Shown: positions 1-64,000, numbered from the stretch's first letter. The stretch: DNA of 64,000 nt from Natrinema sp. SYSU A 869 (GCF_019879105.1 NZ_CP082248.1:434001-498000); one strand, 5' to 3'. The notes: a model not told the origin generated them from the sequence alone. A program made the numbers and translations.

Positions 1-986
1 ATCCAGATACTCCGGTCGAATCCCGTAGACCACCGTCTCACCGACGTACTGCTCGAGGTGATCGGCCTGCGTCTCCGTGGCCGGGATCGCGGCGAAGTCG
101 GACACGAGTTCGAACCCGTCGTCCGTCCGCTCGACGGTGCACTCGATGAGATTGGGAGACGGCGATCCGATGAAGCCCGCGACGAACTTATTATTCGGCT
201 CGTTGTAGATCTCGTATGGTGTGCCGATCTGCTGGACGTACCCCTCGTTCATCACGACGATCTTGTCTCCGAGCGTCATCGCCTCCTCTTGATCGTGCGT
301 CACGAAGATCATCGCCGTGTTCAGCTCTCGTTGGATCTTCTTGACCTCGACGCGCATGTGGTCGCGGAGATTCGCGTCGAGCGCCGAGAACGGCTCGTCG
401 AGCAGGAACCCCGCGGCTCCATTACCATCGCGCGACCGAGCGAGACACGTTGCTGTTGGCCGCCCGAGAGCGCCGACGGTTTCCGATCGAGGGTCTCGGA
501 GAGGCCGAGCGTTTCCGCGACCTCCTCGACGCGGCGCGTCTTCTCCTCGCTCGAGAGGGCGGTGTTCATGTCTAATCCGAATCGAATGTTCTTCCGGACG
601 CTCATGTGCGGGAACAACGCGATGCTCTGGAAGACGAACGCGAGGTTCCTGTCTTTGGATTTCAATCCGGTGATGTCTTCGCCATCGACGGTGATGTCGC
701 CTCGATCCGGCTCCTCCAACCCTGCGATACACCGAAGCGTCGTCGTCTTCCCGCAGCCGGACGGGCCGACGAGCACGACGAACTCGCCCTCGTCGATCTC
801 GATGTTCACGTCGTCACAGGCGACGACCGAACCATCGTTAAACGTCTTTCGGACGCCGTCGAGTCGAATTCGGTTGCCCGAGACGCTCGCGCCGACGGAG
901 GTCTGGTTACTGTGCGATTCTGCCGATCGTTCCGTTCGGGTATCCGAACTGGTGTCTTCCGTCTGTTTCATGGGTTCTCGACTCAT
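1..986 (-). pseudogene. Carbohydrate ABC transporter ATPase (MalK/UgpC type), one frameshift, runs off the window edge
   Basis: This is the ATPase that powers the importer encoded upstream; it would sit on the inner face of the membrane. Visible motifs are Walker A (GPSGCGKT), a Q-loop ([11 protein letters not shown]) and the signature [15 protein letters not shown]. Near 412-424 the frame breaks just before Walker B. One base restored in the CC run gives [17 protein letters not shown], then the H-loop VTHDQEEAM and a start of the C-terminal regulatory part (GIRPEYLD) that leaves the window. The ATG overlaps the permease stop as ATGA, typical translational coupling. The break is a single missing base, so it may be a sequencing error. 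Assignment to the sugar (CUT1) class rests on its partners; the substrate is unknown. Confidence 0.88.
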
Positions 987-1816
987 ACGTTGAACGCACT
1001 CTCCAGGTAGTTGCGCGCGACGAGGTAGATAATCGTCGGTGGGGTGCCGATGATGAGCGTTTCGGCCATCAGTTTCCCCCAGTAGACTCGTTCACCTGAC
1101 CCGCCACCGATGGTGCCGTACAGGACCGGCACGGCCGGAACCGGCCCCGTGCCGGTGGTCAGGAGGTTGGCGAAGAGGAAGTCGTTCCATCCCGTGAGAA
1201 ACGCGAGGAATCCGACGGCGACGATGCCGGGGGCCGCCAGCGGGAGGATGACTCGAACGAACGCCGTGAACTGCGTACAGCCGTACACCTGTGCGGCCTC
1301 CTCGATGTCAGTCGGGAGATTTTCGAAGAAGTCCCGAAGGATCCAGATGGAAAACGGGGTGACGAACACTTGGTACGCCAGAATCATCCCGAAGATGGTG
1401 TTATAAATCCCGAGCGCGGTCCACAGGTCCATGATCGGGATGACCAGAAGGATGTACGGGAACATCATCGCCGAGATGATCGCGTAGAAGCCGGTCGTTT
1501 TCCCGTAGAACTCCTTCCGGGCGAACGCGTAGGCACCCGGGATCGTGATGGCGAGCGCCAGCAACGCGGTGCCCGCACCGATCAGGAAGCTGTTGACGAG
1601 ATTGCCCCGCAGGTCCTCGAACCCGCTCGTCCACGCCTCCAGCGTCGGCTCGTACGGAACGAGGTGCGGATCGGTAAAGAACTCGCTCGGCGGCATGAAC
1701 GACACCGAGAGGATGAACAGGAGCGGAACGAGGTTCGCGAGCACGAGAAACGCGACGACGCCGTACGCGGTCGCTTTCAGCGTCACACTGGTCGCGTCGT
1801 AGCCGGTCGCACTCAT
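983..1816 (-). CDS. Carbohydrate ABC transporter permease (MalG-like)
   Basis: Inner-membrane permease of about 277 residues with six predicted hydrophobic segments. The EAA loop that docks the ATPase is seen as EEAAQVYGCTQFTAFVRVILPLAAPG around residues 165-190, quoted in parts here as EEAAQVYG and LPLAAPG. The N-terminal region has the loop after TM1 typical of MalG homologs (SFMPPSEFFTDPHLVP). It starts with an ATG overlapping the stop of the next upstream permease gene as ATGA, and its own stop overlaps the ATPase start, so all three are likely one transcript. The length is normal for the family and the gene looks intact. The transported sugar cannot be read from the sequence. Confidence 0.93.
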   Translation of the reverse strand: MSATGYDATSVTLKATAYGVVAFLVLANLVPLLFILSVSFMPPSEFFTDPHLVPYEPTLEAWTSGFEDLRGNLVNSFLIGAGTALLALAITIPGAYAFARKEFYGKTTGFYAIISAMMFPYILLVIPIMDLWTALGIYNTIFGMILAYQVFVTPFSIWILRDFFENLPTDIEEAAQVYGCTQFTAFVRVILPLAAPGIVAVGFLAFLTGWNDFLFANLLTTGTGPVPAVPVLYGTIGGGSGERVYWGKLMAETLIIGTPPTIIYLVARNYLESAFNV

Positions 1817-2742
1817 GCTCCCGCCCCCTCGCTTGCGCGCTCGAACTCACGGATGAACACGAAGACGAAGCCGAGGGTCATCACGAGTAGGATGATTCCG
1901 ATGGCGTACGCGACGCCCATCTGGCCCCGCCCGTAGGCGAACTGATACAATAACACAGCGAGGATGGACGTGTCGTATCCCGGTCCGCCGTTCGTGATCT
2001 GAAGCACCTGCGAAATCTTGGTCATGTTCCAGATGATTCGGATACTCAGAGCCACCAGAATGGCGCTTTTCAGCTGCGGAAGCGTCACCCGCAGGAACGT
2101 CTGGAGCGGTCCCGCGCCGTACATACGCGCGCTCTCGTACAGTTCCTCCGGGATGCTCTCGAGGCTGGCCGAAATGATGAGGAACATGAACGGCCAGAAC
2201 GTCCACGTCGTCACGAACATCACGACCGCGAGCGACATGGGTCCGCTGCTACCCCAGTAGATCGTCGACTCGAGGACGTTCCACTCGGTAAGGAAGCCGA
2301 AGACGGGGCCGAAGTCGGGCTCGAGCAGGTACGCCCAGATGGTCCCGATCACCAGCGGCGGCATCGTGTACGAGAGCAGAAACGCCGCGCTGACGAGACT
2401 CTTCCCGCGGCGGAGTTCCCGGACGGCGAGTGCCGCCGCGAGCGCGACGGCCAGCTGAAACACCGTCGTCAGTGAGAAGATGACGGTCGCCTTCAGAGAC
2501 GTGTAAAACGGCTCCCACTGGAACAGGAACTCGTAATTCGCCAGCCCGACCCACGTCGGCTCGCCGCCGAAGGGCCACTCGTTGAAGCTCATGTAGATTC
2601 CCTGCATAAAGGGGAGCCACATGAGCGCGACCAGGAACAGCAACACCGGCGTGATCAGCAGATACGCGAACCAGTTCTCTGAGAGCACCGTTCGGTAGCG
2701 CTCGGTTCTGCCACCGACGTCGAGTAAGTTCCGTGTCGACAT
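1813..2742 (-). CDS. Carbohydrate ABC transporter permease (MalF-like)
   Basis: Second permease of the importer, about 309 residues and six hydrophobic segments. An N-terminal cytoplasmic stretch precedes TM1 (LLITPVLLFLVALMWLPF). The EAA loop reads YESARMYGAGPLQTFLRVTL and is followed by LPQLKSA. The conserved NGGPG stretch near the C-terminus (ITNGGPGYDTS) is typical of MalF/UgpA homologs. Only one base separates its ATG from the stop of the solute-binding gene, and it overlaps the next permease by four bases. It would form the heterodimeric membrane channel with the product of 983-1816. Confidence 0.93.
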   Translation of the reverse strand: MSTRNLLDVGGRTERYRTVLSENWFAYLLITPVLLFLVALMWLPFMQGIYMSFNEWPFGGEPTWVGLANYEFLFQWEPFYTSLKATVIFSLTTVFQLAVALAAALAVRELRRGKSLVSAAFLLSYTMPPLVIGTIWAYLLEPDFGPVFGFLTEWNVLESTIYWGSSGPMSLAVVMFVTTWTFWPFMFLIISASLESIPEELYESARMYGAGPLQTFLRVTLPQLKSAILVALSIRIIWNMTKISQVLQITNGGPGYDTSILAVLLYQFAYGRGQMGVAYAIGIILLVMTLGFVFVFIREFERASEGAGA

Positions 2743-2743
2743 G

Positions 2744-4117
2744 TTAGATATCCACCTGATTGCGTATTTCTTCGGCGGTCAGGTCGCAGGCCTCCTCGGG
2801 ACTGATCTTGCCGCGGACCGCTTCTTGGAACCTCGGTCCGGCGATGTTGTACTGAATCGCGTTCATCTCGGGGTGGCTCGACCACCCGTGTTCCATCCCC
2901 TCGACGGTCGTCTCGAGCGTCGAGATGTAATTACTCCGGGAGAGGACCTCGTCGTCCTCGAGCTCCGGCCACACGTCTCGCCGAACGGGGAGCGTCGCAA
3001 GCGACTTCGGCACCTCCCGCTGGAAGTCCGCCGAGAGCAGTTTGTTGATCCACTGGATGGCCATCTCCTCGCGTTCCTGCCAGACATCTTCCGGGACGCC
3101 GTCGGGCTTTCGCATGAGCGCGGCACACTGCGTGAAGAAGTCGCCGCGGTTGCCCGCGTCGCCCTCCCAGGGCGGCCCGAACACGATGGTTCCGTCCCTG
3201 ATCATGTCTTCCGCGCGGCTCATGAACTGGCCGAAGCCCTTCGTGCTCCCCTGATACATACTCACCTCCCCCTGAATGAGCATCTGGGCGGCGCCTTCGT
3301 TCGACGCCGTCGCCGCCTTGGCGGAGGAGAGTCCGTGCTCACGGTAAAGGTCGACGTACTGTCTGGTCGCTTCCTTCCAGATCTCGTTGTCGTAGTTGAC
3401 GTCCGACCAGTCCTCGTTGAGATACATCCCGTCGTATCCGCCCTTCGAGGCGGTCCACGTCACGAGCGCCTCGTCGGTGACGTCGCCGTGCTCGCCGTAG
3501 ATCTGAAACCCGTACTCGCCCGGGCCGTCCTCCTGAAGCTGGGTCGCCAACTGGACGAGATGCTCGTAATCCTCGGGCGGAAAGTCGTCTTCAATCGAAA
3601 GGCCGGCCGCTTCGAAGTGATCCGCCCGCGCGATAAAGGGCGCACCGACCTCGAGGCCGACGGGTATCTCGTACAGTTCCTCGTCGAAGCCGCGATAGCA
3701 GCTCCGGGCCATCTCCAGTGCCCACTCGACGTTCTCGAGCGCCTCGTCGTCGAGTCTATCCCTGTACTCGCTGACGGGTTTGACCCAGCCGGGTTCGATG
3801 AACTGACCGGTGAGCGAGTTCGTCGAGTCGTAGAGAAGCGGCCGATTCCCGTTTTGGATGTTGTTCTTCCACTTGCCACCGTTGATGTCGTTCCAGTTCG
3901 ACCAGTTCATCTCGAGTTGTGTGTCCTGCTCGCGCTGGAACGTCTCGACGGTGGTCTCCATCAATTCCGCCGCGACCTCCGATTGCGAGTGGAAGTACTC
4001 CCAGTACTCGTTGGAGCTACTCGCGCCGTTCGACCGGTCGACAATATCGCTGAGGCAGCCTGCTGACCCTGCAACCCCGGCGACACCGGCAGCTGCGATA
4101 AACTGGCGTCTTTGCAT
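2744..4117 (-). CDS. Extracellular solute-binding lipoprotein of the ABC importer
   Basis: Substrate-capture protein of the importer, exported and held on the outer face of the membrane. The start at 4117 is chosen because MQRRQFIAAAGVAGVAGSAGC is then a compact Tat-type signal (RRQF) followed by a lipobox ending in Cys; longer upstream starts add an unlikely prefix. The mature part has features of family 1 solute-binding proteins (QREEMAIQWINKLLS, GEVSMYQGSTKG, and a late tryptophan-rich stretch). It is the first gene of the four-gene operon, divergent from the dehydrogenase at 4301. Neighbouring dehydrogenase and IclR genes suggest a sugar or sugar-acid substrate, which is inference. Confidence 0.9.
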   Translation of the reverse strand: MQRRQFIAAAGVAGVAGSAGCLSDIVDRSNGASSSNEYWEYFHSQSEVAAELMETTVETFQREQDTQLEMNWSNWNDINGGKWKNNIQNGNRPLLYDSTNSLTGQFIEPGWVKPVSEYRDRLDDEALENVEWALEMARSCYRGFDEELYEIPVGLEVGAPFIARADHFEAAGLSIEDDFPPEDYEHLVQLATQLQEDGPGEYGFQIYGEHGDVTDEALVTWTASKGGYDGMYLNEDWSDVNYDNEIWKEATRQYVDLYREHGLSSAKAATASNEGAAQMLIQGEVSMYQGSTKGFGQFMSRAEDMIRDGTIVFGPPWEGDAGNRGDFFTQCAALMRKPDGVPEDVWQEREEMAIQWINKLLSADFQREVPKSLATLPVRRDVWPELEDDEVLSRSNYISTLETTVEGMEHGWSSHPEMNAIQYNIAGPRFQEAVRGKISPEEACDLTAEEIRNQVDI

Positions 4118-4222
4118 CTGGCCTGCCATACAGCCACATGCAGTATCGACTCTAATAAACATTCGGGTGAGATGATGAATAATAATCATGGAGACACCGT
4201 CGACAGCGCTGCCGGTTGGATA

Positions 4223-4235
4223 GGATTAATAATCC
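4223..4235. promoter_or_regulatory. Perfect palindrome in the divergent promoter region
   Basis: GGATTA-A-TAATCC, six-base arms around one base, lies in the 183-bp gap between the binding-protein gene (minus) and the dehydrogenase (plus). Its position makes it a candidate operator for both transcripts, perhaps for the IclR protein at 5434. The AT-rich core may also contribute to a TATA box. No second copy was seen near the IclR gene. Confidence 0.35.
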
Positions 4236-4300
4236 CACCGCAAGTTCGTTAGCACACTGTCGCGGGAGAGTCACCGTTCTCCCGTCGGCGGAGTCTACTC

Positions 4301-5266
4301 ATGAGCAACGATACACCGGACGTTCTCGTCCTACGCTCCGATACGCACGGACTGCCAGCGCGCGAGTACGCCAACTTACTCGACGCACAACTACCGGACC
4401 ACGACGTGAGGCTCGCCCGGACTCCGGCAGAAGAGCGCGACCTCATCGAGCACGCCACGGTCGTCACTGGCGTCGACATCGATGAGAGTCTGCTGGAGCA
4501 CGCAGCAAACCTCCGGCTGTTCGCGGGCGTCGCCGCGGGCTACAATCACCTGCCGCTCGACACCCTGCGGGAGATGGACGTTGCTGTCACCAACGCCTCC
4601 GGAATCCACGCACCGAACATCGCAGAGCAAGTCCTCGGCTACGTGCTAACCTTCTCGCGACAGCTCCGAACCGGACTGAGACAGCAACGCCGACGCGAGT
4701 GGCGTCACTACCAGGGTGACGAACTGATGGGGAGTACGGTCACCGTCGTCGGACTCGGCGCGATCGGAACGGCCGTCGTCGAACGGCTCTCCGGGTTCGA
4801 CGTCGAGACGATCGGGATCAGATACACGCCCGAGAAAGGAGGACCGACGGACGAAGTCGTGGGCTTCGACCGCGAAGACGTCCACGACGCGCTGGCCCGG
4901 ACCGAGTACCTGATCATCGCCGCGCCGCTGACGGAGACGACGCGCGAACTGCTTTCGAGCGACGAGTTCGAGACGCTGCCCCCGAACGCGACGGTAATCA
5001 ACGTCGGTCGTGGAAAGATCATCGACACCGACGCGCTTGTGACCGCGATCCAGACGAATCAGATTGACGGGGCCGCACTCGACGTGACCGATCCCGAGCC
5101 GCTCCCCGCAGATCACCCGCTGTGGCGCTTCGAGAACGTCATTATCACTCCGCACAACGCGGGCCACAGTCCGAAACACTGGGATCGATTGGCCGATATC
5201 GTCGCCGACAACGTGACGAAACTATCCGAGACGGGCGATACCGGGAGCCTCACGAACCTCGTCTGA
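4301..5266 (+). CDS. D-2-hydroxyacid dehydrogenase
   Basis: A 321-residue NAD(P)-dependent oxidoreductase that interconverts 2-keto and D-2-hydroxy acids in the cytoplasm. The nucleotide-binding motif GLGAIG sits near residue 150. The three catalytic positions are present: Arg in NVGRG, Glu in DPEPLP, and His in TPHNAGHSP. The catalytic-domain start VLVLRSD and the GVAAGYNHLPLD segment match the family. The length is standard and the gene is intact. It is divergent from the ABC importer and upstream of an IclR regulator, so it may act on a product of the imported sugar. Glyoxylate/hydroxypyruvate or a longer sugar acid are both possible substrates. Confidence 0.92.
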   Translation: MSNDTPDVLVLRSDTHGLPAREYANLLDAQLPDHDVRLARTPAEERDLIEHATVVTGVDIDESLLEHAANLRLFAGVAAGYNHLPLDTLREMDVAVTNASGIHAPNIAEQVLGYVLTFSRQLRTGLRQQRRREWRHYQGDELMGSTVTVVGLGAIGTAVVERLSGFDVETIGIRYTPEKGGPTDEVVGFDREDVHDALARTEYLIIAAPLTETTRELLSSDEFETLPPNATVINVGRGKIIDTDALVTAIQTNQIDGAALDVTDPEPLPADHPLWRFENVIITPHNAGHSPKHWDRLADIVADNVTKLSETGDTGSLTNLV

Positions 5267-5433
5267 TCGACGGCTAATAACAGACAATTGGTAGACGTAT
5301 CGCGATACTCCCGTTTCGACTGCTCCTGAGAGAACGAAAAAACAAACGGGCTCTCGGCTTACGAACCCCAGCTCGGATCAATGTCTAGAAACAGCAGTTC
5401 GGCCGCTCGCCAACGAGAGGTATCGTTAAAAGA

Positions 5434-6237
5434 GTGCGAACCGATGACGGAAATATGATCGACAGCTCACCGGAATCGACGCCGAACAACACGCTCGGAT
5501 CGGTCGAGAAGGCCTTTACCGTTCTCGAGCAGCTGAGACAAACGGGGAAAGCGGGAGTCTCAGAACTGACGACGCAACTCGAGTTCCCCAAAAGTACCGT
5601 TCACGTCTATCTGCAGACGTTACAGGATCAGGGCTTCGTCGTGCAAGACGACGGCGAGTACACGTTGAGTTACCGGTTTCTGGAATACGGCGGGGATCAC
5701 AGAAATCGATCGCGACTGTACGAAGTCGCGAGACCGGAAGTGGACAAGCTCGGATCTGAAACCGGTGAGGTTGCGAATCTCGGGATCGAAGAGAACGGAC
5801 TGCGAGTCCTCCTCTACAAATCGGAGGGGCCAGACGCTATCCACGACAACGCACCGATCGGAGAGTACGCGCACATGCACTGGACGGCCCTCGGCAAGGC
5901 GATGTTGGCCCACTACCCGACGAGTCGCGTCGAATCGATCGTCGACACCCACGGGTTGCCGCGGGCGAACGAGCATACCATCACGGACGTCGACGAACTT
6001 TTCGCCGAACTCGAGGACATCCGTGAACGCGGCTACTCCGTCGAGGACCAGGATCGGAGGCAGGGCGTTCTCACGATCGGCGCGCCGATCATGGATCGAC
6101 GATCGGACGAAGTCATTAGCGCCGTATCGGTTTCTGGGCCGAAGAACCACTTGGACGAGCACGACCGGTTCGAGGAACTCGTCGCAGCGGTCGAGAAGGC
6201 AGCGAACGTGATCGAACTTCGCTACTCGCACTATTGA
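5434..6237 (+). CDS. IclR-family transcriptional regulator
   Basis: DNA-binding regulator of about 260-267 residues. An N-terminal winged helix (FTVLEQLRQTGKAGVSEL, then FPKSTVHVYLQTL) is followed by the GAF-like effector domain, with the conserved patch MHWTALGKAMLAH and the C-terminal ISAVSVSGP. The recorded start is a GTG at 5434; an ATG at 5455 (MIDSSPESTPNN) is equally plausible. Its place downstream of the dehydrogenase and near the ABC importer suggests that it controls these genes in response to the sugar or an intermediate. Intact. Confidence 0.92.
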   Translation: MRTDDGNMIDSSPESTPNNTLGSVEKAFTVLEQLRQTGKAGVSELTTQLEFPKSTVHVYLQTLQDQGFVVQDDGEYTLSYRFLEYGGDHRNRSRLYEVARPEVDKLGSETGEVANLGIEENGLRVLLYKSEGPDAIHDNAPIGEYAHMHWTALGKAMLAHYPTSRVESIVDTHGLPRANEHTITDVDELFAELEDIRERGYSVEDQDRRQGVLTIGAPIMDRRSDEVISAVSVSGPKNHLDEHDRFEELVAAVEKAANVIELRYSHY

Positions 6238-6479
6238 CCTCGAGTTCCTGCTCCCCAAAATGAGTAAAGTGGTCCGGATCCGTACAGCAATGTTGGACGG
6301 AAACGGAACTGGACATACATATGACAGTTCTAGAGCGATTATTTTACAAACATATGTCTGTAACCCATCCGTCTCGAGATCGATCTCTTTCCGCCGAGAC
6401 GTGTAATATTCCCTCATCGCCGGTATATTACGTTTTTATTATGAATTATCGGATAGAATTATTATTACCAAGCATCCTC

Positions 6480-7472
6480 CGTTCAGGATGGTTGGACAAC
6501 AGGATTCCGTCTCGACGGCCGCATTCCTCGTCGTCCACGGTGGATGTCTGCCATCGGTGATAGTCGTCGTGCTCTCGAGGCGAGTCTCACCGAATGTAGA
6601 CGACGCGCCGGGCCGGCGATCGTCATCCCTCCTGTTCGAGTATCCCGTCAGCCCTATCGAACACGTCCGTCGTCTCGACTCCGAGACGTCTAACTCGAGT
6701 GCGGTATAGAGTTTGGCGGCCTGACCGACGAGCGTGACTGGTACTTCTCGATCGAACTTCTCCGTGATATGTCCGACCAGTGTCGCATAGTGAACGCCGG
6801 TCAGGGAACTCGTCGCGACGACGATCCGCAAGCCGGCGTACTCGCTTGAGAACGGTCTATAACGATTCGTTGAGCGCAGTCGGATACGAGTCGTCAGTCG
6901 AGGCGTTCAGGAGCACGGCATCAATATCGAACGGAAAAGTCGGAGCCAGTCCCGAAAAGCCCCACAGGGTTGAGTCGTGAAATCGCCGGTCGCTAGGAGA
7001 TGCTGCTCGCCGTCTAAGAGTTCGTCAGTTGCGTTCTAGTCGCGGAAGCGGATACGAAGCCGGCTGCACCGGGCGTATGACCGGCAGCGACGGGTCGGAC
7101 CTCGAGGTTGGGGAGAATCGATATTCAGTCGTCGATCGGATCGAGCGCATCCAGAGCAGTGGAGACGTCCCCGATATTGTTGTCCTTCTGGGCTTCCAGT
7201 AGTGCGTGCTCGAAGACGGTCGCTGTCGCCGGCGACGTGTCGATCGGCGCGTTGTGTCGAACATTTCTCGCGAGCGTTCGATAGTGGTCGATATGCGCAT
7301 ACGTGAGAAGGATTCCGTTCAGATACTCGTCGTCTGCGAGCAGCGAATCTATATCAACATCGTCGCCGGCATCGACGAGCACGCAGATGCGTGCCCCATT
7401 ATCGGTCGTAAATCGGAGGAGCATGGACTCGTTTCTGCTCTGAATATCCGTATGTTGATAGGAAACGCGCAT
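6480..7472 (-). pseudogene. MBL-fold/beta-CASP-type metallo-hydrolase pseudogene
   Basis: Read across frames, this is one decayed gene. It opens MRVSYQHTDIQSRNESMLLRF and reaches the metallo-beta-lactamase motif, here LTYAHIDHY where the family has THAHIDHY, so the first metal-binding His is lost. It continues ARNVRHNAPI and LDPIDD, then shifts frame to give LPNLEVRPVAAGHTPGAAGF, then DGEQHLLATGDFTTQPCGAF, and finally VVATSSLTGVHYATLVGH and GVETTDVFDRADGILEQEG. The last parts resemble the beta-CASP half of haloarchaeal MBL exonuclease-like proteins. Several frame breaks, a stop and an eroded 3' end make it non-functional. No neighbour suggests its former role. Confidence 0.8.
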
Positions 7473-7639
7473 GCTCTCGTCTCAACTCCTATTAGACGCT
7501 ACTTGAGTTTAGTATAATAAATATCCAAAAATTAAACGGAAGAGACAGATAGGACGATGTCAATCCTAATGTACTATTCTCTTGAATCTCGACGAGTCAA
7601 TCTCGCTGACTCGATGAAAGGGGGTATGATTTGTAGCAT

Positions 7640-7800
7640 TGTGCCGGACGGAGAAGGTTCGGTAGCATTATTCTGCTGTCGACGGCTTCGCGTGGCAGAA
7701 CCAGTTTGAAATCAGAGAGGTATGCCGTTTTACCATTTGGTAGTCACGTTCCGTAGCGTTCCGATTTCCCTGTTATCCGTATCGAAATAGGAGCCCTTGG
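7640..7800 (-). mobile_element. 3' remnant of an IS6-type element
   Basis: The bases here match the end of the deletion derivative at 37684-38108: compare TTGTAGCATTGTGCCGGAC with TTGTAGCATTCTGCCAGAC, and GGAAATCGGAACGCT with GGAAATCGGAACACT. It is the C-terminal end of an IS6-family transposase gene plus flank, and no complete reading frame remains. It abuts a second, different IS6 remnant, so two elements were joined here. Confidence 0.6.
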
Positions 7801-7949
7801 TCGTGAAGTGCAGCGTTGAGTCACAGCGCTGAATCGGCGAGAAACAGGGCGTCTTCAACATGAGATTTCCTTGTAATTTACCGAAGACAGCGATATAAGT
7901 GCCGTTGTTTGGGGTCAGATGGAGGTTTTCATAGAAATCATTTATTTCT

Positions 7950-8401
7950 GGATTGATACTGTTGTCCATCCGGCACTGTCTAGTCTGAATCTCCTCAACT
8001 GATACTTTTCCGTCGAGAGCGTGATGCGGTCTTTGGTGGTTGTAGTAATGCACGAACTGTTCAAGCCACTCTCGGACGCTCGCCCGACTGCCCACCGATG
8101 AATTATGGAAGCGGTCAACGCGTATTTTGAGGGTGTGAAACCACGTTCGATGAGGTTTCGGTTGGTATAGTTGACCCGACCGCTCAGTCCTACTCGGGAG
8201 AGGGGCAGTCCAGTAGCCAAATTGATCGACAAGAAACTCAGCATCCGAGATATCATGTTTCTCGCGAAGTTTCTGGAGAAATGCGGCTGCCGGATCAGTG
8301 CCGTGCCGACCAAACAACACGACGCCGAGGATTAACTTTAACTCAAGGTCTATTGCATCATACCACCAAGACCACTCGCCGTCGATCTGCAAATATCCCA
8401 C
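7950..8401 (-). pseudogene. IS6-family transposase remnant (DDE domain)
   Basis: Catalytic-domain part of an IS6-type DDE transposase. Seen are DGEWSWWYDAIDLELKLIL (first Asp), AEFLVDQFGYW (second Asp), WFHTLKIRVDRFHNSSVGSR and YYNHQRPHHALDGKVSVEEI. The stretch around 8140-8215 is shifted relative to the family; the alternate frame gives LSRVGLSGRVNY and NRNLIE, which holds the third acidic residue. The N-terminal helix-turn-helix region is missing; the remnant stops at an IS200/605-type end at 8401. Not able to transpose. Confidence 0.8.
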
Positions 8402-8404
8402 CTG

Positions 8405-8446
8405 CGGTACGGGAAGCCCCGGCGTTTACGCCGGGGAGGATGTCAC
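8405..8446. mobile_element. IS200/IS605-type right-end hairpin
   Basis: A perfect hairpin, CCCCGGCG-TTTA-CGCCGGGG (8417-8436), is preceded by GGAAG and followed by AGGATGTCAC. This layout is the familiar right end of haloarchaeal IS200/IS605 elements. No TnpA or TnpB coding sequence remains beside it. Its last bases supply the stop codon of the permease gene that ends at 8443. The hairpin could also act as a transcription terminator for that gene. Confidence 0.6.
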
Positions 8447-10731
8447 TCCTCTTCCTTAATACCCAGTAGACGTTCGCGCAGAGTCCGCTTGCGAGCCGTC
8501 TCGGCGAGTAACACCGAACACTCGATATCATCAAGGACATCTAAGACCAGCGATCCTCGAACCAGCCGCGACAATAGCCCCTGCTCGGTTGCGCCGATCA
8601 CCAATAGTGTCGCATCCGTGGCTGTATCAGCGATAGCGGTCTCGACGTTCCGATCGTCGATGATTAGTTCGGCGTCGGTGAGACCGTTCTCGGCTGCCCA
8701 TTCTTCGAGGAATTGCTCGCCCTCCTCGTATGATTCATCTTCGGATAGGGCATGCAGGAGTGTCACTCGGGAATCGAACTCGTTGCGAAGCAACTGGACG
8801 ACCTCTGCCCCGAGCACCGAGTCGGGACCGCCGGCAGTTGGCAACAAGATGTGCGAGGGATCGAATCCGCGCTCTTTCAGTACCAAGAAGTCACAGGGGA
8901 GATCATGGGTCAATTCATCGAGACGCGACTCGACACGACCGTGAGAGGCAGATCCCCAACCCATGACGACCTGGTCTGCGTCGAAGGTGCGAGCGGCGTC
9001 GAAAACCTCTTCGAATGATCGGTGTGAGAGCACTGTATGTGTCTTAATGGGAACACCGAACGTTTCGGCGTCAGAGCGAGCCTGTCCGAGCAATTTCTCT
9101 GATTCGGCGTGGATCCGATCGTTCTGTTCAGCGCGTTCGAGCGGCGTTTGGTCAGGAATCTGTACGATATGAACTGCGTGAATCGTGCCGCCACGTTGCT
9201 TTGCAATAGCACCGCCGAGTGTGATGAGCTCTTTTTCGGTTCGGGGGTTTGCCAATGGAACCATCACGCGGAAATCGCCGCCGTCCGCAACACCGGCAGC
9301 TGCAGGTCGGATCGAGTCGGCCGCGGCCACCGCCGCGTCGGGCATTTCTTCGGAGCGATCAAGGATCCAGTTGACGAACACGCCGGCGTTCTCGACGCGC
9401 TGACGTGCGTACAGCAGATACCACATTCCCGCGAAAATAACGAGTCCGGCCGAGAGCAGAATGACAAACGGTTCGATGTACGCGATCAGTGCGAATGACG
9501 AAATCGTCCCAATGATCGGGACAAATGGGTACAGCGGGACCTCGAAGTCGGGATCGTAGTCGGCCGGTTCGGCCTCCCGCATGACGATCAACGCGATGTT
9601 CAACAGGCCGTAGACGATCAGGTGAAGCACCGAGCCGGCCGTCGACAGTATCTCGAGGTTGCCGAACAGGAGGAAGGCAATGATGAGTGCACCAGTGATT
9701 AGGATCGACTTGTACGGCGTCCCGAATCGATGGTGTATTTCGTTGACTGATGGAGAGATAATCTTTTCCCGTCCCATCGCGAAATTGATCCGTGACGATG
9801 AGAGGATCGACGCATTCGCGCTCGAGGCTGTCGCGAGCAGGCCGCCGAGCAACAACAGTCCCCAGCCGAGCGTACCCAGGCCTACGCCAAAGACGCTGTA
9901 CTGGCCGAACAGCAACTCGGCAGCCTCGACGACGGCGGTGTCGTTGTTCGCCACAAGTTCGTTCGGAACCGCCGCCAGTAGCACGACGAGAAACAGCGCG
10001 TAAACGACCGTGACGATGACGACCGATCCGATGACTGCAAGCGGGAGGTTCCGGCCGGGGTTTTTGATCTCCTCGGCGACGGAAGTGATCTGAACGAAGC
10101 CAAGATAGGAGACGAAGACAATGGCGGTCACCGGGAGCACCTCGCCGGTCGTCCCCGGCGGCGCGAACGGTCGCAACGACTCGAGGTCGGCGTTCAGGAG
10201 CCCAACGACGGTGAAGACGCCGAGAATGGCCAGTAGTGTGAGCACGATGCCGATCTGAAGGCCGCCAGTCTCCTTGGCACCCATATAGTTGATTGCGATA
10301 AAGAGCGCTGCACCGACGAGCCCGATCGTCTGGGCCGCTGATATCGTCACCGGGCCGAGTGCGAGCGCTGGCGCGCCTACAAGTTGGTTGACGTACTCGC
10401 CGAACCCGTACATATAGAACGCGGATGCAAAGGCCAATCCGAGCCAGTTGGCCCACCCGCTTATGGATCCGAATAGCGGACCGAGTGCACGGTTAATGTA
10501 GAAATAGGCGCCGCCGGATTTGGGCATCGCTGTCCCCAACTCTGAAGCTGACAGCGCTGTGAACAGTGCTGTGACTCCGCCGATGACGAACGTGAGTGCC
10601 GTGAGCGGGCCCGCTCGTGCGACAGCGGTGCCCGGTAGGACGAAGATACCGGCCCCAATCATCGTCCCGATGCCGATAGCGATCGCCGAGAGAAGTCCGA
10701 GATCTTTTGCGAGTTCTTCGTCGGCGCTCAC
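8443..10731 (-). CDS. APC-superfamily amino acid permease fused to two UspA domains
   Basis: A 762-residue membrane transporter with a cytoplasmic tail. The N-terminal ~450 residues carry about 12 hydrophobic segments, beginning with the substrate-binding GIGTMIGAGIFVLPG helix typical of APC transporters; the PKSGGAYFY motif follows. From about residue 480 come two universal-stress-protein-like domains, FRVMVPLANPRTEKELI followed by a second domain ending TLLVIGATEQGLLSRLVRGS, whose tail matches the nucleotide-binding G-x9-G(S/T) pattern. This fusion is common in haloarchaea. It starts with GTG at 10731. The stop lies inside the IS200/605 end at 8405-8446, so the last residues (LGIKEEE) may have been altered by that insertion. 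The amino acid transported is unknown. Confidence 0.9.
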   Translation of the reverse strand: MSADEELAKDLGLLSAIAIGIGTMIGAGIFVLPGTAVARAGPLTALTFVIGGVTALFTALSASELGTAMPKSGGAYFYINRALGPLFGSISGWANWLGLAFASAFYMYGFGEYVNQLVGAPALALGPVTISAAQTIGLVGAALFIAINYMGAKETGGLQIGIVLTLLAILGVFTVVGLLNADLESLRPFAPPGTTGEVLPVTAIVFVSYLGFVQITSVAEEIKNPGRNLPLAVIGSVVIVTVVYALFLVVLLAAVPNELVANNDTAVVEAAELLFGQYSVFGVGLGTLGWGLLLLGGLLATASSANASILSSSRINFAMGREKIISPSVNEIHHRFGTPYKSILITGALIIAFLLFGNLEILSTAGSVLHLIVYGLLNIALIVMREAEPADYDPDFEVPLYPFVPIIGTISSFALIAYIEPFVILLSAGLVIFAGMWYLLYARQRVENAGVFVNWILDRSEEMPDAAVAAADSIRPAAAGVADGGDFRVMVPLANPRTEKELITLGGAIAKQRGGTIHAVHIVQIPDQTPLERAEQNDRIHAESEKLLGQARSDAETFGVPIKTHTVLSHRSFEEVFDAARTFDADQVVMGWGSASHGRVESRLDELTHDLPCDFLVLKERGFDPSHILLPTAGGPDSVLGAEVVQLLRNEFDSRVTLLHALSEDESYEEGEQFLEEWAAENGLTDAELIIDDRNVETAIADTATDATLLVIGATEQGLLSRLVRGSLVLDVLDDIECSVLLAETARKRTLRERLLGIKEEE

Positions 10732-10911
10732 GTGAGTTCACCACCGCATAGCGCTGTCTCACTCGCCGATCCTGGCGATCTATTCGATACCAGCCGCCTC
10801 TGCGGATCGTAGATACGATTTCGGACGTTCATTGAATCGGACTTGGGGAGGAGGCACTGATAAATCTCCGGATTGTATTACTGTATCCGCAATTTTGGCT
10901 CTGTTGAAGCC

Positions 10912-11141
10912 GGCACTGTCTAGTTACTCTATTCCGACGCATAGGGGCATTTCAGAGCCTGTTACATCGTTACCGGTGAGATCTGAAATTGTCACTGGTT
11001 ATGGAAAGTTTGCTGAAGCAGCCGAATTATCGCTGCTCGTAGAACAGAGTCCGCCTATATCAGATCCAATATGGTAGTGTTACAGTCGATACCGTCACTT
11101 CATCACCCCCTGTATTGCGGTTCTCTTATCTAGACAGTGCC
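10912..11141. mobile_element. MITE copy 1 (about 230 bp, GGCACTGTCTAG ends)
   Basis: Non-coding element bounded by the inverted ends GGCACTGTCTAG and CTAGACAGTGCC. It shares its interior with the copy at 47789, in the opposite orientation. No matching 8-bp target duplication flanks it: left flank TTGAAGCC, right flank TTCTCGCG. A stray IS5-type end (GGCTCTGTTGAA, 10897-10908) lies just outside. No transposase with these ends occurs in the window. Confidence 0.8.
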
Positions 11142-11604
11142 TTCTCGCGGAGTTCGTCAAGGGAAGACGAGGTCGATACACCACTCGACGTCGAATGAGC
11201 GAGTCTTTTTCGCGGCCGGTCTTTCTTGTCACAACAGTGTTGAGTAACTTCGCAAGCACTGACTCTGTGACGTGGCTTACATCGGTACTCGATGGTCTGT
11301 CGACCGCTCCTGGCGTTGAAACGGAACGAGGACGGGTCAATGCAGGTGGCGAACGGCTGGCCGCTGTACTACTTCGCTCGCGACGAGGTGTTGGGTGATG
11401 TCGAATGTCAGGGCCTCAACGACGTCTGGTGGGCGCTCGATCCTGATGGGAGTCCGGTCACGGACCTCGGATCGCGTAGCCATGACGGCGAAGGACTCCA
11501 AAGTCCGTCTGAGAACACCAACATCGAGATGGTCTCCGACGACGGACACCACTTGTCTGGATCGAACCTGGCGGCACATTCACGTAACCACTGCAGAGCG
11601 GGAG

Positions 11605-11835
11605 TCACACGACGACCGCGTACCATATAGGTGCGGAGAAACCACAGCGAATTCCCGACGATGTGGATGGCTGGGACAGCGGTATCTTACAAAAGGAGGG
11701 TCAATGTCCGAATACACATTCGACGGCGAGAGGGTGTACGGCTACTTCTGCCAGTCCCATGAGGGACTGGGGTTGCTGGCGGACGATCTACCCGAATTTT
11801 CCGTCGGGCGAGAGAAACGGACAAATGATAGATAG
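11605..11835 (+). pseudogene. Small Cys/His-containing hypothetical, probably truncated
   Basis: An unrecognised reading frame with a believable protein-like segment: YRCGETTANSRRCGWLGQRY, then SMSEYTFDGERVYGYFCQSH and DDLPEF. The C-x7-C and C-x2-H spacing could bind zinc. The frame stays open upstream to 11395, but that part is basic and serine-rich, unlike halophilic coding sequence, so the true start is lost or unclear. It runs towards the DoxX gene end. No function is assigned. Confidence 0.35.
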
Positions 11836-11860
11836 AAGTGAACTGAAGACAATGCTCCAG

Positions 11861-12282
11861 TTAGATGAGTTCGCGGCCGAGAATCAAGTGTTCAACGCTG
11901 TAACGCCCACTCCCATACACGGTGAGGATGAGAAACACTGCGAGATAGAGCAAGCCGAGCTCTCCTCCGTTCTGAATTGGAACTACTCCTTCCGGTATGT
12001 GGGCGATGAATTGGGCGGCGACCATCTCTCCGGTCGTGATGAGTGCAACAAGCCGGGTTAGCACTCCAATTGCGATAAGGAGGCCGCCGACCAACTCAAT
12101 GATGCCAGCAATTCCAGACATGCTAATCAGCGATGCGGTGCTCCCGCTTCCATCAACACCACCGAACAAACCGAACAGTTCTGGGCACCGTGTTGCATGA
12201 ATAATAGCCCGACAAGAATACGAAATACGGAATAGACGGGTTCTTCGTACGATTCTGTCAGGCGACCGATTAGAGCAGCCAT
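11861..12282 (-). pseudogene. DoxX-family membrane protein, single frameshift
   Basis: Four-helix integral membrane protein related to the DoxX/quinone-linked family. From the ATG at 12282 the protein reads MAALIGRLTESYEEPVYSVF and LVGLLFMQHGAQ. Near 12182 one A is missing from what should be CAGAAACTG; restoring it gives KLFGLFGGVDGSGSTAS and then SGIAGIIELVGGLLIAIGV through GRYSVEHLILGREL. The rest is full length and well preserved, so this may be an assembly error. A second DoxX protein is encoded at 40701-41108. Confidence 0.85.
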
Positions 12283-12301
12283 AATAGCTTTTGGTACTCA
12301 C

Positions 12302-12733
12302 CGTTAATTAACATTAGGTCACAGGCCAATATCGCCAACTGAACGAACTCTCTTACGCTGTATTCTCGTCGATCATAAATTCCATTTCCGTTGGTATCTT
12401 ATGCCTGGTTTGTCAGTTCCTAACGCAGTGCGTTCGCTGTCGTGAAACACAGAGAATCCCCTCTCTTATATATTATTGGAGGGGTTTAGAACAAAAGTTT
12501 AGATGCAAAAAATCACTCTCCCTCCCCCTTTATTATATAATGACTCACATGAATATCTGTATCCTATTTTTACAACATGTCAATGTAAACATCTCGCCCT
12601 ATACCAGATAAGATACTGCCAACTATGCAATTGAGTTGCGTTTCTCGACAGCGAACAGATGCCGTTTGTTCCTCTACGATATTCACCCGAAGGATTGGAA
12701 ATCACATAGGTAGCGCAATAGTGTAGACGACGT
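12302..12733. other. AT-rich gap without a recognisable gene
   Basis: No coding sequence is supported here. Near 12449-12489 an imperfect inverted repeat (CCCCTC ... GAGGGG) encloses the AT-rich string TTATATATTATT, which could be a promoter or the loop of a hairpin. The remnant IclR gene begins at the right edge. Confidence 0.4.
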
Positions 12734-12912
12734 ATGAAAAAACCGGATACAGATGGACGGCCCATCAAATCTGGCGAAACATTGTTCGCTATCATCGAAT
12801 CACCGAAACGGACGAACGGGGCAGGTATGACCTAACTCGCGGATCAGCTTGACTTGGCGAAGAGTACGGTCCACAAGCACCTCGTGAGTCTCGAGGGACT
12901 GATCGACAGATT
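12734..12912 (+). pseudogene. IclR-type regulator, N-terminal stump with an in-frame stop
   Basis: From the ATG the translation is MKKPDTDGRPIKSGETLFAI, then IIESPKRTNGAGMT, a TAA stop at the position where the family has Glu, and LADQLDLAKSTVHKHLVSLE in the same frame. This is the winged-helix part of an IclR-family regulator. The downstream effector domain is absent or unreadable (a short SVIELEVAF stretch appears in another frame). A clear pseudogene. Confidence 0.7.
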
Positions 12913-13208
12913 CGATGAGGCAACGGAGCGACTTCTCTCGGTTATCGAGTTAGAAGTTGCATTTCGCCGACCCTTAACTGCCGCAACGATGTGACGTCCG
13001 ACCCGTACTACGGCAAAATCGAACGAATGCCGATGGTCAGTGGCACGAAAGGCGGTGACGGGAGAATATTCAAATTTGCGATATTGTCTATTATCATCCA
13101 GAACACCCCACTGGTGGTCTCTGTAAAGCCGGCCAGAGAGAATTCTCGTGCAACATGAATCCGCCGAACCGTTCGGATTGCGATTCAACGCGGCGTCTAA
13201 GTGTCCGC

Positions 13209-13600
13209 TCCGGGATCGACTCGTGGTCGAACTGGGTCATCTTCTCCCGGAAGTGGAAGTCCTCCATCAGGGTGGGGCCGCGCTCGGTTGCCTTCAGCGA
13301 GTTGTCCGTGTCGCTGACTTTGACCCCGTGGTCGGTCGTCAGCTCCTCGCCCTCGGGATTCTCGCGCACCTCGTCGAGCTGTTCTTGCTTGCTGTTCTCG
13401 TCGACGGCTCCCTCGTGGGCGTCGCTGGTCTCGGCCTGGCCTGACTCCGAGCCGGACCTCGACTCATCCGCCCCGCCGCCGTCGGTTCGTTTCCCTCGAG
13501 TCGAATCGCCGTCCTCCTCACCAGTTGATCGATCGTCGATCGTTCTGGGTCGGTCCGATCCATCGTCGCCGCCACCTGATTCTGAGGTATCTTCTGACAT
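13209..13600 (-). pseudogene. Catalase N-terminal fragment
   Basis: Starts MSEDTSESGGGDDGSDRPR and has a long acidic, low-complexity leader. It then shows the catalase entry motif: DHGVKVSDTDNSLKATERGP, TLMEDFHFREKMTQFDHESI, PER. In intact monofunctional catalases this is followed at once by VHARG with the catalytic His; here the sequence breaks after PER into unrelated residues. All heme-binding and catalytic parts are gone. It is an inert 5' stump. Confidence 0.75.
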
Positions 13601-14040
13601 GGTTGAGATCAGTGTCGAGTTGAGTCGCCGAACGATACGCCCGCGACCCACGCGGAATCTGCGTGCGGTAAGCCGCCGGTTCGACCGACAAACCCGTTCC
13701 GCTCGCAGTTTTGCGGTGATCCGCACTGCCTGCATTATCACCCCACATCCGTCGGCGGACGCTCGCAACCGGCTTGTCCTACCTATCAGAATGAGCGGAA
13801 TAACAATCTCCCCGTCTCTCGCAAGCCGAAAACGCAGACGACCCCGACCGCAAGGTGGCATGGAGCGTCCGCCGACGGCGCGGTATTGACCAAATCCTCG
13901 GAAACACGCTGTCCGATATGGCATCTCAATGCCAAAACAAGGCTTAAAAGCATGTTGGAGAGTAAAAGGGAGAGTGCCAACCTTAACATGAAGGAAGCGG
14001 TTGAGAAAAGGTAAGATGATGGCTTGAACAACGCCAACTG

Positions 14041-14193
14041 TATGTTGAAAAAGCTCTCCATCAGGGCGTATTTCCCTGTGAGAACACGCCGACGGAGCGG
14101 CGTGTCCTCGCGGCATTTCTGTATTACGCTGGCCTCTCGTACAGACGGATTGAACCGTTCGTCGATCGATCCTATGAGGCGATCAGACAGTGA
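14041..14193 (+). pseudogene. DDE transposase N-terminal fragment
   Basis: One frame reads YVEKALHQGVFPCENTPTER, RVLAAFLYYAGLSYRRIEPF and VDRSYEAIRQ before a stop. This resembles the N-terminal region of haloarchaeal IS240/IS6-like DDE transposases (the LSYRRIEPFVDRSYEA block). The catalytic domain is absent; the sequence passes directly into an integrase tail. Confidence 0.5.
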
Positions 14194-14512
14194 CGACAAA
14201 CCCGACGGCAACCCGTGGGAATACGTCCTCGAGACGGGTATCGAACCGCCGTTAATGAGCACCTCCGGCGCTCGAACGCTGTTGAAGCGACTATCGGATG
14301 AAGCCGACGTACCTGGGCTCGATGAAGACGGCTATCTCACGCTGCACGGAGCACGCCGCGGCGTCGGCGAAAAACTCTATCGTAAGCGTGGGGCCGCCGC
14401 CGCGCAACGGACGTTGCGCCACGCCGACCCACAGACGATGAGTGAAATGTACTCACACATCGAAGCGAGCGAGCTGGCTGAGGATAATACGGAAGTGTTC
14501 GACGGGGAATGA
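14194..14512 (+). pseudogene. Tyrosine recombinase (integrase) C-terminal fragment
   Basis: The last ~105 residues of a phage-type integrase: SGARTLLKRLSDEADVPGL, LHGARRGVGEKLYRKRGAAA, LRHADPQTMSEMYSHIEASE. These carry the family's R-x2 block, the downstream His, and the C-terminal Tyr nucleophile (MYSHIE). The N-terminal core-binding domain and the first catalytic Arg are missing. The fusion to transposase residue at about 14190 points to recombination. No att site could be recognised nearby. Confidence 0.7.
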
Positions 14513-14644
14513 AAGACACGGCCTACGAACGTACCGTTCAGCTGGTGAGAAATCGGAACGGCGGAGTTCTGTCCGGTTAATCTGTTTGCCTTCGTGAAAT
14601 GAATTCCCATTAAAATAGTTCGGCGCTGACCGCTCAGTTGTTAG

Positions 14645-15964
14645 TCAACCGTGAGTTCCGCTGCGGGCCCGTTCGAACAGCGACACAGCGACGGGTTCGA
14701 TGCGGCTTGAGTACTGCATGAGCGATGTCCCGAGAATACTCATAACGAGGACGTAGCCGACGGTAAAGGCATAGATGGTCTGCGCTGTCTCCGCTGCCAT
14801 GCCGCTTCCGGCCCCGGAGAGAGCAAGACTTGCGATGATCAGCGAGAATTCGCCGCGAGTGGTCATTCCGAATCCGACCCGTAACGATCGACGGTCGTCG
14901 AGGCCGTATATCCGTCCACCGAGGTAACCACTCACGATCTTCGTCGGCGTCGTCACAATCGCAGCGGCGACGATCATCCCGAGAATCGACAGCGTGAACA
15001 GCCCCGGATCGGTGACGAGCCCGATCCAAAAGAAGAAGATCGCCGCGAAAGCGTCTCGAAGCGGCTCGAGAAGCTGCTCTAGGTCGTGGACGTGATCAGT
15101 CGAAGAGAAGGCCATACCCACGAAGAAGGCGGCGACGGCCTCACTGACACCCAGTGCAAGCGCGATGCCGGCGACGAGGATCGTAACGCCGAGTGCCCGG
15201 ACGACGATGAACTCATTCGTGTCGGCGTCGAGAAAGCGCTGAAAGAAGCCGGTCCCGAAGGTGACAAGCCCGAGCAACGCAAGGATGAACCCGACCGCGA
15301 TTCCGATCTGTCCCGCGGCTTCACCGATATCACCGCCGCCCAGTACCAGTGCGGACGTGATCGCCAAGTAGATAGCGATGAACAGGTCCTCGTAGACGAG
15401 CGTGCCGAGCATCGGTTCGGACTCATCGTTGGCGATCCAGCCCAGATCGATCAACGACTTCGTGATGATCGCACTCGAGGAGATGTAGACGATTCCTGCC
15501 GTAAGGAAGGCCGCAAGGAAGCTTCCGAAGACGAGATAGCCGAAAACCAACCCGATACCGAAGTTGATGACTAGATCGACGGATCCCGCTTTGCCGATCC
15601 GGTCTTTGCTCGCGATCAATCGGCTCAGGTTGAACTCGAGGCCGAGAAAGAACAGGAGGAGGACGATCCCGATCTCTGCGCCGACGACGATGAAGTCGGT
15701 TTCACCGAGTGCGAGTCCACCGACTGCGGCCAAGAGATCGACGCTCCCGATGGTCACCTCAGGGACGGTGACGGCGACCCCACCGATTCCGACCTCGCTG
15801 CCGACGAGCGCGGGGAGTTCGCCCAGTACGTTCGATCCCAGCAAGACGCCGACGATGATATAAAAGGGGATGACCGACTGATCGATTCGACTCGAGAGGA
15901 CGCCGGCGAGGGCGACCGCGGCAAAGAGGATACCGACATCGACGAGCGCCGTTTCAGTTGCCAC
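14645..15964 (-). CDS. CPA2-family cation:proton antiporter (Kef-type)
   Basis: A 439-residue integral membrane antiporter with about 12 hydrophobic segments (Na+/H+ exchanger domain). It exchanges K+ or Na+ for protons and serves pH and ion balance. Typical features are FFLGLEFNLSRLIASKDR, the SSSAIITKSL stretch, the LVYEDLFIAIYLAI helix with its buried acidic pair, and MTTRGEFSLIIASLAL. It lacks a C-terminal RCK domain, which is supplied by the next gene (15999-16493), encoded 34 bases away on the same strand. It is intact. Confidence 0.92.
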   Translation of the reverse strand: MATETALVDVGILFAAVALAGVLSSRIDQSVIPFYIIVGVLLGSNVLGELPALVGSEVGIGGVAVTVPEVTIGSVDLLAAVGGLALGETDFIVVGAEIGIVLLLFFLGLEFNLSRLIASKDRIGKAGSVDLVINFGIGLVFGYLVFGSFLAAFLTAGIVYISSSAIITKSLIDLGWIANDESEPMLGTLVYEDLFIAIYLAITSALVLGGGDIGEAAGQIGIAVGFILALLGLVTFGTGFFQRFLDADTNEFIVVRALGVTILVAGIALALGVSEAVAAFFVGMAFSSTDHVHDLEQLLEPLRDAFAAIFFFWIGLVTDPGLFTLSILGMIVAAAIVTTPTKIVSGYLGGRIYGLDDRRSLRVGFGMTTRGEFSLIIASLALSGAGSGMAAETAQTIYAFTVGYVLVMSILGTSLMQYSSRIEPVAVSLFERARSGTHG

Positions 15965-15998
15965 TAGCGCTCACCTCGAGCAAGAACATTCGTCGTGA

Positions 15999-16493
15999 TC
16001 ACTCGTCGAGTCCGGCTCCGAGCAGTTCCTCGAACTGAGCACAGTCCTCGTGGTCGCCGATGACGACCAGCGTGTCACCGACCTCAAGGACCGTCTCCGG
16101 CGTCGGCGGCGAAATCAACTCCTCGCCGCGCTGAATGGCGACGATGGAGACGCCCGTCCGATCGCGGATGTCCGCCTCAGCGAGGGTCTGGCCGGCTACT
16201 TCGGCGGTCTCGGAGACGCCGTACCACTCGAGGTAGGTATCGTCGGTGAGCATCGTCTCCACCTGTTCGGCCTGCACCGGCTGGAAGTATGCCCCTTCCA
16301 GAATCGTGCCGATTTTCCGGGCCAGGCGATCCGACGCCTCGAATACCTTCTCGCTGTCCGCATCCGCGTCCGCTTTCAGGTACACCTCTCGTTTTCCCGT
16401 GTTGTGGGTCACGATGACGAGACGCTCCCCGTCATCGAGTTCAATCTCGAACTTTTTTCCGACGCCGGGGAGGTCGCTCTCGTAGACAGTCAT
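15999..16493 (-). CDS. TrkA-C-domain regulatory subunit of the antiporter (KhtT-like)
   Basis: Cytoplasmic protein of about 164 residues. The first half (MTVYESDLPGVGKKFEIELD) matches the N-terminal module of KhtT/YhaT-type antiporter regulators. The second half is a TrkA-C/RCK-C domain ending in GDTLVVIGDHEDCAQFEELL. It probably binds a ligand and gates the CPA2 antiporter encoded next to it. The ATG at 16493 is preferred over 16514 because the family starts M-T-V-Y-E. Both genes are on the minus strand with a short gap, so they are likely cotranscribed, this one first. Confidence 0.9.
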   Translation of the reverse strand: MTVYESDLPGVGKKFEIELDDGERLVIVTHNTGKREVYLKADADADSEKVFEASDRLARKIGTILEGAYFQPVQAEQVETMLTDDTYLEWYGVSETAEVAGQTLAEADIRDRTGVSIVAIQRGEELISPPTPETVLEVGDTLVVIGDHEDCAQFEELLGAGLDE

Positions 16494-16713
16494 ACGTGAT
16501 AAAAGCGAAGGCATAGTAATAAATAGCGTGTCCTGTTCGATCGATTGTGATCATCTCTGCCGTTGATTCTCTCTCGAGGATGTCATAGAACGATTTACAG
16601 GCACCGATAACGCTCGCTCTCGAGGGCCGATACGTGGTGACAAAAGGCCGTCCCAGCAAAACCGGACACTTAATCAATCAGAGATACTATCGACGGTGAC
16701 TGGAGGATACCAA

Positions 16714-17262
16714 ATGCGCGAGCTCCGGGATATAAAAGGACTGCACCCGCGTGATCTTACGCAACGTCAACGACTGTTGGTCCTATTCGTGGTCGGTCTC
16801 ATTTTGGTCGTCCTCTTCTACACACTCGTCTACAATTGGGGAATGCGAACGCTCGAGAATGACCCCCAGTCTATCTTCCGGTCGCTCAACACGGTAGTCG
16901 AGACGATGACGACAACCGGGTACGGTGCGGATTCGCCCTGGGCGACGCCGGTGATGAACGTTCTCATGATGACGATGCAGTTGACCGGCATCATCATCGG
17001 TTTTGTCACGCTGCGCGTCCTGGTCATCCCGCTCTTCGAGCGGACGCCGCTGAACCTCGCGGACCGCCTCACGACCAAGAATGATCACGTCGTCATCGCG
17101 GAGTACCAGCACGATACCGAGTTGCTCCTCGACGAACTCGAGGAACTCGATATCGACTACGTCCTCATCGAATCCGACGAGGAGGAAGCGAAGCGTCTCT
17201 CGGACGACGGGTATCAGGCGATCAAAGGCGATCCCGAGGAACGGGCTGACCTCGACCGTGCA
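16714..17262 (+). pseudogene. K+ channel with TrkA-N domain, 3'-truncated
   Basis: Starts MRELRDIKGLHPRDLTQRQR with a GGAGG Shine-Dalgarno at 16702-16706. A hydrophobic TM1 follows, then the pore with the K+ filter TTTGYG and a second TM (LMMTMQLTGIIIGFVTLRVL). The NAD-binding TrkA-N domain begins KNDHVVIAEYQHDTELLLDE but stops after PEERADLDRATI at about 17262, in the middle of the domain. Beyond that point the plus-strand frame translates the antisense of a CNNM-type gene. The tetrameric gating ring cannot form, so the protein is probably not functional. Confidence 0.8.
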
Positions 17263-17740
17263 ACGATCTCGTTCGGTGGCACCATCAGCTCGCTGACGGA
17301 CTGTTCGCCGATCTGGAACGCGTTCATCACCTCGTCGCGGCGTTCCTCGGAGAGGTCACCTTCTTCGAGGATCGAGCCGAGTCGGTTCCAGAGGTCCGCA
17401 CGAGACTTGATGACGTCCTCTTCGGTTTCAAGCCAGGCACCGGTCATCTCGATGCCGAAGAGTTTGAGCGTCAGTTTCGCAATACCATCGCCGAGCGTGA
17501 TGACCGGCGAGATCAGCCAATGGAACCAATATAACGGTGTTGCCCCGTACCGACAGACCATCCGTGATCGTTCGACGCCGAGATATGTCGGCGTCTGTTC
17601 ATCGTGGGTCAGATGGACGAGGTTGATAATGAGGAAGGTGAGGATTGCGCCGCTTCCGATCGTGGCCAACATCGTGTTTGCGAAGAGCGGCTCAAAAATG
17701 GCCGCTAGTGCGGGTTCAACGACTATTCCAACGGCGTGAC
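17263..17740 (-). pseudogene. CNNM/CorC-type (DUF21) transporter fragment
   Basis: Internal fragment of a membrane protein. Readable parts are ALAAIFEPLFANTMLATIG, ILTFLIINLVHLTHDEQTPT, PLYWFHWLISPVITLGDGIA and EEGDLSEERRDEVMNAFQIG followed by SVSELMVPP, the DUF21-to-CBS link of the hemolysin-C/CNNM family. The CBS domains beyond MVPPNEIVA are missing, because the truncated K+ channel starts there on the other strand. The 5' end is lost as well. Confidence 0.7.
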
Positions 17741-17880
17741 TACAGATACATATCTTGTAAACGAGCTACTTCAACTGGTCCGAGATGACTGACTCAGTCA
17801 TTTCATAAGAAGAATAGGTAGACACGGCCAGCGAAGCTTTTTCGATTGCTGATGAGCAATAAGAGGACAAGTGGTTGACT

Positions 17881-18747
17881 ATGTTCGAGACAATTCTCGT
17901 CCCGGTTGATGGGAGCGATAGTGCCAAACGCGCTGCAGCGGTCGGGCGTGAGTTTGCAGAACAATACAATGCGCGTCTTGACATGCTCCACGTCCTTGAA
18001 GACCAATCGCGTCTTCCTGGCTCAGAGAGTGACCAGACCTCGGAAGAGAAAGGCCGCGAAATTCTCGACAAACATGCGGACCTCGTCACCGGAAGCAATA
18101 TCGAGATCGATACGCGTCTCGTAGACGGCCAGCCTCACGAGGCCATCACAGAGCACGCGACGGAAACTGCCAGTGATCTCATTGTGATGGGGCGTCACGG
18201 CCAGAGTGGACTGCGAGAACGCCTCCTCGGGACCGTCACCGATCGCGTGTTGCGTCACACCAGCATTCCGGTGTTGGTAGTTCCTGGTGAGGTTAGTGAT
18301 CATACTACTGGTAACGCATATGAAAACGTCCTCATTACGACGGACGGCAGTGAGAACGCCGAACAGGCGGCACCATACGGTGAGGATATCGTTCAGCAAT
18401 TCAAGGCCACACTCCACCTGCTCACCGTGGTCGATGTCCAAGCAGCGGCGGGCGCGTTCGACGCTGGTGGCGTGTCAGAAGACTTCACCGAACGACTTGA
18501 GGATGACGGCCACGAGGCAATTGAGCGACTCGCCCGTCAGATTGAGGATACCGATCTTCCGCTGGAGTCAGCCGTATTGCGAGGGGATGCACAGGAAGTC
18601 ATTGTCGACTACACTGTCGAGAACGATATCGGTCTGATCGTCATGGCGTCTGAGGGTGAATCGAACCTGGCCAGCCAGTCTCTGGGAAGCGTCACAGATC
18701 GCGTTCTCCGTACTGTAGACATACCAGTACTCGTCGTGTTCCGGTAG
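17881..18747 (+). CDS. Tandem universal stress protein (two UspA domains)
   Basis: Soluble protein of about 288 residues made of two Usp repeats. Domain 1 starts MFETILVPVDGSDSAKRAAA and ends DLIVMGRHGQSGLRERLLGT with the ATP-binding G-x2-G-x9-G pattern. Domain 2 starts NVLITTDGSENAEQAAPYGE and ends LIVMASEGESNLASQSLGSV, where the glycines are partly replaced, so it may bind ATP poorly or not at all. ATG at 17881 is chosen over a TTG two codons upstream. It stands alone, downstream of the ion-transport group, and is probably stress-induced as other haloarchaeal Usp genes are. Confidence 0.92.
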   Translation: MFETILVPVDGSDSAKRAAAVGREFAEQYNARLDMLHVLEDQSRLPGSESDQTSEEKGREILDKHADLVTGSNIEIDTRLVDGQPHEAITEHATETASDLIVMGRHGQSGLRERLLGTVTDRVLRHTSIPVLVVPGEVSDHTTGNAYENVLITTDGSENAEQAAPYGEDIVQQFKATLHLLTVVDVQAAAGAFDAGGVSEDFTERLEDDGHEAIERLARQIEDTDLPLESAVLRGDAQEVIVDYTVENDIGLIVMASEGESNLASQSLGSVTDRVLRTVDIPVLVVFR

Positions 18748-19228
18748 CCCGGACGAACGCGAGGAAAACGCCTCGCCCTTCGGGGGAGTGGTTGGCGCAA
18801 GCATTGATACCGGCGAACATGTCTCCTCCACAGGTTGACGAGCGGATACACGGGGTGACTCCGATGCTAGCGATTCGGCCAGGGAACAATCACCCGCGAA
18901 GCCGTCTATACTTACCGCGAATTTCGCGAACAGTTCTGATAAAGAAACGTGCTACTATCTACTGCTATTATAGGATCAATCGGCTATCCCCGTTGAACCC
19001 GGCCGCGCCCCAGAAGTGGGCCTGGTGGTAGTGACACCAAGCGCCGGGCTGCCGACAATGACAGCAGGCGACTCTAACCGCACGGATACTGATAAGTATA
19101 GCAATAGATGATAGCACGGTTTCTTTATTCAGAGTACTCCGTGAAACTTGTGTTCAGTATAGGGGATACACTAAACAATCGCACACGTCTATCAATCATA
19201 TGTGATAGTTCAACTGAATTTATAGTTG
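18748..19228. other. Intergenic stretch, nothing recognised
   Basis: About 480 bases with only short frames in basic or cysteine-rich composition atypical of the host. No repeat, IS end or RNA gene was identified. Confidence 0.4.
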
Positions 19229-19315
19229 TTATGTCCTCTCAGGTATTCTCATGAGGTTGGAGAAAATGAAACCAAGAGTTGCTCCGAAGAGAAGATGCCC
19301 GATGAAACTCTCAAC

Positions 19316-20254
19316 GGCTCTGTTGAATCGCTGTAAGGCGGTGGATTTCACTGTTTGACGGCACGTTTGATGTTGTAGACGACACACATCAGAGAAATTT
19401 CACGGAACTCTCGATACCAGTTACGCGCTCGCACGGCGTAGCCGAGCGAGCGCTTGACGGCTGAGTTGACGGTTTCGGCCATTGACCGCTGAGCGTACCG
19501 ATCTTCATCAATGCGGGCGTTGTGTGCGTGATCGTACGGAGCGAAGATCCGGTGTTTGATCAGCGGGCGAATGTCGAGTTCACGGAGTCGTTCGCGGAGT
19601 TGTTGCTTGTCATAGCCCTTATCAGCGGCTAGAGACCGCAGATCGCCCGCGTTCCGGCGGGCGATCTGCTCACAGAGATCTGCGTCGCTGCCTTCTAACG
19701 TCGTCGAGCAGTGAAGATCAAGCACAGCTTGCGTTGCTGTATCGACGAGTTTTGTAACTTTGAGCGTCTGAACACGATAATTCGTTCGGTGGCAGTAGTG
19801 ACGGCTTGCACGATCTCGTTCATAGAACGTAGCGTCGATCGCAGCGTGCTCAGAGAGGTCGTGTAGCTGTGCCGACTGGCACAGCAACACTCGACAAACG
19901 CTCATCTCGATCCGATCAAACGCCTTACACAGCGTAGATGGTGCGGGGAGATCGGCCGTATCAAGGCCGATCTCCCCTGTTATTTGCGGCATTTCCTTCA
20001 GCAGATCGATCGTCATTCGATAGGACGTATCGAGGTAAATCCGCAGACAATGCAGGGAAACGAGGGCATAGTCGGCGAATCCGCCGCCACCTTTCGGGGC
20101 GGCGGATTCGTCTCCATCGCCAGTAACGTTTGAGCAATCGGCACAACTGCCCCAATGAAGCGGGAGATTTGGGTCATGAACAACTGAAGTCTCCCGCTTC
20201 AAGACCTTCGATTTAGCGAACCATTCCGCCGCTGTCTAGTGATTCAACACAGCC
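19316..20254 (-). mobile_element. Complete IS5-family insertion sequence with 8-bp target duplication
   Basis: Inverted ends: left GGCTCTGTTGAATCGCTG; right, read inward, GGCTGTGTTGAATCACTA. The octamer CTCTCAAC stands directly outside both ends (19308-19315 and 20255-20262), a perfect target-site duplication, so the insertion is recent. The element is about 939 bp with one transposase gene. Isolated ends of the same type occur at 10897, 47435 and 61470. Confidence 0.9.
19348..20202 (-). CDS. IS5-family transposase
   Basis: DDE transposase of 284 residues. Motifs: AAIDATFYERDRASRHYCHR (first Asp), LAADKGYDKQQLRERLRELD (second Asp in the ADKGYD block), and RYAQRSMAETVNSAVKRSLG (E-x6-K box; Glu then Lys). 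The tail REISLMCVVYNIKRAV is standard for the family. A CADC pair near the N-terminus may bind zinc. It fills the IS between the two ends and is intact, so the element may still be active. Confidence 0.93.
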   Translation of the reverse strand: MKRETSVVHDPNLPLHWGSCADCSNVTGDGDESAAPKGGGGFADYALVSLHCLRIYLDTSYRMTIDLLKEMPQITGEIGLDTADLPAPSTLCKAFDRIEMSVCRVLLCQSAQLHDLSEHAAIDATFYERDRASRHYCHRTNYRVQTLKVTKLVDTATQAVLDLHCSTTLEGSDADLCEQIARRNAGDLRSLAADKGYDKQQLRERLRELDIRPLIKHRIFAPYDHAHNARIDEDRYAQRSMAETVNSAVKRSLGYAVRARNWYREFREISLMCVVYNIKRAVKQ

Positions 20255-20849
20255 CTCTCAACAGTAACTGCCGGAAAATCGGGATCGGCATTTCCAGTTA
20301 TGGAAGTCCAGATCGGTAATGCCAAAAGTGGAAGAGCAATCCAGACAGTTAGTCCATAGACTATTCCGGCGAGAGTAAGCCGCATACTTGGCCCGTAACT
20401 GGTACCCGATTCGACCTCCAGAACGAGAGTACTGAGAGCAGGCTCACGTGTAACGAGAAAGCCGAAAATAATGCCGAGGAAAAGACCATGTGCTAGATGA
20501 AGTCCCCACCCGAAACCACCCATCGGTTCAAGCCCGTATAACGAGGGGATAGTCACGGATACGATGTTCGGATAAAACAATCCGATAAAAGCACCAATAC
20601 AATCGAACCAGCGATACCGCCGACGCCACTGCTAATCACCCAATCCAAATACCCCTCGAAACCATAATCTGTCGGACTTGTTTTCTGATCGTTCATTATC
20701 CTCACGTTCCTACCAATGGATGGAAGGACTTCGTAGATACGTCAGTCTCAAGAGAAGTAATCTTCTCCCTGCAGATACAAGGGCCTCTGCCAGACGGTTA
20801 GTTCGCATCTCTACGTAACAGCTATTTCAGACAAAATCACATCTGAAGA

Positions 20850-21675
20850 ATGGGATTTCAACAAGACCGCTGCTCCAATCGACAAGGACACGCTGAAAGC
20901 GATGCAGAACAACTGCGACAATCTCCTTACGTTCTCCGTCAACGATACTGATGACGTCAGGCTGTTGATGAAGCGATTCCGCGACTATACAGCGGAAGAC
21001 TTGATCACGACCAACCAGTTCAAAGTATGGACACGGATCCCGCTGTTGGGCGGTTGCTACTCCGAACCCGTGTTAGTTCGGACGTTTCCACCGTATCCAC
21101 CGCTCCGGGGAACAGACGATGTCGATGAAATCATCGAACGGAGTCTCGAGCGGTATGGGACGGATCCGCTGACTGACAGCGAGATCCTCCGCAATCTCAT
21201 TTATCGAGAGTACAACGAAGCGGCAAGTCCCGACGCACTCGCTGTTGATCGGGTGATGGCCGAAGCGATTCGTGCCGTCCAGTTACGTGAAGACGTTCGC
21301 AGCCAGAACGGCTGGGTACCCGTAACCGATGTCGACGAGGAGGTACTCGATCGCATCGAGAACGGTGACCACACAGAGGACCTTGCAACCGGCACTGATC
21401 TCGAGGAGTTCCCCGATGTCCGTCAGGAGTCGCCACTGATCGATGTCGATCTCAGCGTTCGCAATGAAGCGGTCGTGGTCCGATTGACTGACAAGGGCAA
21501 AGCCGTTGCTGAACCTGAGACCGGAGATGTCCGATCAGCAGGAGGATCCGAACACGATGCGCTACTCTTTGATACCGAGGAATCACTGACGAAACTCGAC
21601 TTCAGTGTCGACATTTTCGAACAAGATGGGAGCGACCAGCCCGATGGGACAGACATATCCCGAGTTCGACGTTGA
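20850..21675 (+). pseudogene. C-terminal part of a HerA/TraG-type conjugation ATPase
   Basis: The frame is open upstream of the first ATG and reads EEWDFNKTAAPIDKDTLKAM then QNNCDNLLTFSVNDTDDVRL, MKRFRDYTAEDLITTNQFKV and EPVLVRTFPPYPPLRGTDDV. That block is the end of the ATPase domain of haloarchaeal conjugative-transfer ATPases, followed by an acidic C-terminal tail. Walker A and B are missing, so the 5' part has been lost. The ORF overlaps the next gene, as in an operon. It is a sign of a former conjugative plasmid. Confidence 0.65.
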
Positions 21676-22705
21676 GTTTGCTCTTGAGGCCGAAACGACG
21701 ATACCGGAGCGGCCAGCGAAGGTCCTTCAGAATCTCAAACGAGCACAGGAGACTAATCGGATTCCGATGTTCGTTGTTCGACCCAGTGGAGACGGCCAGA
21801 CTTGAGTAGCGGCACGGGTCGAGAACATTCTCGAGCCCCCGATACGGGAGTTGGCAGACGGAACTGAACAGTTCTACAATACGGATGAACTCGTCACGTT
21901 TGGTGGCGGAGCGGCTTCTCGTGGCGGTGTGACGGCTGTTCGACCTGCTACTGAGTCACAACGTACTGTCTGGATACGTACCGCCGATGAGTGGGTCCTC
22001 ACGGATGGCGAGACAGAGTTCACGCGGACATCGTCCGCAGTCGAATTCTCGAAAGATTCGGTGCCTGCCTACTACAGCTATGATCGAGAAACAGGCCAGT
22101 ATACGGTATACGAGCAAGGCGAGACGCATGTCTACGAAACGTCTGATGCCCTCGAAGCAGATTGGACGACGATCAAACGCCCATTCGTCCCCGCTTCTGA
22201 TTTGCCAAACCCAGCATACGATCGAGACAGTTACGCGATACTGATTCTGTCGGAAGATGGGTCTGCTCAACTCTATCGCGACGGGAAGACAGCGGCGATG
22301 GCGGACGCGCTCGAAACGCTGACGGAGATGAATGGCGCCTCACCACCGTCCGCAGATACCGAGACACAGGTACTCGCTGATAGCAAGCAGAGGAAGACCG
22401 AAGATGACCTTCGGTTGGATCCAGACGACGATGGTGTTAGTATCTTCGCTGATCGCTACATTATTGAAGACACTGAGACGTCGATCCCGAAGGAGGAGTT
22501 GTACCAGACCTATTCCGCGTGGGTGAGTCGACACGGCCTTGATGGCACTAACAATGTCTGGTTTGCACGGAAGCTTAGTGACCATCTTGATGTCGGCACT
22601 AATCGCAGACGAGTTGATGGAGACCGTGTAAATTTCTATACTGGTATTGGACTCACTGAGGAAGGATCTCGGCTTCGGGAAGCAGCGGACAAGTCAGAGG
22701 AATGA
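21644..22705 (+). pseudogene. Plasmid protein with primase-C-terminal (pox D5-like) domain, in-frame TGA
   Basis: A single frame from MGQTYPEFDVEFALEAETTI to 22705 is broken only by a TGA at 21803-21805 (GDGQT-stop-VAARVENILEPPIREL). The long middle part is acidic and unrecognised. The C-terminal ~70 residues (TSIPKEELYQTYSAWVSRHG, VWFARKLSDHLDVGTNRRRV, NFYTGIGLTEEG) match the winged-helix domain found at the end of phage and plasmid primase-helicases. It overlaps the conjugation ATPase, so the two were likely cotranscribed. If the TGA is real, the product is lost or restarted at 21851. Confidence 0.6.
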
Positions 22706-22811
22706 GTGGAATCGATGGCTTCCCTGTTCGGTCGATTTTCAGGGTATTTCCGAATTCGTATCGCAGGATATGGGCCGAATTGAACATCTCTATGCCAGTT
22801 TCTACTATTTC

Positions 22812-22920
22812 TGTCCAGGGGAATCATCTGGCTGAGTCTTGTTGGGGCTCGCGTGTCCAGTGTAAAATCGAAAGAGGGCAGTACTATCCAGTGTAATCGA
22901 GAGTCGAAAACCAACTAGTA
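22812..22920 (+). repeat. Iteron module A upstream of prim-pol copy A
   Basis: Three related boxes, TGTCCAGGGGAATC (22812), TGTCCAGTGTAAAATC (22854) and TATCCAGTGTAATC (22885), are followed by AAAACCAACTAGTATAGA (22907). Spacings of 42 and 31 bases, and 22 to the last motif, are identical to those in module B (47626-47738). They probably bind a replication initiator or a regulator of the prim-pol gene 134 bases downstream. Confidence 0.6.
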
Positions 22921-23040
22921 TAGAGTAGGTTCCACCGGCAGAAACGGGGATGCTCGAGGAGTGGCAGCGAGTGCGTTTTTATCAGACCACAAAGAGGAGT
23001 AGCGGTTCAGCAATATGACCGCAGAGAGGTCCGAATGAAA

Positions 23041-24311
23041 ATGACAGATCAGATGATAGGTTCGATCGACGTGGACGGCATTCCGAGGACGTTACAGGAA
23101 CATGAGCAATGGATTTGTTGGCGGACGCAGCAACGAGATGAAAAGGTAACGAAGGTGCCGATCGTCCCAGGGGTCGGGGACTACGCATCGGCGACGATCC
23201 TGAGACGTGGCGATCGTTCGACGATGCGCTCGAGTATTGGGAGTGTGGTGACGTTGCTGGAATCGGATTCGTATTTACGGAGTCGGATGCGCTCGTTGGA
23301 ATCGATCTCGACGACTGTCGCGATCCAGAGACGGGAGCACCGAGTGAAGACGCTCGATAGATCATCGACGAATTGGATTCGTTCACCGAGATATCACCAT
23401 CAGGGACAGGCTATCACGTTATTATCCGTGGATCGATCCCTAGTGATCGGAGCCGGCGCGGGTCGGTCGAGATGTATGAGACAGCGCGGTTCTTCACTGT
23501 GACTGGCGACCATGTCAACACAACACCGTCTCAGGTGACAGAGCAGCCTAATGCACTCGAGACAGTGTACAACGGGTACATCGCCGAGACAGAGTCGTCT
23601 CGAGGAGAGAACAGTGCGAGAACACAGCAAGCTTCTGAGCGCGAGTTCACTGTTGATGAGGAGGACAGCCAGGGCGTGACGCTCGAAGATGAGGAACTAC
23701 TCGAGCGAGCGCAGAACGCATCGAACGGTGAGAAGTTCAAGCGGTTGTGGCGTGGCTCGACTGCTGGCTACGAGAGTCAGTCAGAGGCAGATATGGCGCT
23801 ATGTTGTCTGCTGGCGTTCTGGACTGGTGGTGACCAGCAGCAGATAGATCGGCTCTTCCGACAATCGGGGCTACTTCGAGACAAGTGGGACGAGGTCCAC
23901 TATGTCGATGGATCAACGTACGGTGAGAAGACCATCGAGCGAGCGATTGCGAACACCTCTGAGCTCTACCATCAAGACATTCGAGACGAGTCCTCCGAAC
24001 CCACTACCAGAAAGGGCGAGCCATCAACCGTCGACAGTCGTGACGAATCGGAGCCGAATCATGCGTATCTGGCTGAGAAGAATCGACTATTAACCGACCG
24101 TGTTGATGAGCTTGAAGCTACGCTTAAACAGAAGAACGACCATATCGATCACCTCGAGGCAGAGATCAAACGGCTCAACACCGAACCTGCAGAACGTGAC
24201 CGAGAGGCTGAACAGACTCGAGAAGAGCAAGCCGGTACGACGTCTGAATGTGATACCAACTCAGGGGCATCCTCTCTGTGGGGACGGTTATTCGGAGATA
24301 ACTCCAAGTAA
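23041..24311 (+). pseudogene. Plasmid prim-pol-like replication protein, copy A (frameshift plus stop)
   Basis: Related to NrS-1-type primase-polymerases. The N-terminus reads RTLQEHEQWICWRTQQRDEK and VTKVPIVPGVGDYAS. Near 23195 one G seems missing; after it the true frame gives DPETWRSFDDALEYWECGD, GIGFVFTESDALVGIDLDDC with catalytic acidic residues, then a TAG at about 23360 and FTEISPSGTGYHVIIRG, ARFFTVTGDHV. The middle has EKFKRLWRGSTAGYESQSEA and the helical RLFRQSGLLRDKWDEV. The end is a coiled coil (HAYLAEKNRLLTDRVDELEA) and a short SLWGRLFGDNSK tail. It is homologous to copy B at 48094. Broken twice, once by a nonsense codon. Confidence 0.8.
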
Positions 24312-24375
24312 CATTTCGACTGTAATGTAGTGTTTTTCACCCCCAACAGGAGTGAGGCGTTCGAACTGCCCGAAG
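24310..24375 (+). promoter_or_regulatory. Conserved leader element, copy A
   Basis: GTAGTGTTTTTCACCCCC and AGGAGTGAGGCGTTCGAACT resemble the leaders at 50282 and 61000. The element precedes a small coding sequence and follows the prim-pol gene. It may hold a promoter or a protein-binding hairpin. Confidence 0.4.
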
Positions 24376-24382
24376 AGAGCGT

Positions 24383-24658
24383 ATGAATTCTGAACGACAG
24401 CACTCACAAGACCGCAGTATCGATCAAGCATTTCCCTACCGAAATACATCAACATTGTCTTGGCATGATCTGCAAAGGGCAGCCCACCGTCACGAGGTCC
24501 AGCGCTATAAGGAGATGTCATCAAGCGCCCAATCCGGACATCGACGTCGAGAAGAGACGAAAGAGAAACTTGATCACCTCCAGCGCGATGATGAGTGTTT
24601 CGATGAACTGCTCGAGCGACTGGCGAGCAACGAGGAACTGATTACTGTTGGTGCGTAA
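24383..24658 (+). CDS. Small charged plasmid protein of unknown function
   Basis: A 91-residue hydrophilic, mostly helical protein: LSWHDLQRAAHRHEVQRYKE, then HRRREETKEKLDHLQRDDEC and DELLERLASNEELITVGA. No known motif was recognised. It follows prim-pol copy A and the leader element, and traces of a similar start (HKTVISIE-like bases) persist after copy B near 50340, so it seems part of the same replication module. Composition and position support a real gene; the role is unknown. Confidence 0.5.
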   Translation: MNSERQHSQDRSIDQAFPYRNTSTLSWHDLQRAAHRHEVQRYKEMSSSAQSGHRRREETKEKLDHLQRDDECFDELLERLASNEELITVGA

Positions 24659-24756
24659 GACTCAGAAACTGCCGACCGTGCCCGGGATGCTGTCGCCTGC
24701 TCTCGAGAGAACTTTGAGCGATGACGCTTCTCGATTCGTCGATTATAGATGAAGAC

Positions 24757-25935
24757 TCAGTACGTCTGGGGCGGCCGCTCAAGTATCTCGAAGATTTCCT
24801 TCGCACGGTATTCCTTGTTGCGCTCTTTGCCCGTAACCTCTTCTAGGATACCTTCGTCTTCTAGCGCGTCAATCGCACGGTACGCGGTTGATCGCTCAAT
24901 ATCGAGCCTCTCCGCGACTGTTTTGGTCGTTACGTAGGGTTGTTCAAAGAGATTGCACGCTAAGCGATTTTTCGCGTACTGGACGCCACCGTACTCGTTC
25001 TCGTAGCGGCGTCGCAGTTCATCGAGTGCCAGCGTACGGCCAACGGACTCTTCGGCTTGTTGAGCGACTCCTCTGACGAAAAACGAGAGCCATCCTTCCC
25101 AGTCGCCGTAGGATCGAACCGCTTCCATTCGGTCTACATATGTGGATTTGTTTCGATTGAAGTATTCACTGAGATAGAGGTTTGGGCGTTCAAGGTGCCC
25201 GACATCATACAACTGAAGCGTGATTAGAAGACGACCTAGCCGTCCATTTCCGTCACCGTACGGATGGATCGTTTCAAACTGGTAGTGGAACAGTGCGATG
25301 TTTACGAGTGGGTGATAGCTACCACCAGTCCGATAGTACGTTACTAGTGCATCCATCAGGCCGTCGATTTCTCCCGGTACTGGTGGCAGAAAGTCACCGA
25401 GGTGGTTTGGAACCGTCTTGTAGGCACCAATTGTATCGGTATCGACGCGATCGTCCGGAACGTCCGTGAGGAGCGTCTCGTGAAGTTCGTGAAGGAGAGA
25501 AACTGAAATCTCTCCGCCGTTGTTGAGTGTTCTAATACCGTCTTCGACAGCCTGCTCGTAATTGAGGACCTCCTGTGTGTCCTTTGTACCTGCTTCACTC
25601 GTCGGTTCGATGGAATATCCGTCCTCGGCCTCATCGAAGCTGTGCGTTTCGAGACTGTAGAGAGCGTTGTAGTCGACATCAGCGCCTTCGATTTCGGCCG
25701 ATTCCATCGCTTCTTTCCGAAGGAGCGAAGTGTAAAGGACGGGCGGAAAGTCGAGTTCGAGACTGATACCGCTAAGTTTGCCGAGCCAAAACGTGGCATC
25801 GGCGAGCAGATCATAAAAGTCTGCATCTAACTCGAGATCGCGTGAGGGAGGCAGTGGATCTGGCCTGTAATAAAATTCTCTCCCGTAGGATATGAGTTCC
25901 CCAGGCGCCATTTCTTCGATTTCCATGTCTCTCAT
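24757..25935 (-). CDS. Fic-domain protein (probable AMP transferase) with C-terminal winged helix
   Basis: A 392-residue cytoplasmic enzyme. The N-terminal part carries the inhibitory-helix motif SAEIEG, matching (S/T)xxxE(G/N), so it is of the type regulated in cis by an N-terminal helix. The Fic core reads IHPYGDGNGRLGRLL, with catalytic His, the Asp that holds Mg2+, and the phosphate-binding GNGR. A C-terminal winged helix (VTTKTVAERLDIERSTAYRA, IDALEDEGILEE) suggests DNA binding. Fic proteins usually attach AMP to a Tyr, Ser or Thr of a target protein. No antitoxin gene is adjacent. The gene is intact, one of few in this decayed segment. Confidence 0.92.
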   Translation of the reverse strand: MRDMEIEEMAPGELISYGREFYYRPDPLPPSRDLELDADFYDLLADATFWLGKLSGISLELDFPPVLYTSLLRKEAMESAEIEGADVDYNALYSLETHSFDEAEDGYSIEPTSEAGTKDTQEVLNYEQAVEDGIRTLNNGGEISVSLLHELHETLLTDVPDDRVDTDTIGAYKTVPNHLGDFLPPVPGEIDGLMDALVTYYRTGGSYHPLVNIALFHYQFETIHPYGDGNGRLGRLLITLQLYDVGHLERPNLYLSEYFNRNKSTYVDRMEAVRSYGDWEGWLSFFVRGVAQQAEESVGRTLALDELRRRYENEYGGVQYAKNRLACNLFEQPYVTTKTVAERLDIERSTAYRAIDALEDEGILEEVTGKERNKEYRAKEIFEILERPPQTY

Positions 25936-26359
25936 GCACGTAACCGCTCTACTTCACCTGAGTAAATGAATTTGGCGACACTGAATGCAAACAATACCCC
26001 TTAGATAGTAGTATCATTGTGTATCAGTAGGATGTATGCAGCTATAGTCTGATAGTGCCCTGTTCACTCTCACTGGCTCTGGCTGGCTCAATATTACAGT
26101 TGCGTGCAGTACCAGCGTTTGAGCGCAAACAGTACATCAATAGATTCGCAGCTATACTCTTATCGCGACGGTATCTGCGAAGCTGGTCTTCGAGGACAGC
26201 CTAACTCGTATCGGATTAAATCCGTGTACTAACAATTTGATCCGTCATGGTTTGTTGGGCTGAAAGTGAGAATCAAGGACTGTAATTTACTACCAAGACA
26301 CTGCCATAGGGTTGATTCGGCCGTTCGACCTTTAGCAAGTGAATCTTCTTCCGTCATTC
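25936..26359. other. Intergenic stretch, nothing recognised
   Basis: About 420 bases between the Fic gene and MITE copy 2. No coding frame, repeat or RNA could be supported. The Fic promoter should lie near 25940-25990, which contains a TAAATGAATTT-like AT-rich patch. Confidence 0.35.
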
Positions 26360-26591
26360 GGCACTGTCTAGTTACGCAATTCTGGCATAGAACGGCGTTT
26401 TAGCGACTGTTATGGCTTCAGTGCTGATCCCAGTGATTGTTTCACCTCGTGAAATATGTACTGAGGTAGCCGAATTTCTGCCGTTTGTATAACAGAGTCT
26501 CGTTGTGTCCGATTCTCTATGGTATTTTAACAGTTGACATCGAAACATCACCATCTTCGAGTCCTGCGGTTTTCCGCATATAGACAGTGCC
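26360..26591. mobile_element. MITE copy 2
   Basis: Left end GGCACTGTCTAGTTACGCAA, right end TATAGACAGTGCC with one mismatch. The interior is nearly identical to copy 4 at 39558 in the same orientation, for example CTGGCATAGAACGGCGTTT and GTTATGGCTTCAGTGCTGAT. Its flanks (CGTCATTC and TACAATAG) do not match, so no target duplication remains. Confidence 0.85.
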
Positions 26592-26670
26592 TACAATAGT
26601 TATTTATGTATCTATTCAGCATTGTCAAATGCTAACATAAACGTATTTTGTTTGAGTCGACTTTAACCGA

Positions 26671-26889
26671 TTGGATGGCCTTAGCGCGAAAGAACAAGAC
26701 TCCGACAACGTGGGCGCAGAGTATCTTGCCTTCTCGGAATTCTACAAAGATCCCGTTCCGGACCCGTTGGTCCTCCCAATAGACGGGCTCAAGCCGGAGA
26801 CCAGTTATACGGTCGAGGTCCGGGCTATTGACGCCTTCAAAAACCAAAGCGAAGGGGTGCTTACGACGGTCGGGAAAACAAAACCCTAG
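26671..26889 (+). pseudogene. Fibronectin-III-like C-terminal fragment
   Basis: A 72-residue frame ends LPIDGLKPETSYTVEVRAID then AFKNQSEGVLTTVGKTKP. This is the end of a fibronectin type III-like fold (LKPETSYTVEVRA is the usual F-strand block), as found at the ends of secreted haloarchaeal hydrolases. The 5' end abuts MITE copy 2 and no start context is convincing, so it is a 3' fragment of a larger gene. Confidence 0.5.
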
Positions 26890-26942
26890 ATAGGCGATTC
26901 GCCGAGGGGAACTGCTAGATTGAGCTCTCCTGCTTGAGTACT

Positions 26943-27115
26943 TCAACCGACGGTTGATTGTCGAGTGCTCTCGTCAACCGCGACCCGCTTCGGCTGCGCC
27001 TCAAGCGGGGCATAGCCGCTGTTAGCCAGCCGATGCACCCAGTTCCAAACCGCTCCGTGAGAACGTTCAACGCCTAATTCCGCTAAGATCGTTGTTGTCT
27101 CTCTGAGCGAACAAC
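26943..27115 (-). pseudogene. IS6-type transposase N-terminal fragment
   Basis: Readable as SLRETTTILAELGVERSHGA, VWNWVHRLANSGYAPLEAQP and KRVAVDES. This is the helix-turn-helix region just before the DDE domain of haloarchaeal IS6 transposases. It lacks the catalytic domain. It joins at 27115-27120 to the 5' end of another gene, which it appears to have truncated. Confidence 0.7.
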
Positions 27116-27118
27116 TGG

Positions 27119-27553
27119 TTGACCTCGGACTCGTTGATCGAGACGACTCGACCACGACCACAGCAGCTGACTGCTGAGCCCCTCATCATCGTTGAGCAGT
27201 ACGCTCCAATCGTGATTACACCGACAGTCCTGCATACGCTTGCACTTCAGGAGGTTGATGATGACGTCGACTACTTTCTCGATCGGTACGGAACTGGGAA
27301 GCTCATTGCTGTGTTACGGGGTGCAGGACTCCACTTTGCGGGGAAGACAACACAGCGGATGGTCGCCACCGATATCGATGTTCGGGAGACAGAGGCGATA
27401 ATGATTATCTCTGCGCTCCAGCCTGCACTCGCTGTTGGGAGAGAACACGACCCGTTCTTCGAGCACCTGTTTCCAGATGTCTCCGACCAGATGGACCTTC
27501 CCGATCTCGACGGAGCAGACGGTGCCCCAGCGAAGTCAGAGCCGAACGAGTGA
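27119..27553 (+). CDS. Conserved hypothetical, probable 5'-truncated regulator partner of the PIN gene
   Basis: The protein-like part begins LTAEPLIIVEQYAPIVITPT and runs through LHTLALQEVDDDVDYFLDRY, LIAVLRGAGLHFAGKTTQRM and DVRETEAIMIISALQPALAV. The alternate frame just upstream reads EQLVDLGLVDRDDSTTTTAA, which looks like the wing of a winged helix. So the gene may have been an HTH regulator whose 5' end was cut by the IS6 fragment and shifted near 27165. It lies ten bases before the PIN gene, so the two were probably cotranscribed, perhaps as an antitoxin-like partner. That role is inference. Confidence 0.45.
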   Translation: MTSDSLIETTRPRPQQLTAEPLIIVEQYAPIVITPTVLHTLALQEVDDDVDYFLDRYGTGKLIAVLRGAGLHFAGKTTQRMVATDIDVRETEAIMIISALQPALAVGREHDPFFEHLFPDVSDQMDLPDLDGADGAPAKSEPNE

Positions 27554-27562
27554 GTACGTTCG

Positions 27563-28092
27563 ATGGGTCACACAAATCCACTGTCCGCTGAGAACGATGT
27601 CCTTGTCGATACGAACATCTTCTTCGCAATCGGTCACCCTGCCAATCACCAATACGCACGACTCCGGAGTGCTGTCCGTAACGCTGGCATTGTGATGAAA
27701 CTTTCTCAACGTGTTATCGGTGAACTCGGCGGTTCAGATACAGAGCGCGTACGGTCAGCCATCAAGGAAGGATGTGCCGAAATCATCGATGCACCGCCCC
27801 AACAGATGGTGACGCTGTCGCAGCCAGCGATATCGCTATGCGAACCATCGCGACTAAAACTGATCGACCTGAGCATGAAGTCGAAAAGACAGATATGATT
27901 CTCGCAGGGCTAGCTACCCAATACGTCAGAGACCGCTCAACAGGGGGTGTGATCGTACTCACTGATGATAAGCCAGCCAAGTTGGGGATCAAAAATGCCG
28001 TCACTGCGCAGGGCTATGCCGACGCAATCTCCGTCTATGGGTTAGCAGATATCATCGGTGACGGTTCTGGTGATTCGATGCGACTGATCTGA
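27563..28092 (+). pseudogene. PIN-domain ribonuclease-like protein, single frameshift
   Basis: PIN domains cut RNA and are often toxins. Acidic active-site residues are visible: NDVLVDTNIFFAIGHPANHQ (first Asp), SQRVIGELGG (Glu), then after a frame change near 27805 EVEKTDMILAGLATQYV (Asp) and GGVIVLTDDKPAKLGIKNAV (Asp). All four are present, but the reading frame breaks in the GCACCGCCCCAACAG stretch where one base seems missing. If the break is a sequencing error the enzyme would be complete (about 177 residues). The upstream gene may be its partner. Confidence 0.65.
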
Positions 28093-28172
28093 GTCCGGTT
28101 GAGATGATTTATAATATTTATTTTATCACTTGATCTCGGAATGCTTATCCGCAAATATACAGAAATAGTACT

Positions 28173-28466
28173 ATGCACGATCTGACTGGTTTCCAGCGTG
28201 ACCTGCTGTACACGATCGCTGGACAGGACGAGCCACACGGACTCGCAATCAAAGAGGAACTCGAGGACTATTACGAGAAAGAGATCCATCACGGGCGGCT
28301 CTATCCGAACCTGGATGAGATCGTTGACAAGGGTCTCGTCGAGAAAGGCGAACTCGACCGCCGAACGAATTACTACACGATCACCGCTCGTGGCCGCCGC
28401 GAACTCGAGGCTCGACGGGAGTGGGAAGACCAATACGTCGGCGAGTTACTCTCGGAATCAGAGTAA
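28173..28466 (+). CDS. PadR-family regulator, paralog 1
   Basis: A 97-residue winged-helix protein: MHDLTGFQRDLLYTIAGQDE, HGRLYPNLDEIVDKGLVEKG, DRRTNYYTITARGRRELEAR. The HGRLYPNLD helix is the recognition element of this haloarchaeal PadR-like group. The long C-terminal dimerisation helix of classical PadR is short here. Two paralogs lie at 28811 and 61750. Its target is unknown; self-regulation is common in the family. Confidence 0.9.
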   Translation: MHDLTGFQRDLLYTIAGQDEPHGLAIKEELEDYYEKEIHHGRLYPNLDEIVDKGLVEKGELDRRTNYYTITARGRRELEARREWEDQYVGELLSESE

Positions 28467-28676
28467 CGGAGCGAGTAGAATCATTCGAGTGGTGTGCTGC
28501 CAGTCGTGAAGCTAATCTTCTGATTCGAGTCCAGTGTGAGATAGATAGGACAGTATACACATTGCAGACTCAGTGAAGGAGCGGGGGTAGGGGTTATCAC
28601 TTCAATTCGCTCAAGCAGGCACTCTGGTTTGCTTGACTAGATTGAACTTCCTCTTTCTGAGCCAGATCGTACTGTC

Positions 28677-28717
28677 TTAACCAACACTCGGGAAAAGACC
28701 GTTGTTCTGTTGGTTAA
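28677..28717. promoter_or_regulatory. Inverted repeat TTAACCAACA ... TGTTGGTTAA
   Basis: Perfect ten-base arms (28677-28686 and 28708-28717) with 21 bases between. It lies about 95 bases upstream of PadR paralog 2. A near-copy with twelve-base arms lies at 50703-50744, sharing also the CACT and TCGG bases that follow the first arm. Possible operator, or scar ends of a small element. Confidence 0.5.
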
Positions 28718-28810
28718 TCCGTATGGCGCCATAAAGGAACTACCAGTTGCGTATGCTTACGACTCGTTGTGAGTGAATAACAAACACCGTATTAATTGGA
28801 TGGTCGTGAT

Positions 28811-29083
28811 ATGGACGACCTCACGGGGTTTCAACGAGACCTCTTGTACGTGATCGCTGGCGCTGACCGCCCATCCGGGCAGGATGTCAAAGACGAAATT
28901 GAGCAGTATTATACTAACGAAATCAATCACGGACGGCTGTATCCGAATCTCGATACTATTGTTACCAAAGAACTCGTTGAAAAAGGCCAACTCGATAGAA
29001 GAACCAACTATTACGCGCTTACAGAAGATGGCGAGCAAGCCATCACGGACCGACAAGAATGGAAAGCCCAGTATATTGACTAA
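28811..29083 (+). CDS. PadR-family regulator, paralog 2
   Basis: About 90 residues, MDDLTGFQRDLLYVIAGADR, NEINHGRLYPNLDTIVTKEL, DRRTNYYALTEDGEQAITDR. It is closely related to the proteins at 28173 and 61750. The ATG at 28811 is chosen because it aligns with both paralogs; the longer frame from 28796 adds five residues. An inverted repeat 95 bases upstream may be its operator. Confidence 0.9.
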   Translation: MDDLTGFQRDLLYVIAGADRPSGQDVKDEIEQYYTNEINHGRLYPNLDTIVTKELVEKGQLDRRTNYYALTEDGEQAITDRQEWKAQYID

Positions 29084-29151
29084 CTGTTGGAGAGGCAGTA
29101 TTCCTCCGCTATCTCGAGTAGCAACCTAAACACTGGCAGGCAAACAGAGCG

Positions 29152-29283
29152 ATGACTGTTCACACTCGACGATCGCAAGGACCGCTCGGACCGAGTGATA
29201 CTGCCTTCAACTCAATCACCCAGTTGGCCGTCTTCCGTCAGGGTTGGCTGGCTGCCCGTGACGTCGACGAGAAGGGCAAGTGA
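29152..29283 (+). CDS. Small plasmid protein (43 residues)
   Basis: ATG at 29152, MTVHTRRSQGPLGPSDTAFN then SITQLAVFRQGWLAARDVDE, KGK. Its TGA overlaps the next ATG by one base (TGATG), which supports translation of both. No motif was recognised. The hydrophobic-aromatic middle (LAVFRQGWLAA) may be a helix for protein binding. Function unknown. Confidence 0.45.
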   Translation: MTVHTRRSQGPLGPSDTAFNSITQLAVFRQGWLAARDVDEKGK

Positions 29284-29592
29284 TGCAGCAGACGCTCGCT
29301 GGCTGTGCCTTCTGCGACGCCCCGCCCGGCACCGAGGCTGACGAGGCGCATACCTAGGGGCAAGACAACCGAGTCACCCACCCGATCTGTGTCGACTGTG
29401 CCGTCCAGACGCGGCCGGACCCGACGAGTACAACCACCACGCCTGCGACGGACGTGGACTCGTCGTCGACGCGCTCACGGCGTCACCGGCGTTTCACGCC
29501 GGCTTCCAGCGGGACCTTTGGTCCTGCCCGGCCTGCCACCTACTGGATGTGCGACCTCGAGGAATACCGCGTCTCCGACACGCGGTCTGGAT
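29283..29592 (+). pseudogene. Zinc-ribbon-type small plasmid protein (DUF7558-like), stop and frameshifts
   Basis: Starts MQQTLAGCAFCDAPPGTEAD, then a TAG where a Trp is expected (AHT-stop-GQDNRVTHPIC), then ICVDCAVQTRPDP. After one missing C near 29420 the frame gives DEYNHHACDGRGLVVDALTA, and later CPACH. Pairs of Cys (CAFC, CVDC, CPAC) suggest zinc sites. The nonsense codon and at least two frame breaks inactivate it. The family name is from memory of haloarchaeal plasmid genes. Confidence 0.5.
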
Positions 29593-29792
29593 AGTTGATG
29601 ACCAATCAGGCTAGGAAACCCGATCCTGTATTCTAGCTCATATCTGATTCAGACGATGCATCGATGGAACTGAGACGAGGACTCATTCCGGTATTTCGTA
29701 TCGGTTGGAGAGTATCCCTATCCACGATAGAGAACGTATCCAATAAGGTGCATCACATGGGCTCAACGCACAGACTCCGGTATTCCCCGCCG

Positions 29793-30604
29793 TCAGATCG
29801 TTGTCGAAAGACGCCCAATGCGATCATCGGTTCCTTCGACAGCGCCTTTCTCCTTGAGACGACTCAGGATATCCTGTAGTTCAGCCGTGGAGTAATCGAG
29901 TTCTTGCCGCAGGGTGGGTATCGATTTCGGTTCGTCGAGGGCGTGAAGCACTTCGAGTTCCTCGTAGACGCGCTCTGTGATCTCCGCGACGGAGTCATGT
30001 AACGGTGTCCTCACATTATGTTGTTCGGTGAGATCAGTCAACGCCTCGTTCACGTAGGTCACGAACAGCTCTTGCTCCAGTAGTTCTATCTGTGCAGCGA
30101 GTTCTGCTTCAACAATGTCGAAATCGAGGCCAGTCTGCATCAGCGAAAACATATCCTCGATATCGTCCACCCGTCCGGCGACCGCTTTGAACAGGAAGAT
30201 ATCTTCTGGGCTCACGAGTTCGACCACAAGATTCCCCGGGTCGAGATACCGCTCGCTCCGCTTGCGAATCCCTTCGGAGAGAACCAGTTTTCGATCACCT
30301 GCTGATTGAAGATGTCGATCCGACACCCGTCATCGTTCTTGAGGATTCGCTGGGCACCGAGTTCTTCGTATGCTTCGTCTGGTTCTCGAACGATATCGTA
30401 TCCCAACTCGAGCAGTACTGCCTGGAGCTTGCCCAGATCTGCGCCGGACGCGACGATGAGATCGATATCTTTGGTCGTGTCCTTGAGCCCACGGAACGCC
30501 ATCGAACCGCCGCCGATCAGGAAGACGGTAAGCGGTTCGTCTAGCTGCTGGCCGATATGTTCGAGTTCCGGCCAAATATACGAACTGTTGAACCGCGCCC
30601 TCAT
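29793..30604 (-). pseudogene. Nucleotidyltransferase-fold protein, single frameshift
   Basis: The N-terminal half (MRARFNSSYIWPELEHIGQQ, PLTVFLIGGGSMAFRGLKDT, TKDIDLIVASGADLGKLQAV) has the GGGS loop and D-x-D of nucleotidyltransferases. Near 30290 one base is missing (ATCGAAAACTGG); the continued frame reads KLVLSEGIRKRSERYLDPGN, LVVELVSPEDIFLFKAVAGR and a helical C-terminal domain ending in a winged-helix-like SIPTLRQELDYSTAELQDIL. Such proteins with a small upstream gene are known in AbiE-like and related systems, and a small upstream frame overlaps here as ATGA. Its reaction is unknown. Confidence 0.65.
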
Positions 30605-30762
30605 ACTGTTACCCCGTAGTCCTCAGCCAGTTCCTGAAAGTCCTCCCACTCGGGAAGTCGAGACGTCCGCTGCTCACCGCTCGTGTCGAGATACGTACAA
30701 AGATCCTCGACGAGTTCGTTGACGTCGTACGTGACGGCCTGGGCACGTAGACAGACTTGAGC
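30601..30762 (-). pseudogene. 5'-truncated small gene coupled to the nucleotidyltransferase
   Basis: The frame reads VTYDVNELVEDLCTYLDTSG then EQRTSRLPEWEDFQELAEDY, GVTV, and its TGA overlaps the ATG of the nucleotidyltransferase (ATGA). No start codon exists in frame after the upstream stop, so the 5' end is lost. It was probably the operon partner of that gene. Confidence 0.45.
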
Positions 30763-30779
30763 TCTCTAACTCGATTATA

Positions 30780-30977
30780 TCACTGCTCGAATGTCGGTTC
30801 ATCGAGCTCAGAACGATCATAGTCAGATGCACTGATGACCGGGATGTCGAACTCCTCTTTTCGAACGTCATCGTCGGTTACAGCAAATACGAGGTCGATA
30901 CTCTCTGGCATCTCCCATCCAACCTGTGAATTCAGACTCGTCGAGGTAGCCTACGACGATTTTCTCTCAACTGCTTT
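30780..30977 (-). pseudogene. Unrecognised gene remnant
   Basis: An open, acidic, host-like frame reads KIVVGYLDESEFTGWEMPES, IDLVFAVTDDDVRKEEFDIP and VISASDYDRSELDEPTFEQ, then stops at 30780. It has no convincing start and may be the 3' end of a longer gene. Composition supports former coding status; the family is not recognised. Confidence 0.35.
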
Positions 30978-31142
30978 CCTCCGGTACTATTGGAGTGTCC
31001 TTCGTCTGTTCGAACTCATCTCGAATGAGTTGGCGGAACTCAACTAAGTCATCCTCTTGAAGCCGGTTCGGCTATTTGTCCTCAAATTCAAACTGTCGTT
31101 AAGAGGATTAAATTTATTTATGCACATAATATAGGTAGAAGT

Positions 31143-32258
31143 ATGGGAGAGAAAAAACGAACGGTCTCCTCAGTAGATGACCTCAACCCGGTCATAGATA
31201 CCGACCTCCATCTGACGGAACAGCAGGACGACATCCTACCATATCTTGAAGAGCCGTTCAACAAGCTCCTCAACGTCAACAATCAGGGGAAACGGGGACA
31301 AGTAGAGGGCGGCTACCTAAGCCAGTTGTACCCTTCAGCAGGCCATCTCACTCCGACCGATACCGGTCGAGCCGAGACCGACGACGTTCGGGGCCCCGAG
31401 GACGTTGAACGCGCGATGGAACTCCTCAACCTCGACGACGCCATCCTCACGCCTGGCCTGAATCTCCGCCTCGGGTTGGTCCACCACGACGAACTCGCGG
31501 CAGGGTTCATGACCGCCTATAATAACTGGTTGCTCGATACTATCCTCGACGAGGGGTACCACGGCTCGATGGTCGTCACACCCCAGAAGCCCGAGAAATC
31601 AGCCGAGGAAATCGACCGACTGGGTAATGAATCCCAAATAAAGGCCATCATGATTCCCGGCGGTGGCGTCCATCCGCCGCTAGGTCGCGAGCAGTATTTC
31701 CCCATCTACGAAGCCGCCGAGGATGCCGGACTCCCGGTGATGATCCATAATGCCGCGACCGGCATCGTCGGTAACTACCCCATCCAGTGGCGCGGCACGA
31801 AACGCTACATCGAGGTCCACGTCCCCTACCACTCCGCCGAGCAGATGTGGCACTTATCAACTATGCTCACGAACGGTGTCCCGGTCCGGTTCCCTGACCT
31901 TGACTTCGTCATTCAGGAGTCGGGAATCGGCTGGATTCCGTACTTCATGCGGCGTTACGACAACGAGTACGGCAAGAAGCAGAACGACGCGCCGCTGCTA
32001 GAGAAGCGCCCAAGCGACTACATACGCGACCACTTCTTCTTTACCAGCCAACCGACCGAAGGCATCGATGATCCTGAGTATCTCTGTCACACCATTCGGA
32101 TGTTCGACGGTGCTGAGAACCTCATGTTCTCGACCGACTATCCCCACTACGACTTTGACTACACCGACACACTGCTGAGTTCGCTCCGCACCGAGTTCGA
32201 CGACGACGAGATACAGAACATCTACGGCCGGACCGCTTCAAATGTATTCGACCTATGA
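31143..32258 (+). CDS. Amidohydrolase-2-family metal-dependent hydrolase/decarboxylase
   Basis: A 371-residue cytoplasmic enzyme with a TIM-barrel fold, related to ACMSD-type decarboxylases and hydrolases. Metal-site candidates are DTDLHL near residue 20 (D-x-H), MIHNAA near 200, and FSTDYPHYDFD near 330 (the conserved C-terminal Asp). The first motif has D-L-H instead of H-x-H, which is common in this branch. The AT-rich promoter TTTATTTATGCAC lies just upstream. Its stop overlaps the Rieske gene by four bases (ATGA), so the two are likely to act together, perhaps on an aromatic or lactone substrate. Confidence 0.85.
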   Translation: MGEKKRTVSSVDDLNPVIDTDLHLTEQQDDILPYLEEPFNKLLNVNNQGKRGQVEGGYLSQLYPSAGHLTPTDTGRAETDDVRGPEDVERAMELLNLDDAILTPGLNLRLGLVHHDELAAGFMTAYNNWLLDTILDEGYHGSMVVTPQKPEKSAEEIDRLGNESQIKAIMIPGGGVHPPLGREQYFPIYEAAEDAGLPVMIHNAATGIVGNYPIQWRGTKRYIEVHVPYHSAEQMWHLSTMLTNGVPVRFPDLDFVIQESGIGWIPYFMRRYDNEYGKKQNDAPLLEKRPSDYIRDHFFFTSQPTEGIDDPEYLCHTIRMFDGAENLMFSTDYPHYDFDYTDTLLSSLRTEFDDDEIQNIYGRTASNVFDL

Positions 32259-32617
32259 GCGGGAAACAAAAACACTTTGTTACGACCGCAGACGAACTCG
32301 ACGAAGGCGAACACGTTATTGTGGACGTCAAGGAGCTCGAGATAGCGGTATTCAACCTCAACGGGGAGTACCACGGTCTCCTTAATTACTGCACTCATCA
32401 AGGCGGCCCTGCCTGCGAGGGGCGACTAACCGGAGAACTCGTTGAAGACGAAGATGGCGAACTCAGCTACGAGCGCGACGGTGAGTTCGTCTGCTGTCCG
32501 TGGCACGGCTGGGAGTTTGATATCAAGTCGGGCCATAACCTCGCACGACCCGACGAGTACCGAGTACCTACCTACGAGGTCGTTGAGGAGGGCGGCGATC
32601 TCTATGTGACTCTCTAA
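32255..32617 (+). CDS. Rieske [2Fe-2S] ferredoxin-like protein
   Basis: A 120-residue electron carrier. The two cluster-binding motifs are NYCTHQGGPAC (C-x-H) and VCCPWHGWEFD (C-x2-H), about 45 residues apart, and the fold closes with YEVVEEGGDLYVTL. It overlaps the amidohydrolase gene by four bases. It could serve as the ferredoxin of a ring-hydroxylating or other oxygenase, but no oxygenase large subunit is encoded here. Intact. Confidence 0.92.
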   Translation: MSGKQKHFVTTADELDEGEHVIVDVKELEIAVFNLNGEYHGLLNYCTHQGGPACEGRLTGELVEDEDGELSYERDGEFVCCPWHGWEFDIKSGHNLARPDEYRVPTYEVVEEGGDLYVTL

Positions 32618-32625
32618 TCGTGATA

Positions 32626-33021
32626 ATGTCCCGAGACACGTCCATCGCCGTCGAAGCTATCGCGCACCGGAATCCCGGAGAGGACGACGACCCCTACGGT
32701 GACATCGAGATGTCCTCGCTTCCCGACTGGTGGGCGGATGCGGTCAAGGAGTTTGAGTCTCATGACCTCCGGGCTTACCGGCCGCCACGGTTCGCTGATG
32801 GGACGCTCAAGCGCGCCGTCGTTAAGAAGCTAGAGACCAAACTCGGAGTTTCCATCCGCTTCGTCGGCCGGAACGCCTCGTATCGAGACGACTGGGAGGT
32901 ACAAATCGACGGCGAGAAGGTGATAACCATCGGCCGACACCGGAGTCCAGACGGCTACACAGTGTTCGAGATTGGGATCGACAAGTTCGTCGACCAAGTT
33001 ACCGAGGCACTCGAAGAGTAA
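32626..33021 (+). CDS. Hypothetical protein in the amidohydrolase operon
   Basis: About 131 residues, acidic and soluble: MSRDTSIAVEAIAHRNPGED, then DWWADAVKEFESHDLRAYRP, KKLETKLGVSIRFVGRNASY and VITIGRHRSPDGYTVFEIGI. No known domain was recognised. It begins eight bases after the Rieske stop and its own stop shares a base with the next start (TAATG), so it belongs to the operon. Possibly a binding or scaffolding protein. Confidence 0.75.
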   Translation: MSRDTSIAVEAIAHRNPGEDDDPYGDIEMSSLPDWWADAVKEFESHDLRAYRPPRFADGTLKRAVVKKLETKLGVSIRFVGRNASYRDDWEVQIDGEKVITIGRHRSPDGYTVFEIGIDKFVDQVTEALEE

Positions 33022-33588
33022 TGATAGATGATATCCCCGGCTCTACGTTTATTGAGGGCGAGGACGTCCGACTAAAGACCGTTGAGGAGAGCGATCTCGA
33101 CTTCTTGCGGGACAATATTAACGACCGCCAGATTCGACGGGCAATGCTCGGCAACGGCCCGACCAACACTGAGCAGTTGCGTGACGATCACACCGAGGAA
33201 CGCGACTACCAGTTCGTTATTGCTACCTCGGACGCCCGTGTCGGGTACATCTCGCTCCATGACGTGAGTTACACGCACGGCACGGCCGCCATCAGCTACT
33301 GGATCGACCCTGACCAGCGGGGAAGGGCCACGCGACCGAGGGTATCCGGCTACTGGTTCAGTACGCATTCGAGCAGTTACGACTCCATAAGGTCCGGGCC
33401 GATGTGCGGGAGTTCAACGATCCCTCGCGTCGCGTCCTCGAAAAATTGGATTCGAGCACGAGGGGGTGCTCCGGGAGAGTCGGTTCGTGGACGGTGAGTA
33501 TTGGCACCGCCACCGATACGGCTTCCTCAGCCACGAATGGGACGCCTCTCTGGTCGAGCGCCGAGACGTTTCGACTACCGAGGACTGA
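33021..33588 (+). pseudogene. GNAT acetyltransferase, two frameshifts
   Basis: GNAT enzymes move an acetyl group from acetyl-CoA to an amine. The first part reads STFIEGEDVRLKTVEESDLD and VGYISLHDVSYTHGTAAISY, WIDPDQRG. A frame break near 33335 is followed by EGHATEGIRLLVQYAFEQLR, which holds the CoA-binding loop, then LHKVRADVREFNDPSRRVLE. A second break near 33450 leads to GFEHEGVLRESRFVDGEYWH and HRYGFLSHEWD. Each break is one missing base, so the gene may be intact in the organism. It is the last gene of the operon that starts at 31143. Confidence 0.8.
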
Positions 33589-33594
33589 GGTGAC

Positions 33595-34380
33595 TCACCT
33601 GATTAGCCCAGCACCCAACTTATCGTTCTGAACGATGCCGCCGTCGCGCTGGAGGGACTTCTTCGCGTTAGTGAGTTTCGAGACGTTCCGGAGGTTATCC
33701 TTGGCGAAGTTCGCGAACGCGTCGTTGTACTCCACGTTGTCTGCGAGCAGTATCGCGTTGGGTTCCATCCCTTCGGCGGCAGCATCGAATTCAAACGCCA
33801 TGTGGTCGGCGTCGTGGTTCGAGTCATGGAGGAACAGATCTATCGTGGTCTCGGCTGCGACTTCGGGTAGAATTTCGCGGGCGTCGCCAATTCTGAGGTC
33901 CCAGTACGATTGTAAGTCATCGGGCACCGTCCAGCCTGGGGTAGGGTCCTCGACGTCACTCGGCAGAATTTCGGGGTCCTTAATGTCGATGGAGACCAGC
34001 GTCCCCTCCCCGTTCACGTTGAGTGCTCGAAGCAAGTACGCTGAACTCAGGCCGTCGAAGACACCGGTTTCAACCACTGTCTCAGGCGTCCGGAGGCGGA
34101 CGAGAACGTAGAGCACGTCCCGCCAGTTAGGTCCGAGTTCGTCGGGTCTGACATTAGTCTCAGTCAATCCAGCCTCGATGGCGTCGTGGAACGTCTCGTC
34201 GGTTCGAATCTCACTATACAGCCTCCGAATACGGTCGGAATCGGCATCGAGCAACGACGTGACAAACTTGGTGCACTCCTCTTCGTCTATCTCGCGCTCG
34301 AAATTGTAGAAACAGTCCGAGTATGGACTATCGTTATCCATGGTATTTAATCGTTCATAGAATGTCTTAATCTTTTGCAA
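33595..34380 (-). CDS. SAM-dependent methyltransferase (Methyltransf_24 type)
   Basis: A 261-residue cytoplasmic enzyme. The SAM-binding region reads VVETGVFDGLSSAYLLRAL, with acidic GTLVSIDIKDPE after the second strand, IGDAREILPEV, and IDLFLHDSNHDADHMAFEFD as the post-motif with Asp/His metal-like residues. The group resembles O-methyltransferases and sugar-acid methyltransferases. The ATG at 34341 (MDNDSPYSD) is an alternative start. It is convergent with the GNAT gene (seven bases apart) and follows the enolase-superfamily gene on the same strand. Substrate unknown. Confidence 0.82.
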   Translation of the reverse strand: MQKIKTFYERLNTMDNDSPYSDCFYNFEREIDEEECTKFVTSLLDADSDRIRRLYSEIRTDETFHDAIEAGLTETNVRPDELGPNWRDVLYVLVRLRTPETVVETGVFDGLSSAYLLRALNVNGEGTLVSIDIKDPEILPSDVEDPTPGWTVPDDLQSYWDLRIGDAREILPEVAAETTIDLFLHDSNHDADHMAFEFDAAAEGMEPNAILLADNVEYNDAFANFAKDNLRNVSKLTNAKKSLQRDGGIVQNDKLGAGLIR

Positions 34381-34405
34381 TGAAGATGTGTGAGATAGTC
34401 CGGAG

Positions 34406-35526
34406 CTATCGGTCGATTCGGTACTCTTCGACGTTGGACTCGTCGACGGTTACACCGAGGCCCGGCTTCTCAGGCACTGGTAGCGTCCCATCCGACAAGT
34501 CGAACGGCTCTTCAATAATATGCTCGTCCCAAGCGTAGTAGACACTGTCCGGCGGCAGGTTAATAGCTGGCGTAGTGGCGACGAGATGGGCCAGCGCTGC
34601 GGACTTTATGCCGAGGTCGAACGCGCAGTGGTGAGACAGAGAAATTCCGGCGTCGTCGGCGATGCCCGCAAGTCGCTTGGCGGCCTGCAGTCCGCCCGCG
34701 GGAACCATATCGATGACGCCCGCGTCGATGGCGTCTTGCTTAATGAGTTCGAGCAGATTGTGTCGGAAGTACATGTCCTCGTTGGCGGCGATAGGTGTCC
34801 GGAGCCGCTCACGCAAGCGCTTGAATGACCCGAAGTTGTCGATACGAATCGGCTGTTCGAGGTACTGGAGGTAGATACCCTCGTCTTCGAGCGAGGCAGC
34901 GACCCTGACGGCCTCCTCGGTGGTCCATCCCTCGTTGGGGTCAAGTCGGAACTCTAGTTGGCCGTTGACCTCGTCGTGCATAGCCACGATGCGCTCGACG
35001 TCCTGTCGCCAGTCGCGGCCTGCCTTGGTCTTGAGCACGTCGAACCCGTGTTCGAGAGCCTTACGGGCGTGATCGCGGGACTCCTCGGGTTCAAGTACGC
35101 CGAGACAAAACGAGACATCGACCTCCTCGCGGACCTTCCCACCGAGGAGCCTATAGAGGGCTGTTCGAGGTACTGGCCCCACGCATCCCACATCGCCATC
35201 TCGACACCACCGAGAAAGGGATCGATGTCGAAGTACTGGAACGAGTCGAACCGCTCGGGGAGCGACTCGACAGCTGAGACGGGCTCACCGGCGAGTTTGT
35301 CCGCAATATCAGTCTCGATGACTGCCTTTGTAGAGTTGGTCGAGAGGGTCGAGCGCATCTCACCCCACCCGGTGATGTCGCCATCGGTGTCAAGTCGGAT
35401 GAGTACTCGCTCCATGTCGTAGAACTCGGTGTACGTCGTCACGTAGGGTGCGATGCCGAGGGGTTCCGAGAGGGGGCGTATGTCCAGCCTAACCGGTATC
35501 GCTTCGATTTCCGTTATTGTGAGCAT
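34406..35526 (-). pseudogene. Mandelate racemase/muconate lactonizing enzyme family (enolase superfamily), single frameshift
   Basis: Enzymes of this family abstract a proton next to a carboxylate. The N-terminal capping domain reads MLTITEIEAIPVRLDIRPLS and FDIDPFLGGVEMAMWDAWGQ. A one-base frame break near 35155 follows. The barrel then has the KxK acid-base motif (LKTKAGRDW), metal ligands in RLDPNEGW (Asp), YLEQPI (Glu) and ANEDMY (Glu), and a late SHHCAF. The length, about 372 residues, is normal. The break may be a sequencing error. It is probably a sugar-acid dehydratase or a cycloisomerase. Confidence 0.85.
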
Positions 35527-35695
35527 TCTTTTCCTAATATTTCCTGGAATTGCTTTAATTTATTGGTGTATAATTAAATGACACTGCCGGTGTGTATTTA
35601 GCAGTTGTCTCCGCCGGCTTTGCTCCTCCAACCCTGGCTGCCGTTTCGCTCGCGAGTTCACTGCTGGTCTCGACGATGAGATTTTATAGAGACCC

Positions 35696-36010
35696 CTATA
35701 ACATACTTCTGGACAGTAGAACGGCCGCAACACCACAGACGAGTGCAACAAGCACGTTCTCAGTTCGCCACATCACTAGAAGCACGACGGCAGCAGCACC
35801 CCATTCCGCAGGACCAGCACTAGTCAATTCAGGGCCAAGAATGGAGATGATAATCGTACCGGGTAACACCTCAAGTCCAGCTTCAGTCCGGTCTGAGACA
35901 TTAATACGGCCCAGAAGCCATAGTCCACCTGCCTTTGTCGCATAGGTAGCTACACTCATCCCGATGATAACAGCAATAACTAACGGGTCAAGTTGGAGTC
36001 TACCCATCAA
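35696..36010 (-). CDS. azlD: AzlD-type subunit of a branched-chain amino acid exporter
   Basis: A 104-residue membrane protein with about four hydrophobic segments: PLVIAVIIGMSVATYATKAG, GTIIISILGPELTSAGPAEW, ENVLVALVCGVAAVLLSRSM. It is the small partner of AzlC. The gene overlaps the azlC gene by eleven bases, as is usual for this pair. Together they form an export system for branched-chain amino acids or analogs. Confidence 0.85.
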   Translation of the reverse strand: MMGRLQLDPLVIAVIIGMSVATYATKAGGLWLLGRINVSDRTEAGLEVLPGTIIISILGPELTSAGPAEWGAAAVVLLVMWRTENVLVALVCGVAAVLLSRSML

Positions 36011-36737
36011 AGCGAATCACCTCAACGAGACTACCGGCCACTCCTCCAAAAAGAATGTACCAACGTCCTGGTAAAAACTGCGCACTGAGAACAGCAATAC
36101 CGAAGGAGGCTATCCAGGGCAGCAAACTCGACTTTCCCTCCCAGAGCCCAACGGCAATTGCAATAAAGACCGCTGTAAGAATGAAATCAAGTCCGTACTG
36201 TGACGGTTCCCCTATCACACCTCCGGCTATCGCTCCGATAACTGTCGCGATGATCCAGAACGACCAGATGGCGAGCCCGCTGCCAAGGAGATATGCACCC
36301 TGATGACTCCCAGATTTGAGCTTTCCCATGGTAAGCGCCCAATTCTCGTCTGCCGTGAAGAAGACACTTCCATACGCTTTCGCCGGAGAGAGCTGGCTGA
36401 ACCAGGGACGTAACGCTGCACCCATTAGCACGTAACGTAGATTGACGATGAACGTCGTACCAATAACGGCAAGTATTGGAATTGGAGTTTCCCATAGCTC
36501 AATTGCGATTAACTGAGCTGCTCCTGCGAGAACGGTTGCGCTCATGAACGCTGCTTCGGCAACACTTAATCCGGCTTGGTGAGCAAGCACTCCAAAGACA
36601 ATGCCATATCCAGCCACGCCGAGGGCAATTGGCACACACCCGATAAAACCATCTCGCACACCACCAAGTGAAAATTCCACAGTAGGTCCTTCTGATTCCT
36701 CTGAGCGGTGTGCTGGATCAGCATCTTCAGCGCTCAT
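36000..36737 (-). CDS. azlC: AzlC-type subunit of a branched-chain amino acid exporter
   Basis: A 245-residue membrane protein with seven or eight hydrophobic segments. The family signature VLAGAAQLIAIELW lies near residue 75, followed by NLRYVLMGAALRPWF. The protein is intact, with an acidic N-terminal extension typical of halophiles. It is the large subunit of the AzlCD permease. The gene is first in the pair; the regulator at 36830, on the same strand upstream, may control it. Confidence 0.88.
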   Translation of the reverse strand: MSAEDADPAHRSEESEGPTVEFSLGGVRDGFIGCVPIALGVAGYGIVFGVLAHQAGLSVAEAAFMSATVLAGAAQLIAIELWETPIPILAVIGTTFIVNLRYVLMGAALRPWFSQLSPAKAYGSVFFTADENWALTMGKLKSGSHQGAYLLGSGLAIWSFWIIATVIGAIAGGVIGEPSQYGLDFILTAVFIAIAVGLWEGKSSLLPWIASFGIAVLSAQFLPGRWYILFGGVAGSLVEVIRFDG

Positions 36738-36829
36738 TCTTTCCCTCCCATAACGTATTCAACTGGTCTTTAGTCGAAACCAACACAGTTACAGCTCAGG
36801 TACGAGACCACCTAATGGTTCGGAGAAAT

Positions 36830-37204
36830 TCATTTCTCCTCAACAGGCACTTCCTCGTGGTCGAAGATCAAATCTTCAGATAGAACCCTCTGTATGAATG
36901 TTTCACCACGATTCGTCAGCGTGTATTCTCCATCCTGGGTACAAATGAGGTGGTCTAGCTTGCGGAGGTGATAGTTGAATTGACCCTTATCGTCGACTGA
37001 TATCGATTCTTGAAGTCCTGTATAAGAGATTGGTTCGGATTGCCCATGGAGTGAGACGAGAATTTCCAGCCGGGTCGTATTCGATAGGATTTCAAATACG
37101 CTGGTTGCGTGCTTAATCTCTGAGGTCTCGAGAGATTTACGAGGACGCTGAGTCTCATCTCTGTAACGATCATCAGGCCAGAGCCAACCAGGTATCGCCA
37201 TCAT
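36830..37204 (-). CDS. ArsR-like winged-helix regulator
   Basis: A 124-residue DNA-binding protein: ATSVFEILSNTTRLEILVSL, LQESISVDDKGQFNYHLRKL, CTQDGEYTLTNRGETFIQRV. This is a haloarchaeal ArsR-type domain with the FNYHLRKL recognition helix. It precedes azlCD on the same strand by about 90 bases and may regulate it. Start at 37204 or 37201 (double Met). Confidence 0.85.
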   Translation of the reverse strand: MMAIPGWLWPDDRYRDETQRPRKSLETSEIKHATSVFEILSNTTRLEILVSLHGQSEPISYTGLQESISVDDKGQFNYHLRKLDHLICTQDGEYTLTNRGETFIQRVLSEDLIFDHEEVPVEEK

Positions 37205-37549
37205 TGGATTGTTCTGTGCAACCCTTATAAATTATACTCACAGTTTAATAGATTAGAGTACTGCATTAGCTAACGGACCAGTTCCCAAATCTATGCGCTG
37301 ACCCCAGGGTGTATTCAGCAGGTAGTTAGTGATGAGACAGCCGCTAAGTTAGCAACCGACTGAACGGCTACTTTACGTCTGAGAGAATGACTAATGAGTG
37401 CTCAACAGATCCGAACGGGGTTCGGTAAGTTAATTTGACCCCACAAGCAAGCGAACCGAGTTCGTGAACGTTTCGTGTCGTTCGCAACTCCTCATGGGGA
37501 CTCTTAGACGTTGCCGAGATGTAATAAAGTAGGCACCCGCTCGGTCTAC
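37205..37549. other. Intergenic stretch, nothing recognised
   Basis: No gene is supported. It likely holds the promoter of the regulator (TTATAAATTATACTCAC near 37226) and otherwise only short noise frames. Confidence 0.4.
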
Positions 37550-37660
37550 TCACCGATCGCCAACAGCGAAGTGTATGAACACACCGACCGCGCCAGCAAT
37601 GAACAACGCGACGAGCCCCTCGTCAAACTCGTACGGTCGGCGGCGATTCCCGTAGCCTAT
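37550..37660 (-). pseudogene. C-terminal fragment of a small membrane protein
   Basis: The frame reads GYGNRRRPYEFDEGLVALFI then AGAVGVFIHFAVGDR and a stop. It has one clear hydrophobic helix. It was cut at its 5' side near the IS6-derived element at 37684. Family unknown. Confidence 0.35.
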
Positions 37661-37683
37661 TAAGAATTGGGGGAGTATTCCTA

Positions 37684-38108
37684 GGTCGTGTTTAGTTTGT
37701 AGCATTCTGCCAGACAGCGAAGGCTTGGAGCCACGATTCTGCGGTTGATGGTCTAACGTGACTAAAGCAGTTTGAGAACGAAGAGGTACGTCGTTTTATC
37801 TCTCTAAAGATACGTTCGACAGTGTTCCGATTTCCATGTTTTTCGTATCGAAATCTTCTGTACCCAATCATGAATAGCCTTACGTGATCGCTCGACACTA
37901 AACTTCTCGAGTTCTCGAACGATATTTGAAAGCGATAATTCGACAAGGTGGAGTCGAATATCGAGCTCCATCAGCTGACGCGGTGTCCGTTCTCGCTCCA
38001 CAAAACTCAAATCGATCCAGTCGCTACAACCGTTGAGGCGGTCGGTTTTTGCCATAGACCAGCACAAAATCGTCCCGCCTCACTTTTCACGCTTAACTAA
38101 ACACAGCC
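37684..38108 (-). mobile_element. IS6-derived deletion element (about 425 bp)
   Basis: Inverted ends: left GGTCGTGTTTAGTT; right, read inward, GGCTGTGTTTAGTT. Between them lie the two extremities of an IS6-type transposase gene with the middle deleted. It could be mobilised only by a full-length relative. No target duplication was seen (TATTCCTA against CTCAAGTC). Confidence 0.7.
37692..38055 (-). pseudogene. IS6-family transposase with internal deletion
   Basis: The N-terminus reads MAKTDRLNGCSDWIDLSFVE, TPRQLMELDIRLHLVELSLS and RSRKAIHDWVQK. After about 37870 the sequence passes, in another frame, to the C-terminal YEKHGNRNTVERIFREIKRR and PSTAESWLQAFAVWQNATN. The DDE core is missing except for the final Glu block. 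Inactive. Confidence 0.8.
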
Positions 38109-38163
38109 CTCAAGTCTTACCAAACATCCATGGTCTATCTGGACCGATTGTTTAGTAAGGTCG

Positions 38164-38502
38164 ATGACATCTCAACCAGAACCACCGGATTCGCTTCCGA
38201 AATATATCGCAGATAGTGTCCCAAAGCAAAACGACGCAACTCTTCGCGCACTCGGGAATTGGGTCGACGAACTGCTCGCATATCGGCAAGACGTTGACGC
38301 TGAAGAGATCATAACAGGGGGCAGTAAATCGATCGAAACTATAGAAGAATCAAGTGATGGAACGGTTGTGATCAAGAAAGTGAGTTGCGGGAAAGAGAAC
38401 TGTAAGTGTCAACGCGGACAGTTGCATGGCCCATACAAATATATCGTTCGTCGAAAGGGTGAAAAACTCGATTGGGACTACAGAGGACCAGTTAACGAAT
38501 GA
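38164..38502 (+). CDS. DUF6788-family protein
   Basis: A 112-residue cytoplasmic protein. The C-terminal block VSCGKENCKCQRGQLHGPYK, YIVRRKGEKLDWDYRG carries the family's cysteine pattern (C-x4-C-x-C) and could bind zinc. The N-terminal half is helical. DUF6788 genes are common beside mobile and plasmid regions of haloarchaea; no function is established to my knowledge. It ends 13 bases before the first origin box. Confidence 0.8.
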   Translation: MTSQPEPPDSLPKYIADSVPKQNDATLRALGNWVDELLAYRQDVDAEEIITGGSKSIETIEESSDGTVVIKKVSCGKENCKCQRGQLHGPYKYIVRRKGEKLDWDYRGPVNE

Positions 38503-38653
38503 GAGAAGGAAAGACACCCACCCCACGTTTCCGTCGTAACTGGAGGTCAGTGAAGGGGGTGAGACTGAGATCGAGGGGGCCACACCCCCCCCGCGTTTCC
38601 GTCGTTTCTCCACGACGGCGTAGGGGGAGACTAAGGCTAGCAGCGCACACCTA

Positions 38654-38666
38654 CCAATAATATTGG
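38654..38666. repeat. Palindrome in the origin's AT-rich region
   Basis: CCAATA-A-TATTGG, perfect six-base arms. It begins the AT-rich part of the origin that is likely to unwind. A second, looser inverted repeat (AGTATAGGTGAGA ... TCTCATTAAGTATACT) follows at about 38717-38748. Confidence 0.5.
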
Positions 38667-38760
38667 ATTATAAACTATCTAGGGGTGAACTGATCTCTGC
38701 TACACATATATTAAAGTAGTATAGGTGAGAAACTCTCATTAAGTATACTTCGTCCAAGGA

Positions 38761-38782
38761 GGGGGCGAAGTACTTCGCCCCC
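38761..38782. repeat. Perfect 22-base palindrome within the origin
   Basis: Arms GGGGGCGAAGT and ACTTCGCCCCC, with no spacer. It lies between the AT-rich region and the right pair of origin boxes. It could be an initiator-associated hairpin, a dimeric protein site, or a terminator. Confidence 0.6.
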
Positions 38783-39013
38783 TCAAGTGAAACGAACCTC
38801 TCCAGCCAATCCTTTAGACGGCTATCTATGGGCGGTTATGCCATTCTCGTCTTGGTTCTCTTGTCGTGGACATCTTCTTCAACTCCCCTTCCCTATTGAT
38901 CTGTGAGTACGACGGAAACGTGGGGTGTGGGTACGGAATTCGAGATCGTGGCCACGCCGCCGTCTCCGGCTTTCTTGGCTCACGTCGGAAACGTGGGGTG
39001 GTGGGTCAGTCCG

Positions 39014-39557
39014 CTACGACAGTTCACTGGTGGGCCCGAATGAACTCAACGTGGTGTCTTCCAGCGCTGCGAGTTCTCGCCGAATCTCTGTTCGGTCCCA
39101 TCCAAGCGGTGACAGTACACTCTTGACAGCTCGTCAGAGCTGTGTCTTGTAGTATAAGGCGTCGTAGGTCTCGAAATCTTCGTGGGCGAGAGCGACGAGG
39201 TCCCGCGAGGATTTCTCGTCGTCGACGACCACATACTCGATATCCTATCCAGGGTGGACAGCGAGGTCCTGGTCGCGAGCCCGTTCAAGCACCGCCACGT
39301 TCTGCGTGTTCTGGCTGTAGCCTTCAAGTGGCTTGGACACGCGATTCCGTTCGACGAGCCACTCTACAGCAATGTCTCCAGCATGAAGTGCTTCGGCCGC
39401 TCTCTCGAGGCGACCGAGCACCGCGTCTAGGGACTGCGTTGCATCGAGGCAGTCCAGACACTTCTGCTGAACGTCCTTAATGAATGGTAGGGTTGACCGC
39501 TGGCGAGGTTCGATGCCTCTGACTTTGAACTCGTTGTCGCCAGCCGCTTTGCCAAAG
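39014..39557 (-). pseudogene. DNA polymerase B C-terminal remnant with two nonsense codons
   Basis: One frame reads MPFGKAAGDNEFKVRGIEPR, QRSTLPFIKDVQQKCLDCLD and VEWLVERNRVSKPLEGYSQN, then a TAG (position of Gln), DIEYVVVDDEKSSRDLVALA, YDALYYKTQL, a TGA (position of Arg), and VKSVLSPLGWDRTEIRRELA. This is the thumb and C-terminus of a family B DNA polymerase. Both stops fit C-to-T changes of CAG and CGA. The 5' part is replaced by MITE copy 4. The tail ends nine bases from the last origin box. Confidence 0.75.
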
Positions 39558-39788
39558 GGCACTGTCTAGTTACGCAATTCTGGCATAGAACGGCGTTTCA
39601 GCGGCTGTTATGGCTTCAGTGCTGATCCCAGTGATTGTTTCACCTCGTGAGATATGTGCTGAGGTAGCCGAATTTCTGCCGTTTGTAGAATAGAGTCCCG
39701 TTATATCAGATTCTCCATGTGGTTTTACAGTCGACATCGCAACGCCACCGTCTTCGAGTCTTGCGGTTTTTCGTATCTAGACAGTGCC
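39558..39788. mobile_element. MITE copy 4
   Basis: A 231-bp element with ends GGCACTGTCTAG and CTAGACAGTGCC. It is nearly identical to copy 2 (26360). Flanks TGCCAAAG and AGTTCGAG do not match, so no target duplication is left. It replaces the upstream part of the polymerase B gene. Confidence 0.85.
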
Positions 39789-39814
39789 AGTTCGAGCATG
39801 GAATTTAAAGATGA

Positions 39815-40063
39815 TTAGGCCTCTGATGGAAGTCTATCGTTGATTGCGTCCACGATGAGCTCTAAGTCGAGGTCAGCACCGTGAACCCCCTTATCCCAGA
39901 TGGTCTCGCCGTCGGCGGTCACAATGAATACACCTCCATGGCCGGGGATCAGGGTGACGCTGTCCAGCTCTTGTCCAAATTCGTTCAGGAGTCGGGTCTG
40001 CGTTTCAATTGCGGGGTCAAGTAATCCACAGGGTACGCAGTATTCGATTTCAACTGAGGTCAT
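39815..40063 (-). CDS. Rdx/SelW-like thioredoxin-fold protein
   Basis: An 82-residue protein with the redox motif CVPC near the N-terminus (VEIEYCVPCGLLDPAI), then QELDSVTLIPGHGGVFIVTA and EIWDKG-like strand residues. It belongs to the SelT/SelW/SelH (Rdx) family of small thioredoxin-like proteins; the selenocysteine of animal members is a Cys here. The role is probably thiol redox work. It is the last in a set of three small minus-strand genes. Confidence 0.88.
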   Translation of the reverse strand: MTSVEIEYCVPCGLLDPAIETQTRLLNEFGQELDSVTLIPGHGGVFIVTADGETIWDKGVHGADLDLELIVDAINDRLPSEA

Positions 40064-40148
40064 GCCTATGCTCTTCTCAGGGCGGAATCACCGTAAAGTT
40101 AAGACAAGGGTTTGCTGACCAGGTTAACGTAGGCTAACCGATTTCTCA

Positions 40149-40637
40149 TCAGTCAGCGGTTGTGGGTGATTCTCCGCTCGTCGACGATAGTTCACGATTC
40201 AGCACCCAGCCGAGCACGCCACCGTAGACGAGGTGTAGAACGAACGTGGCAACGGCTATCTCCGGCGTGATCGCCGTCCCGAATAGTCCCCAACCGAGGA
40301 ACGGCAGGAACGTGACTTGCATCAACGCCCAAAGGCCGATACCGAGAGCGAGTCCATTCCGGATTGTCACGGGGCGAGCAATCCGTGCGAGGACAGCGCC
40401 GAATACGCCCCCATAGCCGAGATGGAGTCCGATCGCGAGTGCCATCAGCATCGGCTTCGGAAGATCGCTGCCGAAGAGTTGTGCGACCACCGCTTTCGGA
40501 ATCGGCTGTGACATCGGGGATTTCCCCGAAACTACTGCGAGGAACATGAGAATGGACATCGCAATCGTCGCGACGACACCGTAGCCGAATCCCGCTCTCA
40601 GTTTGTGTTGTGCCACACCCGAAGAGACCGTGAGCAA
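40149..40637 (-). CDS. DUF6789-type membrane protein
   Basis: A 162-residue protein with four or five hydrophobic segments: VVATIAMSILMFLAVVSGKS, LMALAIGLHLGYGGVFGAVL, NGLALGIGLWALMQVTFLPF, EIAVATFVLHLVYGGVLGWV. The repeated H-L-x-YGG(V)-x-G motif suggests an internal duplication. The function is unknown. It stands between the Rdx and DoxX genes on the same strand. Confidence 0.75.
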   Translation of the reverse strand: MLTVSSGVAQHKLRAGFGYGVVATIAMSILMFLAVVSGKSPMSQPIPKAVVAQLFGSDLPKPMLMALAIGLHLGYGGVFGAVLARIARPVTIRNGLALGIGLWALMQVTFLPFLGWGLFGTAITPEIAVATFVLHLVYGGVLGWVLNRELSSTSGESPTTAD

Positions 40638-40700
40638 CTAAATAAGGCTAAGACAAGGTCGGACTGACGGAGTCAACTATCCAGACTACGTGAGGAGGAC

Positions 40701-41108
40701 CTAACCGAGTAGTCGATCAGCAGGCTGCCAGACGGCGCCCACATCAGTCTTCAGGACGAGGAATGCGAGCGCTCCGAACAGCACGCTGAGGTTCTTCCAG
40801 TCCGGTCCGACGTACAGTATCGCGACGAGCATCACCGGAATGAGTGACACAGCCGCGAGACGCTTACCGACGCCAGCCAGCAGCAGGAAAACCGCTCCGA
40901 CTTCGATGATGCCTGCAATGATGACCATCAGTTGAGGGGCGGGTATCCCGACCGCATCGAAGAATGAAACCGAATTCTCGTGGGTGACGAACTTGCTCAG
41001 CGCTGGTTTCGCGACGAGTGCGACAAGAACGAGACGAAGACCGATGTGAACCCACTCCGGGATTGACTGCTGCAGTGACTGAATACGATCGACAGAGGCG
41101 TCTTCCAT
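40701..41108 (-). CDS. DoxX-family membrane protein
   Basis: A 135-residue four-helix membrane protein: HIGLRLVLVALVAKPALSKF, LMVIIAGIIEVGAVFLLLAG, RLAAVSLIPVMLVAILYVGP, LSVLFGALAFLVLKTDVGAV. Members are linked to quinone or thiol redox chemistry. It is divergent from the HxlR regulator at 41262, which may control it and the two genes behind it. Confidence 0.87.
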   Translation of the reverse strand: MEDASVDRIQSLQQSIPEWVHIGLRLVLVALVAKPALSKFVTHENSVSFFDAVGIPAPQLMVIIAGIIEVGAVFLLLAGVGKRLAAVSLIPVMLVAILYVGPDWKNLSVLFGALAFLVLKTDVGAVWQPADRLLG

Positions 41109-41261
41109 ACTGAGAGGTATCCAAGACCTCGGATAAGTGTAAGCGAAGCTGATACTGATGTAGTACTGTTAGCTAAGTGGCTGTGGATCACCTACCGACT
41201 CAGGAACGCTGACTTAGTAGCGGTATACTAATAGCTCCACATCCAGTACCGCTAGCAACGA

Positions 41262-41630
41262 ATGAGCAGAGCAACCGAAGAAGAGGAGTGCGTTGCATCC
41301 TGGTGTGCTGACGACGACTGGTGTACGGTGACGTGTACAGCCCATCTCATCGGGAAGAAATGGCATCCGGTTATTGTGCACCGACTACTCGAACATGGCC
41401 CGCTCGGGTTCAATGCGCTCAAAGACGAAATCGAGTCGATATCCAGTACCGTCCTCTCGAACAGCCTCGAGGATTTGGAAGACAACGGACTCGTGAACCG
41501 AGCGATCGTGAGCGAAAAGCCGTTCCGGGTCGAGTACTCCCTGACTGAACAGGGTTCCTCACTCGAACCCGTAATCAACGCGATGGACGCCTGGGGAGAG
41601 GAGCATCTCCAAGAGACATCTTGTAACTGA
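41262..41630 (+). CDS. HxlR-family transcriptional regulator
   Basis: A 122-residue winged-helix protein. Cysteines cluster near the N-terminus (ECVASWCADDDWCTVTCTAH). The fold continues LIGKKWHPVIVHRLLEHGPL, SSTVLSNSLEDLEDNGLVNR and VEYSLTEQGSSLEPVINAMD. Cys-rich HxlR regulators often sense oxidants or electrophiles. Its divergence from a DoxX/DUF6789/Rdx set supports a redox-linked regulon, which is inference. Confidence 0.9.
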   Translation: MSRATEEEECVASWCADDDWCTVTCTAHLIGKKWHPVIVHRLLEHGPLGFNALKDEIESISSTVLSNSLEDLEDNGLVNRAIVSEKPFRVEYSLTEQGSSLEPVINAMDAWGEEHLQETSCN

Positions 41631-41779
41631 AATCGATTCTCCCCCTGTAGTGTGTCCGGCGGAGGACCGCTCCGGGAAGCGAAATCCTATGAGTTGTATG
41701 AGAGAGCGCTTGCTGCTCGAGCGGTGGGCCCATCTGCACCGCCCGGTTGTTCCCGGTAGATCCTGCTGCTGTGAGCGCA

Positions 41780-42110
41780 GCTGCTAGTCGCAGCCACGAT
41801 CCAACTCGGTGGTGACTGAGTAATCGCTGGGGGTCCGGCGGCCAGAACAGTACGCTGCCAAGTGGGTCGTCGGGATCACCGTATCGCTCTGGCGGGAGGA
41901 TTGTCTCGAGAAATGCGTCGGCGTCGCCGCTCTCTCCCCGGCCCCGCCGGTCAGGAACGATAAGTGTGAAGTCGTCGGTGAGGTGCGGGCGGAGGGTATC
42001 CCAAGTCCGGCGAGTCCCCGATCCACCGTGGAGGAGTATCAGTGGCGGACCCGACCCCTCTCGTTCGTAGGCGATCTTTGTTCCGTCTGTGTCGGTGACT
42101 GTTTGCGTGG
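41780..42110 (-). pseudogene. Alpha/beta-hydrolase N-terminal remnant
   Basis: A frame without a start reads QTVTDTDGTKIAYEREGSGP, PLILLHGGSGTRRTWDTLRP and DDFTLIVPDRRGRGESGDAD, the oxyanion-loop (HGGSG) and second-strand motifs of an alpha/beta hydrolase. It then runs into unrelated residues (LPPERYGDPDDPLGSVLFWP). The nucleophile elbow and catalytic His are absent. A joined remnant. Confidence 0.6.
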
Positions 42111-42355
42111 GCTACGGCGCTAAAACGTGGCATCCACTAAACAGTTCCGAACGCCCATTCGATCGCGACGGCGGCGACCTCGCCAGGCACGTGGAAACTG
42201 GCACTAGTAACGACTTCGACGCTGGACTTCCTGTCACGGATTGTGGCACAATTTCGGAAGATGATTTTGATGCGTGCCTTTCTTCCGCGTCATATTGGAT
42301 TGGCTTGTTGTGCGTCATTCAGAGGGTCACCAAAACTGCTCACAGACGTAGAGTT

Positions 42356-43015
42356 TCAACGGGGCCGTCTGTTTCTGATGATTTGTCTGATAAGCCGTGC
42401 TTCTGCCTTCTGCAGATGGTTCGAGGCAGTGCTCGTTGCACAGTCGAGAATCTCGGCTACGTCTGCGACACTCCCGGTCCGGGGATATTCATAGTACCCG
42501 ACCTCCACCGCCTCACGCTGCCGGGCCGTGAGATCGACAGCAGGGACGCCTGGGCGAGCATCGTACTCGCCGACCTCAGACACCTCTGCAGTGATTTCGT
42601 CAGGCAACCTGTCGAGAATTCCTGCTAGATCTTCAGGCTCGCCGACGACGTCGAAGTCTACCCTCCCGTTGGGCCGATAGGCGAGTGGGGGCACAACAAC
42701 CACTGACGGCTGTTGAAAGGCTGTCCGGAAGCGCTTGAAGATTTCCTTCTCACGCTCCCGACCGTATGCGTAGAACGAGCTGTCGTCAACGGATGTAATA
42801 TCGAAGTCGATCGCCCCCTCGGCACCAGCAATGTGCTGTTCGTATCGTTCTCGATCGCCGATAAGATAAAATAGCGTATAGATGATGTCGCCCTCGCCCA
42901 GCAAGTTCCACGTGACGAGCCAACTGCGCTCGAGAGTCTCAGAATCCGTCAGGAGCCGCTGCATCGGATGCTGGACCTCCCGCTCGTACTGCAGCGACAG
43001 ATGGAGGTATTTCAT
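42356..43015 (-). CDS. Bacterio-opsin-activator-type HTH regulator
   Basis: About 219 residues. The start at 43015 (MKYLHLSLQYEREVQHPMQR) is typical for this haloarchaeal family; longer frames add a non-halophilic prefix. The N-terminal domain is of the BAT/HTH-10 effector type. The C-terminal HTH reads VDLTARQREAVEVGYYEYPR, TGSVADVAEILDCATSTASN and HLQKAEARLIRQI. It is divergent from the hydrolase at 43101 and may control it. Intact. Confidence 0.88.
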   Translation of the reverse strand: MKYLHLSLQYEREVQHPMQRLLTDSETLERSWLVTWNLLGEGDIIYTLFYLIGDRERYEQHIAGAEGAIDFDITSVDDSSFYAYGREREKEIFKRFRTAFQQPSVVVVPPLAYRPNGRVDFDVVGEPEDLAGILDRLPDEITAEVSEVGEYDARPGVPAVDLTARQREAVEVGYYEYPRTGSVADVAEILDCATSTASNHLQKAEARLIRQIIRNRRPR

Positions 43016-43100
43016 GGCTAGTGCAGCGGCCGCCTTGCTTTTAAATACACTAGGACATCCGACAACGATTGAATACGATTTGAGCCACAAACCGCTACTG

Positions 43101-43517
43101 ATGGCAGTCACAGAAACGCTCACGGACACAGATGCATCGTTACTTGGTTCGCACGGGCTCGAATCCTCCTACCGCGAAATTAACGACTTGCAGTTACACG
43201 TCGTGGCCGCCGGCGACCCTGACGATCCATTGGTCGTCCTCCTGCATGGCCATCCCGATTTCTGGTACGGCTGGCGCAATCAGATCGGGCCGCTCGTCGA
43301 CGCCGGCTTCCGTGTGGCCGTCCCGGACCAGCGGGGCTGTAATCTGAGCGACGCCCCCGATGGTATTGATGCCTATCGGCTCTCGAATCTCGCAGCTGAC
43401 GTCTGCGAACTGATCCTCAGTGAGGGTCAGAAGTCGGCCCACATCGTTGGGCACGACTTTGGTGGCTTTGTCGCTTGGAACGTCGCCCTCCGACACTCAT
43501 CGATGGTCGATCGCCTC
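43101..43517 (+). pseudogene. Epoxide-hydrolase-like alpha/beta hydrolase, 3'-truncated
   Basis: Starts MAVTETLTDTDASLLGSHGL and shows VVLLHGHPDFWYGWRNQIGP (oxyanion loop HGHPDFW), VAVPDQRGCNLSDAPDG and the nucleophile elbow HIVGHDFGGFVAWNVALRHS, where Asp is the nucleophile. After SSMVDRLG at about 43517 the sequence turns into unrelated residues and stops at 43649. The acid and His of the triad are lost. Probably a recombination truncation. Confidence 0.75.
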
Positions 43518-43733
43518 GGGCACGTCCGCGACCGAGGCCGCGTCCACGCACGAACACAAGTGTTCCTCTCGCTGTGTCTTAGACTCGTCGTCGCAATCAC
43601 CAATTATGAGCGAGGAGATAACTCAGGACGGGAGATGCTCAAGGTATGAGGAGAATTCTATGACACGCTCCTAATACAAATATTGAGCCGTTAGCAGTGA
43701 GTTCTTAGACGACTCTCGAAACGAGACGGATGG

Positions 43734-44702
43734 TTAGCATCCGTCTCCGAACGTCCCATTGAGAGCCATTGAGTGATTGGCATAGTAGGAGTAGAGATTT
43801 TGCGGTGCTACGTATCTGCCGCCGTAGTACCCAGCAGGGCCGTTCGATTCGATAAGATTGGTTTCGTGATCCGTTGTGAATCTCAAATCTCGTCGATCAT
43901 AGATGAGATCGCCATCGAGCCAGTACTGGATGACGCCATCGGGATTTGCCACGCCATCGTCGACCGTGTTCACACAGATGTAATACTCGAATTCATACCA
44001 CCGGCCTGGAACGATCTCTGGTTGTCGTACGGTGTAGGGATTACTATCGATTAGAAAGTCGTGATCTTGGTTTTGATCCATGTGGTAGGTATATGAGAGC
44101 AGATGGAACGGACCATCCGGATCAGCTTCTCGAGTACTGACATAGAGTCGATTACTCCACCCATTAGTACCATCAGGGACCCCACCACCGGCGCTCCCCT
44201 CACCGAGGGCCATTGCGCAGTTCCAGATCCGACTTTGTGTTCGGTCTTCCATCGCCCAGTTCGTGTTCAAAGCGAGACTGACACGGCCGTTGAGTTCGAT
44301 TAATCCATCACCGAAATCGTAGTGCGTACTCAGCCCCCAATGCTGGTCTTCACGAGTTCGTAGCTGGAGAGCGGTATCTCCGTTGTATGTTGGACTAGAA
44401 ACGATTTCGAGGTTGTCGCGCTCACCGTTCGACATCCAATACATATCCTCCCAGTTGTCGTACTCGCCGTAATCGAGATGAACGACGTCGTCCGGCCGGT
44501 TACAGCCTCCTCCAGATGCACTGTCTACTTCTGGCGCTGCCGTCCCCTTTCCTATTCCTGCCACTCCAATCAAACTACTCATGCCCAAGAGACTGCCTGT
44601 ACGTATCACCCGACGTCGAGACATACCAGCATCACGTGTCTTCTCAGCTACATCAGTTCTATGACCTTTCGGGACTGTCCCAGTAGCATGGTTCTCTTTC
44701 AT
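43734..44702 (-). CDS. Tat-exported protein with a lyase-like jelly-roll domain
   Basis: About 300 mature residues. A twin-arginine signal (SRRRVIRTGSLLGMSSLIGV) lies after a 26-residue prefix; the Met at 44624 just before it is the likelier start. The mature domain has features of polysaccharide-lyase-like jelly rolls: WGLSTHYDFGDGLIELNGRV, PGRWYEFEYYICVNT, GVIQYWLDGDLIYDRRDLRF and a closing YYANHSMALNGTFGDGC. This resembles the PL14/PL20-type fold. No catalytic residues could be assigned. Probably secreted, binding or cutting polysaccharide. Confidence 0.65.
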   Translation of the reverse strand: MKENHATGTVPKGHRTDVAEKTRDAGMSRRRVIRTGSLLGMSSLIGVAGIGKGTAAPEVDSASGGGCNRPDDVVHLDYGEYDNWEDMYWMSNGERDNLEIVSSPTYNGDTALQLRTREDQHWGLSTHYDFGDGLIELNGRVSLALNTNWAMEDRTQSRIWNCAMALGEGSAGGGVPDGTNGWSNRLYVSTREADPDGPFHLLSYTYHMDQNQDHDFLIDSNPYTVRQPEIVPGRWYEFEYYICVNTVDDGVANPDGVIQYWLDGDLIYDRRDLRFTTDHETNLIESNGPAGYYGGRYVAPQNLYSYYANHSMALNGTFGDGC

Positions 44703-44834
44703 TCGCGTTGGTGGTGAGAGGATCTCATGTGATAGTATTATACTAACTATAGAAAATAATGGTGTTTCTTACTAGGAGTATCCTTAATTATCCTGTTCAT
44801 ATGACTGTCACGCGAAAACGTGCGTCACAGTCCT

Positions 44835-45117
44835 TGTTGCGGCCAGCAACAAGACCGTCCAGGGCATCTCGAACCTCGTTCTCCCGGCCAAAAGCGAGCG
44901 TGTCTTGAACAAGTTCCTCACCGAGTACGACTGGGACAAAGACCAGCTCAACAAATAACGTCTTGAGCTTCTCCAGCAGGCGAACGACACGAAGTGGAGT
45001 CGTGATGGTGTCGTCACGCACAAAACCAGCGAGAAGATACCTAATGCCGGGAAATTCTACGGCCACACTGTTCCTGGCTATCTCTGGGGCCAGAATTTGA
45101 TTTACGCCCTCTACGCC
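44835..45117 (+). pseudogene. IS701/IS4-type transposase N-terminal fragment
   Basis: One frame reads VLVAASNKTVQGISNLVLPA, KSERVLNKFLTEYDWDKDQL, NK, a TAA, RLELLQQANDTKWSRDGVVT and NAGKFYGHTVPGYLWGQNLI, YALYADE. It is the N-terminal part of a DDE transposase of this group. The in-frame stop at about 44958 and the switch to TrmB sequence after YADE show decay and fusion. Confidence 0.65.
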
Positions 45118-45873
45118 GACGAGCTAGCGGGCGAGGTAAGTGTAGTTCGGCGATTTCGCACTGTCTTCAACCATGCCCGAACGGTCATCTCGAACGCCGA
45201 AAATCACCTTCAGCTTGCCGCGACGTACACTCAGGTCGAGTGTCTCCGTTCCATACTTCGAGCGGCCTACGAGCGCGGCGTCCGAATCCATTTGTCCCTG
45301 TTCGTTCCTCCTGATGAGACACCGCCAGCTTCCGAGAAGCTTCAGGGGATCTGTCACGAGGTTCGACGACGGACGCTCCCAGGCCCATTTCTCCTATTGG
45401 CGGACCGGCAGCAAGCGTGTTACGCGACTCGCGGCCGCCAGACGAACGAATACGGTGTCATCGTCGACGACTACGCGACAGCCTACGCGTTCCACTGGTA
45501 CTTCCTCACTCGACTACGCGAGGTCTATGACATCATCCACGATGCTCGCAGTTCTGACGCCCCGTTCACGTTCGTCGAAATAACCGACTGCGTGCGCGGC
45601 ATCGAATCCCCGCTCGATGCCGGCACGACGGTCCGGGGCCACGTAATCGGGACGTCGAGAGCGGACGGACGGCGGGTCTCACTCTCTGGTGAGTTCGTCG
45701 CCGTCGAGTACACAGGTGCACGCGACGAGACACCGCCGACGTTCCTTGAACTCGCAGCGAAGGCCACCGCCGTCTTCGAAGCCAATGACACCCAATACAC
45801 CGTCGGAGGGCCTGGTGCGGCCATCGAGGATATCAGGGCTGACCCATCATCATCGAAGAACTCTCCGAGCTGA
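45115..45873 (+). pseudogene. TrmB-type regulator lacking its DNA-binding domain
   Basis: The C-terminal effector part of a TrmB protein: VSVVRRFRTVFNHARTVISN, ILRAAYERGVRIHLSLFVPP, TRGRQTNEYGVIVDDYATAY, AFHWYFLTRLREVYDII, then the beta-rich domain SLSGEFVAVEYTG. TrmB proteins sense sugars. The N-terminal winged helix is absent; the frame is fused to transposase residues at about 45115. Without the HTH it cannot regulate as usual. Confidence 0.75.
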
Positions 45874-45889
45874 TGGATATCCGTCCCGC

Positions 45890-47127
45890 CTAGTCTGAGC
45901 CTACTGCTGGGGATGTTCTCCCTCTTATGGGGAGCATGAACGTAAGTGTCGCGATGACGGCGGCAACGCCGATCGCCGGGAGGAAGGCGATTCGGAGTGA
46001 GGTGGCATCCGCTAGTAGCCCGATTGCGACTGGGCCGGCCGCGAAGCCAGCGTAACTCGAGGTCGAGACGGCAGCGATGGCTGATTCCGACGACCGTTCG
46101 AGGTCGGCTTGGCCGACGAGACTGAGATTGACTGGGGCAACGCCGCCGATCCCGAAGCCGAGGATCCCGAAGCCGAGAAGCGCGACGGGTGGGATCGGGA
46201 CGAGCGTAACGATGACTCCGAGGGCGGCGATAGCTACCGTCAGCCGAATGAATCGCCGAGGACCGATCATATCGACGGCGCGGTCAGCGGCGAACCGACC
46301 GAGCGTCATCGTCAGCGCGAATGCGGCGAATCCGAGTGCTGCGACCGCCGGGCGTGCACCAGCCGCCCCCTTCAAGAAGACGGCACTCCAGTCGTTCGCG
46401 ATCCCCTCGATCAGCAGGGCGCAGAACCCGATGAGGCAGAAGCCGAGTATCTCTCTGGAGGGGAGTGCGAGTTCGGTATTCGTGTCATCGGTGTCGGTTT
46501 CTTCCGGAGGGAGGAGCCACACGCTCGCGGTGAGACCGATACCGAGGAAGGCCGCAGCGAGGATGAGGAAGTGAATATCTGCTGATAATCCGAGGCTGGT
46601 AAAGAGGGCACCGACGAGCGAACCGAGGAGTGCACCGGCGCTGTAGAGCGCATGGAAGCCGCCCATAATCTGCCGGGGATATATCTGTTCGATGTGAAGG
46701 GCTTGCGTGTTTGCGGCGACGTCGAGGAGACCCTTTCCGAATCCGAAACCGACCAGAATGACGAATAGAGAGTACAGGCCCCTGAGAGGGAGATGACTGG
46801 GAGGAAGAGGCAGTAGGTGATGATCGCGAGGCGGATAACCACCTTGGCACTGTAGCGGGCGACGAGAACACCACTGGTGATGAGCCCCAGAACACTTCCA
46901 ACAGCGAGTCCAAGGAGCGCGATACCGATGTCTGTCTTACTGAGGTGGAGGAGCGTCTCGATTGCTGGAATTCGGACTGCCCACGTCGCGAAGACCGCAC
47001 CGAGGATGACGAACGCGATACCGTTCGCGACCCGTGCTGTCCGGACTGTACGTGGGACGTCTTCAGAGGATTGAAAGATATTCGACAGTCGATTGTTCAC
47101 AGCAAGTACGGAATGATCTACTCCCAT
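45890..47127 (-). pseudogene. Major facilitator superfamily transporter, single frameshift
   Basis: A membrane transporter of about 410 residues with 12 hydrophobic segments. The start at 47127 (MGVDHSVLAVNNRLS) leads to NGIAFVILGAVFATWAVRIP and LGLAVGSVLGLITSGVLVAR, the MFS motif A area. Near 46792 one C is missing (ATCTCCCTCTCAGG); restored, it gives LRGLYSLFVILVGFGFGKGL, LDVAANTQALHIEQIYPRQI and the second half to GRTSPAVGSD. The YPRQIMGGFHALYS block resembles YbjJ-type MFS proteins. The break may be a sequencing error. Substrate unknown. Confidence 0.82.
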
Positions 47128-47625
47128 ATAACAGTCTTTTGATATTGTTGCAACGGGTGTTGTAACAATCATGGACTCCAATCATAGATCCGGATGTCGC
47201 GCCACTTAGCGTGATAACTCCCGGGAGTACAGACTCGATACCCGTCGGCGCTATTTTCCATCATCATCACATATAGACGATGTACGTCGCACTGAGAACT
47301 AACAGATGATGGAACGGTACGCACTGTAGTCAGCACGACTTCATCAATATTTTGGAATCTGGTATATGTGGCAGCGGTAGGTCCGTACTTATAGTAAGTA
47401 GTATTTTCACGAGGTTAGCCATCTAAAGAAAGGATTTCAACAGAGCCGTCTACACTGGTATCAACCTGACCAGAGACGGATTAGGGCTCCTTAAATGATG
47501 TTCATATCCTAACTATGACTGTAGTACAAAAGGAGAGACTTTTGGATACCTCCGCGCCATCGTCACTATCTCGACTATCCCTTGTTAGCCCTTATATCCG
47601 CCAATATCGGGATTATAATCGGATT
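47128..47625. other. Intergenic stretch with a solo IS5-type end
   Basis: No gene supported. TTTCAACAGAGCC (47435-47447) is a single IS5-type terminus with no element attached, a scar of a lost insertion. Confidence 0.45.
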
Positions 47626-47738
47626 TGTTCAGGGGAAATCAAGCGTTCAAGTCAGTCATCTGGAAGATGTTCAGGGGAAAACTGCAGTACGGAAGCAGTG
47701 TTCAGGGCAAATCTAAGCTCAAAACCAACTAGTATAGA
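47626..47738 (+). repeat. Iteron module B upstream of prim-pol copy B
   Basis: Three boxes TGTTCAGGGGAAATC (47626), TGTTCAGGGGAAAAC (47668) and TGTTCAGGGCAAATC (47699), then AAAACCAACTAGTATAGA at 47721. Spacings of 42, 31 and 22 bases equal those of module A. Removing the MITE that follows puts the gene start at the same distance as in module A. Confidence 0.65.
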
Positions 47739-47788
47739 ACGGGTTGCACCCGTTGGACAGGGTAGCGAACAGCCTACCGAGTTATGGC

Positions 47789-48019
47789 AGCACTGTCTAG
47801 ATAAGAGAAACCGCGATATGGGAAGGTGATGAAGTGACGGTATCGGCTGTAAAATCACCATATTGGATCTGATATAGGGGACCTTGTTCCACGAGGAGCG
47901 ACAATTCGGCTGCTTCAGCAAATTTCTCATAAGCAGTGACAGTCTCAGATCTCACCGGTAATGCTGTAGCAGGATCTGAAACACTTCTATACGTCGGGAT
48001 CGAGTAACTAGACAGTGCC
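47789..48019. mobile_element. MITE copy 5 with intact 8-bp target duplication
   Basis: A 231-bp element from AGCACTGTCTAG to CTAGACAGTGCC, in the opposite orientation to copy 1. GTTATGGC directly flanks both sides (47781-47788 and 48020-48027). It is therefore a complete insertion between iteron module B and prim-pol copy B. Confidence 0.9.
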
Positions 48020-48093
48020 GTTATGGCGTATTTATCAATATCGTGATAATGAGTGCACGATGTCTAGATGGATGCTCATTACGAGAGGAATCG

Positions 48094-49348
48094 ATGATGT
48101 CTAAGATTGTTGCTTCGGTGCTTCCCGAGAATTTATGTGAGCGTGACCAGTGGGTGTGCTGGAAAGAAGAATCTCGAGATGGGAAACCGACGAAGATACC
48201 GGTGATACCGGGCAGTGGTGAGTTCGCGTCATCGACGGACTCAGAGACATGGGCTTCGTTCGAGACAGCACTCGAGTACACCGACACGGGGAACGCCGAT
48301 GGCGTGGGCTTCGTCTTTACTGACGACGATCCCATCGTCGGCGTGGATCTGGATGATTGTCGAGACCCAGAAAGCGGCGACGTCGACGATGTAGCGTTGG
48401 ATATCATCGAGCGACTTGACTCCTATACGGAGATCTCTCCGTCGGGCACTGGTTTTCATGTGCTCATCGAAGGAGAACTCTCAAATGGGCGGAACCGCCG
48501 TGGCAGTATCGAACTATACGACACTGCTCGGTTTTCACCGTTACCGGCGACCACCTCGAGGACACCCCACTTCGTGTTGCACGTCGGCAGGATGCTCTGG
48601 TAGCGATCCATCGTGAGTATGTCCAAGACTCTGTCGCTGACTCCGACTCCGGACCCAAATCTGGTGGGGGCCAGAATACCGGTGAGAAGCAGGCAACGAC
48701 AGTCAGTGCAGTCGACACTGACGTCGACCTCGAGGACGAGGACCTGCTCAAGCGAGCGCGAAACGCATCGAACGGCGAGAAGTTCGAGCGGTTGTGGCGT
48801 GGCTCGACTGCTGGCTACGAGAGTCAGTCAGAAGCGGACATGGCGCTGTGCTGTCTACTGGCGTTCTGGACTGGTGGAGACCAGCAGCAGATGGATCGGC
48901 TCTTCCCCAATCGGGGCTGCTCCGCGACAAGTGGGATGAAGTCCACTACGCCGATGGCTCTATGTATGGTGAAAAGACCATCGAGCGAGCGATTGTGAAC
49001 ACCTCTGAGTTCTACGACCCAGACACTCGAGATACATCGACCGAACCCGCACCTACAAGGAGCGAGTCGTCGACCGCCGCCAGCCGTGACGAATCAGAGC
49101 AGAATCGGAATCATGCGTATCTGGCTGAGAAGAATCGACTGTTGACTGACCGTGTCGACGAACTTGAGGACACGCTTGAGCAGAAGAACGAGCGTATCGA
49201 TCACCTCGAGGCAACGGTCGAGGACCTCGAAACCGAACTTGCGGAGTGTGATCGAGAGATAGAGCAAACTGGGATGACGTCTGAGTGTAAGACCGACTCG
49301 GAGACAACCTCCTTGTGGAGGCGGTTATTTGGAAATAGCTCCGAGTAA
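48094..49348 (+). pseudogene. Plasmid prim-pol-like replication protein, copy B (two frameshifts)
   Basis: The N-terminus reads NLCERDQWVCWKEESRDGKP and TKIPVIPGSGEFASSTDSET, then VGFVFTDDDPIVGVDLDDCR with the catalytic acidic residues and YTEISPSGTGFHVLIEGELS. At about 48533 one T is missing (restored: ARFFTVTGDHLEDTPLRVAR). A second base is missing near 48910 (restored: RLFRQSGLLRDKW). The tail has the same coiled coil as copy A (HAYLAEKNRLLTDRVDELED) and ends SLWRRLFGNSSE. Both breaks are single missing bases with no nonsense codon, so this copy could be intact in the organism. Confidence 0.8.
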
Positions 49349-49552
49349 CAGTAGTGAGGAAGCCATTTTCATCATCTAGCCTAAATTATGAAATTGAGGT
49401 ACTCAATTCGATAAGTACGTGTGCGAACTGAACATACAAACCAGTTCATTCATTCAGATCTTTGATTATCAGAGACAATCGTTTCACACCGTACCAACCG
49501 TTATCTAGCCACGGACTGTAAGTCTCTTCCTTCCCCTTCGCGGGAGTCCCAT

Positions 49553-50152
49553 GAACATTCATACCAACGAACTGACCGTAGAGGTGTACGTCCGTCCGGA
49601 CGGACTGGTTGAGCCGATCGACACCAAATCGACACGTTACACCGGCTCGACTCTGCGGATCATATTGACAACCTGGTGATGCACGCGTGGCCGGCGGCAA
49701 TCACGCTCACAGACCAAACACCCTACAGCGACGCGATCGATGCGTTTGAACAGATGGAAATGTGGGCTGGTGAACACGGGGGCAGCATCCAACCGCCGTT
49801 CAGCGTTCGGACTTCCACGTCCGCCTTTACGAACGAAACACAGACCATGCTCCGGACTCCGATGATGTGTCTTGCTGTATACGTTGGAGAGCAATTGGCA
49901 AACGTCTTCCCACACTCATGGGGTGACGATCACCACGGAGTAATGGACGCGATTGCAGCCCTCAGAACGGACGACCTTGAGCTGTTCCCGTACGTCCCTG
50001 ATTCGGCTGCACCACCCCCGAGCCACTGTCCAGAATGCAATACCCAACTGATGAACGTACAGGGAATCGGTGTATGTCAGTGTTGTGACCGAGTCGAAGT
50101 CGGCACCATGCCTCATCACGAGCGAAGTCAGCGGTCGCAGCTTACGCTCTGA
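49553..50152 (+). pseudogene. Haloarchaeal hypothetical with a C-terminal zinc finger, one frameshift
   Basis: Starts MNIHTNELTVEVYVRPDGLV and, after one frame change near 49620-49650, continues LHRLDSADHIDNLVMHAWPA, AIDAFEQMEMWAGEHGGSIQ, MMCLAVYVGEQLANVFPHSW and a C-terminal CPECNTQLMNVQGIGVCQCC zinc-finger-like pair. The family is familiar from haloarchaeal genomes but has no established role that I can name. The zinc ribbon suggests nucleic-acid or protein binding. Confidence 0.6.
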
Positions 50153-50702
50153 CCGTGAGCTAAGAACACTCCTTCCCCAGTGACAATCTCCGTAATTTGG
50201 TGCTCAATAGATGCCCTGTACTTAGCACGGTTTTACGAATACTTCGTAATAAAGAAACTGTGCTACATATTCTGGTAACGTCGTGACTGTGATGTGATGT
50301 TTTTAGCCTGCGATAGGGGTGAGGCATCCGAGTTGCCCTGATATAGAGCAACAATATCCACAAGACCGTGATATCGATCGAACACCAATTCATCGACAGA
50401 CCTCTACCCTAGTCTCTCCTCGAGTTGCGAGTTCCGAACGATCAGAGTCACAAGTCGATCGTCACTCTCGTCAGGCTGATACACGAGCCCGTGGGAGCAG
50501 TATTTGTCCTGCGGCACTTCGACGACCAGTTGGGCTGGCACGAGACCATGCGCCCCGACAGACAGTTCGAGACGAACTCATCACCCGGCTCACTCGGTCA
50601 ACATCCCCGATGACGGAGCCGAAGTGTGATGCGTTAGCCAGCGATCCAGACACGTTCGCCGTCAAGCCAGTTCGAGAACTCCAGGTTCCGTAGCGCAAAC
50701 TC
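50153..50702. other. Module B tail: leader element copy B and debris
   Basis: GTGATGTTTTTAGCC and TAGGGGTGAGGCATCCGAGT (50290-50335) match the leaders at 24310 and 61000. The small gene that follows the leader in module A is not intact here. A short frame at 50610-50693 (MTEPKCDALASDPDTFAVKP) is not assignable. Confidence 0.45.
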
Positions 50703-50744
50703 TTAACCAACACTTCGGACCATTCTCTCCACAGTGTTGGTTAA
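50703..50744. promoter_or_regulatory. Inverted repeat TTAACCAACACT ... AGTGTTGGTTAA
   Basis: Perfect twelve-base arms, 18 bases apart. The left arm and following bases match the repeat at 28677. It lies upstream of the nuclease-like gene. Candidate operator or element ends. Confidence 0.55.
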
Positions 50745-50852
50745 CACTGTCCTGGCTGAATTCATCTCACCTCGACTCTCGCCCGCCATCCAATCCCTCG
50801 AGTCAGAGTGTCCTAGCGCCCAGTCGCCACGAACTCCGGTCGCGACGGGTTT

Positions 50853-51416
50853 ATGGCCCTCTATGAGTCGAGTGGTCGTCATCGAGCACGTCACCCGATT
50901 GAGCGAGCGGCGCACACAAACCAAGTCCGCAGCGTTTCCGGATACTACGCTGGCGTCGATTCGGTCGGCCGTCGAGGCCGTCCCGGCAAGCGTCTTCAAC
51001 GACTCGACGAAACACAGAGAGATCAGTGGGTTCGATGCCGCGATCGCGACGGTCTCCTCCAGTACGAATACGAAGGGGATGCCACCGGCGGATACAACCC
51101 GAACTGCAAGCTCTGGTCGCATCTCGAGTTCGACTACAGCGTCGACCTCTACGACGCCGCCGACCGCATCGCTATCGAGGTCGAGAAGAGCAAACGGAAG
51201 AACGTCAGTGACGACCTGCTCAAGTTCCAGAAAGGGCACCGCACCCAGAAAGACGGCCGGCCGAAGATCGAGTTCGGGTGCTTGGTCGTGCCGATGAACT
51301 ATCTCGGACGACATAATCTGTACCAGCATAGTCTGACGAAACTCGACTTCATGAAGGGCGTCCTGTTCATCGACGACGTCGCCGTCATCGGATATCGCGA
51401 CCCGAGGACGGACTGA
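50853..51416 (+). CDS. PD-(D/E)xK-type nuclease, possibly restriction-endonuclease-like; N-terminus uncertain
   Basis: The supported part is the last ~115 residues: LQYEYEGDATGGYNPNCKLW, SHLEFDYSVDLYDAADRIAI, EVEKSKRKNVSDDLLKFQKG, and LVVPMNYLGRHNLYQHSLTK to VLFIDDVAVIGYRDPRTD. Asp then E-x-E-K fits a PD-(D/E)xK core, and the IEVEKSKR-LLKF pattern recalls BglII-like endonucleases. Upstream, the more host-like residues (IRSAVEAVPASVFNDSTKHR) lie in a different frame, so a frame break near 51050 is likely. No methyltransferase gene is adjacent. Confidence 0.45.
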   Translation: MALYESSGRHRARHPIERAAHTNQVRSVSGYYAGVDSVGRRGRPGKRLQRLDETQRDQWVRCRDRDGLLQYEYEGDATGGYNPNCKLWSHLEFDYSVDLYDAADRIAIEVEKSKRKNVSDDLLKFQKGHRTQKDGRPKIEFGCLVVPMNYLGRHNLYQHSLTKLDFMKGVLFIDDVAVIGYRDPRTD

Positions 51417-51494
51417 CGCTGCACTACACGGACTGTTTTTTCGCGCCGAGAGGCGTGCAGCGCGCAACAGCGTGCGCGGTGTAATTCACCATGC

Positions 51495-51680
51495 ATGGCT
51501 GATCCAGATCCTCACGACGACACGAGTGCCGACTACGAACAGTTCGAGCAAGGGCTGCTAGTTCAGGACCGCGACGTCGCCGGCGTCGACACGGCGGACG
51601 TCGACGACGCGACGGCCCTCAGTGGCCGGCCGAGACCCTCCGTGAGTGACTACTTGGCAGACAGCCGCCGCACCACAATG
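51495..51680 (+). pseudogene. Short acidic N-terminal fragment
   Basis: MADPDPHDDTSADYEQFEQG then LLVQDRDVAGVDTADVDDAT, ALSGRPRPSVSDYLADSR. The host-like acidic start loses that character after about 51680, where the IS1595 debris region begins. Unrecognised and truncated. Confidence 0.35.
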
Positions 51681-51837
51681 ACCACACGAGCGTGTCATAC
51701 AATGGTTCTCAACAGGAATCATTCGCGGTCTCAGTCCCGATTAAACCCCATGACTGACGAAATTCATAGGGTTACACTCGAATTGGGAGTTGTATAATCA
51801 CCAGGTAGAGGGTATAAGACGTATTCTATGACACGTT

Positions 51838-52257
51838 GTTCTCACCAGCAGTGACGTAGACCTCGTCAGCTTCGCACACGTCATAGAGGTCGAACTCGTC
51901 GATATCACCGCTCACGTCCTAGACTTTGTGGACGAAGTTGAGGACGGCTTTGTAATCCCGGTCAAGGTCCCGAGCGATCTGAGCGGTCAGCTCAGATCAC
52001 ATCTCCTTGACGATGTAGAACATCTCTTCGAGACCGAAACGGTGCTGGCCGAAGATCGTCTTTGTGAGGTCGTTGAAGTAGGTCTCGGAGTGCTTGCACC
52101 AGTACTGTTGAGCGTCTTTACCGGTCATCCCGCGTTTGACAACGTCGTCGCTCTTGCAATGGACACACGTCACCGTCTCGCCGAACCGGGCGAGACGGAG
52201 ACGCTCAAAGCATCGCTCACGCGGTGAGAGGAAGACCTGTGTTGACTCCTCGTCCAT
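51838..52257 (-). pseudogene. IS1595-family transposase N-terminal remnant
   Basis: The frame reads MDEESTQVFLSPRERCFERL, ETVTCVHCKSDDVVKRGMTG, KDAQQYWCKHSETYFNDLTK (a CxxC zinc ribbon), FGQHRFGLEEMFYIVKEM, a TGA, SELTAQIARDLDRDYKAVLN, a TAG, and DVSGDIDEFDLYDVCEADEV. This is the N-terminal zinc ribbon and start of the DDE domain of an IS1595 element. Two nonsense codons and a missing C-terminus make it inactive. Confidence 0.75.
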
Positions 52258-52361
52258 CGTTGACAGCTACGCAATTCGCCAGCGGAATTGATGTTACGAT
52301 CTATCGAGATGAGCGCACATCGATAGGACGTTCGATCCGCCTGCCACGGTTGCGCGGCGCA

Positions 52362-54053
52362 TCATCCGACCAGCCCGTCGTCAACCCGGTAGACCGCACC
52401 GTTGACGTAGGCCGCCCTCTCGCCCGCGAGGAAGGCGATCACGTCTGCAACCTCTCTGGGGTCGGCGGCCCGCCCGCTGACCGTCTGGTCGGTCACCTCG
52501 CCGTCGCCGACGTGTTTCTCATTGAGTCGAGTGTCGACGTAGCCTGGCGCGACAGCGTTGACTCGAATCGATCGATCGCCGAGTTCGCGGGCGACCGCAC
52601 GGGTAAAGCCGATCAACCCGGCCTTGCTTGCCGCGTAATTGGCCTGTCCGGCCCACCCGCGTAGTCCAGCGACGCTAGCGACGTTGACGATCCGTCCTCC
52701 CTCGCCACGGAGCATCTGCCGGGCAGCTTCGCGGGTGCAGTAGAACGCGCCTGTTAGGTTGGTTTCGAGGACCGAAGCCCACTGCTCGGGATCCATGCGA
52801 ACCACCAGCCCATTATCCATCCGCCCGGCGTTGTTCACGAGGATCGTGGGGCGACCGTGCTCGTCAGCGATTCGCCTGAACGCGTTAGCGACCGCGTCGA
52901 ACTCGCCCACATCAAATTGCTTGACCGCCGTCAAAGCGTCGTAGTCTCCCAGCTTTACTGCGGCCTCTGCGGCGGCTTCCTCATCCGAGCAGTAGGTGGC
53001 CACAGTAGTTGCGCCGCCGGCCGCGAATCGCTCGGCGGTCGCCAGACCGATTCCTCGGGTGCCACCGGTGACGACCGCGACCTCGGCGGCAAACCGGTTG
53101 TTACCCTCATCAGACACCCCTTCGGGAGATCTCACGGCGCAACCGAGCGCCGCCGCGTCCGCGGGCACTTCGAGCGCAACAACCTCCGCATTCGGGATGA
53201 TACGCTCGATCAACCCGGCGAGCGTTCCTGCAGGCGGGATGACTACGTATCGATCGACACCCGCCTCCTGCAGGCGCTCGACAACGCCGTGCCAGTCCAC
53301 CGGTGCGGTGACCTGCTCGGAGAGGTCTCGTCGCGCGACTACTGGGTCGGTGTAGATGCGACAGGAGACATCCGAGACGACCGGGATTGCGGCGGGCTCG
53401 AGATCCACTTCGGCCATCGTCCGGTCGACCGCGTCCGCGGCAGGTTCCATGACCGGCGAGTGGAAGGCCGCGGCCACGTCGAGTTCGCGGAAGCGAGCAC
53501 GCGTACGCTCTGCGAGTCGCTTCCTGATAGCCGCGATGCCTTCCTGAGCGCCGCTGATCACCGTCTGCCGGGGGCCGTTGTACAGTCCGACGCTGACGTC
53601 CTCCCGGTCGGCACACGCTGCTGCGACCTCCTGCGGATCGGCGAGTAACACCGCGAGCATCGTCCCTGGGCTGTCCTCACCGGCAGCCGCTTCGAGTAGT
53701 TCGCCACGCTTTCGTACGAGTGTAACTCCATCCTCGGAATCAAGCGCTCCTCCAGCCGCAAGCGCGGTGAAGTGGCCGAGGCTATGTCCGGCGACATAAT
53801 CTGGATCGAGGCTATAGCGGGCGACCAACCCCTCGTAGATCGCCACGCCGAGGCCGAACAGTGCGGGCTGGGTGTTCCGGGTCATCCGGAGTTCCTTCAC
53901 GTCTCCCGCGAAGCACAGCGCGGCGAGGTCCTCGCCGAGCGTTGCTGACAGTGCCTCTAACCGGTTACGGGTTGTGGGCCACGCCCGGTAGAACGCCTCG
54001 CCCATCCCCGGTTGCTGACTTCCCTGCCCGGGGAAGACGACCGCAGTGGTCAC
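52362..54053 (-). CDS. Fusion protein: malonyl-CoA:ACP transacylase (FabD) + 3-ketoacyl-ACP reductase (FabG)
   Basis: A cytoplasmic protein of about 563 residues with two catalytic domains. Residues 1-300 are FabD-like: VVFPGQGSQQPGMG, the nucleophile elbow AGHSLGHFTALAAGG, NGPRQTVISGAQ, and FHSPVMEPAADAV with the catalytic His. A linker (SPEGVSDEGNNRF) follows. Residues ~328-563 are a short-chain reductase: VVTGGTRGIGLATA, ILVNNAGRMDNG, the Ser at NVASVAG, the Y-x3-K at ANYAASKAG, and the closing YVNGAVYRVDDGLVG. The first domain would load malonyl units onto ACP, the second reduce the keto group with NADPH. The GTG at 54053 is preferred because it overlaps the holo-ACP synthase stop as GTGA. 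It is the last gene of the operon, intact. Confidence 0.92.
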   Translation of the reverse strand: MTTAVVFPGQGSQQPGMGEAFYRAWPTTRNRLEALSATLGEDLAALCFAGDVKELRMTRNTQPALFGLGVAIYEGLVARYSLDPDYVAGHSLGHFTALAAGGALDSEDGVTLVRKRGELLEAAAGEDSPGTMLAVLLADPQEVAAACADREDVSVGLYNGPRQTVISGAQEGIAAIRKRLAERTRARFRELDVAAAFHSPVMEPAADAVDRTMAEVDLEPAAIPVVSDVSCRIYTDPVVARRDLSEQVTAPVDWHGVVERLQEAGVDRYVVIPPAGTLAGLIERIIPNAEVVALEVPADAAALGCAVRSPEGVSDEGNNRFAAEVAVVTGGTRGIGLATAERFAAGGATTVATYCSDEEAAAEAAVKLGDYDALTAVKQFDVGEFDAVANAFRRIADEHGRPTILVNNAGRMDNGLVVRMDPEQWASVLETNLTGAFYCTREAARQMLRGEGGRIVNVASVAGLRGWAGQANYAASKAGLIGFTRAVARELGDRSIRVNAVAPGYVDTRLNEKHVGDGEVTDQTVSGRAADPREVADVIAFLAGERAAYVNGAVYRVDDGLVG

Positions 54054-54547
54054 GGCCGGCAACCTCCCCCAGGGTGGTTGTTACCTGTGGCAATCACGAC
54101 GATCTGCGCCATCGCGGCGTCGGTCTCGCGATCGTGGCTCAGGCTCACCGAGCGGTCGGCCTGCCGGGCGTCAACCCCGATCTGAGACAGGCGGGCCGAG
54201 AGCGCCTCGCGAGCGGACGGTCCGAGCGACAGCCGCGGTCCCGAGGGATCGCGGATGACCTCGATCTCGCGGGTCGGAACGGACGGCGACGGCTCGCCGA
54301 GAACTTTCAGGAACGCTTCTTTTGCCGCCCACCGCGCTGCGTAGTGCTGTGATGGGGAGCGCTGTCGATCGCAGTAGCGCCGTTCCGCGACGGTGAAGGC
54401 GCGGCCGGGGAATGAGTCGCTGAACTCTTCGAGGAGGTCGGCAATCCGCCGGATTGAGACGATGTCGATGCCGCTGTAGATAGTCGGCGTCGCGTTGTCA
54501 GCATCTGCGGAGGGAATGGGTCGAGAATCGTCGGTGTGTCCGCTCAT
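54050..54547 (-). CDS. acpS: Holo-ACP synthase (4'-phosphopantetheinyl transferase, AcpS type)
   Basis: A 165-residue enzyme that transfers phosphopantetheine from CoA to the Ser of apo-ACP, here most likely the ACP encoded at 55757. Conserved blocks are SGIDIVSIRRIADLLEEF (Mg2+-binding Asp in GIDIV), FTVAERRYCDRQ, YAARWAAKEAFLKVLGE (with W-A-A-K-E-A) and SVSLSHDRETDAAMA. An acidic N-terminal extension of about 25 residues is halophile-like. The ATG overlaps the ketosynthase stop as ATGA; its own stop overlaps the next start as GTGA. Intact. Confidence 0.92.
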   Translation of the reverse strand: MSGHTDDSRPIPSADADNATPTIYSGIDIVSIRRIADLLEEFSDSFPGRAFTVAERRYCDRQRSPSQHYAARWAAKEAFLKVLGEPSPSVPTREIEVIRDPSGPRLSLGPSAREALSARLSQIGVDARQADRSVSLSHDRETDAAMAQIVVIATGNNHPGGGCRP

Positions 54548-55757
54548 GGTGTCTCCAGGACGAGTGCTCCGTTCGCGCCACCGAACCCCGCGGAGGTGGA
54601 GACGACTGTCCTAACCTCGTCGTCGACCCGTTCGGTTACGATCGGGAGATCGCAATCCGGGTCAGATGTCTCGTGGTTCGCCGTCGGGGGAGGGTCCCCG
54701 ATTCGATCGTCCGTGCAGCCACGACGGCTTCGATCGCGCCCGCGGCACCGAGTGCGTGTCCCAGCGCTCCCTTTACACTCGTCGTCGGCGGGACGGTTTC
54801 AAAGATCTCCGACAGCGCAGCTGCTTCTGCGGAATCTCCAGCCGGTGTGCCCGTCCCGTGGGCATTGACATGGTCGATCGCTCCAGACGGGAGACCAGCA
54901 TCCGCGAGCGCGCGTTCGACGCTTCGTGCGAGTCCGGTCCCGTTCTCAGCCGGCCGCGTGGGATGGTGAGCATCAGCGGTTATCCCGCTCCCGGAGAGGA
55001 TCGCATAGATCGGCGCGTCCCGCTCCTGAGCGTGGGAAACTGACTCCAGCACTAGAACGGCGCTACCCTCTCCGAGCACGAAGCCATCGCGGTCGGCGTC
55101 GAAGGGGCGGCACGCAGCCGCAGGATCGTCGTTGCGCTTGCTCAGTGCCCTCATCGACTCGAAGCTTCCCACCCCAACAGGGGAGATCGCCGACTCTGCG
55201 CCGCCTGCAAGGACGATGTCGGCCCGTCCTCGGCGAACGTCCTCAGCGGCGTCAGCAAGTGAGTGCGTGCCAGCAGCGCACGCCGTCGATTGGGTTCTGC
55301 TCGGGCCGCGGGCGTTGACGGCCATACTCAGGTGGCCTCCGACAAGGTTCGGCAGGTACGTTAGAAGGAACCACGGCGACGGACGGCTGCTGTCCTGTAT
55401 TACCTCTTCTAGCTCGGGTACCCCGCCGAGCGCGCAGGCGATGCTAGTACCAGCGCGATCGGGCTCCCAAGCTGGGTCCTCGGGATCGTAACCGGCATCA
55501 ACGAGCGCCTCGCGAGCGGCCGCGAGTCCATAGCGCGCGGCCCGGCTGGCCGTCTGCTCATTAACTTCCCACGGGACCGGCGGCACCTCATCGACCTCGC
55601 AAGCTACCGTGGTCCGTAATCCCGCCTCATCGGGCTCGAACCGTTGGATTCGGTCGCCGCTACGTTCCCCAGCACATAATGCGTCCCAAGTTTCGGTAGC
55701 TGTAGTCCCGAGGGGCGTTACCGCACCGAGACCAGTGATCGCGACCGCTCGGTTCAT
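54544..55757 (-). pseudogene. 3-ketoacyl-ACP synthase (FabF/KAS II type), one frameshift near the C-terminus
   Basis: A condensing enzyme that joins malonyl-ACP to a growing acyl chain. It starts NRAVAITGLGAVTPLGTTA. The full catalytic triad is visible: Cys in QSTACAAGTHSLADA, His in VNAHGTGTPAGDS, His in SVKGALGHALGAAGA. Near 54688 one C is missing from a run of C; restored, the frame gives PTANHETSDPDCDLPIVTER, then TVVSTSAGFGGANGALVLET and P, the normal KAS C-terminus with GFGG-N. Without the restoration the product ends early at 54636 (373 residues). All active-site residues survive, so a sequencing error is likely. Its start shares a base with the ACP stop (TGATG). Confidence 0.88.
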
Positions 55758-55996
55758 CAGTCGGCCCGTTCGGCGACGTAGGCCTTGAGGTCGCCGACGG
55801 TCGCCAGATCCTCGAGGTCGTCGTCGGGAACGTGGACCCCAACAGTTGCCTCGATGGCCTCGGCGACCTCTACGATATCCAATGACTCTGCGTCGAGGTC
55901 TTCCTTAAAGCGCGTCCCATCATCGAAGGCATCCTCATTGAGTGAGAGCCGGTCTGTAACTATCTCGTCAACTGTGGATTCAGCCTTGGTTGACAT
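55757..55996 (-). CDS. acpP: Acyl carrier protein
   Basis: About 79 residues, very acidic. Seen are STVDEIVTDRLSLNEDAFDD, GTRFKEDLDAESLDIVEVAE, AIEATVGVHVPDDDLEDLAT and VGDLKAYV. The phosphopantetheine-accepting Ser is in DAESLDIVE, at the start of helix II, equivalent to the DSL motif of bacterial ACPs; the residue before Ser is Glu. The start at 55996 (MSTKAEST) fits the family; the longer frame adds MITRYYHTG. It sits between the reductase and ketosynthase genes and is probably modified by the AcpS encoded in the same operon. Confidence 0.93.
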   Translation of the reverse strand: MSTKAESTVDEIVTDRLSLNEDAFDDGTRFKEDLDAESLDIVEVAEAIEATVGVHVPDDDLEDLATVGDLKAYVAERAD

Positions 55997-56052
55997 ACCC
56001 GTATGGTAATACCGAGTAATCAAAAGCTTGCTTTCAGGGTCCGGCGGCTGAG

Positions 56053-56994
56053 TTAGGGAACGAGAACAAGCTTACCGCAACTCTCCCGTTCCTGGAGTTG
56101 CCGATGTGCCTCGGCAGCGGCTGTGAGGGGAAAGGTGTCCCCCACGACAACCTCGACGGCTTCCCTAGAGAAATGCTTGACTAGTTCCGGAACCGCTGAG
56201 AGCACTCGCACCGGTACGTGATCGAGTGCCTTTTCGAGGTGATACCCGAGTACCGACTTATTCTCGAAGAAGAGCCGTGGCGTAGCGATAGTCGGAACGC
56301 GACCGCTTGCCATCCCGTAGGTCACGATGCGCCCGCCCGAGGCGAGCGCCTCGATAGCATCGGTGAAGGTCCCGCCGCCGACGCCATCCAATGCGAGGTC
56401 GATCGTCAGGTCTTCAATCGCTCCATACTCGACGGCCTGCTCCGCGCCGATCCCGCGGACCAGTTCGCGTTTTTCCTCAGTGCTCGCCGCCCCGATAACC
56501 ACCGCATCGGCTGCGACCGCAAGTTGGACTGCCGCCGTTCCGACTCCGCCCGCAGCAGCGGTTACCAGCACCCGCTCATCGGACTCCAGCCCACCCCACT
56601 CGAATAGCGCGTTGTGCGCTGTCAGCCATTGGACTGAGAGCGCTGTTCCTTCAATGAAGGAGCACCCTTCGGGTAGCCCGACGACCGTGTCGACCGGTGC
56701 AACTGCGTGTTCGGCGTATCCGCTACCTGTCGTAAGGGCGGCAACGCGGTCCCCAACCGCAAGGTCGACATTCTTGCCGATCGCCTCAACGATACCGGCG
56801 ACTTCCAATCCTGGGTGGTACGGCGGCTCCGGCCCGTCAGGGTAGTTCCCGCGACGCTTTTCGACGTCCGCGAAGTTGACACCCGCAGCGCGGACATCAA
56901 TCTGAACTTCCCCTGTGTCAGGTGCTGGGACTGCGGTGTCGACGACCTCCAGCACATCTGGACGACCGTATTCGGGAACACAAACCGTCTCCAT
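56053..56994 (-). CDS. Zinc-independent MDR-family NADPH:quinone/enoyl reductase
   Basis: A 313-residue oxidoreductase starting METVCVPEYGRPDVLEVVDT. It has AAGVNFADVEKRRGNYP and YHPGLEVAGIVEAIGKNVDL without the Zn-binding Cys/His of alcohol dehydrogenases, the NADPH-binding VLVTAAAGGVGTAAVQLA, and GGTFTDAIEALASGGRIVTY. It resembles quinone oxidoreductases and the MDR-type enoyl reductases of fatty-acid and polyketide synthases. Within this operon, reduction of an enoyl-ACP is a sensible role but is inference. The ATG at 56994 lies one base from the upstream stop. Confidence 0.85.
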   Translation of the reverse strand: METVCVPEYGRPDVLEVVDTAVPAPDTGEVQIDVRAAGVNFADVEKRRGNYPDGPEPPYHPGLEVAGIVEAIGKNVDLAVGDRVAALTTGSGYAEHAVAPVDTVVGLPEGCSFIEGTALSVQWLTAHNALFEWGGLESDERVLVTAAAGGVGTAAVQLAVAADAVVIGAASTEEKRELVRGIGAEQAVEYGAIEDLTIDLALDGVGGGTFTDAIEALASGGRIVTYGMASGRVPTIATPRLFFENKSVLGYHLEKALDHVPVRVLSAVPELVKHFSREAVEVVVGDTFPLTAAAEAHRQLQERESCGKLVLVP

Positions 56995-56995
56995 G

Positions 56996-57975
56996 CTATG
57001 TCTTCGCCGGTGCGTTTTCATTTCCTAACGGGGCAATCCCCACTCCTTCGAGCCGTCTGTCTTGCGCCGCCGCGACTCGGGTAAGCAGTTCCTCGCGGTC
57101 CACGTTCGGTCCGCTGTCTCGAACCATCCGGCCGATTATCGTTTCCAAAAGGGGGACCAACTCCGAGAGTGTCCCGACAATCACCTCAGGAGTAACATCC
57201 TCGTGTTCGAGGAGTTCGAGAACCTTTATCTCACCAAAGCTTACGTGTCGTCCTTCGTCACGGCGGAGATATTTGAACCCCTCAACTAGCCCTGGAAGTG
57301 CAGCGATGTCATCGACCTGTCCACTGTATCTCATCTCGACCCACTCGTAGGCGGTTACTGCCAGGATGCCCTCGACTGTGAGATGATAGTGACAGAATGC
57401 CGGGCACGAGTCTCCGGATCATCACGCTCCAGCAGCCGGGCCATCGCGTCGGCCGTCCGGTCGAACAGCTCCTGGTAGTCGTCGTGCCTCCAGCGATCAT
57501 CAGCGGGACTCGTGAGTTTCAGATCGCGGACTTCTTCCTCAGGGCGTACGACGGCTTTCCAGTACCGTTCAAACAACTCTGCGTGGCGGGCCTCGTCGTA
57601 CAGTTGGGTGGCGATGTAACGCTGGTCATAGGGAGCGTCAAGGACGACGGATAGAGGTGCGAGGTCCTTGGTCACAGCCTGTTCCCCAGCCCCGAACTGC
57701 GCAAGCAGTCCCCGTAGGCGGGTAAACTCGGACCGAGACAGCTCGCTGACAGCTTCGCGATCTGCTGAGAGGTCGATTGCTGCCGGGTCCCAGTGACGCT
57801 TAATTGCCGCCTTGGCTAGTCGCTCCGCGTGATCACCGGGATCAATCCCCTTCGTTGACATACGGAATGGATCTTGGTCCATGGATCGAAGATCAGCAAC
57901 CGCCGTAAAGTAGTCTTCGCCTGTCGGTTGACGAGATCGCTCGTCAGGCGAATAACTCCATTCTGGTGCGAACAA
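56996..57975 (-). pseudogene. R2-like ligand-binding (diiron/Mn-Fe) oxidase, one frameshift
   Basis: Ferritin-like four-helix metal oxidase of about 325 residues. The metal ligands are all visible: Glu in AQFGAGEQAVTKDLAP, E-x2-H in QLYDEARHAELFERY, Glu in YHLTVEGILAVTAYEW (after the frame change), and E-x2-H in YLRRDEGRHVSFGEI. Near 57385 one G is missing (GCCCGGCATTC; restored: ARAFCHYHL). The N-terminus may begin at 57975 or at 57861 (MSTKGIDPGDHAERLAK). R2lox proteins bind a long-chain fatty acid at the metal site, which fits its place at the head of an ACP-dependent operon. Confidence 0.82.
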
Positions 57976-58019
57976 ATCTGAGGTTCATCTCGATACTGAA
58001 GAAGGTGTAGTTCCATTAC

Positions 58020-58414
58020 TTACGGAAGAAGACTCTCAATTTCGTCCAATATTACATAACGATAGAGTGTATCTACATACGAATCATAACGCGTCTAATT
58101 ACAACTTGTATCACAAGATATCTCTCACGTGTTAGCAGACGAAGGTCACGGATATGGGGTTTCAAGACTGTTATACCAGAAAAGACGGGATTCTGAAGTG
58201 TGTTCGATTATTAGACGAGACGTTCGTAACACATTACCACCGGAATGCGTGCTCCGAAATCCGGCTATATGACTGCAACGGAACTGAACACAAACCATCC
58301 CAGTGGCGGCGAATAGTGCAATCATCCCCGACACGCTCCAGGTCAACAAACGTGGAAACGAATTTCTGTTCGCCGTCGAATCGTTCGACAGATAATTTAT
58401 AACTCATACGATAT
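58020..58414. other. Region upstream of the acyl operon
   Basis: The operon promoter should lie here; AT-rich strings such as CCAATATTACATAACG occur at 58047-58062. Short opposing frames at 58154 and 58234 are not convincing as genes. Confidence 0.35.
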
Positions 58415-58485
58415 GGCACTGTCTAGATACAGAAAACCGAAAGGTGTGGGTCCGATAGCGCTGCAAGACCAGCCGTGAAACTGTA
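58415..58485. mobile_element. Truncated MITE end (copy 6)
   Basis: GGCACTGTCTAGATACAGAA and AACCG resemble the right-end sequence of copy 4 read inward (GGCACTGTCTAGATACGAAA, AACCG). Similarity fades after about 65 bases, near the ISH3-type element. A one-ended fragment. Confidence 0.6.
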
Positions 58486-58536
58486 ATCTCAGTACTTCAC
58501 AAAGCTGGTTAGTTGAAAAGTCTGCTTGCATGAAGT

Positions 58537-59662
58537 GTGCCTAGTACCCAGCAAGCAGACAATTCAATCCACGAGGACCAACTCCTTAACTTCCTCGTCA
58601 ACACGATTGACGAGGAAGTCGATTTGACTTCGCTCCAAACGCCGAAGCGACGTCTGAAGACATTTACGAGGTCCTCAGTCTCGACACTCTGCGAGAAGAG
58701 CGAAGATTCACTTCACCAAAACACAGTTCTGTACCACCTCCGCAAGAAGTTCGATCTAGAATCAGTTGAACAAACCGGCAACACGCTGCTTCAGAAGGAC
58801 ATTCTCGACATTCTGCCTGAGCAGGTGGAGGTCGTGGCTGACCTCCACCTGCGGCCCTACTATGGTGACGAAGACGAGACGAACGGCCTCTATCACTCGG
58901 AAGCAAAACGTGGAACTACTGCCTTCCACGCCTATGCCACACTCTACGCGCGTGTGAAAAACAAGCGGTTCACGCTGGCAGTGCGCCGTCTCGAAGACGG
59001 CAACACTGCCAGCAGCGTCCTTGCAGCGTTTCTTGGTGTTCTCGACGGCCTTGACTTCAGCGTCAAGGCTGTCTATCTTGACCGCGAATTCTACGACAGC
59101 AAGTGTCTCAGGTTGCTTCAGGCACACAATCACGCCTACATAATGCCGATCGTCCGGTGGGGAAAGACGATCAAGCAGGAACTCTCGACTGGATGGAGCC
59201 GAATAATCCAGCACGATCTGACGGGGAAACTCGACGGTCACAGCTGGACCGTCGAGTTTCCCGTCTACATCGACTGTACCTACCAGAACGGACGATACGA
59301 CGAACATGGAGTGGCGCGTCACGGCTACGCCGCTGACGCGCCGTTCATTGAGACGCCACGAGACGCTCGATACCACTACGCGAAACGCTTCGGTATCGAG
59401 ACCAGCTACCGCCTCTCTGAACAGAGTATTGCGACAACGTCGACACAAGATCCGATGGTTCGGCTGTTGTACGTCGTGGTGAGTCTGCTGGCGGTATCTG
59501 CACTGGGAATATGTGGCGACGCCCCGCCGTGGCGGGCGTCGCCTCTGGTTATGGTCGTTCAAGGAATTCATTAACATGATTCGACGGGCAGCGTGGACGG
59601 CCCTCGCGGTGCGTCGGGCCGTCTCCGCAAATCGGCCACCGGACGATCGGTTCCACCGCTAA
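58537..59662 (+). pseudogene. ISH3-family transposase, small deletion near the C-terminus
   Basis: Starts at GTG (MPSTQQADNSIHEDQLLNFL). The DDE core is visible: VVADLHLRPYYGDEDETNGL (first Asp), LDFSVKAVYLDREFYDSKCL (second Asp), and RFGIETSYRLSEQSIATTST (Glu). Near 59490 several bases are lost and the frame shifts; the family's tail is recovered in the next frame as WRYLHWEYVATPRRGGRRLW, SFKEFINMIRRAAWTALAVR and RPPDDRFHR, ending at 59662. The catalytic core is untouched, so weak activity cannot be excluded. A GTTGAAAAGTCTGCTTGC left-end-like sequence lies at 58513. Confidence 0.85.
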
Positions 59663-59862
59663 CCACTGACCGAGTACGCCCTATCTCAAGTGGCAACGTT
59701 GTCACGTCGGCGGCTGATCGCCGCCGACAGCGACAGCTCCTCACCGATCGTCAAGGAGAATCAAACTGATCACTGAGATCGACAACGGAACTCAGGCTTC
59801 AGACCGGCTCAGCGGAGGATACCTTGTGAGGTACTGAGACTGGCCAGATTGCTACGCCATCA

Positions 59863-60147
59863 TCAATCGTCGGCAGTGTAGGCTCCGCTTCGGTGCTCAA
59901 TCCGATGGACTTCAAGGACTGACTCATCGGAATCAAGGGTGCAAGCGAGACGATATTGACCGACACGGAGTTTGGAAAACGGTCCGCCGGTCAACGGTTC
60001 AAGGACATCTTCTGGATCTCGCCACTCTGAGTTCACAACCTCATCGAGCTTTGAGATGATACGATCTTGGATGTGTGGATCGAGCCCATCGAACTGGTCC
60101 ACAGCGCGTGGTGTGAACTTCCAGGTCCAGTCCTCGTCACTCGTCAT
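59863..60147 (-). CDS. RelE/ParE-family toxin
   Basis: A 94-residue toxin: WTWKFTPRAVDQFDGLDPHI, QDRIISKLDEVVNSEWRDPE, LEPLTGGPFSKLRVGQYRLA, CTLDSDESVLEVHRIEHRSG. It has the RelE-type core (KLRVGQYRL strand and the VHRIEHR end, with basic residues for mRNA contact). RelE enzymes cut mRNA at the ribosome. It overlaps the antitoxin gene upstream by eleven bases; the two are surely cotranscribed. Confidence 0.92.
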   Translation of the reverse strand: MTSDEDWTWKFTPRAVDQFDGLDPHIQDRIISKLDEVVNSEWRDPEDVLEPLTGGPFSKLRVGQYRLACTLDSDESVLEVHRIEHRSGAYTADD

Positions 60148-60433
60148 CCTCGTCTCGGTCCATCATCTCGACCACGTCCTCTCGTGAGACTAACTCTGCG
60201 CTGCCGGACCGTAAGTCATGTTCGCTCGCTGCAATCTGTTTCCATCCCTCTCGGGAGAATTCAGGATGCTTCACTGCGTCACGGGCCGCATACCGAAGGA
60301 ATTCGCTTCGGGAATTGAACCCTTGCTCTTCCCAGGTTATATCAATGTCCTCAAGGAAGGCTTTGCTCAATCGAAGATTGATCTGAACCATCTCTGGCCC
60401 GTTGTCGTTAACCCCGGTATCAGCATCAGACAT
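60137..60433 (-). CDS. Ribbon-helix-helix antitoxin paired with RelE
   Basis: About 98 residues. The RHH DNA-binding domain reads MVQINLRLSKAFLEDIDITW, EEQGFNSRSEFLRYAARDAV, followed by an acidic tail (SREDVVEMMDRDEDDE) that should bind and block the toxin. ATG at 60433 or 60439. The AT-rich promoter and a CATATACATATG-type palindrome lie directly upstream, a likely operator for self-repression by the pair. Confidence 0.9.
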   Translation of the reverse strand: MSDADTGVNDNGPEMVQINLRLSKAFLEDIDITWEEQGFNSRSEFLRYAARDAVKHPEFSREGWKQIAASEHDLRSGSAELVSREDVVEMMDRDEDDE

Positions 60434-60446
60434 ATACATATGCTTT
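60428..60446. promoter_or_regulatory. ATATACATATGC-like palindrome at the antitoxin start
   Basis: CATATACATATG overlaps the first antitoxin codons and AAGCATATG bases. RHH antitoxins commonly bind such sites to repress their own operon. Tentative. Confidence 0.3.
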
Positions 60447-60659
60447 ACGCACGCATATAGATAAACCTTTCAGGTGATCACATCGCTGTAGAGCTCGGTT
60501 CACACTCTCAATGATTGCTATCGATCCAACAGTGAAGATGAAATAGATGAACCACAGCATCCGATTCACCAAAAATGACGAGCTGTCGTGGCACGAGCCT
60601 ATTAATACACTTGGAGAACCAAAAACGAAATACGCGATGTATCGAAATGAGATCCTCCC

Positions 60660-60884
60660 TTGCCCGACTGGATTCTCGAGGTCTACCGGCAACTCAAATC
60701 CCGTATCTGTCGCGGCGACAATGGGCTGACGAAGGAGAAGGCGACAGCACTCATCGTCACAGAGGAGATTAGGGAAGCCGACGCGGAGTACGCGCTCCAA
60801 CGGCTGATCGATCGTGGATATCTCTATCTGGTCGACGACGAGCTGTACGTTACTGATTCAGGTTCAGATGACGCTGAGGAATAG
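60660..60884 (+). CDS. Small winged-helix-like hypothetical
   Basis: About 74 residues: LEVYRQLKSRICRGDNGLTK, EKATALIVTEEIREADAEYA, LQRLIDRGYLYLVDDELYVT, DSGSDDAEE. The pattern helix-helix followed by RLIDRGYLYLVDDELYVT looks like a winged helix with its wing. Unnamed family; it may be a plasmid regulator. The start codon is uncertain. Confidence 0.55.
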   Translation: MPDWILEVYRQLKSRICRGDNGLTKEKATALIVTEEIREADAEYALQRLIDRGYLYLVDDELYVTDSGSDDAEE

Positions 60885-60999
60885 AAGATCCACGGCCTGG
60901 TCCGCGCGCTTACGTGGATTTCGAAGGCGTTCGACTCCGGTTTTCCTCAGATGACAGGGCAGGGAGTCTCAAGTCTTGCTGATCCCACATGAGAAATGA

Positions 61000-61052
61000 C
61001 GACACCACACGGTGGTGTTGATATGCCCCTGAGAGGGGTGAGGCGCTTTCGA
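61000..61052 (+). promoter_or_regulatory. Conserved leader element, copy C
   Basis: GGTGGTGTTGATATGCCCCT, then GAGAGGGGTGAGGCGCTTTC. CCCCT-GAG-AGGGG forms a hairpin. It stands 32-84 bases before the ArdC-type gene and resembles leaders at 24310 and 50282. Confidence 0.5.
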
Positions 61053-61083
61053 ACAGGCGAGAGCGTCAACACGAGTGATTCCA

Positions 61084-61401
61084 ATGGCAGTGACCACAGA
61101 GCGAGCAGCCTCGTTCACCGACACCGAGACGCGGAGCGACGAGATGAACAGTACGATCGAAACGTGGGTTGACGACCTTGTTGACCTCGTCGACTACGCT
61201 GCGGCCAGTGAGGAGTTCAAAGCCTGGCTCGACGTACAGAGCCGATTCCACGACTACTCGTACCGAAATACGCTCCTGATCAAACAGCAGTGTCCCCACG
61301 CAACCCGGGTTGCAGGGTACAACACGCGGGCAAACGAGCTCGAGCGTCTCCCGAAGGCGGAATCAAACGCGGATAAGGGAAACAACCAGGATGAAGGATA
61401 A
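61084..61401 (+). pseudogene. ArdC-type antirestriction protein, truncated
   Basis: Starts MAVTTERAASFTDTETRSDE. The ssDNA-binding ArdC N-terminal domain is seen in VDDLVDLVDYAAASEEFKAW, FHDYSYRNTLLIKQQCPHAT and RVAGYNTRANELERL. Normally a longer chain with a zinc-metallopeptidase domain follows; here the sequence diverges and stops after about 106 residues. ArdC proteins protect incoming plasmid DNA. The leader element upstream is preserved. Confidence 0.75.
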
Positions 61402-61749
61402 CCAGTACCAGACAATGACTGATTAGTCGAGTGCTAGACTCAGTGTCGATCCAGAAACCTGTCCGGACTGCTCTGTTGAATAGAGGTACGGCGTCGGGGG
61501 AGGTGTGCTACAGCCACGAACGAGAGGCCGAAGGACACTATCTCAGAAATCACTCTTCATTCTTGTCCCCAAGCCAGATAGGTACGCTATCCACAGCTGC
61601 TAAATGAACCGGCCTCCGCTACACCTTCCACTGTTTGGTTGAGTGTAAAACATGCCTAACAGGGCACAACATTTCACTTTCACAGTGCGAAAACATACAA
61701 TTCTCTGTGGAAAGAAGTCAAATGCAGCATCGTTGAATACTCTCGTAAT
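61402..61749. other. Intergenic stretch with a solo IS5-type end
   Basis: GCTCTGTTGAA (61470-61480) matches the IS5-type terminus at 19316. No coding sequence is supported. The promoter of PadR paralog 3 should lie near 61700-61745. Confidence 0.4.
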
Positions 61750-62025
61750 ATGGATGACCTCACCGGCTTCCAACGAGACCTCCTGTACGTGATCGCAGGC
61801 GCCGACCGTCCATCCGGCCAAGATGTCAAGGAGGAGATAGAGGAGTCCTATGAGAGCGAAATCAATCACGGCCGGCTGTACCCAAACCTCGACACGCTTG
61901 TCAACAAGGAGTTGGTCGAGAAGGGCGAACTCGATCGACGGACGAACTATTACGCGATCAGCGACGCAGGAGAGCAAGCGATCCAGGATAGACGAGAGTG
62001 GGAAGATCAGTACGTCGAGTTGTAG
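61750..62025 (+). CDS. PadR-family regulator, paralog 3
   Basis: A 91-residue winged-helix protein, MDDLTGFQRDLLYVIAGADR, SEINHGRLYPNLDTLVNKEL, DRRTNYYAISDAGEQAIQDR. It is very close to paralog 2 (28811); the first 25 residues are nearly identical. It stands alone. The similarity of the three genes suggests a copy brought by each of several plasmids. Confidence 0.9.
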   Translation: MDDLTGFQRDLLYVIAGADRPSGQDVKEEIEESYESEINHGRLYPNLDTLVNKELVEKGELDRRTNYYAISDAGEQAIQDRREWEDQYVEL

Positions 62026-62136
62026 TGCATCCCATATTCATTTGTTCGATACCGTTGAAAATTCCGACCGTTTTGCCAACGAGAAGGCTTATACTGGCAA
62101 AGTTGAGTCTACCACTGTATGCCAAGTGAGAGAACG

Positions 62137-62424
62137 ATGACAAATATCGTTACAGTAATCGGTCGTGGAGTGCCATCCAACTACGAAATTAGCGTCGATG
62201 GTGATATCGAACCAATTGAGGCTGACTCGCTTGAGAAACCCACAGTGGTCTCGGAACATGCTGTCGAGGGGACGATCGAAACCGGAGTCCAGCGGTTCCG
62301 GTTTTCTGGAGAACTGGCGAACGTGCATGTTCTCGATTGGAACGGAACCGCTGCATCCGAATCACCGAGCACACCGGAAGTCCACATCGATTACAACGTC
62401 TCCGGCCGGAAGAACAACAGCTAG
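62137..62424 (+). CDS. Small haloarchaeal hypothetical
   Basis: About 95 residues: MTNIVTVIGRGVPSNYEISV, DGDIEPIEADSLEKPTVVSE, GVQRFRFSGELANVHVLDWN, GTAASESPSTPEVHIDYNVS. It looks like an all-beta protein, with a FRFSGELANVHVLDWNG block that I associate with uncharacterised haloarchaeal proteins. Acidic and intact. The frame from 62119 adds six residues. No function is proposed. Confidence 0.6.
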   Translation: MTNIVTVIGRGVPSNYEISVDGDIEPIEADSLEKPTVVSEHAVEGTIETGVQRFRFSGELANVHVLDWNGTAASESPSTPEVHIDYNVSGRKNNS

Positions 62425-62504
62425 GGGAGAGCCGACGAGACGGTATTCGCACGAACATGGAGGAAGATTCGATGTTTAAATGAGTGCAATCAATGCCACT
62501 TGAC

Positions 62505-62790
62505 GAGACGTTCGAGCACTAATTCCAGGACAAAGGGAATGATTGCAGCGGCGAGGGAGGAGACTACCGACGGAACGCCGCGCGCGAACTCCATTACTGC
62601 CCCCAAACGCCTTAGCTAACCGCTCGCGTATGTGATTGATCCGACACTCCCACCGTTCGCCTTCCAAGAGGTAGTTTTTCAATACGACATTTGCGTTTGA
62701 ACTCCCCTGATCTTCAACGATCTCATCCAGATTCTCGAGTAACTGTGTTTGCGAGCCGAGATACGTCGTGTACCAGAACCGCCGGCCCAT
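62505..62790 (-). pseudogene. Small C-terminally anchored membrane protein, frameshifted
   Basis: Reads MGRRFWYTTYLGSQTQLLEN, LDEIVEDQGSSNANVVLKNY and GERWECRINHIRERLAKAFG. A frame break near 62600 follows, after which another frame gives GVPSVVSSLAAAIIPFVLEL, VLERLVKWH with a clear membrane helix. The family is unknown. The composition up to the break is host-like. Confidence 0.4.
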
Positions 62791-62891
62791 TTTTGAGGTC
62801 GGCGTCTCGCCGCGCACCCGAACGCCCGCACGGTTGGCGATGCACTGAACGCGTGCTTGTATCGTCTCACCGACGACGTGGTCTATTCCTC

Positions 62892-63095
62892 GCCGACCGA
62901 CAGGCCGCCATCGCATTCGGCATGACTGTCGACTACGACTCGCTCCAGGACGAGGGTTACGGCCTCGTATAGCACCTGGTCGAGGCCGGCATCGACGTCA
63001 AGTACAGCAACTACGAGTCGATGATACACGGGTTCTTCAACGTGGAGGCCATCATCAACCGAACCTACGACGCCGTCGAAGAACTCGCCAAATAG
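62892..63095 (+). pseudogene. Alpha/beta-hydrolase (lipase/esterase type) C-terminal remnant
   Basis: The frame reads TVDYDSLQDEGYGLV, a TAG, HLVEAGIDVKYSNYESMIHG, FFNVEAIINRTYDAVEELAK. It has the C-terminal catalytic features of hormone-sensitive-lipase-like esterases: Asp in the D-x-L-x-DEG block and His in MIHGFF. The N-terminal part with the Ser is absent, and an in-frame stop splits the rest. Confidence 0.6.
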
Positions 63096-63182
63096 ATACG
63101 GAAGACCTGACCGGCCGAATCCCCGGCTGGGGTACCGCGACCATCCGGACACCGAACCGGTTGGGGTCTCGATACGCGGTTT

Positions 63183-64000
63183 CTACTTACTTGTCTGGTT
63201 CCCGCTCGGCGTTTCGGACGGCACCTCAGTCGATGTGCCGGTCTGCTCGCCACCGCCGTCGCCGTAGCCGTTCAACTGGAACTCCGCCTGTGCGACGTAG
63301 CCGGTGACGCCCGCAGGGTGGGGAACCTCGTCCATCGAGGCCTCCATGATGAGCCAGAAGGTGACGCGCTTGTCCTGTATCTGCTCGCCGTCGACGTACT
63401 GGGCGGGGTGGTAGAACTCGCTTTCGACCTCCCTGTCATCTGTCCGAGTCACCTGGTCCTGGGCCGGCCCGATTTCGTCGGAGTTGGGTCGGACGACGAC
63501 GACCTCGAGGCCGCGGTTCAGCGGCACGTCGATCTGCTCGCTCCCGTCGGGGTTGGAGAACCGGACCTTCTGGCCGGATTCGCCGACGAGGTAGAACTCG
63601 CTCTCGGGGGTGAGCCACTCCTCCCCGTCGAAGACTTGCGTCTGGACGCCGCCCTCGGTCGTTCCGGGCGTCGGCTCTAGGGCCGTGAAGTGGAGGTACT
63701 GCTGGACGACGGTCTCCTCGCCCTCCCAGTCCTCGGGGACGCCGTAGTTGCGAAGCGCTTCCACCACGTAGCCTGGCCCGTGCCGGCGCCAGATGGGAAC
63801 GACGCGGCCGTCCTCGAAGAACTCGTAGGAAATGTTGTAGTTGTACGGCCCGAACTGCGCGCCGGAGTGGAAGTCGACGCTCCCGCGGCCCTGTGCCCCG
63901 GTGTGGTAATGGGTCCGGAACTGGAAGCCCGAGGGATGCCCGCGGCGTGCGGGGTAGTCTATCTTCCCGAGTTGGCCGGGACCGCCGAAGGGGATGCTGT
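63183..64000 (-). CDS. Copper-amine-oxidase-like protein, C-terminal part, continues beyond the window
   Basis: The frame is open to the right edge. It reads GFQFRTHYHTGAQGRGSVDF, GPYNYNISYEFFEDGRVVPI, EFYHPAQYVDGEQIQDKRVT and FWLIMEASMDEVPHPAGVTG. The order of YNYN-strand, E-F-x-D-G-R and Q(Y/F)VDGE blocks resembles the C-terminal catalytic domain of copper amine oxidases, though the metal-binding HxH could not be placed with confidence. The tail is Gly/Thr-rich. Amine oxidases turn primary amines into aldehydes; whether this one is active is unknown. Confidence 0.5.
   Translation of the reverse strand, partial: SIPFGGPGQLGKIDYPARRGHPSGFQFRTHYHTGAQGRGSVDFHSGAQFGPYNYNISYEFFEDGRVVPIWRRHGPGYVVEALRNYGVPEDWEGEETVVQQYLHFTALEPTPGTTEGGVQTQVFDGEEWLTPESEFYLVGESGQKVRFSNPDGSEQIDVPLNRGLEVVVVRPNSDEIGPAQDQVTRTDDREVESEFYHPAQYVDGEQIQDKRVTFWLIMEASMDEVPHPAGVTGYVAQAEFQLNGYGDGGGEQTGTSTEVPSETPSGNQTSK

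Follow-up and report, generated by a model that had tools for sequence, protein, structure and literature searches.

A type II FAS-like acyl-ACP gene set with an R2-like ligand-binding oxidase on a Natrinema replicon and in other haloarchaea

Bacterial type II fatty acid synthases (FAS) are assembled from discrete FabD, FabG, ACP, FabF and AcpS proteins and are encoded by compact gene sets, as in the E. coli series fabH-fabD-fabG-acpP-fabF. Type II polyketide synthases (PKS), of the form KS-CLF-ACP, draw on the same KAS, ACP, FabD and FabG families, and lipolanthine-type clusters combine a LanM with FAS or PKS genes. Initiation independent of FabH, involving a malonyl-ACP decarboxylase, is described for bacteria (PMC8666670). 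Among Archaea, a survey of type II PKS lists three chain length factors (CLF), all from Methanoperedenaceae (PMC10132072), and Lombard et al. describe a few unrelated archaea that hold an ACP with processing enzymes, the ACP, AcpS and MCAT genes being scattered (PMC3533463). The R2-like ligand-binding oxidases (R2lox), such as Geobacillus kaustophilus GkR2loxI, M. tuberculosis Rv0233 and the Sulfolobus R2lox, have in common an Mn/Fe cofactor, six metal ligands and a Val/Tyr pair that forms an ether cross-link in GkR2loxI (V72 and Y162); in their structures the metal site is occupied by a long-chain fatty acid, and their physiological function was described in 2019 as not identified (PMC6399176). 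Hydroxy fatty acids were co-purified with GkR2loxI, for which alkane oxidation has also been reported (PMC10867098).

The stretch of DNA analysed here (the window, 64,000 nucleotides, C2:434001-498000) is part of the 881-kb second replicon of Natrinema sp. SYSU A 869, the genome of which amounts to 5.67 Mb in three contigs. A sequence-only reading of the window had placed an acyl or polyketide synthesis operon on the minus strand at 52362-57975, with the catalytic residues of each enzyme visible; Pfam and NCBIfam matches found all the genes there, in the order R2lox, MDR reductase, ACP, KAS II, AcpS, FabD and FabG, with intact motifs. Transposase-like ORFs flank the operon on both sides, and ACP and KAS, KAS and AcpS, and AcpS and FabD overlap by a few bases. 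The features are as follows.

51997..52257, minus strand: remnant of a transposase zinc ribbon, directly downstream of the operon (weak InsA/IS1595 zinc-ribbon matches)
52362..53117, minus strand: FabG ketoreductase with NNAG, Ser and YxxxK (adh_short_C2, 193 bits)
53118..54053, minus strand: FabD malonyl-CoA:ACP transacylase with GHSLGH, VRKRG and AAFHS (Acyl_transf_1, 130 bits)
54050..54547, minus strand: AcpS holo-ACP synthase (PF01648, 52 bits; sole ACPS-superfamily match in the genome)
54544..55757, minus strand: KAS II/FabF ketosynthase (ketoacyl-synt N and C; C160, H300 and H334 invariant)
55757..55996, minus strand: ACP, with its Ser in DAESLDIVE (PP-binding, 39 bits)
56053..56994, minus strand: MDR-family reductase of QOR/PIG3 type, like the ER domains of PKS and FAS (Pfam ADH_N and ADH_zinc_N)
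56996..57861, minus strand: R2lox, broken by one missing G at 57400-57401 (NCBIfam NF006200; relatives match the R2lox structures 4hr0 and 3ee4)
58537..59574, plus strand: transposase-like ORF upstream of the operon (ORF without Pfam match)

The Pfam models of the MDR reductase (ADH_N, ADH_zinc_N), ACP (PP-binding), KAS (ketoacyl-synt N and C), AcpS (ACPS), FabD (Acyl_transf_1) and FabG (adh_short_C2) were matched far above cut-off, and the two R2 halves, held by ORFs 57355-57975 and 56996-57334, matched Ribonuc_red_sm just below it. The NCBIfam matches are to R2-like ligand-binding oxidase, FabF, ACP, holo-ACP synthase, FabD and FabG, and most of them score under the strict equivalog thresholds. 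From comparison with relatives, the starts are probably ATG 57861 for R2lox, 56994 for MDR, 55996 for ACP and GTG 54053 for FabD. Across 19 haloarchaeal homologues the KAS residues C160, H300, H334 and K329 do not vary, and AcpS carries the motifs GIDIVSI and AAKEAF. The MDR protein, whose PDB matches include quinone oxidoreductases as well as FAS/PKS enoyl-reductase domains, is the proposed enoyl-thioester reductase.

In contrast to bacterial type II FAS, the operon has neither FabZ/FabA nor FabH, it has an MDR-type reductase where FabI/K/L/V would be expected, an R2lox is attached, and its KAS belongs to a separate haloarchaeal clade. The lack of FabZ and KAS III, remarked on from the window, extends to the whole genome, in which FabA/FabZ (PF07977) has no match and FabH none above threshold, the two sub-threshold PF08541 matches both lying on C3. 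The genome contains one full ketoacyl-synthase protein and one phosphopantetheinyl transferase match of the ACPS superfamily, which are the KAS and AcpS of the window; the view of a self-contained ACP-dependent acyl set with its own activating enzyme is thus borne out. Elsewhere in the genome there are 12 MaoC matches, which by analogy could substitute for FabZ/FabA, and a check for carboxylase genes found carboxyltransferases on the largest contig. In a divergent related cluster (L048), the genes for KAS, ACP, AcpS, FabD, FabG and MDR are accompanied by those for a MaoC dehydratase, an alpha/beta hydrolase and a carboxyltransferase, and this analogy suggests how the cycle may close. Unlike type II PKS, the operon has a single KAS with an active Cys, no CLF, and no grouping with the actinobacterial PKS-type KS in the tree described below, and a type II PKS was rejected on these grounds. 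Unlike the scattered archaeal ACP genes, it is ordered, conserved and haloarchaea-specific, and includes R2lox and MDR.

By protein search, the KAS occurs in 17 of 391 Halobacteria genomes, belonging to 11 of 86 genera; a profile search across the phylum, in 393 genomes that partly overlap with the former, gave four, two of them weaker and from other families of the phylum. With such a distribution, and with no description of the operon in the literature searched (open-licence papers), this is not the widespread and already characterised haloarchaeal cluster that the sequence-only reading had named as its refutation. Comparison of gene order in related genomes shows the same arrangement on other haloarchaeal plasmids: the full order R2lox-MDR-ACP-KAS-AcpS-FabD-FabG is found in Natronorubrum bangense (L027) and on pHME505 of Haloferax mediterranei (L028; E6P09_RS15840 to RS15870), in both cases on plasmids. 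A search for near-identical plasmid copies found none. In Haloterrigena turkmenica and Haloterrigena sp. KLK7 the set is divided between two arms, of which one is of the window type and consists of R2lox-MDR-ACP-(KAS remnant)-FabG (identity of 75 and 63% for the R2lox halves, 71% for MDR and 82% for FabG), and the facing arm, ACP-KAS-AcpS-FabD, is of another subtype, so that both arms together make one full set. Halomontanus and Haloarcula JP-L23 carry versions without R2lox.

We generated a maximum-likelihood tree of the KAS together with three actinobacterial plasmid KS, 36 bacterial FabF and two further FabF. A branch with support 100/99 separates all 25 haloarchaeal KAS from these sequences, a clade that rests on a bacterial sample picked by pattern from among the matches listed; in a scan of genome contigs with the KAS alignment, used as a comparison, the matches listed were all bacterial FabF. 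The KAS of the window pairs with that of genome G029 (67% identity), within a clade A of 14 rows (support 93/96) that comprises the R2lox/MDR type; the remainder, clade B, are without R2lox. Because this clade stands apart from both the bacterial FabF and the PKS KS sampled, we rejected a recent bacterial origin; by this tree the set looks like an old haloarchaeal family moving mainly among haloarchaea on plasmids. The gain by transfer proposed from the window alone thus agrees with the plasmid setting and the transposase-like ORFs on both sides, but not in the form of a recent gain from a bacterium.

The R2lox metal ligands, four Glu and two His (E57, E87xxH90, E161 and E199xxH202), are invariant in nine intact cluster homologues, as are V60 and Y156 when aligned with 4hr0, and the halves in the window show GEQAV, DEARH, YHLTVE and DEGRH. 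A ribonucleotide reductase subunit was rejected on the R2lox-specific Val/Tyr pair and the best matches. The cluster protein differs from the described R2lox in its low sequence similarity (72 bits to 4hr0-type chains), in forming its own haloarchaeal subgroup and in its place beside an acyl-ACP synthase. In a tree of the R2lox proteins, those of cluster type are one group of 15 (support 91/99) apart from the common haloarchaeal paralogues. Owing to these paralogues, searching the class with an R2lox profile does not single out the cluster and gives matches in 134 of 391 genomes. This type is found with every clade-A KAS lineage except L034, partial remnants are kept in G053 and G301, and in G029, whose KAS is sister to that of the window, a cluster-type R2lox followed by MDR lies ~225 kb from ACP-KAS-AcpS-FabD-FabG. 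Judged by the trees and gene content, R2lox is a regular member of the acyl-ACP system. R2lox accompanies the synthase even where the operon is split or mosaic; this points to the chain built by that synthase as its substrate, and the gene set offers a way to test the role of R2lox.

The reading that we favour, to which we give about an even chance, is that this haloarchaeal locus encodes a dedicated acyl-ACP synthase resembling type II FAS, the chain of which would be oxidised by R2lox. In the order of steps that we infer, AcpS would arm ACP, FabD would load malonyl groups from malonyl-CoA, and the single KAS II would start the chain, probably by decarboxylating malonyl-ACP since there is no KAS III, and then elongate it. 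FabG would reduce the 3-keto group, a MaoC-type hydratase presumably encoded elsewhere would remove water, and the MDR protein would reduce the double bond; R2lox might then use O2 at its di-metal centre to turn the chain into a hydroxylated or otherwise oxidised acyl product. This is consistent with the presence of all the enzyme families and their catalytic residues, the same order on other plasmids, the ER-like character of MDR, the complete cycle of L048, the MaoC and carboxyltransferase matches elsewhere in a genome without FabZ and FabH, the persistence of R2lox with clade-A KAS through splits and mosaics, the fatty acid in R2lox structures (PMC6399176) and the alkane oxidation reported for GkR2loxI (PMC10867098). 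Against it count the operon's lack of a thioesterase or acyl acceptor, the one clade-A cluster without R2lox (L034), the plain quinone reductases in the MDR family and a MaoC role assigned by analogy with one divergent cluster.

Two reading frames are broken in the window copy. One base is missing from R2lox at 57400-57401 (GG, against GGG in the relative L029), and one C from KAS in the C-run 54686-54690, so that the last part of KAS, including the GFGG loop, is shifted; translation in the other frame continues to LETP-stop. In the window copy only, FabD and FabG share a single open frame, and in every relative inspected they are two genes with a short overlap or a spacer, FabD being 54-72% identical to the separate FabD genes of clade-A relatives. 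FabG read from GTG 53117 begins VSDEGNNRFAAEV, which resembles MSEQPGRFANEV of the closest relative. The separate genes of the relatives and this N-terminus make the apparent fusion explicable by one missing base near the end of fabD, and these are probably two genes; the single open frame described earlier does exist, but no relative supports a real fusion, which was rejected as a trait of the family.

To gauge the background of such defects, three chromosomal stretches of the same assembly were compared with two relatives. Over ~35 kb of covered chromosomal genes, one gene has two frame changes and another has one, or about one per 12 kb, each a single missing base, with two of these three losses in homopolymer runs; a further candidate site (against G144, in L182) was intergenic on inspection. 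The two relatives compared with each other have no frame changes in 25 genes, and a chromosomal carboxyltransferase of the same assembly is spread over three frames. Because single-base deletions also break conserved chromosomal genes, assembly error is the simplest reading, and the breaks in R2lox and KAS, which were correctly seen from the window, are probably assembly errors rather than real decay. A decaying plasmid remnant, in which both frameshifts are real, FabD and FabG are fused and transposase ORFs lie on both sides, would account for the density of lesions, two or three of a single base within 5.6 kb, which is above that of the conserved chromosomal genes; we consider it unlikely, given the deletions and the three-frame carboxyltransferase on the chromosome, the clean control pair and the otherwise conserved residues of the broken genes. 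Decay would affect no copy but that of the window, and the other readings could hold alongside it. The zinc-ribbon remnant at 51997..52257 has DNA copies ~81-83% identical elsewhere in the genus, and the ORF at 58537..59574 is, by eye, what we take to be an ISH3-like element.

Other readings concern the product. The clade-B relatives, which are without R2lox, lie in natural-product-like neighbourhoods: L045 and L047 are beside LanM lanthionine synthetases (DUF4135 and LANC_like), a luciferase-like monooxygenase and small Cys-rich precursor-like peptides, and other clade-B loci are beside GNAT, P450 and asparagine-synthase-like genes. As in lipolanthine-type clusters, the same KAS-ACP core is thus paired with LanM, and together with the patchy plasmid distribution, which fits specialised metabolism, this might mean that a secreted natural product receives its acyl tail or short polyketide from the set and is tailored by the oxidase R2lox. 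We regard this as distinctly unlikely for the locus studied here: no LanM or precursor peptide was seen in the flanks of the window operon, and no peptide, NRPS or export genes in those of the clade-A operons, the window copy included. A wider proposal, which we offer tentatively and think may well be wrong, is that of an old, horizontally shared haloarchaeal acyl synthase whose product is the natural substrate of this R2lox subgroup, giving oxidised acyl compounds new to archaea, with clade B supplying acyl chains to lanthipeptides.

The set might instead supply octanoyl-ACP for lipoylation of GcvH and the 2-oxoacid dehydrogenases, like mitochondrial FAS, with R2lox as an add-on. Glycine-cleavage or lipoyl genes lie within a few kb in three of about nine independent clade-A contexts, ilvA-gcvT-gcvH-gcvP adjoining the operon in Haloterrigena and in G369 (L041, another family) and lipoamide dehydrogenase with lipA adjoining that of G243 (L034). 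Halobacteriales keep LipM octanoyltransferases (PMC3904984), and the substrate of archaeal LipM has been called unresolved, ACPs being said to be absent from archaea (PMC10332631). However, this adjacency was noticed after the fact, without a formal control, and LipM is widespread in the order, so that most members, with KAS in 17 of the 391 genomes of the class, manage without the operon. No lipM or lipA is inside any operon, no lipM, lipA or gcv genes were found near the window copy, and R2lox is left unexplained; we hold lipoylation to be improbable. Provision of (R)-3-hydroxyacyl units for polyhydroxyalkanoate, which would explain the missing dehydratase and recalls the H. mediterranei operon, ~2 kb from phaC and near a pantetheine-phosphate adenylyltransferase gene, is very improbable, since phaC is near that copy only, FabG acting on CoA esters would do it without ACP, AcpS and FabD, and the enoyl-reductase-like MDR and R2lox would have no role.

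The statement that archaea have no ACPs (PMC10332631) is contradicted in its general form by this conserved haloarchaeal operon, which contains an ACP and its own AcpS, and H. mediterranei pHME505 is a system in which that statement can be tested.

The clade-B KAS, the haloarchaeal lineages that lack R2lox, include two loci representing two haloarchaeal families in which a LanM lanthionine synthetase adjoins the KAS-ACP cluster, together with a luciferase-like monooxygenase:

L045:4662-18500, clade-B KAS-ACP cluster with LanM
L047:1135-12893, clade-B KAS-ACP cluster with LanM

Both also encode short Cys-rich peptides beside KAS-ACP, an example from L045 having the C-terminal end GSCVCDSCDKDGCTGI, while the ending DSCWSSSCN occurs repeatedly in L047. 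These peptides look like lanthipeptide precursors, and the loci possibly constitute an archaeal lipolanthine-type cluster. The pairing of LanM with KAS-ACP is not mentioned in the two archaeal lanthipeptide papers that we checked by term.

Clade-A operons, of the R2lox/MDR type found in the window, are adjoined by glycine cleavage genes (accompanied by IclR and threonine ammonia-lyase genes) or by lipA and lipoamide dehydrogenase genes in three separate contexts:

L041:14218-19450, gcv or lipoyl-gene neighbourhood
L029:12180-18881, gcv or lipoyl-gene neighbourhood
L034:7-4363, gcv or lipoyl-gene neighbourhood

R2lox was also found at other loci, and the two remnant operons have neither KAS nor ACP alongside:

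L183:5979-15591 (contig C3 of the Natrinema genome, near 1835980), another R2lox paralogue of this genome and neighbours
L180:7505-9510 (G301), remnant operon, R2lox then FabD
L179:7131-9178 (G053), remnant operon, R2lox-MDR and a FabG piece

By eye, the neighbours of the C3 paralogue are enoyl-CoA hydratase-, 3-hydroxyacyl-CoA dehydrogenase-, CoA-transferase-, acyl-CoA synthetase- and thiolase-like, a neighbourhood that also hints at acyl substrates.

Three further features of the Natrinema genome were recorded, those in the window by eye:

C3:784452-785910, carboxyltransferase gene across three reading frames
window 48043-49348, plus strand, primase-like gene apparently split over two frames
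window 59863-60439, minus strand, RelE-like ORF overlapping a ribbon-helix-helix-like ORF

The carboxyltransferase gene is a sign of assembly indel errors, or else is broken, and the primase-like gene may contain another indel. The overlapping ORFs, judged by eye, are probably a type II toxin-antitoxin pair.
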